This document shows positions 1-64,000 of a stretch of 64,000 nucleotides of DNA, one piece after another (the stretch's first letter is position 1; the number at the start of each line of letters is the position of its first letter). Source of the stretch: Gammaproteobacteria bacterium (GTDB lineage Bacteria; Pseudomonadota; Gammaproteobacteria; Arenicellales; CAJQKF01); contig JAUIEZ010000002.1 of the NCBI GenBank assembly GCA_030429665.1, positions 31,120 through 95,119 on the forward strand, in the 5' to 3' direction. A program made the position numbers and the translations under genes. The notes beneath the pieces are model-generated. The model saw only the letters and a program-made list of their open reading frames with translations, ran no database searches and was not told the origin of the DNA.

Positions 1-3000
1 GGGCACGCCGCCGCGCAGACCGCACTCGGATATGCTCACGAGAAGGGCTACGGCGTGACGCGGGACACCGCCGCCGCATTGTCGTGGTACCGGCGTGCCG
101 CCGATGCCGGCAACGCGGACGGTATGTTCAACGTCGGCCGGCTTCTCGACCAGGGCATCGGCGCGACCATGGACAAGGCCGCCGCACGGCAGTGGTTCGA
201 GCGCGCGGCGGCTCTCGGCAGTAGCGACGCCGCGACACGGCTGGAAGCCCTTGGAAAGCTCGAGTCGTTATCCGCGAATCTCGCGCCCGCGGCGAAGCCG
301 ACCGATGCCGTCGATCCCCTGGCCGCCTACCTCGACGGCCTCGAGTCGCTGCGCACCGGGCGTTTCGCGGCAGCAGGCCGATCCCTGGACGCGGCGCTGG
401 GTGTCGCCGGCAGTGATCCGCGCTTCATCCTCGCGCGGGGCGTGGCCGCCACGCTCGACGGCGACTTCGCCGACGGCGCGCGATACTTCGAGCGATACGA
501 ACGCCTGGGCGGACCCGGACGCGAAGCCACGCTGTGGCGTCACGCGGCCCTGGGCATGGGCGGCAACGCGTTTCCCGGCGGCGGTCCCGTGGCGCCGCGC
601 AGCCTTCAGGGCGGTTTCGAGCCGGCGGACCTGCAGTGCCAGTCCGGGGGATTCTCGGTCCCGGGCCACCTCGCCCAGGGCAGCTCGAGCGACTACCCCA
701 CCGACTATGCCTCGCACGTGATCTACGACATGGGCTGGGGCTACGTGAAGGCGCGCTGCAGCGGCGACCTACCGCCAGCCGGCGCGCTGGCCGACGCCTT
801 CGCCCGCGCCGGTCGCTGGTTCGCATACCGCAATCTCGTGCGGCCCGAGCTGGCCGGCGCGCACCGAGCCAAGGCGCGCGAGTTGTTCGGCGCCGGACGC
901 TTCGACGACGCCCTGCTCTACGCCGGCTTCGCGCGCAAGGCCTTTCCCGACGACGCCGCCACCATCCATCTCGTCGGCGCGAGCCTGCTGGCGCTCGGAC
1001 GACCCCTCTCGGCGCGACGCGAGCTGACGATCGCGCTGACCATCGACACCCGCCTCGCCGGCGCCTACCTGGACCGCGCGCGGGCCGCGGCGGCGATGGG
1101 CGACGCAGACCGGGCCAGTGCCGATCTCGACATTGCCGCGGCAATTGACGAGAACGCCGCGACACCGGTGCGCCAGGCGCTGGCGCCGCGACTCGACGCG
1201 GCGCCGGAAGGAGAACCCGGCGCGCTGATCGACGAACTCCTGGCCGCCGCGGCAGAAGGCGGCGCCGCCGAGTCGTTGATGGAAAAGGCGACCCGCCTGC
1301 AGCGCGCCCAGCTCGCCGCGCGCACCCGCTTCGACGAGATTTACCAGGACAGGTTGCGCGTGCTCGAAACAGACGTGGCGCTGTTTCCCGACGATCCCGA
1401 CCGGTTGGTGGCGCTTGCCACGTGGATCGGCGACGAAGCGTACCTGCGCGGCGAATCGGTCGAGCCGCGCAGGCCGCTGGTGCCGTACCGCTGGCAGTTG
1501 TCCGAGGCATACGAGCTGGAAATCGCGCTCGCCCATCTCGACCGGGCCCTGGGCATGGATGCAAACCACGTCGGCGCGCTGCTGACCAAGGCCCTGGTGC
1601 TCGCCCGCCTCGATCGCGAGGACGAAGCGGAAAGCCTCGCCGACCGAGCCATCGCGCTGGCGCCCGATGATCCAGAGGCGCTTTCGCGTTACGCCTACTA
1701 CAAGGGCCGCCGCGCCAACATGCTCAACGCCCAGGCGGCGGCACTTCGCTCGACCGATTGCTCGTCGTCGTCGCACACCGAGACCCGTTACGACGGCGTG
1801 TGGGAAGTCACCACCACCACTTGCTATCCGCCAACGAACGCCGAGCTGGCGTTGGCGGACGCACTCGATCGCGAGGCGGACTTGCTGCGCGATCGATCCC
1901 GCGCCGCCATGAACGAGGCCATCGCCGTCACGCGAGGTACCTACATGGGTTACCTGCTCGAGGCCGACGCGGCGCGCTGGTCGAATCGCCCGGGCGACGC
2001 CATCGACCCACTGAAACTGGCCATTGCCCTTGACCCCGTCGAGCCGCGCGCCCAGGAAACGCTGGCACGGCTGTACGCCGAAACCGGCCAGGACGACCTG
2101 GCGGTCGAACAGCGCATGGTGGCCAACACGTTCGTACAGACGACGGCCGCGCCCCTTCTGCATCGGGCGTGGCAACGCATCCAGCGCACCGACTGGTCGG
2201 GCGCGACGGCCGACCTGTCGCGCGCCCTGCAACTCGATCCGGGGGACGCGCGCGGCGCGGCATACCTCGGCGCGGTCCTCGAACTGCAGGACAAGCCGGC
2301 CGAGGCGGCAAGGTACTACCGCGTCGCGCTGGCCATGGAGGAGGCGCGCCTGGCGCTTGACGAAGTAACGCCGCGGCAACCCCCGTCGAGCCGGGATGCC
2401 GGCGATTTCGGTCTCGCCCTGGCCATGCGCGAGCGCCTCGCCGACCTTGCCGTGGAGCGCGGCGACCTGGACGCCTCGCTGCTGCTGCTCACCACCGTCG
2501 CCGACCACCAGGCGCGATTCTCCGCTGGCTGGCAGGCGGTGGAGATGTTCACCGCCATGCTGCCCGGTACGCGGGGCGCATCGGATTCGCCGCCGTCTCC
2601 GCGCAACGGCGCGTCCCTGGTGGCGGCCGCGTACAACAGCGCGGGGCGTTTGTACCAGGTGCTGGGCCGGATGGACGACGCCGTGGCCGCATTCCGCGCC
2701 GCGGTAGCGCTCGGACCGGCGATAGGCCGACCGAAGATCGGCAGCACCGATGGCGGCACCAACTACGCCGGCGAGGCGGACGCGTCCGCCGGCGACGCGC
2801 GCGTGGCATTGGCCGGCGAACTGCTGCGCGCGGGCGACCTCGACGGCGCCGAGGCGGCGCTGTCCGGGATCGGCTACGGCCAGCTCACCAACGCCGGCCG
2901 CGCCGAGGCCAACGTGGTCGATGACAATTTGCGCAAGCTGCTCGATCGCCGCCGCACCGCCGACCCGCACGCGGGCATGAGCGCGACGCAGCTTGCGCAG

Positions 3001-3630
3001 GAACAGGCCTACGAAGATGACGCATTGCGCGAGCGGGAGCGCCAGTTGCGACAGGTGTTCGAAAGTCGCATCGAGGTTCTGCGTGCCCAGGGCATGGAGG
3101 AACACGCACGTGCCGAGGAACGGAACCTTCAGCGACAACTCGCCTCGCTTGCGGGCACTACGGCGCAGGCGACCGGCGGCCGGCGCGATGATGCCGACCA
3201 GCGCCTGCTCGAGACCTTGCGCGAACGAGTGGCGGCGCTGCGCGGGCAGGACCGGCACGCACTGGCGCGCGTACTTGAACGCGTCATGTCATGCGACGGC
3301 CTGCCCGGCGCCATGTTGCTGGCGCCGGGTGTGACCCCGGCGTCCGGGTTGATCGGAACGTGGGACGTCGCGCCCGCACCCGAGTGGCGCTACATGCCGG
3401 GGGCCGGCCGTCTCGAGTTGCGCGGCGACGGCACGTTCCATTTCCAACCACTGTCACCGGGGGCCGCGGCGCGCGACGGCGCATGGGGTGTCCTGCACGG
3501 CCAGCTGCTGATGGCGGACGTATCCTGCGGCGTGGAGAACTGGTACCTCATGGACGCCGGCAACCGGCGGCTGGTGCTTACCGCCCCCGACGCCGTGAAA
3601 TTCACCGCTCGCCGCGCGGGCGGCGGATAG
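1..3630 (+). CDS. Sel1/TPR-repeat protein, 5' end truncated by window edge
   Basis: The frame is open from base 1 (GHAAAQTALGYAHEKGYGVTRDTAAALSWYRRAADAGNADG), reading into Sel1-like repeats and then many TPR-like units. The ORF-track start at 55 is therefore internal. Confidence 0.85.
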   Translation, partial: GHAAAQTALGYAHEKGYGVTRDTAAALSWYRRAADAGNADGMFNVGRLLDQGIGATMDKAAARQWFERAAALGSSDAATRLEALGKLESLSANLAPAAKPTDAVDPLAAYLDGLESLRTGRFAAAGRSLDAALGVAGSDPRFILARGVAATLDGDFADGARYFERYERLGGPGREATLWRHAALGMGGNAFPGGGPVAPRSLQGGFEPADLQCQSGGFSVPGHLAQGSSSDYPTDYASHVIYDMGWGYVKARCSGDLPPAGALADAFARAGRWFAYRNLVRPELAGAHRAKARELFGAGRFDDALLYAGFARKAFPDDAATIHLVGASLLALGRPLSARRELTIALTIDTRLAGAYLDRARAAAAMGDADRASADLDIAAAIDENAATPVRQALAPRLDAAPEGEPGALIDELLAAAAEGGAAESLMEKATRLQRAQLAARTRFDEIYQDRLRVLETDVALFPDDPDRLVALATWIGDEAYLRGESVEPRRPLVPYRWQLSEAYELEIALAHLDRALGMDANHVGALLTKALVLARLDREDEAESLADRAIALAPDDPEALSRYAYYKGRRANMLNAQAAALRSTDCSSSSHTETRYDGVWEVTTTTCYPPTNAELALADALDREADLLRDRSRAAMNEAIAVTRGTYMGYLLEADAARWSNRPGDAIDPLKLAIALDPVEPRAQETLARLYAETGQDDLAVEQRMVANTFVQTTAAPLLHRAWQRIQRTDWSGATADLSRALQLDPGDARGAAYLGAVLELQDKPAEAARYYRVALAMEEARLALDEVTPRQPPSSRDAGDFGLALAMRERLADLAVERGDLDASLLLLTTVADHQARFSAGWQAVEMFTAMLPGTRGASDSPPSPRNGASLVAAAYNSAGRLYQVLGRMDDAVAAFRAAVALGPAIGRPKIGSTDGGTNYAGEADASAGDARVALAGELLRAGDLDGAEAALSGIGYGQLTNAGRAEANVVDDNLRKLLDRRRTADPHAGMSATQLAQEQAYEDDALRERERQLRQVFESRIEVLRAQGMEEHARAEERNLQRQLASLAGTTAQATGGRRDDADQRLLETLRERVAALRGQDRHALARVLERVMSCDGLPGAMLLAPGVTPASGLIGTWDVAPAPEWRYMPGAGRLELRGDGTFHFQPLSPGAAARDGAWGVLHGQLLMADVSCGVENWYLMDAGNRRLVLTAPDAVKFTARRAGGG

Positions 3631-3687
3631 GCGGGGCGTCAGGCGCGCGCAGGCGCGCCGACGGGATTGGCGAGTTCGCGGCGGAAC

Positions 3688-4221
3688 CTAAAGGGTCGCC
3701 GCGCTACGCGCCGCCTGGTCGTAAAGTCCGGACAGCGCCCTGATCAACGACGCCAACGTTTGTATGTCGGACTCGCTGTGGGTGAAAGCCTGGAAGCTCG
3801 ACAGCAGGCATTGTTCGCGGATGTCGCGATAGCGCTCGCACGTCTCGCGTCCCTCGCCGGTGGTCGTGAAGGTCTTCTCCTTGCCCTGGCGCGCGCCGCG
3901 CACCAGGCCGAGCTTTTCGAGCTTTTTCAGCGAGTACGAAATCGTGTGCGTATCCTCCACGTTGAGCACCAGGCAGATGTCGGCCAGCGTCTTGGCGCTG
4001 CCACGGTGGTTCACGCGATGAAAGACCAGTACGTCGAGGGGACTTAAGCCGGGATAACCGGCCGCGGCCATGCATCGCACGATCCAGCGCTGAAAGGCAT
4101 GGTTGGCGATGATCAATCCGAACTCGAACTCGCTCAGTTCTCCCGCCGCCCCCGCCGCGAGGTGAGCCGAGGAAACCAGCCTCTCGCGCTCCGCCTGCCC
4201 GTTCTCTTTGTTACGCGCCAT
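3688..4221 (-). CDS. MarR-like winged-helix transcriptional regulator
   Basis: 177 aa; 'LSPLDVLVFHRVNHRGSAKTLADICLVLNVEDTHTISYSLKKLEKLGLVRGARQGKEKTFTTTGEG' is a typical wHTH with wing. Confidence 0.8.
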   Translation of the reverse strand: MARNKENGQAERERLVSSAHLAAGAAGELSEFEFGLIIANHAFQRWIVRCMAAAGYPGLSPLDVLVFHRVNHRGSAKTLADICLVLNVEDTHTISYSLKKLEKLGLVRGARQGKEKTFTTTGEGRETCERYRDIREQCLLSSFQAFTHSESDIQTLASLIRALSGLYDQAARSAATL

Positions 4222-4313
4222 ATCGTCGTCTCTCGATTCGTCAAACTTGGGACGGCATCCATGCCGTCACCGGTGAGCCCAGCCTCGCGGACGGGCCTTC
4301 CTTGATCCGCTGG

Positions 4314-5615
4314 TCAGGACATGCGTTCGGGCAGCCAGGTCGCAAGACCCGGAAACAGCGCGATGAGCACCACGGCCGTCAGCAGTAACAGGAAAAACGG
4401 CAACGCCGAACGTGCCACGGCAAGGATATCCCGGCCGGTCAACGATTGCAGCACGAACAGGTTGAACCCGACCGGCGGGGTTATCTGCGACATCTCCACC
4501 ACGATGACGATGAAGATCCCGAACCACACCAGGTCGAACCCCGCCGCCTCGACCATGGGCAGTATCACCGAGGTGGTCAACACCACCACGGAAATCCCGT
4601 CCAGAAAGCAGCCGAGCAGCACAAAGAACAGCACCAGCGCCACCAGCAGCATGGCCGGCGACAACTGAAGGGCGCCGATGCCTTCGGCGAGCGCGCGCGG
4701 AATGCCCGTGAAACCCATGGCCGCGGTGAGAAACGCGGCGCCGGCCAGGATGAAGGCGATCATGCACGACGTGCGGGTCGCCCCGAGCAGGGCGTCGACG
4801 AACACCCGGCGGTTCAGCGATCCGCTCCACCACGACAGTACCAGCGCCATCACCACGCCGATGGCGGCGGCCTCGGTCGGCGACGCGAGGCCGCCGTAGA
4901 TCGAACCAATGATACCCACGATCAGCAATACCACCGGAATGAGACGCCGCGAGGCGTGCAGCCGCTCGGCGAAACTGGTTGCGACGGCACCCTCGACGGG
5001 AACCTTGTCCCGGTTCAGCAAACCCCACACCACCACGTAGCCCATGAACAAACCCACCAGGAGCAGCCCCGGCAGCACGCCGGCCATGAACAGCCGGGCG
5101 ATGGACTGGTCGGTGCCGACGCCGTAGACGATGAGAATGATGGACGGGGGAATGAGCAGGCCCAGGGTGCCAGAACCCGCCAGCGTGCCGATCGTCAGCG
5201 ACTCGTCGTAGCCGCGCTGGCGCAACTCGGGTATGGCCATCTTGCCGATCGTGGCGGCGGTGGCAGCAGAGGATCCCGACACTGCCGCGAATATGCCGCA
5301 GCCGAGGATATTGGCATGCAGAAGCCGTCCCGGCAGTCGCGTCACCCAGGGCGCCAGTCCGGAGAACATGTCTTCGGACAGGCGTGACCTGAACAGGATT
5401 TCGCCCATCCAGATGAACATGGGCAACGCGGCGAGTTCCCAGGAATTGCTTGCACCCCAGATGGTGCTGGCCATCACTGCCCCAGTCGGGGCCGACGTGA
5501 ACGCGGCGACACCGAGAATCGCCACCGCGAGTAACGAAACGGCGACCCAGACGCTGCTGCCAAGCACCAACAGCATGACGACGAGAAGTATCAATCCGAC
5601 GTAGATCTGGTCCAT
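4314..5615 (-). CDS. dctM: TRAP transporter large permease (DctM family)
   Basis: 433 aa, hydrophobic; 'AAVSGSSAATAATIGKMAIPELRQRGYDESLTIGTLAGSGTLGLLIPPSIILIVYG' is a DctM hallmark. Confidence 0.95.
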   Translation of the reverse strand: MDQIYVGLILLVVMLLVLGSSVWVAVSLLAVAILGVAAFTSAPTGAVMASTIWGASNSWELAALPMFIWMGEILFRSRLSEDMFSGLAPWVTRLPGRLLHANILGCGIFAAVSGSSAATAATIGKMAIPELRQRGYDESLTIGTLAGSGTLGLLIPPSIILIVYGVGTDQSIARLFMAGVLPGLLLVGLFMGYVVVWGLLNRDKVPVEGAVATSFAERLHASRRLIPVVLLIVGIIGSIYGGLASPTEAAAIGVVMALVLSWWSGSLNRRVFVDALLGATRTSCMIAFILAGAAFLTAAMGFTGIPRALAEGIGALQLSPAMLLVALVLFFVLLGCFLDGISVVVLTTSVILPMVEAAGFDLVWFGIFIVIVVEMSQITPPVGFNLFVLQSLTGRDILAVARSALPFFLLLLTAVVLIALFPGLATWLPERMS

Positions 5616-5624
5616 GACGTCCTC

Positions 5625-6185
5625 CTACTCGGCAAATACGGCGTCACCGTCGCCTTGCTCGGCGCCGGCATAGGAAACCTCGCTTCCCACCAGGCTCGCG
5701 AGAAAATCGTCGACGAAGGCGACGGTGAGCACCACCAGCCCCGCCAACATGAACGACTGGGGAATCCACAAGGGCACGGGGATGATGCCGTAGGACATCT
5801 CGTGAAATCGCCAGCTGTCGACCACCATCGCCGCGGTATGCCAACAGAAGAAGGCGGTCACCGCGCTGCCGGCGGCAAGGCACCACAACTCGACCGGGCG
5901 CCGGCAGGCGTCCGGCAGCCGGTTCGCCAGTAGCGATACCCGGATGTGGCCGCCGTGACGCAGGGTGTAGGCGAGCGCCAGGAAACTCGACGCGGCGAGC
6001 AGATATCCGGAAAACTCCGCCGCCGATGGCACCACGAGCCCCAGCCGTTCACCGGCGGCCGCGCCGGCCGCCGCGTCGATGAGACGAAAAACGACCTGCG
6101 TGGTAACGAGCAAACAGATCAGGCAAAGGGCGCTGGCGGCAACCGCTCCGCTGCCCCGATAGATGTAGTCCAACAATCTGCGCAT
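5625..6185 (-). CDS. dctQ: TRAP transporter small permease (DctQ family)
   Basis: 186 aa, about four TM segments, located between DctM and DctP. Confidence 0.9.
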   Translation of the reverse strand: MRRLLDYIYRGSGAVAASALCLICLLVTTQVVFRLIDAAAGAAAGERLGLVVPSAAEFSGYLLAASSFLALAYTLRHGGHIRVSLLANRLPDACRRPVELWCLAAGSAVTAFFCWHTAAMVVDSWRFHEMSYGIIPVPLWIPQSFMLAGLVVLTVAFVDDFLASLVGSEVSYAGAEQGDGDAVFAE

Positions 6186-6246
6186 TTTCTATTCCTCCTG
6201 GGAAACGGGGCCGACACGCGAAGCCGGCCCCGCGGCGCGCGCCGGT

Positions 6247-7221
6247 TTATTGTCGGTATGCGGCGAGAATGGCGTCGCCGTCGTCGCCGGCCCTGTCGAG
6301 CCACTCCGACGCCATCGTCTTGCCGATCTCGCGAAGCGCCGAACGCAGCGCCTCGGTCGGCTCCTCGACGACGAGGCCGTTGGCTTTCATCACGTCGATC
6401 TTCTCGCGGGTTTCCCGCTCGCTGGCTTCCCATCCGCGCGCTTCGGCGTTTTCGGCCGCCTCGAGCACAGCGGATCTGACCGGCTCGTCGAGGCGCTGAA
6501 GCGCGCGGGTGTTGGCGACCACCATGTTCTTCGGCAGCCACGCCTGGATGTGTGTGAAATGCGTGAGGTAGTCCCAGGCCTTGGTGTCGGCGCCGGTGGA
6601 CGGCGAGGTGATCATGGCGTCGACGCGGCCGGTGCTGAACGCGGTGGGTATGTCGGGCACTTCGATCTGCGTCGGTATCGCGCCGGACAACTGCGCGAGC
6701 CGTTCGGTCGACGTGTTGTAGGCGCGCATGCGCAAGCCCTTGAGCCCGTCGGCCGACGTAAGCGCGGTGTTGGTGTACAACCCCTGGGGCGGCCACGGCA
6801 CGGCGAAAAGCAAGGTCAATCCGCGCTCGGCGAGACGTCGCTCGATCACCGGCCGGCTCGCGTCCCACAGGCTACGCGCGTCGTCGTAGCCGGCGGCCAG
6901 GAAAGGCACCGAGTCAACCTCGAACACCGCGTCCTCGTTGGCCAGGCGCGAAATCAGAAGCTCGCCGATGGGCACGATGCCGCGCCGTACGGCGCTGATG
7001 ATTTCCGGGTGCTTGACCAGCGATCCGGCGCTATGCACCTGGATGGTCAATGCGCCGCCGGTGCGTTCGTCCACCTCGCGGGCGAACTCGATGATGTTGG
7101 CGGTATGGAAGTTGCTGTCGCCGTAGGGCGTGGGCATGTCCCAGCTGTCGGCGACGGCCGAGCCGTGGGATGCGACGAAGGTAACGACGGCCGCCAGCGC
7201 GGCCACGACTGATCTTTTCAT
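6247..7221 (-). CDS. dctP: TRAP transporter substrate-binding protein (DctP family)
   Basis: Signal peptide, then 'DSWDMPTPYGDSNFHTANIIEFAREVDERTGGALTIQVHSAGSLVKHPEI', typical of DctP. Confidence 0.92.
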   Translation of the reverse strand: MKRSVVAALAAVVTFVASHGSAVADSWDMPTPYGDSNFHTANIIEFAREVDERTGGALTIQVHSAGSLVKHPEIISAVRRGIVPIGELLISRLANEDAVFEVDSVPFLAAGYDDARSLWDASRPVIERRLAERGLTLLFAVPWPPQGLYTNTALTSADGLKGLRMRAYNTSTERLAQLSGAIPTQIEVPDIPTAFSTGRVDAMITSPSTGADTKAWDYLTHFTHIQAWLPKNMVVANTRALQRLDEPVRSAVLEAAENAEARGWEASERETREKIDVMKANGLVVEEPTEALRSALREIGKTMASEWLDRAGDDGDAILAAYRQ

Positions 7222-7276
7222 TTTTTCCTCCTAAGTGATCCGAAGAACGCGTTGCGCGGTCTGGCGCGCGATACTT

Positions 7277-7319
7277 TTATTACAAATCATCGACAATTTG
7301 TCAATAATTTATCTATAAT
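7277..7319. promoter_or_regulatory. Overlapping divergent sigma70-like promoters with a palindromic operator candidate
   Basis: Minus strand: TTGACA (7304-7299), 16 nt, TAATAA (7282-7277). Plus strand: TCGACA (7290-7295), 18 nt, TATAAT (7314-7319). Perfect palindrome GACAA-T-TTGTC at 7292-7302. Confidence 0.6.
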
Positions 7320-7382
7320 TTATTCCGTTCATCGTTTCCACCAGCGACGGCGACTGCGCCCCCACACCCGGAGGAGTATTGA

Positions 7383-10300
7383 ATGAGAGACATATCCAAT
7401 TGTTATTCCTGGGATTTCTGTATTGACCGCGGCGGTACGTTCACGGACATCGTGGCCCATGGGCCGGATGGTGAAGAACGTACGCTGAAGCTCTTGTCTG
7501 ACAATCCCGAACACTACGAGGACGCCGCGCTCGAGGGAATTCGTCGGGTGCTGGGCGTGCCGACGGCGGCGCCGATCCCGGCGCGGCGCGTCGGCTCGGT
7601 CAAGATGGGAACCACCGTGGCCACCAACGCGCTGCTCGAGAAACAGGGCGATCGCACCGTGCTGCTGGTGACGCGCGGGTTCGCCGACGTGTTGCGCATC
7701 GGCTACCAGAACCGCCCCGATATCTTCGCCCGCCGTATCGAGTTGCCGCAGATGCTGTATGCACGCGTGATCGAGGTCGACGAACGCATCGCCGCCGACG
7801 GCTCGGTGCGACGGGAGCCGGATCTCGACTCGGCAACGCGGGCGTTGCAGTCGGCATTCGACGAAGGCGTTCGCAGTTGCGCGATCGCGTTCCTGCATGC
7901 CTGCCGCAATGGCGTTCACGAGAAAGCCGTGGGCGAGATCGCGCGGCGAATCGGCTTTACCTGCGTGAGACTGTCGCACGAGGTGAGCGCGCAGACGAGA
8001 TACGTCAACCGCGCCGACACCACGGTTGTCGATGCCTACCTCTCCCCGGTGTTGCGACGCTACGTCGACCGCGTGGCCGGCGCACTCGGCGACGCGCGGG
8101 TGTTGTTCATGAAATCGAACGGCGGGCTCACCGAGGCGGGGCGATTCTTCGGCCGCGACGCCGTGCTGTCCGGACCGGCCGGCGGCGTCGTCGCCTGCGT
8201 GCGCACCGCGACTCGGGCCGGCTTCGAACGGGTAATCGGTTTCGATATGGGCGGCACGTCAACCGACGTCTGCCACTTCGCCGGCGAACTCGAGCAATCG
8301 TTCGACACCACCGTGGCGGGCGCGCGCCTGTGCACACCGATGATGCACATCCATACCGTCGCGGCCGGCGGCGGATCGGTGCTTCACTTCGACGGCAATG
8401 CTTGCCAGGTCGGTCCCGACTCGGCGGGCGCGAACCCGGGGCCGGCCTGCTACCGCCGCGGTGGACCATTGACGGTCACCGATTGCAACGTGATGTTGGG
8501 ACGCATCCAGGCACATCACTTTCCCGCGGTATTCGGCGACAGCGGCGATCAGCCGCTCGACACCGACATCGTTCGCGATCGATTCGAGGCGCTCGCCGCA
8601 CACATCGGCGAGGCGACGGGAGTGAAGCATTGCGCCGAGCAGGTCGCCGAAGGCTTCCTGACCGTCGCCGTGGACGCCATGGCGAGCGCCATACGCAAGG
8701 TGTCCGTTCAGCGCGGCTACGACGTATCGACCTACGTGATGAACTGCTTCGGCGGCGCCGGCGGCCAACACGCCTGTCGCGTGGCGGACCAGTTGGGCAT
8801 GACCCGGGTGCTCATCCACCCCCACGCCGGGGTCCTGTCCGCGTACGGCATGGGATTGGCCGAGATCGTGTCCACGCGCGATATGGCGGTGGATCGTCGG
8901 CTCGACCAGGCGCTGCTCGACGACATCGAGGACGCGATTGCGGCGCTCGAACGCGAGGCACTCGAGGAAACCGCCGCACAGGGTCCGGCACGCGCCGACA
9001 TCACGCTGCGCCGCCAGGCCCTGGTCAAGTACCGCGACACGGATGTCGCGCTGCCGGTGGAACTTACGAACGCGCAAAGCGTGCGTCACTCGTTCGAAGA
9101 CGACTATCGCCGACAATTCGGCTTTATCGGCGACGGCAACGAGCTGGTTCTCGAATCCGTCCTGGTGACGGCAACCGGCGCCGCCGGCGGCGACCGCGCG
9201 GACGCCACGGGCGGCGGCACGGTCAGCGCCCGCGCCGCGAACGCCGCGTCCGAAGCCGAAATGTACGTCGACGGCGAGTGGCGCAATGTTCCCGTTCACG
9301 ATCGCGAGATTCTCGATCCCGGCGCCGTCGTCCACGGACCGTCCATCGTTCGCGAACCGGTCGCGACCGTGATCGTGGAAAGCGGATGGACGGCGACGGT
9401 GCTGGCCGGTCGCGAGTTGCTGCTGGAGCGGACCCATACGCTCGCGACGCGGGAGGACATCGACACCGGCGTCGACCCGGTACGACTGGAATTGTTCAAC
9501 AACCTGTTCATGTCCATCGCCGAAGAGATGGGCGTGGTGCTGCAGCGCACCGCGCGCTCGGCAAACATTCGCGAACGCCTCGATTTCTCGTGCGCGGTGT
9601 TCGACGGCGACGGCGGCCTCGTCGCGAACGCCCCGCACATGCCGGTCCATCTTGGATCCATGGGCGAGACCGTTCGACTGCTGATCGATCAACATGGCGA
9701 CACCATCGCGCCTGGTGACGTATTCCTGCAGAACAATCCCTACCGCGGCGGCACGCACTTGCCGGACCTGACGGTCGTCAGTCCGGTGTTCGACGATGAA
9801 GGCATCGAGCCGCTGTTCTTCGTGGCGAGCCGCGCTCATCACGCCGACATCGGCGGTACGACGCCGGGCTCAATGCCGCCGGACAGTCGCCACATCGACG
9901 AGGAAGGCGTGCTGCTGGACAACGTACGGCTCGTCGAAGGCGGCCGATTTCGCGAGGAAGCGATTCGCGCGTTGCTCTCCTCCGGTCCCTGGCCCGCGCG
10001 CAACATCGAGCAGAACCTGGCCGACCTGAAGGCGCAGGCCGCCGCCAACGCGCGGGGGATCCGCGGTCTTTCCGAGGCGATCCGCCAATACGGACTCGAC
10101 GCGGTGCAGGCGTACATGAAGCACGGCCAGGATCATGCCGAGGAACAGGTGCGCCGCGCCATCCATCGCCTGCGCGACGGGCACTGCCGGGTGCCCATGG
10201 ACGACGACAGCGAGATTCGTGTCGCCATCAGCGTCAACCACGACGAGCGCTCGGCGGTGGTGGATTTCACCGGCACCAGCGCGCAGCGACCGAGCAACTT

Positions 10301-11024
10301 CAACGCGCCATTCGCCATTACCCGGGCCGCGGTGCTCTACGTGTTTCGCACCCTTGTCGACGGCCGCATGCCGATGAACGAAGGCTGCGCGCGGGCGCTT
10401 CGGATCATCGTACCCGAGGGTTCGATGCTGCGTCCCGTCCACCCGGCCGCGGTGGTGGCGGGCAACGTCGAGGTAAGCCAGGCGATCGTCGACGCGCTCT
10501 ACGGCGCGCTTGGAAATCTTGCCGCGTCCCAGGGAACGATGAACAACTTCACCTTCGGCAATACCCGTTACCAGCACTACGAAACCATCTGCGGCGGCGC
10601 CGGCGCCGGCGAGGGTTTCGATGGCGCCGACGCCGTGCACACGCACATGACCAACAGCCGTCTTACCGATCCGGAAGTGCTCGAATCGCGGTTTCCGGTC
10701 GAGCTCGAAGCCTTCGCCATTCGGCGCGGCTCCGGCGGCGACGGGCGGTGGCGCGGGGGGGACGGCGTGGTGCGTCGCGTTCGCTTCCTGGAACCGATGA
10801 CCGCCTCCCTGCTCGCCAACCGACATCGCGCGGCGCCTTTCGGACTCGCCGGCGGCAACGACGGACGCCGCGGACGGGCCTGGGTCGAGCGTCGTGACGG
10901 CACGCGCGTGCCCGTTGTCGGCACGGGGACGATCGAGGTCGACGCCGGCGATGCATTCGTTCTCGAGACGCCCGGCGGCGGTGGGTTCGGCGACCCCGAT
11001 AACCGTGCTCGCGTTGCAAGGTGA
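7383..11024 (+). CDS. Fused hydantoinase/5-oxoprolinase (HyuA + HyuB domains)
   Basis: 1213 aa. N-terminal HyuA ('[18 protein letters not shown]', '[14 protein letters not shown]'); C-terminal HyuB ('[45 protein letters not shown]', '[11 protein letters not shown]'). Confidence 0.93.
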   Translation: [1213 protein letters not shown]

Positions 11025-11233
11025 AGCCCGCGGTTCGTTCACCACGAGGACTGCCGCGGCGAGGAGACTCGATCATCGGCACATCGGCGCGCGTACCGCG
11101 CGCCGACGCCGGGCCGCCGCTTACCTTGCCGATCCTGCGTCGTCGACGGGCCGGTTCGCGAAGTACCGGAGCCACGCGGCGCCTTCGGTTGGAAACTCGA
11201 CGCCGCGCGATCTCGTCGCCGCCGGCACGATCC

Positions 11234-11599
11234 TCATCCCGCGTCGTCGGTGAACGTCAGCCGGTTGCCGAACGGGTCGGTCACCGACATGTCCCGCGTC
11301 CCCCACGGCATTTTCTCCACGCCGGGGCGCGCATACTTGTAGCGTTTCGCGGTGAGTTCCGCATGAAACGCATCGACGTCGTCCACGGGTATGCGCATGG
11401 CCGCGCCGGGGCTGGCGTCGCCATGGTGCTCGGAAAGATGCAATACGCAGCGATCGCGTACGACCTGCATGTACAGCGGCGACTCCGGCTCGAACCGGTG
11501 TTCCCACTCGACGCGAAAACCGAGGTACTCGACGTAGAACGCTTTCGCCAATGACTCGTCGAAGATTCGCACAATGGGTGTCGGGCTACCGAGATTCAC
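11234..11599 (-). CDS. VOC (glyoxalase/bleomycin-resistance-like) family protein
   Basis: Translated region 'VNLGSPTPIVRIFDESLAKAFYVEYLGFRVEWEHRF...MSVTDPFGNRLTF'. A GTG start at 11599 is preceded by GAGGAGC; the longer ORF start (11755) is less plausible. Confidence 0.82.
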   Translation of the reverse strand: MNLGSPTPIVRIFDESLAKAFYVEYLGFRVEWEHRFEPESPLYMQVVRDRCVLHLSEHHGDASPGAAMRIPVDDVDAFHAELTAKRYKYARPGVEKMPWGTRDMSVTDPFGNRLTFTDDAG

Positions 11600-11772
11600 G
11601 ACTTGCTCCTCGCGATAAGAAATGGATCGGTTCAACATGAGCCGAAACACCGGGCCCCGGTCCGTAGGGTAACAGCACCGCGACCGATCGGGGACCGCCG
11701 CGGCCGACGCTGACGACGCGCGGTGTATCCGTGCTATAAATCGCCTGGAAAGCAACCGCCGTGTGAACCGAC

Positions 11773-12216
11773 GTGAAAGACACCCTGAGGGCCGGCATCC
11801 GCTACGAGCACCGCTTCGTGGTGCCTTCGTCCAAGACCGTTCCGGCGCTGTATCCCGAGGCCGAAGAATTTCTCGCCATGCCCGAGGTGTTCGCCACGGG
11901 TTACCTTGTCGGTTTCCTGGAATGGGCTTGCGTCAAGGCGGTCAATCCCCACCTCGACTGGCCGGCCGAGCTGACGCTGGGCACGCACATCGACGTGAGC
12001 CACGAAGCGGCGACACCGCCGGGCATGGAAGTCACCGCCAGCGTCGAGCTCGTGGAGGTGAGCGGTCGCAAACTTTCCTTCCTCGTCGAGGCGCACGACG
12101 GCGTGGACATCATTTCGCGCGGACGGCACGAGCGCTTCGTCGTCGACCGCTCGCGCTTCGACACACGCGTCGGCGAGAAACGGGCGAGCCACGGCACAGG
12201 CGGCGAGTCATCATGA
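11773..12216 (+). CDS. FlK-like hotdog thioesterase family protein
   Basis: 147 aa; '[40 protein letters not shown]...[41 protein letters not shown]'. Confidence 0.8.
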
Positions 12217-12629
12217 AGTTGCTCGTCAACATCGACGTGGACGACCTCCCCCGCGCCATCGAGTTCTATACCGACGCGTTCGGCCTGTCCGTGGGCCGCC
12301 GATTCGCCGACTCGGGCGTCGAACTGACCGGCGCTGCCGTTCCGCTGTACCTTCTCGCCAAGGAAGCCGGGTCGCTGGCGGCGCCTACCACGACGCGACC
12401 GCGAGACTACGAGAGGCATTGGACGCCCGTGCACCTCGACTTCGTGGTCGACGACATCGATGCCGCGCTCTCCCGCGCGCTGCGAGCCGGCGCGGTGCTG
12501 GAGAAGCCGGTCAGCGACGCCGCCTACGGCCGCCTCGCGCTGCTCGCCGACCCGTTCGGCCACGGCCTGTGCCTGATCGAGTTCAGCGAGGCCGGCTACG
12601 ATGCCATCGCCGACCCGGACGCACCGTGA
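12213..12629 (+). CDS. VOC family protein
   Basis: '[31 protein letters not shown]...[14 protein letters not shown]'; the ATG overlaps the preceding stop (ATGA). Confidence 0.85.
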
Positions 12630-13264
12630 ACGGTCCGTCGCCGAACGCCGTCCACCCGATGACCGGCTTCCCGCAGGTGTGCTTTATCCGCAACACCGTG
12701 GACAACCCGAACATCGAGATCGGTGAGTACACTTACTACGACGATCCCGACGGCGCCGAGGACTTCGAGCGCAACGTGCTCTATCATTATCCCTTCAGCG
12801 GCGACAAGCTCGTCATTGGTCGATTCTGCGCCATCGCGCGACAGGCGAAATTTTTGATGAACGGCGCCAATCACCGTCTCGACGGATTCTCCACCTACCC
12901 GTTCGAAATCTTCGGCAATGGATGGGAAAGCGCGGCCGCCGCCGCGCCGGACTATCCCGACAAGGGCGACACCGTCGTGGGTAACGACGTGTGGATCGGC
13001 TACGACGCGCTGGTCATGCCGGGCGTCACCATCGGCAACGGCGCCATCGTCGCTGCCCGCTCGGTGGTGACCGGCGACGTGCCCGCCTACGCCGTGGTGG
13101 GCGGTAATCCGGCGCGAGTGATCCGCCGGCGATTCGGCGACGAAGCCATCGCGGCCCTGGAGGAGATCGCCTGGTGGCATTGGCCGGTCGAACAGGTGAC
13201 CGCCAACCTGCGACACATCGTCGCGGCCGACATCGACGCGCTGCGCCGATGCTCGGCCCCGTGA
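12626..13264 (+). CDS. Vat/CatB-type xenobiotic O-acetyltransferase (left-handed beta-helix)
   Basis: '[43 protein letters not shown]...[53 protein letters not shown]'; GTG start overlaps the upstream stop (GTGA). Confidence 0.85.
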
Positions 13265-13295
13265 CCCGCTCATCCACCCCCTACCGAACGGCGCC

Positions 13296-13913
13296 ATGAA
13301 TCTCGAGTTCGAGTCCGAACGACTGTCGTACACGCCGCTGACGTCGGACGACCTGGATATCGCCCTCGCGCTGTTCACCGACGAGGCGGTGACTCGCTAC
13401 GTGTGCGACGTGCATACGCCGGCGCAGGTCAAGCAATCCATGGCCGACAGCGTCCGGCGTGGCGGCGACGGGTGTATCGGTATCTGGTGCGTCCGCCGGC
13501 AGGACAACGGCGAGAAGATCGGCACGACGGTCATCCTCCCCATGCCCATCGAGCACATCGACACGGAGTGGGAACTGGTGGTGCCGGGACAGTGGCCGTC
13601 GGTGGACCTCGAGATCGGCTATCTGCTCAGGCGAAGCGCGTGGGGCAGGGGGTACGCGACGGAGATCGGGCATCGCATACTGCGATTCGCCTTCGAGGAA
13701 ACGCCGCTCGAGGAGGTCGTCGCCGTGACCGATCCAGACAACCACGCGTCGAAACGCGTACTGACGAAAATCGGCATGCGCGCCGAGGGCACCCGCCGCG
13801 CGTACGCCAGCGATTGCTGCGCCTTTCGCCTGAACCGCGCGCAGTGGTTGTCGCAACGAAACCGCGGCGCCGGCGGAACCGACCCCGGGGCGAATGCCAA
13901 ACCCGGAGCCTGA
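13296..13913 (+). CDS. GNAT family N-acetyltransferase (RimJ/RimL-like)
   Basis: 'LEIGYLLRRSAWGRGYATEIGHRILRFAFEETPLEEVVAVTDPDNHASKRVLTKIGMRAEG'. Confidence 0.88.
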   Translation: MNLEFESERLSYTPLTSDDLDIALALFTDEAVTRYVCDVHTPAQVKQSMADSVRRGGDGCIGIWCVRRQDNGEKIGTTVILPMPIEHIDTEWELVVPGQWPSVDLEIGYLLRRSAWGRGYATEIGHRILRFAFEETPLEEVVAVTDPDNHASKRVLTKIGMRAEGTRRAYASDCCAFRLNRAQWLSQRNRGAGGTDPGANAKPGA

Positions 13914-13921
13914 GAGAACCA

Positions 13922-14245
13922 ATGAAGCGAATTCACATTGCCCTCGGCGTCGCCGACATCGACGCGTCCGTGGCCGACTACAGCCGCCGCCTGGATGCAT
14001 CACCGGTATTGGTGATCCCCGGCGAGTACGCGCTCTGGCGCACCGAGTGCTTGAACCTGTCGATCCGCAAGGCGGCCGATGACGGTTCGCCGCTTCGTCA
14101 TTTGGGCATCGAGACGCCGGACGCCGAATCGTTTTCCGCCGACGTGGATTGCAACGGCATTACCTGGGAACGATTTTCCGCCTCGCAGCAGGCCGATGAA
14201 ATCAGGGAGACCTGGCCAGGATTCGGTTATTCGCCGGATTCATGA
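13922..14245 (+). CDS. VOC/glyoxalase-like small protein
   Basis: 107 aa; 'MKRIHIALGVADIDASVADYSRRLDASPVLVIPGEYALWRTECLNLSIRK'; starts 8 nt after the GNAT stop. Confidence 0.7.
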   Translation: MKRIHIALGVADIDASVADYSRRLDASPVLVIPGEYALWRTECLNLSIRKAADDGSPLRHLGIETPDAESFSADVDCNGITWERFSASQQADEIRETWPGFGYSPDS

Positions 14246-16957
14246 CGACTCGGACGCGTGCGGGTGATTCTCGCCCGATCCGCCGCGCAAGGCAGCCGCG
14301 ATCGCACTGGCAAGGGAATCCGATGCAGCGGGCTTGGATACGTAGACGATGGATGACTCGCGCGCCCGCAGCGCGTCCACCGAGTCGCTGTAGCCCGACG
14401 CCAGCACCGCCGGCAGATCCGGCCGCAGCGCGCGCACACGCTGAATCAGGTTCATCCCGGTTAACGCCGGCATGGTCTGGTCGGTGAGCAGCACGTCGAA
14501 GGCACGGGGATCGGAGACGAAGCGCTCGAGCGCCTCTTCGCTGGACGCGCATACCGTGCAATCGTAGCCGTAGCCAGCCAGCGCCTCGGCGGACAGTCGG
14601 GCCAACTCGGGCTCATCGTCGACGACGAGCACGCGCCGACCTTCGCCCGCGCCCGGTGCGTCGGCGCCCGGCGAATTTCCATTCTGGAGCGCTGATTCCG
14701 CGACCGTCGCGGGCGGGAACAGCACGCGAAACACGGTCCCCCGGCCGGGGGCCGATTCCAGCACGACGTGGGCGTCGTGGCGCTGGATGATGCCCTGGAC
14801 CACCGCCAGCCCCATGCCGACACCTTCGCCCACGTCCTTGGTGGTAAAGAAGGGCTCGAAGATGTGATCGATCACGGACGAATCCATGCCCGACCCCGTG
14901 TCGGCAACGCTCAACTCCACCCAGTGTCCGTGCAACCGGCGATGACACGCGGCGCATTCGGCGTCGTCGATATGCGAGCTTTTCAGGTTCACCCGAATCG
15001 AACCGACGCCCCTCATGGCGTCGCGCGCGTTCAGGCACAGGTTCATGACGATCTGCTGCAGGCCTACGCTGTCGACGGAGACGTCCGGCAAATTTTCCTC
15101 GTGGGCGAACGACATCGCGATGCTCGAGGGAATCACCGGACGCAACATGTCCACGTACCCGGCCACGAGCGGCGCGAGTTGCAGGTTCTGCGCCTTGACG
15201 ACCTCGCTTCGGCTGTAGGTGAGCATTTGCGAAACCAGGTTACGCGCGCGCTCGGAAGCGGACATGACGGTATCGAGGTAGTTGGTCAGGCCGGGGTCGG
15301 CATTGTTACCGGATTTCTTCAGGGCCAGGGCCGTGTAGCCCATGATGATGCCGAGAATGTTGTTGAAATCGTGCGCGATGCCGCCGGTCAACTGGCCCAG
15401 TGCCTGCATCTTGTGGGACTGGCTCGCTTCGCGCTGCAGCCGCTCCCTTTCGCTCTCGGCCTGCTTGCGAGTCGTGATGTCGGCGAACATCGCGACGTAC
15501 TCGACGGGCTCGCCGCTCGCGTCGCGTACCGCGGAGATGGTCTGCCAAGTGGGATAGACCTGTCCGTTCTTGCGGCGATTGTAGAGCTCTCCCTCCCAGT
15601 GACCGGTGGACAGGAGCTGCTGCCAAATCTGCTGGTAAAGGTCCTCGTCGTGGCGTTCGGACTTGAGCAGCGATGCCTTGCGGCCAATGGCTTCCTCGGG
15701 ATCATATCCCGTTATCCGGGTGAACGCCGGGTTGACCAGCTTGATCACCCCGCGACGGTCGGTAATCAGGATGGCCTCGGAGCTGACGGAGAACACCACG
15801 GCCGACTCGCGCGCCATCTGGTTGGCGCGCTCGCGCTCCGCCAACCCTTCGAGGAAGCGGTTGAACAGGTTGGTCAGCTCGCCGATTTCGCCGGTGCCGC
15901 CGCCGGGCAGCGGTTGTACATCGTCGGCGCCCGCGTTCAGTCGCCTGAACGATTGAGCGATGCGGTCGGCCGGCGTCACCACCGAACGCGAAAACCGCAT
16001 CGAGATCACCGCCACGATCAGAACCGCGAGCGTCACCGCGATGATGGTGCGGTCACGAAGCTGCTCGAAGCCGGACAGTATCGCGTCCCGCGGCGTCAGC
16101 GACAACAGGCTCCATCCGGCACGCTCCAGCGGCACCAGCACGCGGTACCAGATCCGGTCATCCACCTCAACCATGTGACCCGACGCGCCTCGCTCCATGA
16201 CCCGGGAAAAGCTGCCGTCCGGCGCGGCCGTTCCTTCGGCCGTGCCGGCGGAATGGAAGATCACGCGGCCGTGCTGGTCAAGGAGCACGCGGCTGCTCGC
16301 CACACTGCGCTCGGCGCCCGCAAACTGTCCGGCGAGGTGGTCGAGACTGTAGTTGACCATGATCACGCCGGTTTCGATGCGTTCGAGGTTCTCGCGGTCG
16401 ACGTCGTAGAGGATCTTGATCGCGGGAAGCACGCGCTGGGTGCCGGAGCGGTGGTTGATGTTCTGCTCGACACCCGGCCAGAAGATGCGCGCGCCGCTCT
16501 CGCGCGCCTGCTGGATGAGCGGCGCCGCGTGCTCGGCGAACCCGGGGTCGAAATCCAGCGTGTCGCCGACGCGAAAGTGCGTTCCCCGGCGGCCGAACAG
16601 ATGGATGGAGACGATGCCGCGAACGTTGAGGTAGCCGTTGAGTATGCTGCCGACGCGCGCCTCGGTGGCGAGTTGGCGAAACGCGGTGACGGATTCGAAC
16701 GGCTGGTCGAGTTCGGTACGAATCAACTCGACACCGGAAATGTTGTCGATCAGGCTTTCGACTTGTTCCTGTATGAGGATGATGTGCTGTCGTTCGGCCT
16801 CCAGGAGGTTGCGCTGGTCGATCAGGGCCCGCCGTACGAAGGAGTCCGAAAGGGAGAAATACGTCGAGACTGCGACGAGCAGCAGCGGCACGACGCCCAC
16901 CAGGGCCAGGTAGACGAAAACCTGCCGTGTCAGGCTCCAGTTTCTGAAGGCGTGCAT
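14240..16957 (-). CDS. Hybrid sensor histidine kinase (periplasmic sensor, HAMP, PAS, HisKA, HATPase, REC)
   Basis: 905 aa; 'ITDRRGVIKLVNPAFTRITGYDPEEAIGRKA' (PAS), 'LTGGIAHDFNNILGIIMG' (H-box), 'DVLLTDQTMPALTGMNLI' (REC). Confidence 0.93.
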   Translation of the reverse strand: MHAFRNWSLTRQVFVYLALVGVVPLLLVAVSTYFSLSDSFVRRALIDQRNLLEAERQHIILIQEQVESLIDNISGVELIRTELDQPFESVTAFRQLATEARVGSILNGYLNVRGIVSIHLFGRRGTHFRVGDTLDFDPGFAEHAAPLIQQARESGARIFWPGVEQNINHRSGTQRVLPAIKILYDVDRENLERIETGVIMVNYSLDHLAGQFAGAERSVASSRVLLDQHGRVIFHSAGTAEGTAAPDGSFSRVMERGASGHMVEVDDRIWYRVLVPLERAGWSLLSLTPRDAILSGFEQLRDRTIIAVTLAVLIVAVISMRFSRSVVTPADRIAQSFRRLNAGADDVQPLPGGGTGEIGELTNLFNRFLEGLAERERANQMARESAVVFSVSSEAILITDRRGVIKLVNPAFTRITGYDPEEAIGRKASLLKSERHDEDLYQQIWQQLLSTGHWEGELYNRRKNGQVYPTWQTISAVRDASGEPVEYVAMFADITTRKQAESERERLQREASQSHKMQALGQLTGGIAHDFNNILGIIMGYTALALKKSGNNADPGLTNYLDTVMSASERARNLVSQMLTYSRSEVVKAQNLQLAPLVAGYVDMLRPVIPSSIAMSFAHEENLPDVSVDSVGLQQIVMNLCLNARDAMRGVGSIRVNLKSSHIDDAECAACHRRLHGHWVELSVADTGSGMDSSVIDHIFEPFFTTKDVGEGVGMGLAVVQGIIQRHDAHVVLESAPGRGTVFRVLFPPATVAESALQNGNSPGADAPGAGEGRRVLVVDDEPELARLSAEALAGYGYDCTVCASSEEALERFVSDPRAFDVLLTDQTMPALTGMNLIQRVRALRPDLPAVLASGYSDSVDALRARESSIVYVSKPAASDSLASAIAAALRGGSGENHPHASESS

Positions 16958-16997
16958 GATCCGGTGATTGGCGGCTCGATCAGCGACGGCACAACCG

Positions 16998-17960
16998 TCA
17001 ATCGTCGAGATTCTCCGCGGTCACGAGCCGGGTGTCGACCAGTGTCTCGGCGGGCAACGTCTCGCCGCGCAGCGCCCGCACGGCGTATTCGACGCCCAGA
17101 TAGCCCTGCCGGCCGGCGCGCTGGTCGACCGTCGCCTGCAGCGGGCCCTCGCCGATCGCCTCACGCGCCTGGACCAGCGCGTCGAATCCCGCCACCAGGA
17201 TGTCGTCCCTGCCCGCCTCCTCGATGGCGTTGATGGCACCGAGCGCCATCATGTCGTTGGCTGCGAACAACAGCGTCACGTCGGGATGTTGTTCGAGCCA
17301 GCGTTTCATGAGTTCGTACCCCTCCTCGATTTTCCAGTTGGCGCTCTGCATGTCGACAACCGATATGTCCGGCATGTCCGCGAACGCGTCCAGCGCGCCC
17401 TGCTTGCGATGCTCGGCATTGATGGCGCCGCGAATGCCCTCCATGACCAGCGCCTTGGCCGGACCGTTCGTCTTGGCGGCGATGTAGGCGGCGCTCGAGC
17501 GCGCGCCGAGCCGGTTGTCCACGCTGATGAACGGAACGCCTTCGAGCCCGACGCTGGCGGAAAACTCCGGGTCGAGCCGATTGTCGATGTTGATCACGAC
17601 GATTCCCGCGTCGCGAGCCGACTTGAGCACCGGCACCAGCGCGACGGAGTCGCCCGGCGCGATGACGATGGCATCGACACCCTGCCGGACGAGGTCCTCG
17701 ACGATGCCGATCTGTTGCTCGGTCTTGACCAGGAGTTCAATGCCCAACTCGTCCTCGGCGCGGCGAGCGCCGCGTTCCATGTCGACAAAGAAGGGATTGG
17801 TCAGGGTCTTCATGACCAATGCCACGGTCAGCTCGTCGGCGGGGCCGGGATCGCTTACGACCGCCTCCGGCGAACCCTGATCGCACGCCGTCGCCAGAAC
17901 GGCGGCCGCCAGCCACGCGGCCTGGCGACGGAGAAAGCGCGAGAAGTTGTAAACGTTCAT
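16998..17960 (-). CDS. Periplasmic sugar-binding-like lipoprotein (Peripla_BP_4 type)
   Basis: 'MNVYNFSRFLRRQAAWLAAAVLATACDQGS' lipobox-like N-terminus; 'LTVALVMKTLTNPFFVDMERGARRAEDELGIELLVK...LLFAANDMMALGAINAIEEAG'. Confidence 0.85.
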   Translation of the reverse strand: MNVYNFSRFLRRQAAWLAAAVLATACDQGSPEAVVSDPGPADELTVALVMKTLTNPFFVDMERGARRAEDELGIELLVKTEQQIGIVEDLVRQGVDAIVIAPGDSVALVPVLKSARDAGIVVINIDNRLDPEFSASVGLEGVPFISVDNRLGARSSAAYIAAKTNGPAKALVMEGIRGAINAEHRKQGALDAFADMPDISVVDMQSANWKIEEGYELMKRWLEQHPDVTLLFAANDMMALGAINAIEEAGRDDILVAGFDALVQAREAIGEGPLQATVDQRAGRQGYLGVEYAVRALRGETLPAETLVDTRLVTAENLDD

Positions 17961-18062
17961 GCGGCGGCACCATGAGCGGGAAAATGGTCGTTCCCGCCCA
18001 ATTGTGTCGGCAGTCGCGTCAAAAACTGAAGCCGCGACCTCCACTCGCGTTCCGCGGCCCGT

Positions 18063-19796
18063 CTAGGCGGTGCACTCGGTAAAGATCAGCGCCCGGCATT
18101 TCGCGCAGATGTCGCGGTCGAGGCGCTTGTAGATCGAACTGATGGCGTCCTCCTTGGCGTCGAAGAAGCGATCGGGACCGATCTTGCGAACGAAAAACGA
18201 CTTGGCGGCGAACTCGTAGACGCTGGGCTTCAGGCCCGCGAAATACAATCCGCCGCCCTTCTGCTTGAGCTGGTTGTTCTCGTTGATCAGCATCTCGGCC
18301 CCGGCGAGGTCGATGAAGTTGATCGCAGAGGAAATAATGAGGATGTGATAGATGCGCTCGTTGTCGGCGATCGATCGCAGTCGTTGCTGGATATGATTGA
18401 CCGAGCCGAAATACACGGACATGTCGATGCGGATCATCTTCAGCTGCGGGCACTGCTTGAGCGGCTTGGACTGGATGTTGACGAACTTTCGCGTGCCCTT
18501 TTCCTCGTCGACTTCGATGGAAAGCGTGGGAATCGACGGCGTGGACGTCTTCGCCAGGAAGAATACCAGTGACAGCAATACGCCGATGTAGATGGCGAAT
18601 TCGAGTTCGAGAAACAGCGTGGCAAGGAACGTCGTCACGAGAATCGTCGACTCGGAGCGACTGAAGCTCAGTATGTTGCGGATGTGGTGAAAGTCGATCA
18701 GGTTCCAGGCCACCAGCAGGATGACGCCCCCCATCGCCGCCACCGGCAGGTACGCGGTGAGCGGCGCCACCACCAGCACGATCACCATGAGCATCAGCGC
18801 GGCGAAGATGGCAGACAGGGGGGTTCGCGCGCCGGCGGCGTAGTTGATTCCGGAACGGGTGAACGATCCCGAACCGGCGTACGAGGAGAACATGCTGCCG
18901 ACGACATTGGACAGGCCCTGGCCGATGAACTCCTGGTTGGAATCGATCCGCTGGTTCGAGCGCGTCGCCACCGCCCGGCTGATGGAAACCGCCTCGATCA
19001 ACCCCAGCAGCGCCACCGCGAACGCCTCCGGGGCGAGGGTGCGCAACGTGGCGAGGGAGAATTCCGGTACCGCGAAAGGCGGCAAGCGGGCGGGTATCTC
19101 GCCCACCAGCTCGATGTCGGTGGTGAAAAAGCCAAGCCCCAGCGCGGCCAGGCTGCCGACCACCATGCCGATGAGCAGGTTGGGGAGCCTGGGCAGAAAG
19201 CGTCTAACGAGCAGCGCGGTGAGCAGGGTAATCAGCGCGACCGCGAACAGGTAGGGGTCGATGCTGCGCCAGCCGACGCCGATGTCGTACCAGGTATGGA
19301 TGAAGGACTCGCCCTTGGGAATATCCACGCCAAGAATGTGTTTCATCTGGCTGGTGGCGATGAGAATGGCGGCGCCGGCCGTGAAACCGATGACCACGGT
19401 GTGCGAGACGAAGTTGACCAGGGCGCCCAGTCGCGCGAGGCCGAACGCGAGCTGGTAGATGCCCGCGATCAAGGTCATGGTCAGCGCCAGCGACACGAAC
19501 TCGGGCGAACCGGGATCGGCGTATCGGCTGATGGCCGCGAACACCACGATCGATATCGCCGTCGTCGGCCCCGATACGAGGTGGTACGACGACCCGAAAA
19601 GTGCCGCGACGATCGGCGTGACCATGGCGGTATAGAGTCCATATTCCGGCGGCATGCCGGCGATGGCCGCGAAGGCGACGCCCTGGGGCAGCACGATGAC
19701 CGCGCCGGTCAGCCCGGCAAAGAAATCGTCCTTGATCGACTGTCGGGAGATGAACCGGGTCCAAGCCAGGAACGGTAACAGGGATGTCAGCTTCAT
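18063..19796 (-). CDS. SulP family inorganic anion transporter with STAS domain
   Basis: 577 aa; 'DFFAGLTGAVIVLPQGVAFAAIAGMPPEYGLYTAMVTPIVAALFGSSYHLVSGPTTAIS'; C-terminal STAS. Confidence 0.95.
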   Translation of the reverse strand: MKLTSLLPFLAWTRFISRQSIKDDFFAGLTGAVIVLPQGVAFAAIAGMPPEYGLYTAMVTPIVAALFGSSYHLVSGPTTAISIVVFAAISRYADPGSPEFVSLALTMTLIAGIYQLAFGLARLGALVNFVSHTVVIGFTAGAAILIATSQMKHILGVDIPKGESFIHTWYDIGVGWRSIDPYLFAVALITLLTALLVRRFLPRLPNLLIGMVVGSLAALGLGFFTTDIELVGEIPARLPPFAVPEFSLATLRTLAPEAFAVALLGLIEAVSISRAVATRSNQRIDSNQEFIGQGLSNVVGSMFSSYAGSGSFTRSGINYAAGARTPLSAIFAALMLMVIVLVVAPLTAYLPVAAMGGVILLVAWNLIDFHHIRNILSFSRSESTILVTTFLATLFLELEFAIYIGVLLSLVFFLAKTSTPSIPTLSIEVDEEKGTRKFVNIQSKPLKQCPQLKMIRIDMSVYFGSVNHIQQRLRSIADNERIYHILIISSAINFIDLAGAEMLINENNQLKQKGGGLYFAGLKPSVYEFAAKSFFVRKIGPDRFFDAKEDAISSIYKRLDRDICAKCRALIFTECTA

Positions 19797-19945
19797 GTAG
19801 ATTCGGATCGCACCTCCGCTCGAGTCATCATAGTCGTCATAAGCCTAGCGCGGGCCCGGCGCGACGCCATCGCCGACTGCCGCCGCGACCTTCCCGCCCG
19901 GCCGCTCGAATCGGCCCGGGGGAACGAATCGCGCGACGCTCGCCA

Positions 19946-21205
19946 CTAGATTTCGAACGCGGCGTCGAGCTTCTTCGCCACCGGCGTATTCTTCAGCGTC
20001 ACGTAGCGGGGCAGCCCGCCACGATAGGGTGGGTAGTCCTCGCCGCGAATGAGCGGTTCGAGGTACGCACGGCAGCTGGGCGTGATGCCGAAACCGTCGC
20101 GCGAGATGAATTTCTTCGGCATCTTCTTCTCGACGTTGGCAACCCGCGCGAGCTTTGCCTCGGTAATTTTCCATCGGTAGGGCGAGTTCGACGTGCGCGT
20201 AATGGCGGGCATCACCGCGTTCTTGCCCGCGAGCGCCATATCCACCGCCGCCTTGCCCACGGCATAGGCCTGGTCGACGTCGGTCCTGGAGGCGACGTGG
20301 CGCGCCGCGCGCTGCAGGTAATCGGCCACGGCCCAATGATACTTGTAGCCGAGCGAGTCCTTGACCAGGTTGGCGATCACCGGCGCGACGCCGCCGAGCT
20401 GGCTGTGCCCGAAGGCGTCGCGTGTGCCCGCCTCGGCGAGGAAGGCGCCGTCGGCGTTGCGAAGCCCCTCCGAGACCACGATGGATACGTAGCCGAATTT
20501 CTCGACCTTCTTGCGCACCTCGGCCAGGAACCGGTCCTCGTCGAAGACGACTTCCGGGAACAGGATGAGGATCGGCAGCGGGTTTTCCCTGGTCGATGCC
20601 AACGCGCCGGCGGCCGCTATCCAGCCCGCGTGGCGACCCATCACCTCGATGACGAAAACCTTGGTCGAGGTTTTCGCCATGGAGGCGACGTCGAAGCTCG
20701 CTTCCATGGTCGAGACCGCGATGTACTTGGCCACCGAGCCGAAACCCGGGCAGTTGTCGGTGACGGGCAGGTCGTTGTCGACCGTCTTGGGCACGTGGAT
20801 GGCCTGGATCGGGTAACCCATCGTGCGGGAGATCTGCGACACCTTCAGGCAGGTATCGGCGGAATCCCCGCCGCCGTTATAAAAGAAGTAACCGATGTCG
20901 TGGGCCCGGAACACGTCGATCAGCCGTTCATACTGCGCGCGGCTTTCCTCAATGCTCTTTAGCTTGTAGCGGCATGACCCGAACGCGCCCGACGGCGTGT
21001 GTCGCAGCGCGGCGATGGCCGACCTGGTTTCCTTCGATGTATCGATCAAATCTTCCGTAAGAGCGCCGATAATGCCGTTTCTGCCCGCGTAAACCTTGCC
21101 GATTCGATCTCGGTGCGCGCGCGCGGTCTCTATGACGCCGCAGGCGCTCGCGTTGATGACGGCGGTCACGCCGCCGGATTGGGCGTAAAAGGCGTTCTTT
21201 TTCAT
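19946..21205 (-). CDS. pfp: 6-phosphofructokinase, probably pyrophosphate-dependent
   Basis: 'MKKNAFYAQSGGVTAVINASACGVIETARAH...YNGGGDSADTCLKVSQ...IHVPKTVDNDLPVTDNCPGFGSVAKYIA...VFVIEVMGRHAGWIAAAGAL'. ATG at 21205 chosen over 21361. PPi dependence is inferred from motif similarity. Confidence 0.88.
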   Translation of the reverse strand: MKKNAFYAQSGGVTAVINASACGVIETARAHRDRIGKVYAGRNGIIGALTEDLIDTSKETRSAIAALRHTPSGAFGSCRYKLKSIEESRAQYERLIDVFRAHDIGYFFYNGGGDSADTCLKVSQISRTMGYPIQAIHVPKTVDNDLPVTDNCPGFGSVAKYIAVSTMEASFDVASMAKTSTKVFVIEVMGRHAGWIAAAGALASTRENPLPILILFPEVVFDEDRFLAEVRKKVEKFGYVSIVVSEGLRNADGAFLAEAGTRDAFGHSQLGGVAPVIANLVKDSLGYKYHWAVADYLQRAARHVASRTDVDQAYAVGKAAVDMALAGKNAVMPAITRTSNSPYRWKITEAKLARVANVEKKMPKKFISRDGFGITPSCRAYLEPLIRGEDYPPYRGGLPRYVTLKNTPVAKKLDAAFEI

Positions 21206-21709
21206 CAAGATTCTCTCTGAATGCGATGTCGGTTCCCACTGTCGCGAAGCGCGCGCCGAGCCCGAATCTCCCGACCGGCACCGCCCGGCCGGGGCACGGC
21301 GACAGATTCGTGGCGTTGGTGGCCAAGATTGGAGACAGCGAAACTCCCCGGCCGGCGTCACTCGCCCGCCACGCGCGGCGTCGTGTTACGCGTGATGTCG
21401 CAAGCTGCTGAAAAAACGGGCTTTTCTATTGTACCGCGCACGGACCGCAAGCTGCCATGCGAGGATTTTGCGCGCCGATTCACGACGTTTATTCCGCCTC
21501 GACCCGGCAGGCATTGACACCCGGAAGGGTCGCGGGTAGGGTAGCGGCGGCCGCAGGCCGGACGTTACCAAGCGGAACCTTATAGTATTTGATTTTACAG
21601 TGTTTTCCCATGGTGCCCGGCAGTTTTCTCGGTACGCGGGCGTGCGGCCGCGCCGCCGCCGGATGGATCGACACGGCAAGCGCCATTACTCGCTCACAGA
21701 GATCCGATC

Positions 21710-23188
21710 ATGCGCATAATTTTGCTGGGAGCGCCAGGCTCCGGTAAGGGCACCCAGGCCAGGAAGCTGGTCGAGACCTACAAGGTACCGCAGATCTCCA
21801 CGGGAAATATCCTGCGCGCCGCCGCAGCCGACGGTACCGAGGCCGGGCGCAGGGCCGAGCAGATCATGAAAGAGGGCTCGCTGGCGCCCGACGACCTGGT
21901 CATCGAACTGGTCTCGCAACGCGTCCTCAAGGCGGACACCCGTCGCGGCTTCATTCTGGACGGCTTCCCTCGCAACATTCCCCAGGCGCAGGAACTGGAC
22001 ACGCGCCTGGGATGGGTTTCGAGGCCGATTCAGATCGCGGTGAATTTCGAGGTGGAAGAATCATCCCTGGTCAAGCGACTGACCGGTCGACGAATCTGCG
22101 AAAACTGCGGGGCGATCTACAACATTCACTCCAACCCGCCTAGGAGCCGCGGGCGCTGCGACGAATGCGGCGGCCACCTCGCCAGGCGCGACGACGACAC
22201 CGAGGAGGTCGCGCGCGCGCGCATCGGCGTATATCACCGGGAAACCGAGCACCTGGTGCAGTATTACCGCGCCCAGCACAAACTGCGCACACTTAACGCG
22301 AACGGCAGCCCGAACGACATATTCGGCCGCCTGTGCGAGATGATCGACACCGAGATCCGTCCGCTCGAGAACAAGGTGGTGTCGGTGCACGGCGCGGAGG
22401 GCAACGCAACGCAAACGCAGATCGTGGGCGGCAAGATCGTGCGCGAGGTAACCGGCAGCGACGTGCGCACGACCCGGGTTCAGCCTCGCCAAAACGCCGA
22501 AGCGGAGGACGCGCGCGAGTCGGATCGTGCCGGCGCCGCCGCGGCGACCGGGGCGGGCGCGGGAAAATCCGCGACCCGTAAACCGGCACAGGGCAAATCG
22601 ACGGCCGACAATGCCGCGCCCAAAAAAACCGTGGCCGCGAAGCCCGCCTCCAAAAAGGCCACGGCCAAAAAAACGACTGCGAAAAAAGCCGCCGCGAAGA
22701 AAACCACGGCGAAAAAAGCGAGCGTGAAAAAAACGGCGGCAAAGAAGACCGCGACGAAAAAAACGCCGGCGCGCAAGTCCACGGCGAAGAAAAAGGTGTC
22801 GAAGCGACCCGCAGCAAAAAAGAAAACGGCGAAAAAGGCGTTAACCCGCAAGCTCGCCGCTAAGAAGACGCCCGCGCGAAAAGCGGCGACCAGGAAAAAG
22901 TCTTCCGGCAAGTCGACGACCCGCAAGTCTCCCGCCGCACGCAAGACCGCCGGCCGCAAAACGGCGAAAAAGGCCGCTACGAAGAAGACCGCGACGCGGA
23001 AAAAAGTCGCCAAAAAGAGCCCGGCGCGCAAGAAAACCGCACGCAAGAGCGGCACCGGTGCCGCCAGGACAAGAGCGAAAACCGCCGCGCGCACGAGCAG
23101 GAGCAAGGCAGCGACGCGAAAAAAGACCGCGACAAGGCCGTCCGCCAGGAAATCCGCTCGCCGCGCCGCACCGACCCGCCGGAAATAG
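21710..23188 (+). CDS. adk: Adenylate kinase with a long C-terminal histone-H1-like Lys/Ala-rich extension
   Basis: N-terminal 'MRIILLGAPGSGKGTQARKLVETYKVPQISTGNILR', 'FILDGFPRNIPQAQEL', Cys4 LID 'CENCGAIYNIHSNPPRSRGRCDEC'. From ~residue 255 the protein is AKK/TAKK-type repeats to the stop. Confidence 0.93.
   Translation: MRIILLGAPGSGKGTQARKLVETYKVPQISTGNILRAAAADGTEAGRRAEQIMKEGSLAPDDLVIELVSQRVLKADTRRGFILDGFPRNIPQAQELDTRLGWVSRPIQIAVNFEVEESSLVKRLTGRRICENCGAIYNIHSNPPRSRGRCDECGGHLARRDDDTEEVARARIGVYHRETEHLVQYYRAQHKLRTLNANGSPNDIFGRLCEMIDTEIRPLENKVVSVHGAEGNATQTQIVGGKIVREVTGSDVRTTRVQPRQNAEAEDARESDRAGAAAATGAGAGKSATRKPAQGKSTADNAAPKKTVAAKPASKKATAKKTTAKKAAAKKTTAKKASVKKTAAKKTATKKTPARKSTAKKKVSKRPAAKKKTAKKALTRKLAAKKTPARKAATRKKSSGKSTTRKSPAARKTAGRKTAKKAATKKTATRKKVAKKSPARKKTARKSGTGAARTRAKTAARTSRSKAATRKKTATRPSARKSARRAAPTRRK
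22600..23185 (+). repeat. Degenerate Lys/Ala-rich coding repeat (aaaaaa-gcg/acg style units)
   Basis: Encodes KKATAKKTTAKKAAAKKTTAKKASVKKTAAKKTATKKTPARK... within the adk ORF. Confidence 0.85.
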
Positions 23189-24214
<1,026 letters not shown>

Positions 24215-24227
24215 TCGTATCCAATCC

Positions 24228-24611
24228 ATGCCCGAGCAATACAAGCCGCCGAGACCCGTCAACATCGTACTGCACCAGCGGTCGCGCCAGCTCGAGATCG
24301 AGTTCGACGACGGCAAGCGGTTTTCGCTGAGTTGCGAGTATCTGCGCGTATTCTCGCCCTCCGCCGAGGTACAGGGACACGGGCCCGGCCAGGAGGTGCT
24401 GCAAGTCGGCAAGGAGAACGTCAATATCGAGAAGATCGACCCGGTGGGTACGTACGCTGTTTGCCTGCATTTCGACGACGGGCACAGCACCGGCATCTAT
24501 TCCTGGGAGACGCTGTACCGGCTCGGCGTGAACGAGCAGGCCAACTGGGCCCGATACCTCGAGCGCCTCGAAGCGGCCGGCCACACCCGCGCGCCGCGAG
24601 GAGAGCATTGA
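24228..24611 (+). CDS. DUF971 family protein (gamma-butyrobetaine hydroxylase-like N-terminal domain)
   Basis: 127 aa; '[42 protein letters not shown]...[28 protein letters not shown]'. Confidence 0.9.
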
Positions 24612-25366
24612 TGCCGGACGAGCGGGGCGGCACCACCCACTTCGGCTACCGCGACGTGCCCGAGGACGCCAAGGCGTCCATGGTGGGCGCGGTATTCAGT
24701 TCGGTGGCCGACAAGTACGACATCATGAACGACGCCATGTCGTTCGGCGCGCATCGCGCCTGGAAACTGTTCGCGGCGTCCCAGAGCGGACTGAAGCGCG
24801 GTCAGTGCGTTCTCGACGTGGCCGCGGGCAGCGGCGACCTGTCGCGCCATTTCCGCGCCCAGGTCGGCGATACCGGCCTCGTCGTGATGACCGACATCAA
24901 CGCCGACATGCTGAGCCGCGGCCGCGACCGAATGATCGACGCGGGCGCGACCGGCAACATCACCTATTGCCTCGCCGATGCCGAAAACCTCGCTTTTGCC
25001 GACGGCAGCTTCGACTGCGTGAGCATCGCCTTCGGCCTGCGGAACGTCACGCGCATCCCCAAGGCCCTGCGCGCGATGCAGCGGGTGTTGCGCCCCGGCG
25101 GCAAGCTCCTCGTGCTGGAATTCTCGCGGCCCGTCTCGGCGCCCCTTCGCCGCCTCTATGACCTTTACTCGTTCGGCGTCATCCCGGCCATGGGCAAGCT
25201 CATCGCGGATGACGCCGACAGCTACCGATACCTGGTGGAGTCGATTCGCAAGCATCCGGACCAGGAAACCCTGGCCGCCATGATGCGCGACGCGGGTTTT
25301 GAAAACGTGAGTTGGCACAACCTGGCCGGCGGTGTCGTGGCGCTGCATACGGGCTACCGCTTCTAG
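24611..25366 (+). CDS. ubiE: Ubiquinone/menaquinone biosynthesis C-methyltransferase UbiE
   Basis: '[44 protein letters not shown]'; ATG at 24611. Confidence 0.96.
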
Positions 25367-25379
25367 GACGCCCACGCGA

Positions 25380-25991
25380 ATGTTCTCGGCAAGGCAATTG
25401 AGCGTGATCGAGGGCGTGGTCAACCGCGTGCTGGCGGGCGATCCGGACACGCCCGCGCGCCTTTCCCGGCTCGCCGGTCGCACCGTTCGCGTCGATTCGT
25501 GGCTGGCGCGCGACGTCAGCCTCTACGTCACCTTCGACGAAAACCTCGTGCACCTCGACGACACGTTCGACGGCGAGGTCGACGCCACCATCTCGGGCGG
25601 TCCGCTGGGCTTCGCCCGGGCCGCTGCCGACCCCGCCAACCGCGACGTGTTCGGCGACGGCACCCTCAGCGTGAGCGGCGACGCGATGGTGGTGCAGGCC
25701 GCCGCGGAACTGTTCGGTCGTTATCGTTACGACTGGCAGGGCCGCGTGGAACCGGTGATCGGCGAAGCCGCCACCGCGCGCCTGGAATCGCTGCTCGACC
25801 GGCTCGAGGCGTGGCGTGGCGAGGTGCGCGCAAAGGTCGCCGCGGACGCCGGGGAATACCTTCGCGAGGAAAAGCGCCTGTTGGCCACCCGCGAATCCGT
25901 GGCCTCGTTCGGTGACGCGGTGGACAACCTGGTTTCGGACGTTTCGCGGCTTCAAAAGCGCATCGAATTGCTGGAGAAACGCCGCGGATGA
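25380..25991 (+). CDS. ubiJ: UbiJ, SCP2 sterol-binding domain accessory factor
   Basis: SCP2-like protein between ubiE and ubiB; 'MFSARQLSVIEGVVNRVLAGDPDTPARLSRLAGRTVRVD'. Confidence 0.88.
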   Translation: MFSARQLSVIEGVVNRVLAGDPDTPARLSRLAGRTVRVDSWLARDVSLYVTFDENLVHLDDTFDGEVDATISGGPLGFARAAADPANRDVFGDGTLSVSGDAMVVQAAAELFGRYRYDWQGRVEPVIGEAATARLESLLDRLEAWRGEVRAKVAADAGEYLREEKRLLATRESVASFGDAVDNLVSDVSRLQKRIELLEKRRG

Positions 25992-26061
25992 CGAAACCGC
26001 GCCAGCGCGGCCGCCGCCGGATCGCCCGACACCGGCCCGCCCCGGCGACCGGGGCGGTGGC

Positions 26062-27789
26062 ATGAGCGTGAAAGTTCGCAACGGCGCGAGGGTGTCCACG
26101 GTACGCCGCGGCCGGCTGCCGCGGCTGCTCCACATCGCCCGGGTTTTCGTGCGCCACGGCCTCGACGAGTTCGTCACCACGCTGCACCTGTTCCGGCCCT
26201 ACCGCTACCTGCTCTACCTGCACCCGTCGCGATGGAAGCGGCGCGACCCGGCCCCGCGTGCCGTGCGCCTGCGTGAAGCCCTGGAAGAACTCGGCCCGGT
26301 GTTCGTCAAGTTCGGCCAGATGCTTTCCACGCGCCCCGACCTGCTGCCGGAGGACATCGCCGTCGAGCTGACCCGCCTGCAGGACAAGGTGCCGCCCTTC
26401 CCGGCGCACACGTCCCGGCGCATCGTCGAGGAAGCCCTCGAGCGCCCGGTCACCGAGGCATTCGCCAGCTTCGACCTGGAACCCATCGCCTCGGCGTCGG
26501 TGGCCCAGGTCCATACCGCCACGCTGCACGACGGCAGCGAGGTCATCGTCAAGGTGCTGCGCCCCGGCATCGAGAAGGTCATCGACCGCGACCTCGACCT
26601 GCTCTATACGCTCGCGCGACTGGCCGAGAAATACTGGTCCGAGGGTACGCGCCTGCGGCCGGTGGAGATCGTCGGCGAGTACGACAAGACCATCCACGAC
26701 GAACTCGACCTGGTGCGGGAAGCCGCCAACGCCAGCCAGCTTCGCAACAACTTCATCGATTCGGACCTGTTGTACGTGCCCAGGGTCTACTGGGACTACA
26801 CGCGCACCAAAGTCATGGTGATGGAGAGAATCCACGGCATATCCATCCGCGACGTGGACGCGCTGCACCGCGCCGGCATCGACATGCGCACCCTCGCCCA
26901 CAACGGCGTGGAGATCTTCTTCACCCAGGCGTTCCGCGACGGCTTCTTTCACGCCGACATGCACCCCGGCAACATCTTCGTCTCCGAATCGGGCAAGTAC
27001 TGCGCGGTGGACTTCGGCATCATGGGCACGCTCAGCGACGTCGACAAGCGCTATCTCGCCGAAAACCTGCTGGCGTTCTTCAACCGCGACTACCGCGCCG
27101 TGGCCGTCGCCCACGTGCGCGCCGGGTGGGTGCCGGCGCATACCCGGGTGGAGGAGTTCGAGGGGGCGATTCGCGCGGTATGTGAACCGATCTTCGCCAA
27201 GCCGATCAGCGAGATCTCGTTCGGCCGCCTGGTAATGCGCCTGTTCCAGACCGCGCGGCGCTTCGAGATGCCCGTGCAACCGCAGTTGGCGCTGCTGCAG
27301 AAGACATTGCTCAACATCGAGGGACTCGGCCGCCGTCTCTACCCGGAACTGGACCTTTGGCAGACTGCCAAGCCCTACCTCGAACGCTGGATGAGCGAGC
27401 AGGTCGGGCCGCGCGCCGCGCTGCGCGGCATTCGCCGCGAAGTGCCGCGATTCATGGCGCTGGGTCCGGAGATCCCGGGGCTCGCCTTCGAGTTGCTGCG
27501 CCGCGCCCGCGACGGCGAGCTCGACGTGAATACGCGCTCGGAAGACCTGTCGGCGATCGAGCGCACCATGGAAGCGAACCATCGGCGCCTGCTCGCGGGG
27601 ATCACCGGCTGCTCGCTGCTGGGCATTGCGGTGCTGTTGTACCTGTTCGACTACGCCGGGGCGACTTGGCGCGGCGTGCCCGTCTCCAGCATGCTGGCGC
27701 TGGTGCCCGGCATCGCGCTGATCGTGCGCGCCTGGTCGGGTGGCCCGGGCGAGCGCCAGGCATCGATTCGGCGAATGCGCCGCGACTGA
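26062..27789 (+). CDS. ubiB: UbiB/ABC1 family atypical kinase for ubiquinone biosynthesis
   Basis: 'LGPVFVKFGQMLSTRPDLLPEDIAVELTRLQDKVPPFP', 'GFFHADMHPGNIFV', C-terminal hydrophobic segments. Confidence 0.95.
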   Translation: MSVKVRNGARVSTVRRGRLPRLLHIARVFVRHGLDEFVTTLHLFRPYRYLLYLHPSRWKRRDPAPRAVRLREALEELGPVFVKFGQMLSTRPDLLPEDIAVELTRLQDKVPPFPAHTSRRIVEEALERPVTEAFASFDLEPIASASVAQVHTATLHDGSEVIVKVLRPGIEKVIDRDLDLLYTLARLAEKYWSEGTRLRPVEIVGEYDKTIHDELDLVREAANASQLRNNFIDSDLLYVPRVYWDYTRTKVMVMERIHGISIRDVDALHRAGIDMRTLAHNGVEIFFTQAFRDGFFHADMHPGNIFVSESGKYCAVDFGIMGTLSDVDKRYLAENLLAFFNRDYRAVAVAHVRAGWVPAHTRVEEFEGAIRAVCEPIFAKPISEISFGRLVMRLFQTARRFEMPVQPQLALLQKTLLNIEGLGRRLYPELDLWQTAKPYLERWMSEQVGPRAALRGIRREVPRFMALGPEIPGLAFELLRRARDGELDVNTRSEDLSAIERTMEANHRRLLAGITGCSLLGIAVLLYLFDYAGATWRGVPVSSMLALVPGIALIVRAWSGGPGERQASIRRMRRD

Positions 27790-28168
27790 ATCGCCGGGCC
27801 GCTCCGGTCCGCGGCGCCGGTTGCCGGCCGTCGCGCACCGTGCTACGGTGGAAACGTAACCAATCCCGCCCTTCAGGCGGGACAGGAAAAGCACGGATCT
27901 GTCGCGATCCGGCGCGACATCGACGATCGATTACAGCGGTGATCGTCGCGTACCGCCGGGGCAGGTGGATTCGGCAGGAAGGATTGCCCGATGCCGTGCC
28001 TGATATTCCGCCGGTTACGACGAGTTGTACCGGACCTGGTTCGAAGCGGAGCGTGACGCGGCCCTGCGGGGCCGGCCAGGGGTGCAGACGACATACCGGC
28101 AAGAACAGAAAAGAACAAACAAGGATCGTCCACCGGTCGATAATAAAGTTCAGGAAGGCATCCCGCTG

Positions 28169-28206
28169 GGCCCCGAGGACACGTCGTCCCCGGGGCCTTT
28201 GTTTTT
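28169..28206 (+). terminator. Rho-independent terminator
   Basis: GGCCCCGAGGAC-ACGTC-GTCCCCGGGGCC near-perfect stem followed by TTTGTTTTT. Confidence 0.75.
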
Positions 28207-28241
28207 GCCCGAGGCGTTTACGCGCCGATCGTCCGGCCTTC

Positions 28242-29015
28242 TCAACTGACGAGTATCGTCGCGCAGTCGACGCTGGCTAGGTGCAGCCGCATCGACGACG
28301 GCGAGAGCAGGGCGCTGCGGCGATTGACGACGAGCACCGTGCTCGCGCATTTCTCTAACTCGCGCGCCACGGCGGACGGACCGGGACGACCCGCCAGGGG
28401 AATCACCACCGGCTTCGCGGTGTCCGCCGACAAGAACGAGAGCGCCGTTTCCCGCGCCATCTCGGCAAGGTCGGGTCCACCGCAGGCCAGCACCTTCAAC
28501 GGGCGCGCCGGCGCGTCGGCGGCGAGTCCGGCGGCGACGCGGAGCGTTCGAACCGCTTCCTCGCCGTCGTCGAACAACACGGCGAGCACGGATTGCGGGC
28601 GTGTTCGCGCCGGGTTCGCGCGCACCGCGCCGACGCGCAACAGCGCCAGAACGTCGGCCTCCACCGCGCCCAGCAACTCTCGGCTCACCGATCCGCGCCA
28701 TACGCTAAACGGCACCTCGATGCCGCGCGCCCTGGAGAATTCCGCGAGTCCGCGCCGAGCACGACTGGCAAGCGCCTTGAGTTCCTGTTGCATGCGCCCG
28801 GCCTCGATCGGCTCGACTCGCATGCTGGACGGCTTGAACTCGCGAAGGAAGCCGAGCGCATCGAGGCGCAGCAAGTCGCTGTCCTCGACGAACATGCCTT
28901 CCAGGTCCGCGTTCATGCGTCGGGCAAGACGCAGCATGGCGTCCAGTTCGGAAACGTCGACCTGGCCCGTGTCCAGGGTCAGCACGATTCGCGTCCTTGA
29001 CGGGTCCGGGGTCAT
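28242..29015 (-). CDS. Conserved hypothetical protein, possibly universal-stress-like
   Basis: 257 aa, regular alpha/beta composition; stop overlaps nothing downstream, and the start overlaps the stop of the Lon-like gene (ATGA-type coupling, 29012-29015). Confidence 0.65.
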   Translation of the reverse strand: MTPDPSRTRIVLTLDTGQVDVSELDAMLRLARRMNADLEGMFVEDSDLLRLDALGFLREFKPSSMRVEPIEAGRMQQELKALASRARRGLAEFSRARGIEVPFSVWRGSVSRELLGAVEADVLALLRVGAVRANPARTRPQSVLAVLFDDGEEAVRTLRVAAGLAADAPARPLKVLACGGPDLAEMARETALSFLSADTAKPVVIPLAGRPGPSAVARELEKCASTVLVVNRRSALLSPSSMRLHLASVDCATILVS

Positions 29016-31492
29016 GGACCGCCCGGCTCACCGTTCGTTTCGCGCGCTGCGAAATCGCGCCGGCGCGCGGAGAATTCGATCAGCCGTTGCTCCGCGCGGC
29101 CGTTGACGGAATCGCCCGGAAAGCACCCGTCGTCGCCGCGTTCGCCGGCTTCGATGCCGGTCAGAAGCGCAATGCCGTCATCCACGTGGTCGATGGCGTA
29201 CACGTGAAAGCGGCCGTCGGCTACCGCCGCGACGACGTCGGCGCGCAACATGAGGTGCTTGACGTTGGCGCGCGGTATCACAACGCCTTGATCACCGGTC
29301 AGCTCGCGCGCATGGCAGCAATCGAAGAAACCCTCGATCTTCTCGTTCACGCCACCGATGGCCTGGATGCCGCCATGCTGGTTGACCGAACCGGTCACCG
29401 CCAGCGACTGGCGCAAGGGCACGCCGGCAAGGTCGGAAAGCAGCGCGAAGAGTTCCGCGGCCGACGCGCTGTCGCCCTCGACGCCGCCGTACGATTGCTC
29501 GAACACCAGGCTGGCGGACAACGACAGCGGTCGATCGGTGGCAAACCTGGCCCCCAGGTAGCTCGACAGGATCATGACACCCTTGGAATGTATCGGTCCG
29601 CCGAGCTCGACCTCCCGTTCGATGTCGACCACCTGTCCGTCGCCCACGCGGGTTCGCGCGCTGATGCGCGACGGTCGGCCGAAACCGTACTCGCCCAGGC
29701 CGATCACCGACAGGCCGTTGACGCGACCGACGTATTCGCCGGTCGTATCGACGAGGATCGTGCCGCGCCGGATCTCTTCCTGCATGCGCTCGCGAATTCG
29801 TCCGGAGCGCTCGTCGCGCTTGTCGATCGCCTGCTCCACGTCCACCCGGGTGACGAGATCGACCCGACCGTTCTTTCGTGCCCAGTACGCCGACTCGCGC
29901 AGTACGTCGCCGATACGGCCGACCCGCATCGACAGCTTCTCGTTGTCACTGGACAACCGAACCCCGTGCTCGATAACCGCGCCAATGGCGCCGCGGTCAA
30001 ATGCGGGCAGCGCCTCGCGACGAACCAGGGTGGCGATCAGCCGCGCATATTCGCGTTCGCTCTGGGCGCCGCGCGCCAGGCGGTCGTCGAAGTCGACCTG
30101 GACCTTGAAGAGGTCCGCGAACTCCGGGTCGAGCTCGGACAACAGGTAGTAGATCACGGGTTCACCGAGAAGTATCACCTTCACCGATAGCGGTATGGAC
30201 TGCGGCTCGAGGGTGGCGGTGGACATCAGGCCGAGGCTTTCGCCAAGCGGTTCCAGGCGCAGTTCGTGCGATCGAAGCGTGCGCTTGAGCGCCTCCCACG
30301 CGAACGGTTCGCGCAGTAACTTCAGGGCATCGACCAACAGGTAACCGCCATTCGCCCGGTGCAGCGTCCCGGGCCGGATCATCGTGAAGTCCGTTACGAG
30401 CGCCCCCTGCAGGGCGCGGTGCTCGATGCGTCCCAGCAGGTTGTTGTAGGTCGGGTTGTCCTCGTAGATGACCGGCGCGCCGTGATTTGCCGATCCCGGT
30501 GTCAACACGTTCACGCGGTAGCGGTTCGTCCACGACAGGTCGTCCGGGTCGCGAAGCGCCCGAGGCCCGAAAAGCATGGCGTTTTGCTTCGCGTCGGGGA
30601 GAAAGAGTTGAAAGTTGCCGACGATGTCCTGCTCGACCTGCGAGAGGTACTCGCTCACCTCGGCGATATCCGCGAAGGACTCGCGCAACGGCTCGAGCAG
30701 TTGCGCCACGACCGCCGCCGACATCTCCCGGTTCAGCGAGTCGATTTTGGCCCGACTGTCCCGCTGCCATTGCGGCAGGTGTCTGAACACCTGCACGAGC
30801 TCTTCCTGCAGTTCCTTGATGTCCGCCTGAATCCTTTGCCTCTGTGCTTCGGGTAGCTTCTCGAATGCTTCGGGATCGATCGTCTCGCCGTTTTTCACCG
30901 GCACCATCGTGATGCCCGACGGTGTTCGGATCATGGCGATATCGCGCGACTCCGCCTTGTGCTGCAACTCGCGCAGCGCGCGCTGGTGGCGATCGTTGAG
31001 GTCCACCTCGATGGCCTCGGCGCGCGTGCGGTACTCGTCGCTTTCGAAGATCGCCGGCAGCGCCCGGGATAATTCCGCGATCAGGTCGTTCATGGACTCG
31101 GCCAGGCGAATGCCCCGACCGGCGGGCAGCTGCATCACGCGCGGCTTGCGGTGGTCGTCGAAGTTGTTGACGTAGCACCATTCCGGGGGCACCGCTTCAG
31201 CGGCCGCCCGCTCGCGAGCGAACGCGTGCGCCAACGTGAGCTTGCCCACACCGGGCGGCCCCAGGAGAAACAGGTTGTAACCGTCCGAGCGCATGCCGAT
31301 GCCGAAGTCCAACGCGTCCACGGCCCGTTGCTGGCCGATGAATCCGGGCAGATCCTCGAGGTCGTCGGTACTGGCGCAGCCCAGTGCCTCGATGTCACAC
31401 CCCGGACGCAGCATGCCGGGCGCGAGCCGTTCAGCGGGCATCGGCAGTTCCTCCGGCAAGCGCCCGGCACGGCACTGGCGATCGTCGCGCAA
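29012..31492 (-). CDS. Lon-related (LonB-like) ATP-dependent protease
   Basis: 'LFLLGPPGVGKLTLAHAFA' Walker A; 'SYGGVEGDSASAAELFALLSDLAGVPLRQSLAVTGSVNQHGGIQAIGGVNEKIEGFFD' Lon-type Ser/Lys protease domain. Confidence 0.94.
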   Translation of the reverse strand: MRDDRQCRAGRLPEELPMPAERLAPGMLRPGCDIEALGCASTDDLEDLPGFIGQQRAVDALDFGIGMRSDGYNLFLLGPPGVGKLTLAHAFARERAAAEAVPPEWCYVNNFDDHRKPRVMQLPAGRGIRLAESMNDLIAELSRALPAIFESDEYRTRAEAIEVDLNDRHQRALRELQHKAESRDIAMIRTPSGITMVPVKNGETIDPEAFEKLPEAQRQRIQADIKELQEELVQVFRHLPQWQRDSRAKIDSLNREMSAAVVAQLLEPLRESFADIAEVSEYLSQVEQDIVGNFQLFLPDAKQNAMLFGPRALRDPDDLSWTNRYRVNVLTPGSANHGAPVIYEDNPTYNNLLGRIEHRALQGALVTDFTMIRPGTLHRANGGYLLVDALKLLREPFAWEALKRTLRSHELRLEPLGESLGLMSTATLEPQSIPLSVKVILLGEPVIYYLLSELDPEFADLFKVQVDFDDRLARGAQSEREYARLIATLVRREALPAFDRGAIGAVIEHGVRLSSDNEKLSMRVGRIGDVLRESAYWARKNGRVDLVTRVDVEQAIDKRDERSGRIRERMQEEIRRGTILVDTTGEYVGRVNGLSVIGLGEYGFGRPSRISARTRVGDGQVVDIEREVELGGPIHSKGVMILSSYLGARFATDRPLSLSASLVFEQSYGGVEGDSASAAELFALLSDLAGVPLRQSLAVTGSVNQHGGIQAIGGVNEKIEGFFDCCHARELTGDQGVVIPRANVKHLMLRADVVAAVADGRFHVYAIDHVDDGIALLTGIEAGERGDDGCFPGDSVNGRAEQRLIEFSARRRDFAARETNGEPGGP

Positions 31493-31521
31493 ATACCGCG
31501 CCGGACGCGTGCATGCCGGCG

Positions 31522-31980
31522 TCAGGACACGCGGACTTTCTTGACCGGGCGCTGTTCGCCGGGCAGCCGCGGCAACGAGATCTCCAGCACGCCCTTGGCG
31601 AACTTCGCGCCGATGCGGTCGCGGTCGACGTCGTCCGGCAACCTGAAGGCGCGCCGGAACGCGCCGTAGCTGCGTTCCACCAGGTAGTAGTTGCGCTTTT
31701 TCTCCTCGTGCTCATTACGCTTCTCGCCGGCAATCACCAGCACGTTTCCCTCGACGGTGATGTCGACGTCCTTCTTGTCCATGCCGGGCAGCTCGAGAGA
31801 AATCTCGTAGCCGTCCGAGGACTCCGAGGCGTCCGCGTTGGGCGCCTGCCGCTCGCCGCGAAGCTTGCGAAACCCCTGCGCCAAGCGCTCGAAAACGTGT
31901 TCGACCTCGGTGCGAAGCCCTTCCAGCGCCGTCGACGCGCCGCCGCCGTCGATAGCGACCTTTCTCGATTTACCAGCCAT
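31522..31980 (-). CDS. Hsp20/alpha-crystallin small heat-shock protein
   Basis: 'YEISLELPGMDKKDVDITVEGNVLVIAGEKR...YGAFRRAFRLPDDVDRDRIGAKFAKGVLEISLPR'. Confidence 0.95.
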   Translation of the reverse strand: MAGKSRKVAIDGGGASTALEGLRTEVEHVFERLAQGFRKLRGERQAPNADASESSDGYEISLELPGMDKKDVDITVEGNVLVIAGEKRNEHEEKKRNYYLVERSYGAFRRAFRLPDDVDRDRIGAKFAKGVLEISLPRLPGEQRPVKKVRVS

Positions 31981-32209
31981 TTCGGTCTCCGATTACTTGG
32001 ATAATGAAGAGATGATAGAAATTCCCGGCGCGCGCCATCTTGATCCGGATCAACGACCGCCACGCCCGCGATGCGCATCTTCCTCGTCCCGCGCCGTCGC
32101 CGGTTCGCTATACTGTCCAGGCGGACGATCAATCAGCGCGGCGACGGTCGGCAAAGCCGCAGCTTCGTATCCTCCGCGCCGCATCGGGGTAATGACAGCG
32201 TGACATCCC

Positions 32210-34033
32210 ATGAGCGTCACCGGCCCAGCGATCCGCGATATTTCGCACTACATCTGGCATAGCCGCTACCGCTTCGACGACGGCGTGGCTTCCCGCGATC
32301 GCTCGATCGCCGACACCTGGCGTCGCGTGGCCGGGGCGCTGGCCGCCGTCGAACCCGCCGACACGGATACCTGGGCACGGCGCTTCCGGGACCTGCTCGA
32401 CGATTTCCGCTTCCTGCCGGGCGGCCGCATACTCGCCGGCTGCGGCACGGGACGTCGCGTCACGCTGTTCAACTGCTTCGTCATGGGTCATATCGAGGAT
32501 TCCCTGGACGGCATCTTCGACGCGTTGAAGGAAGGCGCTCTGACCATGCAGCAGGGCGGCGGTGTCGGTTACGATTTCTCGACCCTGCGCCCGGCCGGTT
32601 CGCGCACTCGCGGCGCCGGCCGCATCGCCTCGGGACCGGTATCCTTTCTTTCGATATGGGACGCCATGTGCGACACGCTGCTGTCCACGGGCAGTCGACG
32701 CGGCGCCATGATGGCCACGCTGCGCTGCGACCATCCGGACATCGAATCCTTTGTCGACGCCAAGCGCGAACCCGGTTCCCTCAGCCACTTCAACCTGTCG
32801 GTGCTTGCCACCGATGCATTCATGCGGGCAGTTCGCGCCGACGAGGCCTGGCCGCTGGTGTTCCCTGACGACGGACACGGCGTAAACGGACAAGGCGCGC
32901 GGCACGTCGAGCGGGCGTGGTCCGGAAGCGCGCAAACCGTACGCTGCCGCGTGCACCGTAGCGTACGTGCACGGGATCTGTGGGAGCACATCGTGCGCTC
33001 CAGCTACGAGCGCTCCGAACCCGGAGTACTGTTCATCGACCGCATCAACCGGCTGAACAACCTGTCGTATCGCGAGATCATCAGCGCCACCAATCCCTGC
33101 GGCGAGGTACCGCTGCCGCCCTACGGCGCATGTAATCTGGGTTCGTTGAACCTGGTTCGATTCGTGGTCGATCCGTTCGGCCCGAACCGCCACTTCGACA
33201 TGGACAGGTTCCGACAGGCCGCGGGCGTCGCCGTGCGCATGCTGGACAACGTGGTGGACGCGTCGTCGTTCCCGTTGCCCCAACAAGCGAAACAGGCTTC
33301 GGGTTCGCGGCGTATCGGGCTGGGCATCACCGGTCTCGCGGACTGTCTCACCATGCTCGGACTCGTGTACGGGGACGACGCGTCACTCCGCTTCGCCGGC
33401 GACGTCGTGCGCAATCTCTGCCATGAGGCGTATCGAAGCTCGATCGACCTGGCCCGCGAGAAGGGCGCGTTTCCGTTCTTCGAGCCGGCCTATCTCGACG
33501 GCGCATTCGTCCGGACGCTGCCGGACGACATCCGCGACGGCATCGCCAGGGACGGTATTCGCAATTCCCACCTGGTCGCCATTGCGCCCACCGGCACCAT
33601 CAGCCTGCTGGCCGACAACGTGTCGAGCGGCCTGGAGCCGATTTTCGACATCGAACAGCGACGCCGCGTCATCGACGCGACCGGCCGCGCCCGAACGTTC
33701 GAACTGCGCGACCACGCCTACCGGCTATGGCGCGAGAAGTTCGGCGAGCAGGCCGAACCGCCGCCAACGTTCGTCACCGCGCGCCATCTCGATCCGGAAC
33801 GGCACCTTCGCATGCAGGCGGCGCTTCAGCCTTACGTGGACAATGCCATCTCGAAGACCATCAACGTGCCGGCGCGGTTCGATTTCGAGCGCTATCGCTC
33901 GATCCATGACAGGGCCTTCGATCTCGGGCTCAAGGGCTGCACGACATTTCGCCCGCAGGGCGCCGGCGAAGCGGTTCTCTCGGCGGTCGACGGCGACGCC
34001 CACTGCTGCAGCATCGACCGCGAGGCCGACTGA
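32210..34033 (+). CDS. nrdJ: Adenosylcobalamin-dependent (class II) ribonucleoside-diphosphate reductase
   Basis: 607 aa; 'FLPGGRILAGCGTGRRVTLFNCFVMG', 'NPCGEVPLPPYGACNLGSLNL', 'LVAIAPTGTISLLADNVSSGLEPIF', 'TINVP', 'LKGCTTFRP'. Confidence 0.93.
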   Translation: MSVTGPAIRDISHYIWHSRYRFDDGVASRDRSIADTWRRVAGALAAVEPADTDTWARRFRDLLDDFRFLPGGRILAGCGTGRRVTLFNCFVMGHIEDSLDGIFDALKEGALTMQQGGGVGYDFSTLRPAGSRTRGAGRIASGPVSFLSIWDAMCDTLLSTGSRRGAMMATLRCDHPDIESFVDAKREPGSLSHFNLSVLATDAFMRAVRADEAWPLVFPDDGHGVNGQGARHVERAWSGSAQTVRCRVHRSVRARDLWEHIVRSSYERSEPGVLFIDRINRLNNLSYREIISATNPCGEVPLPPYGACNLGSLNLVRFVVDPFGPNRHFDMDRFRQAAGVAVRMLDNVVDASSFPLPQQAKQASGSRRIGLGITGLADCLTMLGLVYGDDASLRFAGDVVRNLCHEAYRSSIDLAREKGAFPFFEPAYLDGAFVRTLPDDIRDGIARDGIRNSHLVAIAPTGTISLLADNVSSGLEPIFDIEQRRRVIDATGRARTFELRDHAYRLWREKFGEQAEPPPTFVTARHLDPERHLRMQAALQPYVDNAISKTINVPARFDFERYRSIHDRAFDLGLKGCTTFRPQGAGEAVLSAVDGDAHCCSIDREAD

Positions 34034-34054
34034 ACCAACCGCCGCGCCGTCGGG

Positions 34055-34528
34055 CTACAACACCCGGCGCGCCTTCCAGTACTTGCGGGACCAGTAGGAC
34101 GAGGACAGCGACGACTCGGTGACGCCTCGGCTCTCCGAGGCGTGGATGAAGCGCCCGTTGTCGACGTACACGCCGACGTGACGCTTGAACCAACCGGTCT
34201 TGAAGAATACGAGATCGCCGCTTTTAAGCTTGCCGCGGCTCACGCGCCGGCCCACGTCCTCCTGGTCCTTGGTGCTGCGGGGCAAACTTACGCGGTAGAC
34301 GTCGCGGTACAGCGACTGGACGTAGGCCGAGCAGTCCACACCGTTCCTGCTGCTGCCGCCGATACGGTAGGGCGTGCCCTGCCATTGGCGGTAATGCGCC
34401 ATCAACTTGGCGACGATCGCATCCGGGGCGGGAGCGCGACCGGTGCTCGCGCAGCCCGCGGTCAACGCGGCCAGCACCAGCAGCGCCAGGCCGTAAAAGG
34501 CAATGCGAGTCGCGATAAGATCCTTCAT
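34055..34528 (-). CDS. NlpC/P60 family lipoprotein (cell-wall endopeptidase)
   Basis: 'LLVLAALTAGCAS' lipobox; 'WQGTPYRIGGSSRNGVDCSAYVQSLYRDVYRVSLPRST...FKRHVGVYVDNGRFIHAS'. Confidence 0.93.
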   Translation of the reverse strand: MKDLIATRIAFYGLALLVLAALTAGCASTGRAPAPDAIVAKLMAHYRQWQGTPYRIGGSSRNGVDCSAYVQSLYRDVYRVSLPRSTKDQEDVGRRVSRGKLKSGDLVFFKTGWFKRHVGVYVDNGRFIHASESRGVTESSLSSSYWSRKYWKARRVL

Positions 34529-34599
34529 GACGTGACATCGGCTAAACCAACCGTGGCATTGTGCCCGCGGCCCGCGCGCGCGTCAAAACGTCGCCGGAC

Positions 34600-35856
34600 T
34601 CAAGCGGCAAGCGCCCGCAGGCTCTCGGCCAGTCGCGCGATCCCGGTGTCGATGGTGTCGATGTCGGCGCAGGAGAAATTCAGCCGCAGCGTGTTTTCCT
34701 CCGGCGCGCCGGTGTAAAAGGGCAGGCCCGGCACGAAGGCGACGCCGTGCTCGATGGCACGATCGAACAATGCCATGGAAGACACGCCGTCAAGGGTCAA
34801 CCACAGGAACATGCCGCCCTGCGGTTCGGTATAGCGGCAATCGGCCGGGAAGTGGCGCGCCAGGGCGTCGAGCATGGCACGGCACTGCGCGCCGTATCGT
34901 TCGCGGATCAGTTCGATGTGGGCATCGAGGTCGTTGTCGGCAAGGTAGCGCAACACGATGCGCTGGGTGACCTCGCTGGTATGCAGGTCGGTGGCCTGCT
35001 TGGCCACCACCAGCTTGTCCATCAACTCGCCGCGGGCCACCAGCCAGCCGACACGCAGCGACGGCGCCACGATCTTGGAAAACGATCCAAGCATCACCGT
35101 GTGTTCGGGCGCGAGCGAGGCGAACGACGTCGCCGGCGCGCCCGAGAAGCGCAGTTCGTGGTACGGGTCGTCCTCGATCAGCCAGGTATTGGAGGCGCCG
35201 ATCACCTCGGCCACCTCGCGCCTGCAGGCCTCGTCGTAACTCACGCCCGAAGGATTCTGGAACGTCGGCACGGTGTAGAACAGGCGCGGCCGGCGGCTCT
35301 CGAGCACCGATTGCAGCGCGCCGGCGTCGGCGCCGTTCTCGGTCAACGGCACGCCGGCGAATTGCGGGCGGTAGATGGAGAACGCCTGGATCGCGCCGAG
35401 GTAGCCGGGTTGCTCGATGGCGACCGCATCGCCCTCGTTGAGCAACACCTTGCCGAGCAGGTCGAGCCCCTGCTGGGATCCGGTGGTAACGAGCACGTCG
35501 GCGGCATCGACGTCGACGCCGCGGCGGCGGTAACGCGCCGCGATCCACTCGCGCAGCGGCGCATAGCCTTCCAAGCTGCCGTACTGCAATGCCGACCCGG
35601 CGTCGTCTCCGAGCACGGCCGACGCCGCGGCGCGAACGGCCTCGGCCGGGAACAGCGCGCGGTTGGGCAGTCCGCCGGCGAATGAAATAACGTCGTCGCT
35701 GATGGCAACCTTGAGAATCTCGCGCAGGAAGGAACGCGGTACATCGTTGATGCGGTCGGCGAATGTTGGCTTCATGTTGGCGGCGGCGTGGTTTCCGATG
35801 CAGGCAAGTATGTGGCGTCGCAAGACGGCGGAAAAGCGACAATTGTATTTCGTCAC
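34600..35856 (-). CDS. PLP-dependent class I/II aminotransferase (2-aminoadipate transaminase-like)
   Basis: 'VISFAGGLPNRALFPAEAV...LQYGSLEGYAPLREWIAARY...TTGSQQGLDLLGKVLLNEGD...MLGSFSKIVAPSLRVGWLVA'. Start may be 35775. Confidence 0.93.
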   Translation of the reverse strand: MTKYNCRFSAVLRRHILACIGNHAAANMKPTFADRINDVPRSFLREILKVAISDDVISFAGGLPNRALFPAEAVRAAASAVLGDDAGSALQYGSLEGYAPLREWIAARYRRRGVDVDAADVLVTTGSQQGLDLLGKVLLNEGDAVAIEQPGYLGAIQAFSIYRPQFAGVPLTENGADAGALQSVLESRRPRLFYTVPTFQNPSGVSYDEACRREVAEVIGASNTWLIEDDPYHELRFSGAPATSFASLAPEHTVMLGSFSKIVAPSLRVGWLVARGELMDKLVVAKQATDLHTSEVTQRIVLRYLADNDLDAHIELIRERYGAQCRAMLDALARHFPADCRYTEPQGGMFLWLTLDGVSSMALFDRAIEHGVAFVPGLPFYTGAPEENTLRLNFSCADIDTIDTGIARLAESLRALAA

Positions 35857-35951
35857 GTGGGCAAACTGTCATGGCCGCCGGGCGGCGCGATGGCGGTTGG
35901 CGGCACCGTGTGTCAAACTGCCGCGCCCGACATTCGCTGACGACCGTGGAG

Positions 35952-36752
35952 ATGAACGACGAGCAAATCGAACGAGCCGCGGCGGCGCTTGCCGCCGCCT
36001 GGCGCGACGATGCGCATTTCGGCGCCATGCCGGAAGGATGCGCGCCGGCGACGCTCGCCGACGGGTACGCCGTGCAGTCGCGCCTCGCCAAACTCGTGGG
36101 CACACCGCAATCCGGTTGGAAGATCGCCGCCACCAGCGCCGGCGGGCAGCGCCATATCGGCGTCGAGCATCCCTTGATCGGACGGCTGTTTGCCGACCGC
36201 GTCTACCCGGCGCCGGCGACGCTGATGATGCGCGACAACCGCATGCGAGTGGCGGAGGCGGAGTTCTGCTTCCGTTTCGGCCGCGACCTGCCGGCCGGCG
36301 TCACGGACCTCACCGCCGAGGCAGTCATGGAATACGTCGACGCGCTGTTCCCGGCCATCGAGGTGCCCGACTCGCGGTTTGTCGACTTCGTCTCCGTCGG
36401 CGCGCCCGCGCTGGTGGCCGACAATGCCTGCGCGCGCGAATTCGTGCTCGGCGAACCGGTCGCCGGCGACTGGCGCGACATCGCCTTCGACCGTTTTCCC
36501 GTCGTGGTCTACCTTGACGGCGAACGCGCCGTGGAGGGCGTCGGCGCGGACGTGCTCGGCGACCCGCGCGATGCGCTGGCGTGGATGGCGAACGAATGCG
36601 CCCGGCGCGACATGACGTTGAAATCCGGCCACCTCGTCACCACGGGTGTGTTGGGCCGCCCGCTCGCCATTGCCCCCGGCAACCGGGTGCGCGCGGACTT
36701 CGGCGTGCTCGGGGAGGTCGAGCTGTCGCTCTCCGGGGAACCCGGGGCATGA
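35952..36752 (+). CDS. 2-keto-4-pentenoate hydratase-like protein
   Basis: 266 aa; 'SGWKIAATSAGGQRHIGVEHPLIGRLFADRVYPAPATL...AEAEFCFRFGRDLP'. Confidence 0.88.
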   Translation: MNDEQIERAAAALAAAWRDDAHFGAMPEGCAPATLADGYAVQSRLAKLVGTPQSGWKIAATSAGGQRHIGVEHPLIGRLFADRVYPAPATLMMRDNRMRVAEAEFCFRFGRDLPAGVTDLTAEAVMEYVDALFPAIEVPDSRFVDFVSVGAPALVADNACAREFVLGEPVAGDWRDIAFDRFPVVVYLDGERAVEGVGADVLGDPRDALAWMANECARRDMTLKSGHLVTTGVLGRPLAIAPGNRVRADFGVLGEVELSLSGEPGA

Positions 36753-37096
36753 GTCTTCCAAACTTTCGAGGAATGCGAGACATGAATGAACAGCAAAAAA
36801 CCGAAGTCGAAGCCGCGGTCTACCGTCGGCTGGTGCAGCACCTGCGCGAGCATCCCGAGGCGCAGAACATCGACCTCATGATCCTCGCCGACTTCTGCCG
36901 CAACTGCCTGTCGAAGTGGTACATGGCGGCGGCCGCGGAACGCGGCGTCGAGATCGACTACGACGCGGCACGCGAGGTCGTCTACGGCATGCCCTACAGC
37001 GAGTGGAAGGAAAATCACCAGCCCGAGGCCACCGCCGAACAGCTGGCGGCCTACGAGGCGCGCCAGGCCGCCAAGCGGGAGAGCGGCGCGCCGTAA
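36749..37096 (+). CDS. DUF1244 family protein
   Basis: 'VEAAVYRRLVQHLREHPEAQNIDLMILADFCRNCLSKWYMAAAAERGVEIDYDAAREVVYGMPYSEWK'; start overlaps the upstream stop (ATGA). Confidence 0.9.
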   Translation: MSLPNFRGMRDMNEQQKTEVEAAVYRRLVQHLREHPEAQNIDLMILADFCRNCLSKWYMAAAAERGVEIDYDAAREVVYGMPYSEWKENHQPEATAEQLAAYEARQAAKRESGAP

Positions 37097-37224
37097 CGCC
37101 CGTCGTCCGCCCCCGGCGGACGCACTTTCCTCGACCTGACGGGACGCGCGATTCAGACCGGGCCGGTGCGCCGGTATAATCCCCGGCTCCGCGCACTCGA
37201 CAATCTCCCGGGAAACGATCCATC

Positions 37225-38874
37225 GTGCAACTTGCCCCGCTTTCTCTCCATCCGACCATCGCGCGGCCGGCAGGACCGGTCGTGCTCGTCATCGTCGACG
37301 GCGTCGGCATCGGTCGGCGCGACGAGTTCGACGCGCTGCACCTGGCTCGCACGCCGACCCTCGACCGCCTGTTCGCCGAAGGGCTCTATACCACCCTGAG
37401 CGCGCACGGCACCGCGGTGGGCCTGCCCAACGACAACGACCTGGGGGGCTCGGAGGTCGGCCACAACGTCATGGGCGCCGGCCGCGTGGTCGACCAGGGA
37501 CCGAAACTCGTCGACAACGCCTTCGCCGACGGCTCGGTCTGGCAAGGGGCGTGGAAGGACATCATCGCCCCACTGGGCGATACCGGCGGCACGCTGCACC
37601 TCGTCGGGTTGCTCTCCGACGGCAACATTCATTCCAACCAGTCGCACCTGTACCAGCTCATTGACCAGGCCGCGCGCGACGGCGTCAAGCGGCTGCGCGT
37701 GCACGCGCTGTTCGACGGCCGCGACGTACCCGACCGCAGCGCCGGCGAGTACGTCGCGCAGCTCGAGGCCGTTCTGGCGCCCCATCTCGAAGCGGGCCGC
37801 GACTACCGGATCGGCACCGGCGGCGGACGCATGATCAGCGTGATGGATCGCTACAATGCCGACTGGTCCGTGGTCGAGCGCGGCTACAACGCGATCGTGC
37901 ACGGCGACGCCCCGGTGTTCACCTCGGCCGGCGAGGCGATCGCGAAATTCCAGGCCGAGGACCGCGAGCTCAGCGACCAGTACATTCCCGTGTTCGCCGT
38001 GGACGAGGGCGGCGGCCGCGCCGGCACCGTCGCCGACGGCGACGCCGTCGTCATCTTCAATTTCCGCGGCGACCGCGCGGTGGAGCTGTGCGCCGCCTTC
38101 GAGGCGGGCGAGGACTTCGAGGGCTTCGATCGCGGCCGCGCGCCCGACGTGACCTTCGCCGGCATGATGCTTTACGACGGCGACCTCGGCGTACCCGGGC
38201 ATTACCTCGTGACGCCGACAAAGACGGAGGGCTGCTTCAGCGAGTACCTGGCCGCGACCGGCGTTGCCCAGTTCGCCTGCGCCGAGACCCAGAAGTACGG
38301 TCACGTCACCTACTTCTGGAACGGCAACCGCTCGGGGATGTTCGACGCCTCCCTCGAGGAGTACCTCGAGATTCCTTCCGATCGCTGCCCCTTCGAGCAG
38401 CGACCCTGGATGAAGGCGGCGGAAACCGCCGATGCGCTCATCGACGCGATCGGCAGCGGCCGTTTCGGCTTCATTCGCGCCAACTTCGCCGGCGGCGACA
38501 TGGTCGGACACACCGGCCAACTGCAGCCGACCATCGTGGCGCTGGAAGCCATCGACCTGTCGCTGGCGCGGGTCGACGCGGCCGTGAAACGCGCGCGCGG
38601 CTGCCTGGTGGTCACCGCCGACCACGGCAACGCCGAAGACATGGTGGAGCGTGACAAGCAGGGCCATCCGCTCCACGACGCCGAGGGCCGTCCTCGACGG
38701 CGCACCGCCCACTCGCTCAACCCGGTTCCGTTCACCATCGTCGATTACGACGGGCGCGCGTTCGAACTGGCCGGCACCACGCACCCCGGCCTGGGCAATA
38801 TCGCGCCGACGCTCGCCGAATTGATGGGCTTTTCGCCGCCACAGGGTTATGCGCCAAGCCTGGTGGCATCCTAG
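37225..38874 (+). CDS. gpmI: 2,3-bisphosphoglycerate-independent phosphoglycerate mutase
   Basis: 'VVLVIVDGVGIGRRDEFDAL', 'NDNDLGGSEVGHNVMGAGRVVDQG', 'VVTADHGNAEDM'; GTG start. Confidence 0.96.
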   Translation: MQLAPLSLHPTIARPAGPVVLVIVDGVGIGRRDEFDALHLARTPTLDRLFAEGLYTTLSAHGTAVGLPNDNDLGGSEVGHNVMGAGRVVDQGPKLVDNAFADGSVWQGAWKDIIAPLGDTGGTLHLVGLLSDGNIHSNQSHLYQLIDQAARDGVKRLRVHALFDGRDVPDRSAGEYVAQLEAVLAPHLEAGRDYRIGTGGGRMISVMDRYNADWSVVERGYNAIVHGDAPVFTSAGEAIAKFQAEDRELSDQYIPVFAVDEGGGRAGTVADGDAVVIFNFRGDRAVELCAAFEAGEDFEGFDRGRAPDVTFAGMMLYDGDLGVPGHYLVTPTKTEGCFSEYLAATGVAQFACAETQKYGHVTYFWNGNRSGMFDASLEEYLEIPSDRCPFEQRPWMKAAETADALIDAIGSGRFGFIRANFAGGDMVGHTGQLQPTIVALEAIDLSLARVDAAVKRARGCLVVTADHGNAEDMVERDKQGHPLHDAEGRPRRRTAHSLNPVPFTIVDYDGRAFELAGTTHPGLGNIAPTLAELMGFSPPQGYAPSLVAS

Positions 38875-38919
38875 CGACGACGCCCACGGGCAACGTCCGT
38901 CGCCATTGCGTGGCGACGC

Positions 38920-39951
38920 CTATTTCAGCGCGCGGGTGATTTCCCGAAAGCGCTGGCGATAGCGGGCCGGGGTAACGCCGGCCAGGCGCTTGAACAGCCG
39001 GCGGAACGAGGCCGGGTCGTCGTAACCGACCATGCACACGATGTCGTCTATGGCGGTGCTCGTCGATTCCAGCAGCTGCTTGGCCTCCTCGATGCGCAGG
39101 GTTTGCACGTACTCCAGCGCGGAAAAACCGGTCGCCTTGCGGAAGCGGCGATTGAACGTGCGCTCGGACAGGCCCGACAATCTCGCCATGCGTTCCACGC
39201 AGTTCCTCGACGCGTAGTTCTCGGCAACCCACGCCTGGACCTTCGCGATCGTCTTGTCCTCGGTACGCTTGGGAATCAGTCGCGCCGCGTAGAGCAACTG
39301 TCCTTCGCTGCGATCCCCGAACAGGAACAACTTGGCGGCCTTTACGGCGGCCGCCTCGCCGTAATAGCGCGCGATGAGGTACAGGGCGAGATCTTCCCAG
39401 GCCGCCATGCCGCCCGTGGTGACGATTCGGCTGTCGGGCCCGGCGGAGAGCAGTATTCGATCGGGCTTGAGCGCCACCTTCGGGAAGTAGCACCTGAAGT
39501 GGTCGACGTAGCCCCAGTGGGTGGTGGCCGGACAGCCGTCCAGAAGCCCCGCGCTCGCCAGCAGCACGGAACCCGAGCACACCGAGCACAACAGCGAGCC
39601 CTCGTCGTACATCCGTCGCAGCCATTGCCCGACGTCCGACCACCGTTGCCGGTGATCCTGCCGCGGATCCAGGGCGAGGTCGGTGACGATGACGACGTCG
39701 GCGGCGGCGGCCTGCGACAGCGTGGCATGCGGCGACACCGGCGCACCACCGTAGCACCTGAACATGTCGCCATGCGGCGCGACGATCCGCACGTCGAAAC
39801 CGGCCCCCGTTTTCTCGTCGGCCATCAGCCAGGACCATGACTCGGCGAAGGTCGTCAACACCTCGAACAGCCCGTATAGCACGGCTCCCGAAGACTCTGG
39901 CAGCGCGAGAATGTGGACCGATGGATGGCTTGATTGGATTTCGGCAACCAT
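38920..39951 (-). CDS. GlxA-type (DJ-1/PfpI + AraC HTH) transcriptional regulator
   Basis: DJ-1/PfpI N-terminus ('LLCSVCSGSVLLASAGLLDGCPATTHW') and AraC HTH ('MARLSGLSERTFNRRFRKATGFSALEYVQTLRIEEAKQLLESTSTAIDDIVCMVGYDDPASFRRLFKRLAGVTPARYR'). ATG at 39951. Confidence 0.93.
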   Translation of the reverse strand: MVAEIQSSHPSVHILALPESSGAVLYGLFEVLTTFAESWSWLMADEKTGAGFDVRIVAPHGDMFRCYGGAPVSPHATLSQAAAADVVIVTDLALDPRQDHRQRWSDVGQWLRRMYDEGSLLCSVCSGSVLLASAGLLDGCPATTHWGYVDHFRCYFPKVALKPDRILLSAGPDSRIVTTGGMAAWEDLALYLIARYYGEAAAVKAAKLFLFGDRSEGQLLYAARLIPKRTEDKTIAKVQAWVAENYASRNCVERMARLSGLSERTFNRRFRKATGFSALEYVQTLRIEEAKQLLESTSTAIDDIVCMVGYDDPASFRRLFKRLAGVTPARYRQRFREITRALK

Positions 39952-40036
39952 CGGGGTGGCGCGAGCGGTACGATTTTCCCGGGTACGCACTCTAACCGAA
40001 GACCGGTCGGACGTTCCACCGGGCATACCGCGACAA

Positions 40037-40062
40037 GCCGCCCGGCACGCTGTCCGGGCGGC
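40037..40062. other. Perfect 9-bp stem hairpin (possible rho-dependent or bidirectional terminator)
   Basis: GCCGCCCGG-CACGCTGT-CCGGGCGGC; no T tract. Confidence 0.45.
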
Positions 40063-40166
40063 GTTGCCGCGACTCGTCTTTGATGGGCCGGGACCGGCGG
40101 ACGCCGGTCGTCCCCCAGGCCGTCTCCGGCGGCGCCAGAACCCTTTCGGCCCGACGGCCGCCTCGC

Positions 40167-41270
40167 TCAAGCGTCCGGCGCCCGGCGGCTGACGAACCAC
40201 ACGTTGGCCGGATCGTGCGGCAGGAAGTGCCGTTCGACGGACTGGAACCCGGCGATGCCGAGCATTCGCTCGGCAGTCTCCCATCCCCACATCGTGCCAA
40301 GGCCTTCGCCGCCCTGCCCGATCGAGACGGGCGTGCAGTGCAGGCACGACGCGGTGTACCACAGCGACGCCATCGGAAAATCGAGATTGTTTTCCAGCCG
40401 TGCCGAGCCGCCGATATCCTGCATCAGGTGCACGCCGCCGGGTTTCAACGAGCGGTAAAGCCCGCTCAGCAATCCTTGCGGGTCTTTCTGATCATGTACC
40501 GCGTCAAACGACATGACCAGGTCGAAACGGCGCGGCTCGCTGAAGCCGGTGAGGTCGCGAACCTCGAAACGAACGTTCTGCAGCGCCCGGTTGCGCGCCT
40601 CGTTCCGGGCGTGCTCGATCGCGTCGGCGCACAGGTCGTAGCCGGTGAATCGGCTGTTCGGGAAGCGGGCCGCCATCGCGATCAGCGCGTGTCCGCGGCC
40701 GCAGCCGGCGTCGAGCACCTCGATGCCCGATTCGAGCCGTTCGGAGGCACCGTCGACCAGCGGCAGGATGGTGTCGAACAGGGGTGTGACCACGGTCTGG
40801 TCGCTGTCTTCCGCCATGAAGCGGTGAAAACAGGGGTAGTCTTCGTAGCGGGAGCCGCCGCCGGTTTCGAAAAATTCCAGCGCCTTCTCCTGCATCGAGC
40901 CGAACAGCGGAATGGCCTGCGCGTAAACCGCCAGGTTTCCCATCTCGCCCTTGCGCGTCAGGCAAGCGGCATGTTCCGAGGGCAGGCGATAGGTCGCCGT
41001 GGCGGCATCGTAGCGGACGATGCCGGCGGTCACCATTGCCGCCAGCCACTCCCGCACGTAGCGTTCCGCGAGTGCCGCCTCGGCGGCGATCTCGGCGCTG
41101 GTGCCGGCCGGCATCGTCGACATGACGTCGAAAAGACCGGTGCGGTGGCCAATCGAAATCATGATGGCCTGGGCGCCCGCGTTGATGATGTCCGATACGC
41201 GCTCGAGAAACGACTCGGCTTCCTGCCGGTCGTAGGCTGACAGCAGCGCCTGGTTGCTCATGGTGGTCAC
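40167..41270 (-). CDS. SAM-dependent methyltransferase with N-terminal winged helix
   Basis: 'VLDAGCGRGHALIAMAARFPNSRFTGYDLCADAIEHAR...FDLVMSFDAVHDQKDPQGLLSGLYRSLKPGG'. Confidence 0.88.
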   Translation of the reverse strand: MTTMSNQALLSAYDRQEAESFLERVSDIINAGAQAIMISIGHRTGLFDVMSTMPAGTSAEIAAEAALAERYVREWLAAMVTAGIVRYDAATATYRLPSEHAACLTRKGEMGNLAVYAQAIPLFGSMQEKALEFFETGGGSRYEDYPCFHRFMAEDSDQTVVTPLFDTILPLVDGASERLESGIEVLDAGCGRGHALIAMAARFPNSRFTGYDLCADAIEHARNEARNRALQNVRFEVRDLTGFSEPRRFDLVMSFDAVHDQKDPQGLLSGLYRSLKPGGVHLMQDIGGSARLENNLDFPMASLWYTASCLHCTPVSIGQGGEGLGTMWGWETAERMLGIAGFQSVERHFLPHDPANVWFVSRRAPDA

Positions 41271-41437
41271 TCCTGCGAAGCATTGACTGTTGATCGGGGC
41301 ACGCAGGATAGGGTGGGACTCTTCGACAGGTTAGAGTGAGATTTCGCAAAACCGTGCCGATTCCGCCACGCCAACCTTCGCGCGGGCGGCGCCGGCGGCG
41401 CGCGGACCGGGCAACCCGGCGCGGCCGCCCGCGGCGC

Positions 41438-42031
41438 CTAGGCGCGCAATGCCCGCGTCAGGCAGTCCAGCGCCCGGGCGCGGTGGCTGATGGCGTTCTT
41501 GTCGTCGGCGGCCAACTCCGCGGCGCTCGCCGTCCGGTCGTTCGGCAGGAACACCGGGTCGTATCCGAAGCCGCGCTCGCCGCGCGGGCTCTCGAGTATG
41601 GTCCCGTCCCAGGTGCCGGTGCAGACGATCGGCACGGGATCGGCGGCGTGGCGCATGAACACGATCACGCACACGAAGCGCGCCCGGCGCTCGTCGCCGC
41701 GCAGCGACTGCATCTCGTTCAACAGGCGTGAGACATTGTCCGAGTCGTTCGCCCCGGGCCCGGCGAAGCGCGCGGAACGGATGCCGGGACGGCCGCCGAG
41801 GGCGTGAACCTCGAGGCCCGAATCGTCGGCGATCGCCGGCAGGCCGGTTTGGCGCGCGGCGTTGCGCGCCTTCTTGATCGCGTTCTCGACGAACGTTTCA
41901 CCGTCCTCGTCGACGGCGGATACGTCGAAATCGCCCTGCGACACGAGTTCGAAACCGCTGCCCCGCAGCATCCGCGACAGTTCCCTCAACTTGCCGGGAT
42001 TGTCGCTGGCCAGCACCACGCGGGAGGTCAT
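41438..42031 (-). CDS. rdgB: RdgB/HAM1 family non-canonical purine NTP pyrophosphatase
   Basis: '[32 protein letters not shown]...[24 protein letters not shown]...FGYDPVF'. Confidence 0.96.
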
Positions 42032-42744
42032 GCGGCGATGGCGGCGCGCTGGTGCGCCATCAGCGACTCGATGCCTCGCGAGGCCAGCGCGAGCATCGCG
42101 TTCATCTCCGCCGACGTGAAGGGTACGCCTTCCGCGGTACCCTGGATCTCGATGTAACGGCCCTCGCCGTCCATGACCACGTTCATGTCGGTCTCGGCGC
42201 TGCTGTCCTCGGCGTAGTCGAGATCGAGCACGGGTTCGCCCTCGAATATCCCGACGGAGACCGACGCCACCTGGCCGGTGAGCGGCATGTCGGGCAGCGC
42301 GGCGCTCGCGACAAGCCCGGCCAGTGCGTCGTGCAACGCCACCCAGGCGCCCGTGATCGACGCCGTACGGGTGCCGCCGTCGGCCTGTATGACGTCGCAA
42401 TCCAGGGTCACGGTACGCTCGCCGAGCCTGGACAGATCCGTCACCGCCCGCAGGGAGCGACCGATCAGGCGCTGGATCTCCTGGGTGCGGCCGCCCTGGC
42501 GGCCCCGCGCCGCCTCGCGCGGCATGCGACTGTGGGTACTGCGCGGCAGCATGCCGTACTCGGCCGTCACCCATCCGGAGTTCTTTCCGCGCAGGAACGG
42601 CGGCACGCGTTCCTCGATACTGGCGTTGCACAGCACGCGGGTGTCGCCGAAGCCCACCAGCACCGATCCCTCGGCATGACGGGTATAGCGACGCTCGATG
42701 GTGACAGGGCGCAATTGGTCAGTGGCGCGTTGGCTGGGTCTCAT
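42028..42744 (-). CDS. rph: Ribonuclease PH
   Basis: '[53 protein letters not shown]...[18 protein letters not shown]'. Confidence 0.96.
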
Positions 42745-42846
42745 GAAATCATCCAGGTGAAAGCGGCCACGGGACAGGCCGCGTTTACGGTTCAGGGACA
42801 CGCGATGGTAGCAGCCCGGCCGGCCGGGATGAGGCCTCGCGACGCG

Positions 42847-43749
42847 TCAGGAGTGATCGAGCTCCAGTTCGTCGGCCGCCTCGGAGAATGCCAGGTCCGT
42901 GAAAACACGCACGCTGGTGGGGCGTTCCCGGTGGTTGAGGCGCAGCGCCCATTCAATGGCGCGCAGCATCTGGAAGGAGTATTGGTCGGCGTACAGCGTG
43001 GTAATCGGTTCGATCGCATCCTGTCCCTGGCGCTTGAGCGCCGGCGGCGGCGACTTGCCGGTGACACAGGCATACATGGTAGCGCCGAGCGCGTAGATGT
43101 CCGACCACGGCCCCATCTCGCCCTCGTTGTACTGCTCCGGCGGGGCGAAGCCGTGTGTCAGGGTCTGGAACGAACTGAAGCGCTCGCCGCTGCTCGCCGT
43201 CTGCGCGGCGCCAAAGTCCAGCAGCAGCGGCTCGCCGCTGGCCCGCAGGAGAATGTTCGCCGGCTTGACGTCCAGGTGCAGGAAGGACGCGTCGTGAAGC
43301 GCCGACAACCCCGACGCGATGGGAGGAAAAACCTTGAGCATGAAAGGCTGGTCGAGCTGCCCGTTGCATTGCTTGATGAACCAGCGCAGGTCGCGACCGA
43401 GCTCGTAGGCCATCACCATGTACACCGTGCCGTTGGCGCGGAAAATGTTGGCGACGTTGACGATATTCGGATGCTTGAGCCGGGCCAGCGCGCTGGCCTC
43501 GCCGAAAAACTGCTTCATGCCCTGCACGAAACCCAGTCGGGCCTTCTCCGACACCGGTTCGATCTCGCCGCCGGGCGCCCGGCTCACCAGCCCCTTTGGG
43601 CAGTATTCCTTGACGACCACCTCGTTGCCGGTGCGCTCCTCGCTGGCCAGGTAGACCAGTGAAAACCCGCCGCCGCCGAGCACCTGCATGACCCGGTAGC
43701 CTTCCAGAATGTAGCCCTCTTTCAAAGGGGGGCGTTGCTTGGGAACCAT
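42847..43749 (-). CDS. Serine/threonine protein kinase
   Basis: 'YRVMQVLGGGGFSLVYLASEERTGNEVVVKEY', 'FLHLDVKPANILL', 'LLDFGAAQ'. Confidence 0.94.
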   Translation of the reverse strand: MVPKQRPPLKEGYILEGYRVMQVLGGGGFSLVYLASEERTGNEVVVKEYCPKGLVSRAPGGEIEPVSEKARLGFVQGMKQFFGEASALARLKHPNIVNVANIFRANGTVYMVMAYELGRDLRWFIKQCNGQLDQPFMLKVFPPIASGLSALHDASFLHLDVKPANILLRASGEPLLLDFGAAQTASSGERFSSFQTLTHGFAPPEQYNEGEMGPWSDIYALGATMYACVTGKSPPPALKRQGQDAIEPITTLYADQYSFQMLRAIEWALRLNHRERPTSVRVFTDLAFSEAADELELDHS

Positions 43750-44102
43750 GGCAAAAAAATATCCGGCGGTGCGCTTGCGCGCCGATGGCGAGTGTCCCGG
43801 CTTGTTGTTTCGCGCTGAATTTCGGGAATCAACCGGATTTTATTGATTTATTCGACGAATACGCAACCAACGCGTCCTCTTTCGGCGCTTTTCGCGCCGC
43901 CTTCGTGACCGGAACGCGCATTCGCGTCGCACCGGCCCGACCAATATAATACCGCGTCTTTTCCCGGAGCCCTCGACTTGTCCCGTCCCTCGAACGACCC
44001 CGCGACCGGCGAATCGCCGCGATGCGCCGCCAACCCGCTTGGCCGGCGCCAGGCGCCGAAACCGGCATTACCATCAGCACGAACCACTCGGGCGGCCACG
44101 CA

Positions 44103-44969
44103 ATGACACAAAGCATGACGGCTTTCGCGCGAAGCCAGCGCGAGACTCCGCTCGGAAAACTGACCGTGGAAATTCGCTCGGTCAACAATCGCTTCCTCGA
44201 CTTCGGCCTGCGCCTCGCCGACGCGGTCAAGCCGCTCGAATCGATGCTGCGAGAACGGGTGTCGGCGCGCATCAAGCGCGGCCGGGTGGAGCTGACGCTG
44301 CGCCTCGACGCATCGGAGACGTCGGCGGGCGCGGTGCGGCTCAACGCCGCGCAGCTCGCGGCGCTCGACGCGCTGCAACGCGCGGTGCGCGAATCGGTGC
44401 CCAAGAGCCGGCGAATGTCGGTGCGCGAGATCCTCGACTGGCCGGGCGTGGTGGAACGCGAGCCCACCGACGAGAGCATGCTCGAAACCGAGGTGGCGGC
44501 GCTGCTCGACGACGCGCTGGACGAGCTGGTCGACACGCGCCGCCGCGAGGGCGAGCGCCTGTCGACGACCATCAGCGAGCGCATCGACGGCTGTCGCGCG
44601 CTGGTCGCGACGCTGGAATCGAAGCTGCCGGCGGTCCAGGCCTACGTGCGCGAGCGGCTGACGGCGCGCATCGACGAGATCCTGGACAAGATCGATGCCG
44701 AGCGCGTGGAACAGGAGCTCGTGCTGTTGCTCAACAAGTCCGACGTCGAGGAGGAGATCGACCGCCTCAAGATCCATCTCGACGAAGTCGTGGCAGTGCT
44801 CGGACAGGATCAGCCGATCGGCCGCCGGCTGGATTTCCTGATGCAGGAACTCAATCGCGAAGCCAACACGCTGGGCTCGAAGGCGGCGCACCCGGACGTA
44901 ACCAACACGTCCATGGAACTGAAGGTGCTCATCGAGCAAATGCGCGAGCAGGTTCAAAACATCGAGTAG
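44103..44969 (+). CDS. yicC: YicC family endoribonuclease-like protein
   Basis: 'MTQSMTAFARSQRETPLGKLTVEIRSVNNRFLDFGLRL...IGRRLDFLMQELNREANTLGSKAAHPDVTNTSMELKVLIEQMREQVQNIE'. Confidence 0.96.
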   Translation: MTQSMTAFARSQRETPLGKLTVEIRSVNNRFLDFGLRLADAVKPLESMLRERVSARIKRGRVELTLRLDASETSAGAVRLNAAQLAALDALQRAVRESVPKSRRMSVREILDWPGVVEREPTDESMLETEVAALLDDALDELVDTRRREGERLSTTISERIDGCRALVATLESKLPAVQAYVRERLTARIDEILDKIDAERVEQELVLLLNKSDVEEEIDRLKIHLDEVVAVLGQDQPIGRRLDFLMQELNREANTLGSKAAHPDVTNTSMELKVLIEQMREQVQNIE

Positions 44970-44981
44970 CCGCCGGCGGCG

Positions 44982-45917
44982 TCATGCCGGCCGGCCCCGC
45001 GCCGCCGTCGTCCACGCGTCCCAGTACGGTGACTCGGTGATTCGCCCGGCCATGAACTCCACGAACGCGCGCACCTTGGGCGCGAGGTGCCTGCGCTCGG
45101 CGAAGACCGCGTAGATCGACACCTCGATCGTGGCGTAGGCGGTCAGCAGCGCGCGCAGCCGACCCGCCTGGATGTCGCCGCCGACGATGAACGTCGGCAC
45201 GCGGGCGATGCCGGCGTCGTTGAGCAGGGCTTCGCGCAATGCCAGGCTGTTGTTCACCCGCAGGCTCCCCTCGACCGGCACCGAGGCGGTCGATCCGTCC
45301 GGCGCGCGAAAATGCCACGTGCCCGCGGATTCCTGGTAGCTGAAGGTGACAACGTTGTGCGCCTCCAGTTCGGCCGGCGTGCGCGGGACGCCGCGCCGTT
45401 CCAGGTAGGCCGGTGAGGCGACGATGGCGTGCCGGCACGGTCCCAGTCGGCGCGCCACCAGGGAAGAATCCGGCAGTTCCGCGATGCGCACCGAGAGGTC
45501 GAACCCGCCGTCGATCGGGTCGATCCTGCGGTCATCGAGGTTCATGTCGACCGACAGGCCCGGGTACCGGTCGAGAAACGCCGGCAGGGCCGGCGCGATG
45601 TGCAAAACGCCGAACGACATCGGCGCATTGACGCGCAGGGTGCCGCGCGGCGCCTGCTGCAGCCGGGACACTTCATTCTCCGCTTCCCCGATGACCTCCA
45701 GCGCTTCACGGCTGCGCTCGTATAGTGCGCGGCCCGCCTCGGTCAGGCTCAATCGCCGCGTGGTCCGATGCAACAACCGCGCGCCCAGGCGGTTTTCCAG
45801 TCGCGTGACGTACTTGCTCACCACCGACTTGGACAGCGAGAGACGGTCGGCGGCGGCGGTGAAGCTGCCGCAGTCCACCACGCGGACGAACACGGCGATA
45901 TCGGTCAGCGAGTCCAT
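44982..45917 (-). CDS. LysR family transcriptional regulator
   Basis: 'MDSLTDIAVFVRVVDCGSFTAAADRLSLSKSVVSKYVTRLENRLGARLLHRTTRRLSLTEAG'. Confidence 0.95.
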   Translation of the reverse strand: MDSLTDIAVFVRVVDCGSFTAAADRLSLSKSVVSKYVTRLENRLGARLLHRTTRRLSLTEAGRALYERSREALEVIGEAENEVSRLQQAPRGTLRVNAPMSFGVLHIAPALPAFLDRYPGLSVDMNLDDRRIDPIDGGFDLSVRIAELPDSSLVARRLGPCRHAIVASPAYLERRGVPRTPAELEAHNVVTFSYQESAGTWHFRAPDGSTASVPVEGSLRVNNSLALREALLNDAGIARVPTFIVGGDIQAGRLRALLTAYATIEVSIYAVFAERRHLAPKVRAFVEFMAGRITESPYWDAWTTAARGRPA

Positions 45918-46065
45918 TTCACGAACGATTATACAAAATTCGTGGACAATCTTGTTCCGTTTAGCCGGATTATCTTTATCGAGTGTTTCAGTATTGTCCT
46001 GCGTACCGATTGCGGACGCGGCGACGGTGAGTGCCGCGTCAATCTTTCAACGCGGAGACACGACC

Positions 46066-47064
46066 ATGAAAAGGACACTGTCCAAGACGATTCTTTCGAT
46101 GATCCTGCTGGCTTCCACCGCCCACGCGGGTGGCGACGGGCGCGCCGTGGGTTCGAGTCCGTGGGGACCCGATGACGAGATCGGCCGCCTCAACCTGATG
46201 ACCGAAGAATCCCGCCGGGCCGTCATCTCGCGCCTGTCAGGCGGCACCGTCTATGACCTGTCGGTGGAGTATTTCATCGGCATGCCGAGCTGGCAGGCGG
46301 CAGGCGATCCGCACTACCGCATATGGATGACGCATACCCCTCACGGCACCGTGGTGGACGATCCGCTCGGGGTCGGTGTATCCATGAACGAACACGTCGG
46401 TTACACCGGCGCGGCCATTTCGATGTACACGCATATGGGCACGCACATCGACGCGCTTGTGCACTTCGGTCTCGACGGAAAAATCTGGAACGGTTTCTCC
46501 GCCCGCGACCACCTGGGCGACCGCGGCTGGCGGGTGGCCGGCGCGGAGAACATTCCGCCGATCGTCGCTCGCGGCGTGCTCGTCGACGTGGCCGCCGCGA
46601 AAGGCGTCGAAATGCTTCCCGACGGCTATCGGATCACGCGAAAGGATCTGGTCGACACCCTCGCGCGGCAGGGTGTCGGCCTGCGCCGGGGCGACGTGGT
46701 GCTGATCCGCACCGGTCGCATGCAGGTCTACGAGGATGCCGCGGCCTACATGACGACCCCCCCCGGACTGGGGCTGGCGGCAGCGCGATTCCTCGTCGAG
46801 GAAGGCGGCGCGATGATCGTCGGCGCGGACAACCTGAGCTTCGAGGCCTTTCCCTCGGAACTTCAAACCGACTACGTGCCGGTGCACACCTACCTGCTCG
46901 CCGAGCAGGGCGCGCCGATTCTCGAGTTGGTCAACCTCGAGGCGCTGTCCCGGGATGCCGTCTACGAGTTCGCGTTCATCGGCGGCTCGCTGAAGCTTCG
47001 CGGCGCCGACGCCGCCCCCATCCGGCCCGTGGCGATCCCCCTGGCGCCGGCGACGCAGGAGTAG
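46066..47064 (+). CDS. Exported cyclase family protein (kynurenine formamidase-like)
   Basis: Signal peptide 'MKRTLSKTILSMILLASTAHAG'; 'HMGTHIDALVHFG', 'GDVVLIRTG', 'VGADNLSFE'. Confidence 0.92.
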   Translation: MKRTLSKTILSMILLASTAHAGGDGRAVGSSPWGPDDEIGRLNLMTEESRRAVISRLSGGTVYDLSVEYFIGMPSWQAAGDPHYRIWMTHTPHGTVVDDPLGVGVSMNEHVGYTGAAISMYTHMGTHIDALVHFGLDGKIWNGFSARDHLGDRGWRVAGAENIPPIVARGVLVDVAAAKGVEMLPDGYRITRKDLVDTLARQGVGLRRGDVVLIRTGRMQVYEDAAAYMTTPPGLGLAAARFLVEEGGAMIVGADNLSFEAFPSELQTDYVPVHTYLLAEQGAPILELVNLEALSRDAVYEFAFIGGSLKLRGADAAPIRPVAIPLAPATQE

Positions 47065-47067
47065 AAC

Positions 47068-48159
47068 ATGCACACCCGAACTGTCATGCCTGCCGTAGCC
47101 GTCGGTTCACGCCATGCGTACGGCGCGACGGCGGCGCTGCTCGGCGCCGGATTGCTGCTCGGCGTATCGACCAACCTGGCGAAGGTCGCGCACGGTCTGG
47201 GCGTCCCGCCCCTGGGCTACCTGCTCTGGTCGCTGGCGGGCGCCGCCGTGATCCTGGTGGTTGTATCGACGTCTCGCGGCCGGGCGGTCGTGCCTAACCG
47301 CCGCGGCATCGAGTACGCCCTCGTTTCCGCCCTGCTCGGCGTCGCCGTATCGAACCTGATCTTTTTCAGCGCGGTAAACCATCTCGGCGTCAGCTTCGTG
47401 GCCCTGACCCTCTCGCTGCCGCCCCTGTTGACCTACGTCGGCGCGCTGGCGCTCGGCATGGAGCGATTCTGCCCGTGGCGGGCCGGCGGCGTGGTGCTCG
47501 CGCTGGCCGGCACCGCCGTGCTGGTGGTCCGGCAGTGGGCGGCGCCGCACGCCGATCCGGCGTGGATCGCGCTGACTTTGCTCGGTCCGGTGCTGCTTTC
47601 CGCCGGCAACCTGTACCGCACGCGGCGCTGGCCGCCCGGCGCCAGCGCCGAATCCCTCGCCCCTGGCATGCTGGTGGGCGCCGTGATCATCCTCGCGCTG
47701 GTTTCGCTGCTGCCCGGTTGGAGCGCGCGAGTGCCCGTACACGACGGTCGCGCCCTGGCGCTGATCGCGATCCAGGCGACGGTCTTTGCCGGCCAGTTTC
47801 TGCTGTTGTTCGTGTTGCAAAAGCGTGGCGGCCCCGTGTTCCTGAGCCTGATGGGTGGCGTCAGCGCCGTGTTCGGGGTGCCTATCGCCATGTTCCTGCT
47901 GGCCGAGCCGCTGCTGCCGGGGCTGGCGCCCGGCGCCTCGTTGATCGCCGCGGGCATCGCCTGCATGTTGCTCGGCGTTTCCGCATGCCGCGACGCCGGC
48001 GCGCGCGCCGGCGGCAACGAGGCACGGGACGCCTCGAGCGGTTCTGATATGATTCGGCGACGATCGCCGTCGCCTGCCGGGGGCAGACAACGACGACTCG
48101 CGATCGCCCGCCGGCGCGGCAACGTTGCCAGGCGCCCATCCCGTACCAACTGCTGTTAA
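47068..48159 (+). CDS. EamA/DMT superfamily transporter
   Basis: Multi-TM; 'ATAALLGAGLLLGVSTNLAKVAHGLGVPPLGYLLWSLAGAAVILVV...FLSLMGGVSAVFGVPIAMFLLAEPLLPG'. Confidence 0.85.
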   Translation: MHTRTVMPAVAVGSRHAYGATAALLGAGLLLGVSTNLAKVAHGLGVPPLGYLLWSLAGAAVILVVVSTSRGRAVVPNRRGIEYALVSALLGVAVSNLIFFSAVNHLGVSFVALTLSLPPLLTYVGALALGMERFCPWRAGGVVLALAGTAVLVVRQWAAPHADPAWIALTLLGPVLLSAGNLYRTRRWPPGASAESLAPGMLVGAVIILALVSLLPGWSARVPVHDGRALALIAIQATVFAGQFLLLFVLQKRGGPVFLSLMGGVSAVFGVPIAMFLLAEPLLPGLAPGASLIAAGIACMLLGVSACRDAGARAGGNEARDASSGSDMIRRRSPSPAGGRQRRLAIARRRGNVARRPSRTNCC

Positions 48160-48205
48160 TCGTTCAACGCATGACGTTACGCATCGCCGACGAGGGCGCA
48201 CCCCG

Positions 48206-48838
48206 TTGACCCGGACCGGTCGCCTGTTCATTCTCTCGGCGCCGTCCGGCGCGGGCAAGACATCGCTGGCGCGGGCCCTGGTGGACTCGCGGGAAGACAC
48301 CGTGCTGTCGGTGTCCCACACCACGCGCCCGCCGCGTCCCGGCGAGCGCGACGGCGTCGACTACCACTTCGTCGATCGCGACCGGTTCGAGGCCATGATC
48401 GGCCGCGGCGAATTCTTCGAGTACGCCGAGGTATTCGGCAACTACTACGGCACGGCGGAGTCGACCGTGCGGGCGCTCCTCGAGCGCGGGCTGAACGTCA
48501 TCCTCGATATCGACTGGCAAGGGGCGCGAAAGGTGCGCGCCCGCGCCGCCGACGCGGTTTCCGTGTTCATCCTGCCGCCGACGCTGGCGGACCTGCGCGA
48601 CCGCCTGACGCGCCGCGGGCAGGACAGCGACGAGGTGATCGAATCGCGCATGCGCCAGGCCATCGACGAGATGAACCACTACCCCGAATACGACCGCGTG
48701 GTCGTCAATTGCGAATTCGAAAACGCGCTGGCGGCACTGTCGCGCCTCCTCGACGGCTGCGACGGCGGCGTCGATCCGGGCGAAATCGACTTCAAAGCCC
48801 TTGTTTCGGTTGACGAAACGGTTAAACTTGTGCCTTGA
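48206..48838 (+). CDS. gmk: Guanylate kinase
   Basis: 'LTRTGRLFILSAPSGAGKTSLARALVDSREDTVLSVSHTTRPPRPGERDGVDYHFV'. TTG at 48206 preceded by CGAGGGCG; exact start uncertain. Confidence 0.94.
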   Translation: MTRTGRLFILSAPSGAGKTSLARALVDSREDTVLSVSHTTRPPRPGERDGVDYHFVDRDRFEAMIGRGEFFEYAEVFGNYYGTAESTVRALLERGLNVILDIDWQGARKVRARAADAVSVFILPPTLADLRDRLTRRGQDSDEVIESRMRQAIDEMNHYPEYDRVVVNCEFENALAALSRLLDGCDGGVDPGEIDFKALVSVDETVKLVP

Positions 48839-48974
48839 GTCCAAGTGCCGGCACCCTTGAGCCGCCGGTGCCGAACCCCAAATACAACCGGTAGCCTTCG
48901 CCGCGAAGGGCCGGCGCGTTCGCGCGCGGCCCGACACGTGGTTGCACCCCGACCGAATCCAAGCGAGAGAATTC

Positions 48975-49382
48975 ATGGCACGCGTCACCGTAGAAGACTG
49001 TCTCCATCACGTCGACAACCGCTTCCAGCTCGTGCTGGTCGCCACCAAGCGCGCACGGCAACTCGCCGTGGGCCACGATCCGCTGGTCCCGCGGGACAAC
49101 GACAAGGACACCGTCATCGCCCTGCGCGAGATCGCCGAGGGCAAGGTCACCAAGGAGATCCTGGTGGAGAAGGTAGAGACCGTGACCTTCAGCACCGACC
49201 CCCTCGACGACGCCATCGCCGAGCACTTCCGCTTCGACGACGACGAGCCGGTGGTCGCCGAGGCCACGACCGAGGCCGAGGCCGAGGCGCCAAGCGGCGC
49301 GGACGATGAAGGTGAAAACGCCGTGGACGCGACCGCGTCCGCCGACGCCGGGTCCGATGCGGACGACCAAGACGAGACCTGA
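48975..49382 (+). CDS. rpoZ: RNA polymerase omega subunit, with extended acidic C-terminus
   Basis: '[30 protein letters not shown]' and an acidic Ala/Glu/Asp tail. Confidence 0.95.
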
Positions 49383-49411
49383 ACGGCGGCCGCCATGCGC
49401 CGCCCGCCCTC

Positions 49412-51634
49412 GTGAATACCGGCCCGGAACAAGCAACACCCGTTGAATACGTTGCCGATTCTTCGACGACGATAGACGCCGACGCGGCCCTGGGCGACCC
49501 CGCGCCGCCCGGCTCGGTGCCGGAAAGCCGCGTCCTGATCAGCGACCTGATCAGCTACCTGGAACGCTACCTGGAGCCGGACGAGGTCTCCCGCGTCTAC
49601 GACGCCTACATGCTCGGCGCCGAGGCCCACGACGGCCAGACGCGCTCCAGCGGCGAACCCTACATCTACCATCCCATCGCCGTGGCGCGCATTCTCGCCG
49701 AGATGCGCCTGGACAGCCGCAGCCTCATCGCGGCGATCCTGCACGACACCATCGAGGACACCGCGGTCACGCGCGACGAACTGGTCACGCGATTCGGCGA
49801 CGACGTTGCCGAACTCGTCGAGGGCGTGACCAAGATCGGCCAGTTCGAATTCGACAGCCGCGAGGAGGCCGAGGCCGAGAACTTCCGCAAGATGCTGCTC
49901 GCGATGTCGCGAGACATCCGCGTCATCCTCATCAAGCTGGCCGACCGGCTGCACAACATGCGCACCATGGACTGCTTGAAGCCCGAGAAGCAACGCCGCA
50001 TCTCGCGCCAGACGCTGGACATCTACGCGGCCATCGCCAACCGCATCGGCATGCACACCTGGGCGCAGGAGCTCGAGGACCTTTCCTTCCGCTATCTCTA
50101 CCCGAAGCGATACAAGGCCATCAGCGAGGAAGTGCGCAAGGTCTCCGGCAACCGGCGCAAGACCATCGAACAGGTGCGCGAAACACTCGCGCGCGGCCTG
50201 GCGGAAAAGCGTATCGACGCCGAGGTGTTCGGCCGCGAGAAGAACATCTACAGCATTTACCGGAAGATGCAGACCAAGCACCTGCACTTCTCCGACCTCG
50301 GCGACCTGTACGCCATCCGCGTCATCGTCGAGGACCGCGACGAGTGCTACCGCGCGCTGGGAGTGGTGCACGACCTGTACAAGCCGGTGCACGGCAAGTT
50401 CAAGGACTACATCGCGATCCCCAAGATCAACGGCTACCAGTCCCTGCACACGCAGGTGTTCGGACGCTTCGGGCAGTCCATGGAAGTGCAGATCCGCTCG
50501 CGCGAGATGCACCGCGTGGCGGAGACGGGCGTCGCCTCGCATTGGCGCTACAAGACCCACGACGGCGACCGCGACGCGCCCCAGCAACTCGCCCGCCGCT
50601 GGCTGCTCGACCTGCTCGAGATGCAGCCCCAGGGCGGCACCGCCTCGGAGTTTCTCGAACACCTGAAGACGGATCTTTTCCCCGACCAGGTATACGTGTT
50701 CACGCCCAAGGGCGACATCAAGAAACTGCCCTCCGGCGCCACGGCGCTCGACTTCGCCTACGCGGTGCACTCGGACGTCGGCAATCACTGCGTCGCGGCC
50801 AAGGTCAACCACGAGATGGTGCCGCTGCACCATGTCCTGTCTAACGGCAACCACGTCGAGGTGCTCACCTCCAAGAGCGCACATCCCACGCCCGCGTGGC
50901 TCAACTTCTGCGTTTCCGGCAAGGCGCGCGCGGCAATCCGCAACTATCTCAAGAACCGTCGCGAGAAGGACGCCGTCAAGCTCGGACGCCAGCTACTCAA
51001 CTCGGCGCTGGTCAAGATCGGCCAGAAGCAGCGCCTGCGCACCGAGCGCAAGATGTGGCTGCTCGGAAAGCTCGACCTCGAGGACTGGAACCAGCTGCTC
51101 GAGGACATCGGCACCGGCAAGCGTCTGCCCATGCTGGTGGCGCGCCAACTGTTTCCCGACGGTCAGTACGAGGCCACCGACGATCGCGTGCCGCTGCCCA
51201 TTCACGGCGCGGAAGGCCTGTTGGTCACCTATGCACGCTGCTGTCGGCCGATTCCCGGCGACGCCATCACCGGTCACTTCTCGGCCGGGCGCGGACTGGT
51301 CATTCACACCGCGGACTGTCCCAACATCGCCGAACAGGAAAAACACCCGGACAACTGGCTGGACGTCAACTGGGCGGACACGGTGGCAGGCGACTTCGCC
51401 GTCGACCTTCGTTTCATCACCCGCGACCGCCCCGGCGTGCTGGCCCGACTGGCCGCCACCATCGCCGAACAGGAAAGCAACATTACCAACGTTTCGGTAG
51501 AATCCAAGGACGGTCGCCAATCGACCATCAACTTCACCATCACGGTGAAGAACCGCAAACACCTGGCGGACATCATGCGTGCGCTCAGGGAGCAAAAGAA
51601 ATCCGTTATTCGAGTGACACGGCGCAAGGGCTGA
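49412..51634 (+). CDS. spoT: Bifunctional (p)ppGpp synthetase/hydrolase
   Basis: HD domain 'HDGQTRSSGEPYIYHPIAVARILAEMRLD...HDTIEDT', synthetase 'IPKINGYQSLHTQVFG', TGS and ACT domains. Confidence 0.97.
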   Translation: MNTGPEQATPVEYVADSSTTIDADAALGDPAPPGSVPESRVLISDLISYLERYLEPDEVSRVYDAYMLGAEAHDGQTRSSGEPYIYHPIAVARILAEMRLDSRSLIAAILHDTIEDTAVTRDELVTRFGDDVAELVEGVTKIGQFEFDSREEAEAENFRKMLLAMSRDIRVILIKLADRLHNMRTMDCLKPEKQRRISRQTLDIYAAIANRIGMHTWAQELEDLSFRYLYPKRYKAISEEVRKVSGNRRKTIEQVRETLARGLAEKRIDAEVFGREKNIYSIYRKMQTKHLHFSDLGDLYAIRVIVEDRDECYRALGVVHDLYKPVHGKFKDYIAIPKINGYQSLHTQVFGRFGQSMEVQIRSREMHRVAETGVASHWRYKTHDGDRDAPQQLARRWLLDLLEMQPQGGTASEFLEHLKTDLFPDQVYVFTPKGDIKKLPSGATALDFAYAVHSDVGNHCVAAKVNHEMVPLHHVLSNGNHVEVLTSKSAHPTPAWLNFCVSGKARAAIRNYLKNRREKDAVKLGRQLLNSALVKIGQKQRLRTERKMWLLGKLDLEDWNQLLEDIGTGKRLPMLVARQLFPDGQYEATDDRVPLPIHGAEGLLVTYARCCRPIPGDAITGHFSAGRGLVIHTADCPNIAEQEKHPDNWLDVNWADTVAGDFAVDLRFITRDRPGVLARLAATIAEQESNITNVSVESKDGRQSTINFTITVKNRKHLADIMRALREQKKSVIRVTRRKG

Positions 51635-51679
51635 GGCAACGCCGCCCGCGGCCGGCACTTCGACAACCCGGGAGTTCAG

Positions 51680-52063
51680 ATGCGAAACGTCATCAAAACG
51701 GACGGCGCGCCCAGCGCCATCGGCACCTATTCCCAGGCCGTCAAAACCGGCGACACACTGTACATCTCAGGCCAGATCCCCCTCGACCCCGCCACCATGG
51801 AGATCGTCGACGGCGACATGGACGCGAAGATACGCCGCGTGTTCGACAGCCTGAAAGCCATCGCCGAGGCGGCCGGCGCCAGCCTCGACCAGGTGGTTCG
51901 GATCACCATCTATCTCACCGACCTCAATCACTTCCCGCTGGTCAACGAGGTCATGGCGGAGTACTTCGACGAACCCTACCCGGCGCGCGCCGCGGTGGGG
52001 GTAGCCGCCCTGCCCAAGGGCGTGCCGGTCGAAATGGACGCCATCGTCGACCTGTCCGCCTGA
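51680..52063 (+). CDS. ridA: RidA family enamine/imine deaminase
   Basis: 'APSAIGTYSQAVKTGDTLYISGQIPLDPATME...VVRITIYLTDLNHFPLVNEVMAEYF...PARAAVGVAALPKGVPVEMDAI'. Confidence 0.96.
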   Translation: MRNVIKTDGAPSAIGTYSQAVKTGDTLYISGQIPLDPATMEIVDGDMDAKIRRVFDSLKAIAEAAGASLDQVVRITIYLTDLNHFPLVNEVMAEYFDEPYPARAAVGVAALPKGVPVEMDAIVDLSA

Positions 52064-52070
52064 CCGATCG

Positions 52071-54146
52071 TTGACCACGACGCCGGCGGCGGCGCTCACG
52101 CAGCTCAAGGGCATAGGTCCCAGGCTTCGCGAAAAACTCGGGCGCCTCGGCATCGACTCGGTGCAGGACCTGTTGTTCCACCTGCCCATGCGCTACCAGG
52201 ATCGCACGACCTTGCACGACATCGGCAGCCTGCGCATCGGCAGCGAGGTGGTCGTGCAGGGCCGCGTCCTCGACTGCCGGGTGCACTTCGGTCGCCGGCG
52301 CTCGCTGCTGACACGGATCGACGACGACACCGGCTCGCTCACCATGCGAATGTTCCACTTCAGCCGGTCGCAGCAGAACAACCTGGAGCGCGGCGCCTTC
52401 GTGCGCTGCTTCGGCGAGGTACGGCGCGGCCCGCGTTCGCTGGAAATGGTGCACCCGGAATACACCGTGTTCGGCGACGTGCCGCCGCCGCTCGAAAGCG
52501 GCGGTTTCACGCCGGTGTACCCGGCCACCGAGGGCCTGTCGCAGAACCACCTGCGCAAGCTCATCGACCAGGCGCTGGCGCGCGTCGACGAGGTGGCCGA
52601 GGAGTTGTTGCCCGCGTCCCTGCTCGCGGCCAACCGCTTCCCCGCCATCGGCGACGCCCTGCGCCAGCTGCACCATCCCGACTCCGCCGCCGAGGCCGGC
52701 GGCATGCTGGCGCAGAATCACCCGGCGCGCGTGCGCCTGGCCTTCGAGGAGCTGCTCGCCCATCACCTTGCCGCCTGGCAGAGCCGGCGGCGGCGCGAGA
52801 CGCTGAACGCCACCGCGGTCACGGCATCCGGCGCGCTGTGGCGACAGCTGGAATCGCGTCTCGGCTTCGATCTCACGGGTGCGCAGCAACGCGCGATCGC
52901 CGAGATCCGCGCCGACCTCGAGCGCGGCACGCCGGCCCACCGACTGGTGCAGGGCGATGTCGGCTCCGGCAAGACGCTGGTGTGCGCCGCCGCGTGTCTC
53001 GACGTCATCGAGTCCGGCTGCCAGGCGGCGGTGATGGCGCCCACGGAAATTCTCGCCGAGCAGCACCTGGCGAATTTCCGCAAGTGGCTGCAGCCGCTCG
53101 GCGTTCACGTCACCGCGCTGCTCGGCCGGCAGGGCGCCCGCGAACGACGCGCCGCGCTCGAAGCGGTGCGAACGGGCGTCGCGCAGCTGGTGGTCGGCAC
53201 GCACGCGCTGTTCCAGGACGAGGTCGCGTTCGAAAAGCTCGCGCTGATCGTGGTCGACGAACAGCATCGATTCGGCGTCATGCAGCGATTCGCGCTGCGC
53301 GAGAAGGGCCGGCACAACGGCGCCGTGCCCCACCAGGTCACCATGACGGCGACGCCGATCCCGCGTTCCCTGGCCATGTCGCTCTATGCCGAGATGGACG
53401 TGACCACCATCGACGAACTGCCGCCCGGGCGCACGCCGGTGGACACGGTGGTGCTGCCGGCGTCACGCCGCGACGACGTCCTCGCGCGCATCCGCGACGC
53501 CTGCGCGCGCGGCGAGCAGGTGTACTGGGTATGCCCGGTGATCGAGGAATCCGAGACGCTCGAGGTGCAGGCCGCCGCGGACACCGCCGAGGCGCTTGCC
53601 GCGGCGCTGCCCGGCATCGGCGTGGGACTGGTGCACGGGCGCATGAAAACCGCCGACAAGGAGGTCGTCATGCAGCGGTTCCGCGCCGGCGAACTCGCCC
53701 TGCTGGTCGCCACCACCGTCATCGAGGTGGGCGTGGACGTGCCCAACGCCAGCCTCATGGTGATCGAGAACGCCGAGCGCCTGGGCCTGTCCCAGCTTCA
53801 CCAGTTGCGCGGACGGGTGGGGCGCGGCGCGCGGCGAAGCTACTGCGTGCTGCTGTACCGGGCGCCGCTCGGCGAGGTGGCCCGCGAACGCCTGTCCATC
53901 ATGAAGCGCAGCAACGACGGCTTCGAGATCGCGCGCAAGGACCTCGAGCTGCGCGGCCCCGGCGAGATCATGGGCACGCGCCAGACCGGCATGCAGCGCA
54001 TGATGGTCGCCGACCTGATGCGCGATGCGGCCATGCTGCCGGCGGTGCGCAAGGCCGCCGCCGAAATCGTCGACAAGCACCCGGAGCGCGCCGCGCCCAT
54101 CATCGGCCGCTGGGTGAAAAGCGAGATGGAGCTGGCCAATGTCTGA
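52071..54146 (+). CDS. recG: ATP-dependent DNA helicase RecG
   Basis: 'RLVQGDVGSGKTLVCAAACLDVIESGCQAAVMAPTEILAEQH', 'DEQHRFGV', 'QLRGRVGRGARRSYC'. Confidence 0.96.
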   Translation: MTTTPAAALTQLKGIGPRLREKLGRLGIDSVQDLLFHLPMRYQDRTTLHDIGSLRIGSEVVVQGRVLDCRVHFGRRRSLLTRIDDDTGSLTMRMFHFSRSQQNNLERGAFVRCFGEVRRGPRSLEMVHPEYTVFGDVPPPLESGGFTPVYPATEGLSQNHLRKLIDQALARVDEVAEELLPASLLAANRFPAIGDALRQLHHPDSAAEAGGMLAQNHPARVRLAFEELLAHHLAAWQSRRRRETLNATAVTASGALWRQLESRLGFDLTGAQQRAIAEIRADLERGTPAHRLVQGDVGSGKTLVCAAACLDVIESGCQAAVMAPTEILAEQHLANFRKWLQPLGVHVTALLGRQGARERRAALEAVRTGVAQLVVGTHALFQDEVAFEKLALIVVDEQHRFGVMQRFALREKGRHNGAVPHQVTMTATPIPRSLAMSLYAEMDVTTIDELPPGRTPVDTVVLPASRRDDVLARIRDACARGEQVYWVCPVIEESETLEVQAAADTAEALAAALPGIGVGLVHGRMKTADKEVVMQRFRAGELALLVATTVIEVGVDVPNASLMVIENAERLGLSQLHQLRGRVGRGARRSYCVLLYRAPLGEVARERLSIMKRSNDGFEIARKDLELRGPGEIMGTRQTGMQRMMVADLMRDAAMLPAVRKAAAEIVDKHPERAAPIIGRWVKSEMELANV

Positions 54147-55002
54147 GATCGCCGAGCACGCCTGGCAGTACGTTCGGTTGATGCGCCTGGACCGGCCCAT
54201 CGGCTGGCTGCTGTTGATGTGGCCGACGCTGTGGGCGCTGTGGATTGCCGGCGACGGCCGTCCCGACCCTTACCTGGTGGTGATCTTCATCGCCGGCGTC
54301 ATCGTCATGCGCGCCGCGGGCTGCATCGTCAACGACTACGCTGACCGCGACTTCGACCCCCACGTCGAACGCACCCGCGACCGGCCGCTGGCCAGCCGCG
54401 CGGTGAGCACGACCGAAGCGTGGGTACTGTTCGTGGTGCTGGGACTCGTCGCCGTGTGGCTGGTGCTGCAGCTCAACCGGTTGACCATCCTGTTGTCGCT
54501 GGCGGCGCTGTTCATCGCCGTCACCTATCCCTTCATGAAGCGCATCACCCACCTGCCGCAGTTTTACCTCGGCATCGCGTTTTCGTGGGGCATCCCGATG
54601 GCGTTCTCGGCGCACCTCGAATCGGTCCCGGCCACCGCTTGGTGGCTGCTGGCCGCCAACCTGTGCTGGACGGTCGCCTACGATACGCTCTACGCCATGA
54701 GCGACCGGCCCGACGACCTGAAGGTGGGCATCAAGTCCACCGCGGTGCTTTTCGGCCGCCACGACCTTCTGCTCGTGTCCGCGTTCTACGCCGCCTTCCT
54801 CGCCCTGTTGTATTACACCGGCGGACGCGCGGGCCTGGGCGGCTACTTCCACCTCGGACTCGTCACCGCCGCCGGCATCGCCGCGCTGCTGGTGTTCCAG
54901 TGCCGAACCCGCGAACGCATGACCTGCTTTCGCGCCTTCGTCAACAACAGCTGGATCGGCGGCGTCGTGTTCGCGGGCATCGTGCTCGACTTTCTCGCCT
55001 AG
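54139..55002 (+). CDS. ubiA: 4-hydroxybenzoate octaprenyltransferase
   Basis: 'RLDRPIGWLLLMWPTLWALWIA...AAGCIVNDYADRDFDPHVERTRDRPLA'; start overlaps the recG stop. Confidence 0.96.
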   Translation: MSEIAEHAWQYVRLMRLDRPIGWLLLMWPTLWALWIAGDGRPDPYLVVIFIAGVIVMRAAGCIVNDYADRDFDPHVERTRDRPLASRAVSTTEAWVLFVVLGLVAVWLVLQLNRLTILLSLAALFIAVTYPFMKRITHLPQFYLGIAFSWGIPMAFSAHLESVPATAWWLLAANLCWTVAYDTLYAMSDRPDDLKVGIKSTAVLFGRHDLLLVSAFYAAFLALLYYTGGRAGLGGYFHLGLVTAAGIAALLVFQCRTRERMTCFRAFVNNSWIGGVVFAGIVLDFLA

Positions 55003-55097
55003 GCCGGGCGCGTATCCGGCCCGGGCACGGGCCATATCGTCGTCGGCGCGCGCGGTCGCGGTCGTCGTGCCCGACCGGCTTGGCCGGCCGCGGCTGA

Positions 55098-58000
55098 TTG
55101 AGGGTACACTTGGCCAAATCCCGCCACGACGAAACACTCTTGTCCGACAACGTAGATGAATGGCTGACGCGAATCGGCCTCCCGCAATACCGGGACGCAT
55201 TTCGCGAGAACGACCTGGAATGGGATCTCGTGCCCGATCTCGATGTCCAGACATTGAAGGACATCGGCGTGACGTCTGCCGGTCACCGCATGCGCATCCT
55301 CGACGCGGTGCGAAAGCTGCGCGCCGCGCGCGCGGACGAGTCGCCCGAACGAGAGGCTATCGGCGCGGATCAGGTCCAGGAAGAGCCGGACCGCCGCCAG
55401 GTGACGGTGATGTTCTGCGATCTCGTCGGCTCCACCGAGTTGTCGCAGATTCTCGATCCCGAGGATCTGCGCGAGGTGATGCGCGCCTACCAGGAAGCGT
55501 GCGCGCGGGCCATCGAGCGATTCGAGGGTTTCGTCGCGCGCTACATGGGCGACGGCGTGATGTCCTACTTCGGTTATCCCCGGGCCTTCGAGGACGCCGC
55601 CGAGCGCGCCGTGCTTTCCGGCCTCGCCGTGATCGAGGCCGTCGCCGAGCTCGATGCCCGGCTCGGACGGGCCAAGGGCATCGAGTTGGCGGTGCGGGTA
55701 GGCATCGCAACGGGCCCCGTCGTGGCGGGCGACCTCATCGGGCAGGGCGCCTCGCAGGAGCGCTCGGTGGTCGGCGAGACGCCCAACCTGGCGGCCCGGC
55801 TGCAGACCATCGCCCAGCCCGGTACCGTCGCCATCGCGCCGGAGACCCGGGCGTTGTGCGCGGCGCGCATCGTTTGCACGGAGCTCGGCGTCTTCACGCT
55901 GAAGGGCATCGCGAGACCGGTGCGCGCGTGGCGGGCGATGTCGCCGGCCGCGTCGACGGACCGGCTCGACGCCCGCGCCGACGAATCGCTGTCGGCGATT
56001 CGCGGACGAGAGGCGGAGCTCGAGGCGGTGCTCCGGGAATGGCACGCGGCCCGGGACGGCCGGGGGCGGCTGGTTCTCTTGTCCGGCGAACCGGGAATCG
56101 GCAAGTCGCGGATCGTGCAGGCGTTTCGCAGGCGGATCGCCGCGGACCAACACGAGACGGTGCGCTTTCAATGCTCCGCGCATCATGCCAACAGCGCGCT
56201 GTATCCGGTAATCAACCGGTTGAAGGTCGCCGCCGGGTTCTCCGACGGCGACGAGCCCGAACGCCAGCACGCCAAGCTGGCTCGGCTGCTCAAGCGAAGC
56301 GGCCGGCCGGGCGAGTCGGCGGCGGGGCTTTTCGCCTCGCTGCTGTCCGTGCCGCCGGTCGAAGGCCACGAGTTGCCGGAACTCCCGCCGCCGGTACTGA
56401 AGGAGCAGACGCTGGAGGCATTGCTCGAGTACTTTCTGCCCGCGTCGATGTCCATGCCGGCCGTCATCGAGCTCGAGGACGCGCACTGGATCGATCCGTC
56501 GACGCAGGAGTTGATGTCCATGCTGATCGATCGCCTGGGCGATCGGCCGGCGCTGGTGCTGGTCACCTTTCGCCCCGAGTTCCCTTGCCCGTGGACGGAC
56601 CGTCCCGACACCAGTTCGATCGCCCTGGACAACCTGACGCGCGACGAGAGTGAAGCCATCGTCAACGAGCTGTGCGGCGGGCGGGCGTTGCCGGACGATC
56701 TGCTCGAACAGATCGTGGCGAAAACGGACGGCGTGCCGTTGTTCGTCGAGGAGTTGACCAAGAACGTCCTGGAATCGGGTCTGCTTGTCGAATCCGACGG
56801 ACGGCTGCAACCCGTCGGCGAGTTGTCGTCGCTGTCGATTCCCGCATCGTTACAGGACTCGTTGATGGCGCGCCTGGACCGGCTCGGCCCGGTCAAGCGC
56901 CTGGCGCAGGTCGGCGCCGCCATCGGTCGGGAGTTTTCCCGGCAGTTGATCGGCGCCGCGACCGACATGGAGGGCGCGGCGCTGGACGCCGCGCTCGCCG
57001 AACTGGTGGATTCCGAGCTCGTGCATCAACGCAACGACGCGCATTCGTCGCGCTACCAGTTCAAGCATGCCCTGGTTCAGGACGCGGCCTACGCCAGCCT
57101 GCTTCGAAGCCGCCGCCAGTCGCTGCACCTGCGCCTGGCCGAAGTCTACAGCGATCACTTTCCCGAGATCGCCGAGACCCAGCCCGAGATGCTCGCGCGC
57201 CACTGGAGCGAGGGCGGCAGGCCGCTTGAAGCGGCGCTGTGCTGGTTGTCGGCCGGGAAGCGGGCCAGCCGGCGTTTCTCCAACGAGGAAGCCTTGAACC
57301 ACCTGAACAACGGGTTGGCGCTGGTGCCGGCATTGCCGGAGGGTACGCGTCGCGACGAAACCGAGCTGAAGCTGCGCGTCGCCCTCGGCACCGTGCTGCG
57401 GGTGCGCGCGGGGCCGGGCGCCGAGGTCACCCAGGAGAACTACAACCATGCCGTCGCCTTGTGCGAGCGGCTGCCGGTGTCGGCGGAGCACTTCGCCGCC
57501 ATGTGGGGCAAGTGGGTGAACGCGATGAACTTCAAGCCGGAGCTCGGACTGCAATGGACGGAACGATTGCAGGCGCTGGCGACCCAGCTCGACGACGCCG
57601 GATTCATGCTGCAGGCCCATCATGCGCAATGGACGACGCTGTTTCACATCGGTCGTTTCACCGAGGCGTATTCCCATACCGAGCGCGGCCTCGGCTACTA
57701 CGACGAGACGCTGCACCGTCACCACGCGGCGCTGTACGGCGGCCATGACCCGCGCGTGTGCGGCCGGGCGTTCGCGGCGCACGCGCTGTGGATGCTCGGC
57801 GCCTTCGACCGCTCGCTGGAATTCGCGCGCTCGAGCGCGCACTGGGGGCGCGCGCTCGACCACGCGGGCTCGCGGCTGCACGTGATCGAGGGACACTTGC
57901 TGCTGTACCAGTTTCGGCGCGAACCGGAAGCGCTGGCGCCGTGGCTCGACGAGCTGGACCGTATCTGCGCGGACAACGACCTGCCCGAGTACCGCGGCAA

Positions 58001-58502
58001 GCTGTTGTTCAACCGCGGCTGGCTGATCGCCTCGCGGGGCGATATCGAATCGGGCACGGTCATGATGCGCGAGGGCCTGGAGAACCAGCGCAGCGTCGGC
58101 AGCTACGAGGACATCCCCATGTTTTCCGAACGCCTGGCGGAAACGCTGGCGAAATCGGGCGAAACCGCCGCGGGCCTCGAGATGCTGGACAAGGCGCTGG
58201 CCCTGGCCGACGAGTACGGCTACAAGTACTGGCTTGCCGAGGTTCACCGCCGCAAGGGCGCATTGCTGGCGCAGGCGGGGCGAAGCGACGCCGCGCGAGA
58301 GAGTTTCCGCCGCGCGCTGGAGATCGCGCGCCTGCAGGGGGCAAAAACGCTGGAGCTTCGCGCGGAAACGTCCCTGGCGCGGCTTGGCGCGGGATCGGAG
58401 GACGCGTCGATCGACGCCGACAGCGTGAGAAACCTGATCGATTCCTTTACCGAGGACCTCGACTGCGTCGACCTGGTCGAGGCGCGTTCGCTGTTCGGCT
58501 AA
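55098..58502 (+). CDS. SAM-domain / class III nucleotidyl cyclase / AAA ATPase / TPR protein
   Basis: N-terminal SAM domain ('VDEWLTRIGLPQYRDAFRENDLEWDLVPDLDVQTLKDIGVTSAGHRMRILDAV'), cyclase ('VTVMFCDLVGSTELSQ', 'YMGDGVMSYFGYP'), ATPase ('LLSGEPGIGKSRIVQAF'), C-terminal TPR-like. Confidence 0.92.
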   Translation: MRVHLAKSRHDETLLSDNVDEWLTRIGLPQYRDAFRENDLEWDLVPDLDVQTLKDIGVTSAGHRMRILDAVRKLRAARADESPEREAIGADQVQEEPDRRQVTVMFCDLVGSTELSQILDPEDLREVMRAYQEACARAIERFEGFVARYMGDGVMSYFGYPRAFEDAAERAVLSGLAVIEAVAELDARLGRAKGIELAVRVGIATGPVVAGDLIGQGASQERSVVGETPNLAARLQTIAQPGTVAIAPETRALCAARIVCTELGVFTLKGIARPVRAWRAMSPAASTDRLDARADESLSAIRGREAELEAVLREWHAARDGRGRLVLLSGEPGIGKSRIVQAFRRRIAADQHETVRFQCSAHHANSALYPVINRLKVAAGFSDGDEPERQHAKLARLLKRSGRPGESAAGLFASLLSVPPVEGHELPELPPPVLKEQTLEALLEYFLPASMSMPAVIELEDAHWIDPSTQELMSMLIDRLGDRPALVLVTFRPEFPCPWTDRPDTSSIALDNLTRDESEAIVNELCGGRALPDDLLEQIVAKTDGVPLFVEELTKNVLESGLLVESDGRLQPVGELSSLSIPASLQDSLMARLDRLGPVKRLAQVGAAIGREFSRQLIGAATDMEGAALDAALAELVDSELVHQRNDAHSSRYQFKHALVQDAAYASLLRSRRQSLHLRLAEVYSDHFPEIAETQPEMLARHWSEGGRPLEAALCWLSAGKRASRRFSNEEALNHLNNGLALVPALPEGTRRDETELKLRVALGTVLRVRAGPGAEVTQENYNHAVALCERLPVSAEHFAAMWGKWVNAMNFKPELGLQWTERLQALATQLDDAGFMLQAHHAQWTTLFHIGRFTEAYSHTERGLGYYDETLHRHHAALYGGHDPRVCGRAFAAHALWMLGAFDRSLEFARSSAHWGRALDHAGSRLHVIEGHLLLYQFRREPEALAPWLDELDRICADNDLPEYRGKLLFNRGWLIASRGDIESGTVMMREGLENQRSVGSYEDIPMFSERLAETLAKSGETAAGLEMLDKALALADEYGYKYWLAEVHRRKGALLAQAGRSDAARESFRRALEIARLQGAKTLELRAETSLARLGAGSEDASIDADSVRNLIDSFTEDLDCVDLVEARSLFG

Positions 58503-58504
58503 CC

Positions 58505-58533
58505 CCGGGGACCGCCGACGGGCGGCGCCCCGG
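58505..58533. terminator. Bidirectional terminator-like hairpin between convergent genes
   Basis: CCGGGG-A-CCGCC-GAC-GGGCGG-CG-CCCCGG in a 37-nt convergent gap; poor T tract. Confidence 0.45.
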
Positions 58534-58539
58534 TCTTCG

Positions 58540-59238
58540 TCACTCCTGGTGCGGACCGACCATGGCCATGCGCGAGGCCATCGCCATGCGGGACGTCATG
58601 GCCATGCGCGAGTTCATCGCCATGCGCGACGCCATGGCCATTCGCGAACCGCCGCCCGCGCCGCCGTCCTGTTCCAGCGTCATGAACACGGGCTCCAGGA
58701 GGATATTCTCGAACTTGCCCACCTCGATATCGACCACCATGGACAGGTCGAGCCGGTCCACCTTCCAGACCCTGATATCCTTGGCGAACTGGAAGCCCTT
58801 GCTCGCCAGTCCCGTATCGCGAACCATGAATGACGATGCGCCGGACTTGCCCTTGTGGGAATCCGTGTCCTCGCCCTCGCCCCATACCACGTAGACGAGC
58901 GGCCGCGGCATCTTGTAGTAGTGCCCCTCGTAGGTAAAGCTGTAGATGCGCGCGAGGTTCGGCAGAAGGTCGGGCTCCCGCAGATTTTCCTTACCCTTGC
59001 CGTAGACCTTGCGATTGGACGCCATTTTTCGCCGCAGCGTGGCTTCGAGCGTCGGCGGCGGCATGAACGCGTTGTCCTCTCCGCGCGAATCGTCCTTCTC
59101 CTTGCTGTCGCTGCGATAGTCCGTCTTCAGCAGGTCGCCCAGCTTCAGCTCCAGGCTGTGGAAGCGCTTGCCGAACAGGTAGATCTTGGTGGGTTCGTAA
59201 AGATCCTCGAACAGTTCTTCCGCCGCGTCGAATGCCAT
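58540..59238 (-). CDS. Uncharacterised 232-aa protein with C-terminal (SRMAMx)5 repeats; candidate RiPP precursor/substrate
   Basis: 'MAFDAAEELFEDLYEPTKIYLFGKRFHSLELKLGDLLKTDY...MTLEQDGGAGGGSRMAMASRMAMNSRMAMTSRMAMASRMAMVGPHQE'. Last gene of the YcaO-TfuA-peptidase block. Start 59238 chosen over 59292. Confidence 0.8.
   Translation of the reverse strand: MAFDAAEELFEDLYEPTKIYLFGKRFHSLELKLGDLLKTDYRSDSKEKDDSRGEDNAFMPPPTLEATLRRKMASNRKVYGKGKENLREPDLLPNLARIYSFTYEGHYYKMPRPLVYVVWGEGEDTDSHKGKSGASSFMVRDTGLASKGFQFAKDIRVWKVDRLDLSMVVDIEVGKFENILLEPVFMTLEQDGGAGGGSRMAMASRMAMNSRMAMTSRMAMASRMAMVGPHQE
58558..58647 (-). repeat. Five tandem 18-bp coding units encoding SRMAMx
   Basis: Plus-strand reading: (nnn-cat-ggc/cgc-cat-gcg/tcg-cga/gga) x5; variable sixth residue A, N, T, A, V. 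Confidence 0.95.
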
Positions 59239-59305
59239 ACCCGTTCCCCATCTATTGGTAATTATTCGATTCGGCCCGCGATGCGCGCGCATTGCCGCCG
59301 ATCTT

Positions 59306-60556
59306 TCAGTTCATATCGAGATAGATTCCGTGACGCGCGAACACGTTCTCGATCTCGACCCGATACCATCCCCCGGTCCGGGCGCGATCCGCCTCCAGCA
59401 GAAGTCCTAGGATATCACCAAAATGCACGTCCCACGTCAGGCGGCTCCAGACATCGGCGAGGTACAGGCCCAGCGTGTCCCGCGCATCGACAAGCGCGTG
59501 CTTGAAGCCCACGGGCGCGCGGGCGAACGCGGCGTCAAAGCGCCTGTCCACGGCCTCGAGCTGCGCCGCGTCCTTCACACCGCGGCGCGACATGTCGTCG
59601 AGCGCCGGGTCGATCAGCCGCCGGTCCACGAGATTCTGCTGGAATATCTCGACCAGCAGGTCGAACACGGCGCCGGTCAACGGCAGTGACACGTCGTGGC
59701 GCTCCCGGTGGCTGAGCTGGTCCGGCGGCGTCGATAGATCGGCGACGTCGCTCATCGTGAGGTCGTTGCTGGCCATGCGGATCTGTTTCGTGGGCGACAC
59801 CTCGCCCACCCGGTTCAACACGTTGCGTGGATACAGGTCGCCGCTGGTGCGTTCGAGCAGCAGGTCGACGATGGAGTCGAAATGCAGCAGGGCGATGATG
59901 CCGACGAGGTCGCTCGCCGATTCGTGGAAGGCGAAGAAGCTCGTCGTCGCCTTGCCCGGCGGCGGCAGGCCGATCTTCGCGTACAGCATCGAATGCCCGA
60001 ACTCGTGCGCGAGGACGTCGAAGTTGAGGTTCATCGGGAACTTGCGCCCGCTATCGTCCAGCCGGTAGCCGGCTTCGATGAAGCCGTAGCCGGAGTGCGC
60101 GTTGTCCCAGTCCAGCCACGGCACCAGTTCCATGCGCGGCAGGTCTTCGGAGAAGTGCCACTCGATCGGCGCGCCGAAATAGGCCTCCCAGATGTCCATC
60201 ACCCAGTGCACGGTGCCGAACATGTGCGCCGCCTCGAACTGGTGTGTCCCCGGTCGCAGGTGATCGAAGTGGCCGTCGGCGCCGGGCGTTGCGGGCGCGT
60301 TCATCGCGCCGCGGTAGGGCGGCATGTCGGGAAATTCGTAGGGCGTCTTGGCGACGGCGTCGGCCACGTACATGCGCGCGTCTTCGGGGCCCGGTTGAAT
60401 CTCCCGCGGCGGCGTCGATACCCAGACGGTTTCCGGCTCCTCGAAGCCCGGCAGAATCGGCGGCTGCGGGTACAGCAGGAAGCGCGTGCCCGAGCCGCTG
60501 AAGTCGAGCTCGAGCTGGGAAAGCTCGCGGGCCGCGCGGGGAATGCGGTAGATCAT
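59306..60556 (-). CDS. Thermolysin-like (gluzincin) zinc metallopeptidase
   Basis: 'NFDVLAHEFGHSMLYAKIGLPPPGKATTSFFAFHESASDLVG': HExxH plus a downstream E within HESASD, as in M4-like peptidases. No signal peptide visible. Confidence 0.8.
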   Translation of the reverse strand: MIYRIPRAARELSQLELDFSGSGTRFLLYPQPPILPGFEEPETVWVSTPPREIQPGPEDARMYVADAVAKTPYEFPDMPPYRGAMNAPATPGADGHFDHLRPGTHQFEAAHMFGTVHWVMDIWEAYFGAPIEWHFSEDLPRMELVPWLDWDNAHSGYGFIEAGYRLDDSGRKFPMNLNFDVLAHEFGHSMLYAKIGLPPPGKATTSFFAFHESASDLVGIIALLHFDSIVDLLLERTSGDLYPRNVLNRVGEVSPTKQIRMASNDLTMSDVADLSTPPDQLSHRERHDVSLPLTGAVFDLLVEIFQQNLVDRRLIDPALDDMSRRGVKDAAQLEAVDRRFDAAFARAPVGFKHALVDARDTLGLYLADVWSRLTWDVHFGDILGLLLEADRARTGGWYRVEIENVFARHGIYLDMN

Positions 60557-60586
60557 CGGCGCGCGCCCGTGCGCAATACGAAGCTC

Positions 60587-61831
60587 TCAATCATCTGGAT
60601 GACTGTACACGTATTCACGCAGGACGAGTTCGTGAAACCCGTCGCCGTCGAGGCCCCCGAGGCTCGCCGCGTAGGCGTCGATATCGTCGGGCATTTCGCG
60701 TCCCAGCCGCTCGCTGAAATACCAGTCCATGAGCTGCAGCCGCTCAAGCTCGTCGAGCGCGCCGACGTTCACGATCCGGCGCGCGAGCACGCGCGCCTTG
60801 TCGTCGGCGCGCCGCTTGAAGTTCTCGAGGTCGCCGCTGTCGGCCAGCCGCGCCAGCATCCGTTCCGTGAGCCAGTGCGCCGGTGCGGCATCGCGATAAC
60901 CGGCAATCGACCCGCCGAGCAACGCGTCCCGGTACCACGCGTCCCGTACCGCCTCGTCGCTATCCGCCGGCGCGGCCTCGGCACCGTCGCCGAAGGCCTC
61001 GTCGAGGACCAATTCGCGCAAGGCGAAGAAATCGTCGCCGAGCAGGCGCAGTTCGTCGAAGACGGGCGACGGCGGCGCGGGCGCGCAGGACAACTCGTTC
61101 ACCGCCCGGTCCCACAGGGTCGTTTGCTCGAAGCGGAACGCGACCGGCGCGGCCGGTTCGTCGCCGCGCGACGCCAGCCGCTCGAGAAGGCGGGTCGCGT
61201 CGTCGCGTTTCACGCTCACCTGGTGCGAGGGAATCCACGCCTTCAGCGCCTCCAGCTCGGTCGACAGGCCGTCGAGCTCGCGCGCGTCATCGAACAACGT
61301 ATCGTAGCCGCGCTCGGCGTAGAAACGTCTCCGGCACAACTCGACGAGCGCATCGCGCGTGGCACCCCGTATGACGCCGGCGCGCGCCGCGGCGGCGAGC
61401 GTCGCCCGCACGTCGACCAGCGCCGTGGAAAGACAACGATAGCCGAGCGTCGCCGGTCCGTGGACGATGGCCACCTCGTCGTCGTTTTCGAACGCGTCTT
61501 CGTAGGGCGGGAAGCGGCCCTCGCGGTAAGCATTGAACACGGTGCCCACCCCCTGCATGCCGAAGTCGCCGAGTTCCGCCGCGCGCAAGGCGCCCATGCT
61601 CGCCGCGCCGTAGACGCGTATGCCCCGGTGCATGGCCCACAGGATTTCCTTGTGCCACACGGACGGCACCTGGTTGAAGTAACCGTCGACGATGGCGATC
61701 GTGCGGGGCTCGAGGGTGATCGCCGCGCGGTAGACGTCACCGTAACGCGCCGGCGGCAGGTAACGCGCGTCGAGTATTTCCCGGCAGTCGGCGGCGTCCA
61801 TCGTCGGGCCGATGAAGACGACGTCGTTCAC
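60587..61831 (-). CDS. tfuA: TfuA-like protein
   Basis: 414 aa; 'VFIGPTMDAADCREILDARYLPPARYGDVYRAA...IAIVDGYFNQVPSVWHKEILWAMHRGIRVYGAASMGALRAAELGDFGMQGVGTVFNAYREGRFPPYEDAFENDDEVAIVHGP' is the characteristic TfuA core. GTG start at 61831 overlaps the ycaO stop. Confidence 0.92.
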   Translation of the reverse strand: MNDVVFIGPTMDAADCREILDARYLPPARYGDVYRAAITLEPRTIAIVDGYFNQVPSVWHKEILWAMHRGIRVYGAASMGALRAAELGDFGMQGVGTVFNAYREGRFPPYEDAFENDDEVAIVHGPATLGYRCLSTALVDVRATLAAAARAGVIRGATRDALVELCRRRFYAERGYDTLFDDARELDGLSTELEALKAWIPSHQVSVKRDDATRLLERLASRGDEPAAPVAFRFEQTTLWDRAVNELSCAPAPPSPVFDELRLLGDDFFALRELVLDEAFGDGAEAAPADSDEAVRDAWYRDALLGGSIAGYRDAAPAHWLTERMLARLADSGDLENFKRRADDKARVLARRIVNVGALDELERLQLMDWYFSERLGREMPDDIDAYAASLGGLDGDGFHELVLREYVYSHPDD

Positions 61832-63087
61832 GTGACTAGCGCCGCCAGCTCCGCGGGCAGCTTGCGCGCCGCGCGCGCGCGGCGTCCGGCCACGCCCGTC
61901 TGCCCGTGGTGCCCGTGCGCGCCTTCCAGCGACGGAACGATCACCTTGACCACCGGCAAACCGATATCCGGCTTTTCCAGGTCCACCGCCAGCACCTGCC
62001 GGACGCCGATCGCGCGCAGGCGCTCCAGCGACTCGCCGAGATCCCCGGCGATCGTCGCGTTGTCGAAACCGGGCGCATCCTCGAATCGCTGCGACGGCCG
62101 GTGGCGCGCGGACAGCGCGGCGCAATGCTCGCGGCGCCGGCGTCGAGATGCGTCAAGATACGGCGCCGCGCCGATGTCGTCGCGGGAACCGGCAATGAAG
62201 GTCGTGCGCGCCTGGGCGGCCTCGGTCAGCGCGCGGGCCAGGGCGACCTCGCGGGCGGCGTGGCAGCCGGCGCCGAACTCGGGGTCCGCCCAGTCGGACG
62301 CGTCACCGATCGCCAGGCAGACGAAACAGGCGATGCGGGCATCGGAGGTGACATCCCAGATCCTGACCGTGACGCCGGCGTCCGCGAAACGGTCGAGCAA
62401 CGACCGGCACACGGGATCGTCCACGCTCTCGACGTCGACACCCCGCGCATCCTGCTCGCGCACCGGGCTGTGACGCCAGAGGGACTCGGCATCCCGCTCC
62501 ACCACCTCGAAGACGCCATGGCACGCGGCCTCCTCGAAGGTGTTCCCGGACGCCAGGCCGTTGGTATCCGCGGCGAAGTGCCCGCTGCCGGGGGGCAGCG
62601 GCAGCGTGTAATTGGTGCTCACCATCTCGAACGGCACCCACGCCCGCGTGTCGTCGAGCAGGTTGCCCGATTCGATCCAGAAGATCGGCACATGCGAATC
62701 GAAGCGGCCGGCGCCGGCGCGCGGCAGCTCGTCCAAATCGGCAAGCACCCGTCCGTCGGCCTCAAGCTCGGCGGCCGATCCGAACAACAGCGGCAGCCCC
62801 ACGTGCTCCGCGTGCCAGGTTTCGACCGACTCCATGACCGCCGACGCCTTCGCCGCAGACAGCTCCACGCCCTTGCCCTGGGACACGGAGATGGACCGCG
62901 AATTGGGACGCACCGCCATGGCCACGGGAATCCCCAGGCGATCGAGCCCGGTGATGTTGGACACCCGCGTGATCCCCAGCTTCCCGAACCACGGCTTCGC
63001 CCGCGCCAGCGTTTCCTCGGGCGAAACGGCGCGGTGAGTCCCCGTCCGGTAGAGCTTGTTTCCCTTGTGCTGAGCTGAATCGTTCAC
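61828..63087 (-). CDS. ycaO: YcaO-domain cyclodehydratase/thioamidase-type protein
   Basis: 419 aa; 'GKGVELSAAKASAVMESVETWHAEH', 'NGLASGNTFEEAACHGVFEVVERDAESLW', 'GCHAAREVALARALTEAAQARTTFIAGSRDD'. Ends KLPAELAALVT, without a PxPxP terminus. Confidence 0.94.
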   Translation of the reverse strand: MNDSAQHKGNKLYRTGTHRAVSPEETLARAKPWFGKLGITRVSNITGLDRLGIPVAMAVRPNSRSISVSQGKGVELSAAKASAVMESVETWHAEHVGLPLLFGSAAELEADGRVLADLDELPRAGAGRFDSHVPIFWIESGNLLDDTRAWVPFEMVSTNYTLPLPPGSGHFAADTNGLASGNTFEEAACHGVFEVVERDAESLWRHSPVREQDARGVDVESVDDPVCRSLLDRFADAGVTVRIWDVTSDARIACFVCLAIGDASDWADPEFGAGCHAAREVALARALTEAAQARTTFIAGSRDDIGAAPYLDASRRRRREHCAALSARHRPSQRFEDAPGFDNATIAGDLGESLERLRAIGVRQVLAVDLEKPDIGLPVVKVIVPSLEGAHGHHGQTGVAGRRARAARKLPAELAALVT

Positions 63088-63256
63088 GAGGGCGACATTC
63101 TATACCGGGTGGGTTGGCGACCGTTGTCTACATCCACCGAATTCTCGAATACGCGAGCTTCAAAAAAGCCACTTGACGGAGAATCCCAAAATACTAACTC
63201 AGATTGGTTTACGCAGAACTCTACGTAGTCCAACGGACTTTAGCTGGCCTTGGTTT

Positions 63257-64000
63257 CTATTCGAGCAGTCTTTTAGCGTTGTGGATGTATCGAATATAGG
63301 ATGCGCGACCAGACCAACTGTTATGGCGAGTATCTTTTAGGGCGCTATGGTAAATATTCTTTGTTGCGCGCAGCTTCGAGCCGACAAGAACCACGCCAGT
63401 TACAACCTTGTTTTGAGAACCTTTGTATATTCGATGCTTGTGGTGGGTGTATTCATTGCGACGTATTAAGCTATTTGCTCGTCGAAGCAAATTCCTATTC
63501 AATCCCTTCATTGTGATCGTTAAATCATCGACATACAAAGTCATCGAAGCATTAGCTGATTTTACGATATCGTTAATCTCGTCAAACATGCGTTTGTTCA
63601 CCCAAAAAGCGAGCGCCGTGCTGCACGGACTACCTTTGGGGATCGCATCTTGGTGGGTTAAGAGATCAGCCAGTATTTCAGCGATATCATTTGAGCACTC
63701 CATGTCTCGATTGAAAAATTCTTTAACCCTTGTTCTTGGTGTCGACCGGAAGAATGAACCAATATCAGTTTTGACCATTCCAAATTGGCTTCCGTTTCGA
63801 TAATGTGCGAGAGCATTGGTTACATTGGATCGGCCTCGCCGTCCTGAGTGAAGATATTCGGGAAGTTCGAGTCGACTCAGCAGGGATTGAGTCCGATCAT
63901 GGACTCGCCTGAGTGCTCCAACTGGAGGTGTGAACGTTTTGCCGTTTTTGTGTATTTTTTTGTACTTTCCGTTTTCTACTAGTTGCAATAGTTTTCCAGG
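63257..64000 (-). CDS. Retron-type reverse transcriptase, 5' end truncated by window edge
   Basis: 'NVTNALAHYRNGSQFGMVKTDIGSFF' (NAxxH), 'MTLYVDDLTITM' (YVDD), 'NKVVTGVVLVG' (VTG). The frame stays open through base 64000 (PGKLLQLVENGKYKKI...), so the TTG at 63988 is not the real start. Confidence 0.88.
   Translation of the reverse strand, partial: PGKLLQLVENGKYKKIHKNGKTFTPPVGALRRVHDRTQSLLSRLELPEYLHSGRRGRSNVTNALAHYRNGSQFGMVKTDIGSFFRSTPRTRVKEFFNRDMECSNDIAEILADLLTHQDAIPKGSPCSTALAFWVNKRMFDEINDIVKSANASMTLYVDDLTITMKGLNRNLLRRANSLIRRNEYTHHKHRIYKGSQNKVVTGVVLVGSKLRATKNIYHSALKDTRHNSWSGRASYIRYIHNAKRLLE

Follow-up and report, generated by a model that had tools for sequence, protein, structure and literature searches.

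A conserved and apparently undescribed bacterial module of YcaO, TfuA, a metallopeptidase, a repeat protein and a class III cyclase

A gene block that places YcaO and TfuA beside a peptidase and a protein ending in short repeats raises the question of what is modified, by which chemistry and to what end. In the 64,000-nucleotide stretch analysed here (the window), four genes with intact reading frames follow one another on the minus strand from 63087 to 58540: YcaO (61828..63087, 419 aa), TfuA (60587..61831, 414 aa, with a GTG start and a 4-nt overlap with YcaO), a peptidase termed PEP (59306..60556, 416 aa, 30 nt after TfuA) and a repeat protein termed REP (58540..59238, 232 aa, 67 nt after PEP). 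The genes are real and lie where the first-pass annotation had placed them. For REP the ATG at 59238 was preferred to a 250-aa ORF because it aligns with the N-termini of homologues (MALDP/MAFDA). A retron-type reverse transcriptase adjoins the module within the window.

The identities proposed for the first two products are borne out by profile searches. YcaO matches the family of ATP-dependent backbone-modifying enzymes (Pfam PF02624, E=4e-77), with archaeal YcaO MJ1094 as its nearest solved structure (1.8e-30), and TfuA matches PF07812 (E=3.8e-43), its residues 4-219 matching PDB 6xp8 (6e-30). TfuA has a core of about residues 1-220 and a C-terminal extension with no assigned fold. The adjacency of the two domains, together with the conserved ATP-site residues of YcaO, places the pair among the YcaO-TfuA thioamidation enzymes, in which TfuA is the predicted sulfur-delivery partner; across 61 members E86, E89, H190, E194, E197, R198, E289, A290, R294 and R302 of YcaO are invariant or nearly so. 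The Met, His and Ala described as preferred residues in TfuA-linked YcaO proteins (PMC8120280) apparently occupy positions 85, 190 and 290 in most members, by numbering matched on inspection. None of the 61 YcaOs has a PxPxP C-terminus, and no RRE/PqqD-like domain was matched at E<=1 in YcaO, TfuA, PEP or REP. As judged from sequence, the pair appears to fall outside the known thioamide classes that were checked. Against the McrA thioglycine equivalogs, YcaO scores 233.4 bits with a cut-off of 365 (NCBIfam TIGR03266) and TfuA 194.8 with a cut-off of 235.2 (NF033432). The E. coli-type YcaO profile (NCBIfam NF040716) gives 25.4 of the 700 bits required, and TfuA is adjacent.

The third gene had been read as a HEFGH...E peptidase, and PEP indeed carries HEFGH at residues 184-188 (59993..60007, minus strand) and then E212 within HESASD, the HExGH...E pattern being preserved in every PEP homologue checked. 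At E<=1 neither PEP nor REP has a match in Pfam or NCBIfam; several PEP members give weak Pfam M4/M36 matches, none of which reaches the cut-off of M4 family PF01447 (best E=0.027). With hhalign, PEP was matched to an ORF at 99.2% probability (1.5e-19), this ORF being itself weak for Pfam M4 (1.1e-3, just short of the cut-off). A sequence search of solved structures returned no match for REP and one chance match for PEP, and the AlphaFold models of both are unusable (pLDDT 31 for REP and 34 for PEP). Its motif and distant profile homology liken PEP to thermolysin (M4), of which it is predicted to be a distant relative with similar HExGH...E machinery, but it has no evident signal or propeptide, shows its own conserved blocks and remains under the Pfam cut-off. 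PEP is best described as a putative, cytosolic-looking metallopeptidase of the thermolysin superfamily that would form a new subfamily, and it is plausible as a processing enzyme.

The translation of the last gene ends, as claimed, in five tandem hexapeptides SRMAM[A/N/T/V] (58558..58647, minus strand), the tail reading SRMAMA-SRMAMN-SRMAMT-SRMAMA-SRMAMV-GPHQE. The pairwise codon differences between the SRMAM portions of the five units number 14 and are all synonymous, indicating that it is the peptide and not the nucleotide sequence that is maintained. According to family alignments, REP (about 140-310 aa across the family) consists of a conserved N-terminal domain (about residues 1-190 in the window protein) and a variable tail. 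In the tail a unit of 5-7 residues (SRMAMx, SGARV, NARGM, YSGGKA, QSRAMM, SGGRV, RGMSV and SGANL, among others) is repeated 3-13 times, or there is a single-copy, conserved sequence instead; a same-genus relative has four units. The repeats change rapidly and in concert. Two simple accounts of the tail were rejected: chance low complexity, since the tail is present family-wide and its codon differences are synonymous only; and chelation of metal (Cu) by Met repeats as a general role, since Met is scarce or missing in many tails (SGARV, SGGRV, YSGGKA). The idea that SRMAM imitates the Arg81-Met82 loop of uL16 was set aside, as only two residues are in common and Arg-Met is missing from most tails.

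The co-occurrence of the four families, proposed as a check in the first-pass annotation, was found throughout: gamma- and alphaproteobacteria yielded 55 four-gene loci, and in every one the genes stand in one order, YcaO-TfuA-PEP-REP, on one strand and with REP last. This set includes loci retrieved with the peptidase or REP as sole bait. The searches included unbiased ones: when 399 genomes of the phylum were searched with the peptidase, all 6 full-length matches outside its own genome lay in such a locus, as did 12 of the 13 newly fetched matches to REP in a 298-genome sample of the order. Distribution of the module is patchy and some copies are on plasmids; an origin in viruses was dismissed, no relatives having been found among viral contigs.

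The same comparison does not support the idea of an unusually minimal pathway, given that a class III cyclase gene, CYC (55098..58502, plus strand, 1134 aa), belongs to the module. This gene, convergent with REP, was absent from the earlier account. Its product combines, by Pfam, a SAM domain, a class III adenylate/guanylate cyclase domain (Guanylate_cyc, 66.9 bits with a cut-off of 21.9), an AAA_16 (STAND-like) ATPase and a TPR-type C-terminus, and its two metal Asp, Asn and Arg residues (D-D-N-R) are intact. Of the 52 loci that could be evaluated, 50 have a cyclase no farther than 1 kb from the module; three arrangements occur, against a background of 8-36 cyclase domains per genome, and the partners join a class III cyclase to an AAA/TPR or a TPR sensor. 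Since the transition-state Asn has been lost in 22 AAA-type cyclases and two loci (L127 and L133) have no nearby cyclase, cyclic nucleotide output is not universal. On the tree there is only one change of tail type and only one of cyclase architecture, so that their correlation amounts to a single event. REP and CYC remain together where YcaO-TfuA or PEP is absent, and it is nearly an even call that CYC regulates, or is a receptor of, the product. No description of the five-gene module was found in the literature searched, and it is apparently a conserved bacterial system not described before.

With regard to chemistry, thioamidation, already put forward at first pass, remains the best-supported choice. 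None of the 71 tails contains Cys, and four loci, whose repeats are (NARGM/A)7, have no Ser or Thr in them either, which makes azolines impossible in the repeats of those loci and favors backbone thioamides. A linear azol(in)e (TOMM) RiPP was discarded on tail composition, the lack of PxPxP and missing partners, neither an E1 or ocin-ThiF partner nor a dehydrogenase being noted in annotated loci. There is also a precedent for a repeat-core precursor served by YcaO and TfuA in thiovarsolin VarA, where the thioamide lies beside Arg (PMC6511847). The product is thus probably a thioamide and not an azoline or amidine, and REP is probably the substrate of YcaO and TfuA. As a candidate RiPP precursor, REP is adjacent in 55 loci and has a domain plus a hypervariable tail, but is large for such a substrate. 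The narrower proposal that the repeats themselves are what YcaO modifies has been weakened, because repeat tails persist in lineages that have no YcaO-TfuA next to them (G879, G079 and the Rhizobium leguminosarum group) and 24 loci have a single-copy, non-repetitive tail alongside YcaO-TfuA. The alternatives are a role of the tail for which thioamidation is dispensable, enzymes that work in trans, and enzymes encoded on missing contigs.

We propose that ribosomally made REP would be recognized through its conserved N-terminal domain, a built-in leader, and that the short tail at its C-terminus, which most lineages have in repetitive form, would be the working part, in which YcaO, with sulfur from TfuA, would exchange backbone oxygen for sulfur. 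The M4-like PEP might then free the modified tail, in repeat lineages as 5-7-residue peptides or short concatemers, and that PEP acts on REP seems somewhat more probable than the opposite. The single-copy tails of a large clade fit poorly with simple release of 5-7-mers, and their conservation, nearly that of an enzyme motif, speaks for a protein-modification system in which REP would remain intact to serve as a regulator or scaffold and its tail would be thioamidated or otherwise modified where it stands, in the manner of McrA or uL16. The large conserved domain of REP agrees with such protein modification, and YcaO can modify whole proteins, as with uL16 Met82 beside Arg81 (PMC13063428). However, concerted, rapidly changing repeats better suit the release of many small units, and a dedicated PEP gene adjoins REP in nearly all loci; we regard a whole, modified REP as unlikely, together with the unlinking or quality-control role that PEP would then have.

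Where a released product would be used bears on a further alternative, namely that the module makes a thioamidated RiPP natural product (an antimicrobial, a metallophore or a signal between cells) that leaves through a housekeeping transporter, with the cyclase doing no more than regulate expression. Actinobacterial YcaO-TfuA pairs do make RiPP natural products, the needed exporter is often missing from known thioamide clusters (PMC6511847, PMC8120280), and patchy, partly plasmid-borne distribution would suit such a product. Nevertheless, no recurrent exporter or immunity gene was found across the 55 loci, REP has no obvious signal peptide as judged by eye and is far above typical precursor size, and the cyclase is kept even after loss of YcaO-TfuA, so that we give export a low probability. 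The absence of a recurrent exporter and of an obvious signal peptide, with the persistence of REP and CYC together, suggests intracellular use, and what is made may serve as an internal signal instead of being an exported antibiotic.

A STAND-like AAA/TPR cyclase could also sense infection or stress and then signal or activate PEP, which would cut a pre-armed toxic peptide from REP. The logic of sensor ATPase, protease and cleavable substrate, the patchy and plasmid-borne distribution and the neighboring reverse transcriptase would fit such a conflict role, but no PADLOC model matches YcaO, TfuA, PEP or REP, and a known defence system was rejected on this ground; the cyclase matches PycC models only as a class III cyclase, and the neighbors in other genomes are mainly ordinary metabolic genes. 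We consider defence very improbable. That REP is the substrate of both YcaO-TfuA and PEP, its product being used inside the cell, stands in our judgment at an even chance. The product, or REP itself, would then control the partner cyclase as a switch from modified peptide to cyclic nucleotide; the most specific version, in which a short thioamide peptide cut from REP by PEP is the ligand of the TPR/STAND-coupled cyclase in an intracellular signaling circuit that would be new in kind, is tentative and rather doubtful.

Genome mining has found more than 1000 proteobacterial YcaO-TfuA clusters (PMC8120280), and the module fits none of the YcaO-TfuA product classes that a paper of 2026 (PMC13174530) lists. 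The length of REP explains how it could be overlooked, the standard precursor-mining window being 20-120 aa (PMC6511847). The module supplies this large proteobacterial group with a defined substrate family and a dedicated family of peptidases, and adds a cyclase as an unexpected partner. If REP is thioamidated, YcaO-TfuA chemistry would extend to large two-part substrates, and if the cyclase link holds, RiPP-type chemistry would be joined to second-messenger signaling. To our knowledge, there is no earlier case of such a peptide acting as an internal signal. Natural variation in tail type, repeat number and the presence of YcaO, PEP and the cyclase Asn makes each step testable in cultivable rhizobia.

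Among known systems, thiovarsolin (varA, Y, T, O of Streptomyces varsoviensis) was compared by repeat motif and cluster content (PMC6511847). It shares with the module YcaO and TfuA, a precursor (VarA) in which short repeats containing Arg vary in number, and independence of a specific protease or exporter. In contrast, VarA falls inside the 20-120-aa window that REP exceeds, an M4-like peptidase and a cyclase are not reported there, the thiovarsolin neighbors include the heme-oxygenase VarO and ATP-grasp/amidinotransferase genes, and no REP tail has APR/GPR repeat cores. The McrA thioglycine enzymes (methanogen ycaO-tfuA) provide the nearest solved relatives and the best NCBIfam matches, whereas the module has no methyl-coenzyme M reductase context and has extra genes. 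In the Rap-Phr (RRNPP) systems, Arg-containing pentapeptides such as QRGMI and ERGMT bind TPR domains of cytosolic receptors (PMC3601957); units such as RGMSV, NARGM and SRMAM, found with cyclases bearing TPR, resemble these in make-up only and not by homology. The module differs in having no secretion/import (secretion judged by eye), phosphatase or HTH receptor, its would-be receptor being fused to the cyclase, and some units (SGANL) have no Arg or Lys; no Rap/PlcR-type receptor family was matched, and TPR matches were confined to the cyclase. In the Std-type RiPP of Streptomyces thermodiastaticus, a motif at the C-terminus is the target of YcaO-TfuA before a peptidase trims it (PMC13174530). 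Although that system uses an S8/S53-carbamoyltransferase fusion, an MNIO, the precursor motif SNKEWQE and an MFS permease, its order of events, from C-terminal modification to peptidase, is the one proposed here for REP.

The four minus-strand genes in the window are as the first-pass annotation had described them, in span, order, overlap, gaps and motifs. They encode a YcaO protein (63087-61828), a TfuA protein (61831-60587, with a 4-nt overlap with YcaO), a predicted metallopeptidase of 416 aa with an HEFGH..E motif, here termed PEP (60556-59306, after a 30-nt gap), and, 67 nt further on, the 232-aa candidate substrate REP (59238-58540), which ends in five SRMAMx units. The family assignments of YcaO and TfuA are secure, and no Pfam or NCBIfam family matched PEP or REP. 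Within the SRMAM part of the repeats, pairwise codon differences are 14 synonymous and 0 nonsynonymous. The host is a 5.0-Mb draft genome and the window lies on contig C127, whose end forms its right border and cuts a minus-strand reverse transcriptase gene directly upstream of the YcaO gene (63257-64000; of retron type, the top PADLOC model being RT_VI at 3.1e-65).

REP was present in 10 of 100 relatives, and tblastn around its matches revealed the unit YcaO-TfuA-PEP-REP, with its order kept, in other genera and families. To remove bias, the PEP profile was used alone against 399 genomes of the phylum, and all six full-length matches besides that in the genome itself lay in such units, as did nearly all of the approximately 34 good PEP matches in one alphaproteobacterial family (249 genomes). 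A REP profile run on 298 genomes of an order added 13 loci, namely 12 full units and one REP remnant (L139:8497-8688, genome G556), which has decayed from the single-tail form and stands without the other genes. The full unit is thus found in 43 + 12 = 55 loci, with order and single strand constant in 55/55, although these are not 55 independent events, because some come from close relatives. The co-occurrence of the four families, the check proposed in the first-pass annotation, is strongly confirmed, and REP homologues do neighbour YcaO and TfuA. Carriers include Sinorhizobium meliloti Ak57 pSymB, Phyllobacterium zundukense and Mesorhizobium WSM1497. Among individual loci, one genome carries an amidohydrolase-like gene (616 aa; L015:10649-12499) that separates PEP from REP, small proteins are encoded immediately downstream of REP in Rhizobium and genome G192 (L060:8974-9312, L027:8450-8782 and L025:582-1004; no Pfam match in the one scanned), and a same-genus relative has a second, separate TfuA gene (G002:C39:25247-25606).

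A fifth gene accompanies the unit. In the window, a class III nucleotidyl cyclase, CYC (1134 aa; SAM, class III cyclase, AAA_16 and TPR domains), adjoins REP convergently across a 37-nt gap. Of the 43 loci of the first set, 42 have a related cyclase no more than 1 kb from the unit, the lone exception being at a contig edge, and the same holds for 8 of 10 evaluable loci of the second set (L127 and L133 lack one). Given 8-36 cyclase domains per genome of 2.8-6.4 Mb, chance adjacency would amount to a few per cent per locus. Two CYC architectures (cyclase-AAA-TPR and cyclase-TPR) and three placements (upstream on the same strand, convergent downstream, and downstream on the same strand) were found.

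In REP homologues, a common N-terminal domain (ARIYSFSYEGxYYKLPxP ... DIRVWxxDxxDxSxxxD ... ILLE) is followed by a C-terminal tail. The repeat tails are built of the units SRMAMx x4-5, ARSKMA, SRGKMA x6, SRATMA x4, SGARV up to about 10, SGAKV, SGGRV x7-9, SGKRV x4, SGSRV x11, SGSKV, GASVR x7-9, NARGM/NARGA x7, YSGGKA x5-6, TSRADL x6, TGRSMM x4, QSRAMM x12-13, RGMSV x3, SGANL x7 and LSRSGGx x3. Most units contain one or two Arg/Lys residues and SGANL contains none. The longest repeat tail, about 13 units, mostly QSRAMM, belongs to L118:8583-9569 (genome G998), whose REP domain is too diverged to be picked up by the REP profile. In 24 AAA-cyclase loci one conserved tail, e.g. LPGKRSPTMYASKMTMGHRGGRL or GSRSPMAYAQVMALAPQR, replaces the repeats. 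The catalytic Asn is kept in 28 of 29 TPR-type cyclases and in the window CYC, and is lost in 22 of 29 AAA-type cyclases, all 22 from single-tail loci, a loss suggesting that some module cyclases may be inactive. Since tail type and cyclase architecture each switch only once on the PEP tree, their association with the Asn was not counted as independent support.

The loci that lack a gene indicate which members belong together. YcaO-TfuA is absent beside PEP-REP-CYC in the Rhizobium leguminosarum group and in genomes G879 and G079 (each 88% complete), which have no YcaO anywhere; PEP is absent from two Paracoccus plasmid loci and from G362, in whose genome (97% complete) none was found. These absences carry little weight, as the genomes are drafts. 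Genome G076 has two copies of the system (L085 and L020), one with YcaO-TfuA-PEP and the other with PEP-REP-CYC and no visible YcaO, at contig edges. REP and CYC remain together wherever YcaO-TfuA or PEP is missing, which suggests that REP works with the cyclase and that YcaO-TfuA and PEP serve its maturation; where YcaO-TfuA is missing, either an unthioamidated tail still has some function or the two enzymes are supplied in trans. We propose that YcaO-TfuA would modify REP in its tail, that PEP would cut the modified protein, and that the product, or REP itself, would regulate the cyclase. That the five genes form a conflict module instead seems quite improbable to us, and modification of REP as a protein that stays whole is somewhat less so, though still unlikely.

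As to the chemistry, MJ1094 is the nearest YcaO of solved structure; across 61 members, the positions that correspond to the ATP/Mg site vary hardly at all, and no member has a PxPxP C-terminus. Cys is absent from 71/71 REP tails, and the NARGM/A repeats are free of Ser and Thr as well as Cys, which rules out azoline formation there. Sulfur may be supplied as described for TfuA, which hydrolyses thiocarboxylated ThiS (PMC8939145, PMC13063428). Together, the YcaO and TfuA features and the tail composition make thioamidation the best inference for the candidate chemistry of the module. PEP aligned by hhalign (99.2%) with an ORF matching Pfam M4 just below threshold, and is on sequence grounds a distant homologue of thermolysin; HExGH and the downstream Glu are retained in all its homologues. 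It has no obvious signal peptide, which would place it in the cytosol. Reading the system as an exported RiPP appears doubtful, about as much so as whole-protein modification. A PEP homologue of 45% identity also occurs on a Nostoc sp. UHCC 0302 plasmid (L058:8001-17197), in a different cluster without YcaO that encodes two ferritin-like proteins, a radical SAM protein, an FAD-type protein and a 406-aa protein ending in GGMSSRMNTNRTRREM, perhaps another substrate-peptidase pairing.

No description of the module was found in the literature on YcaO/TfuA with a cyclase or peptidase (main texts, mostly of open papers), and we provisionally regard it as undescribed. The main text of a 2021 survey, which reports more than a thousand proteobacterial YcaO-TfuA clusters, mentions no cyclase, M4-like peptidase or repeat precursors (PMC8120280). 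RiPPER retains only 20-120-aa precursors (PMC6511847) and would therefore overlook REP. A 2022 graspetide paper lists adenylate cyclases and YcaO-TfuA among genes near branch-6 ATP-grasp loci (PMC8939145), a context different from that of YcaO-TfuA-PEP-REP-CYC. The closest chemical precedent for the proposed mechanism is thiovarsolin, which needs varA, Y, T and O only and has precursors in which an Arg-containing core is either non-repeating or repeated, up to five times (PMC6511847). For the link between a peptide and a TPR cyclase, a possible receptor precedent, by analogy of composition only, is Rap-Phr, in which the Arg-containing pentapeptides QRGMI and ERGMT occupy the TPR groove (PMC3601957).
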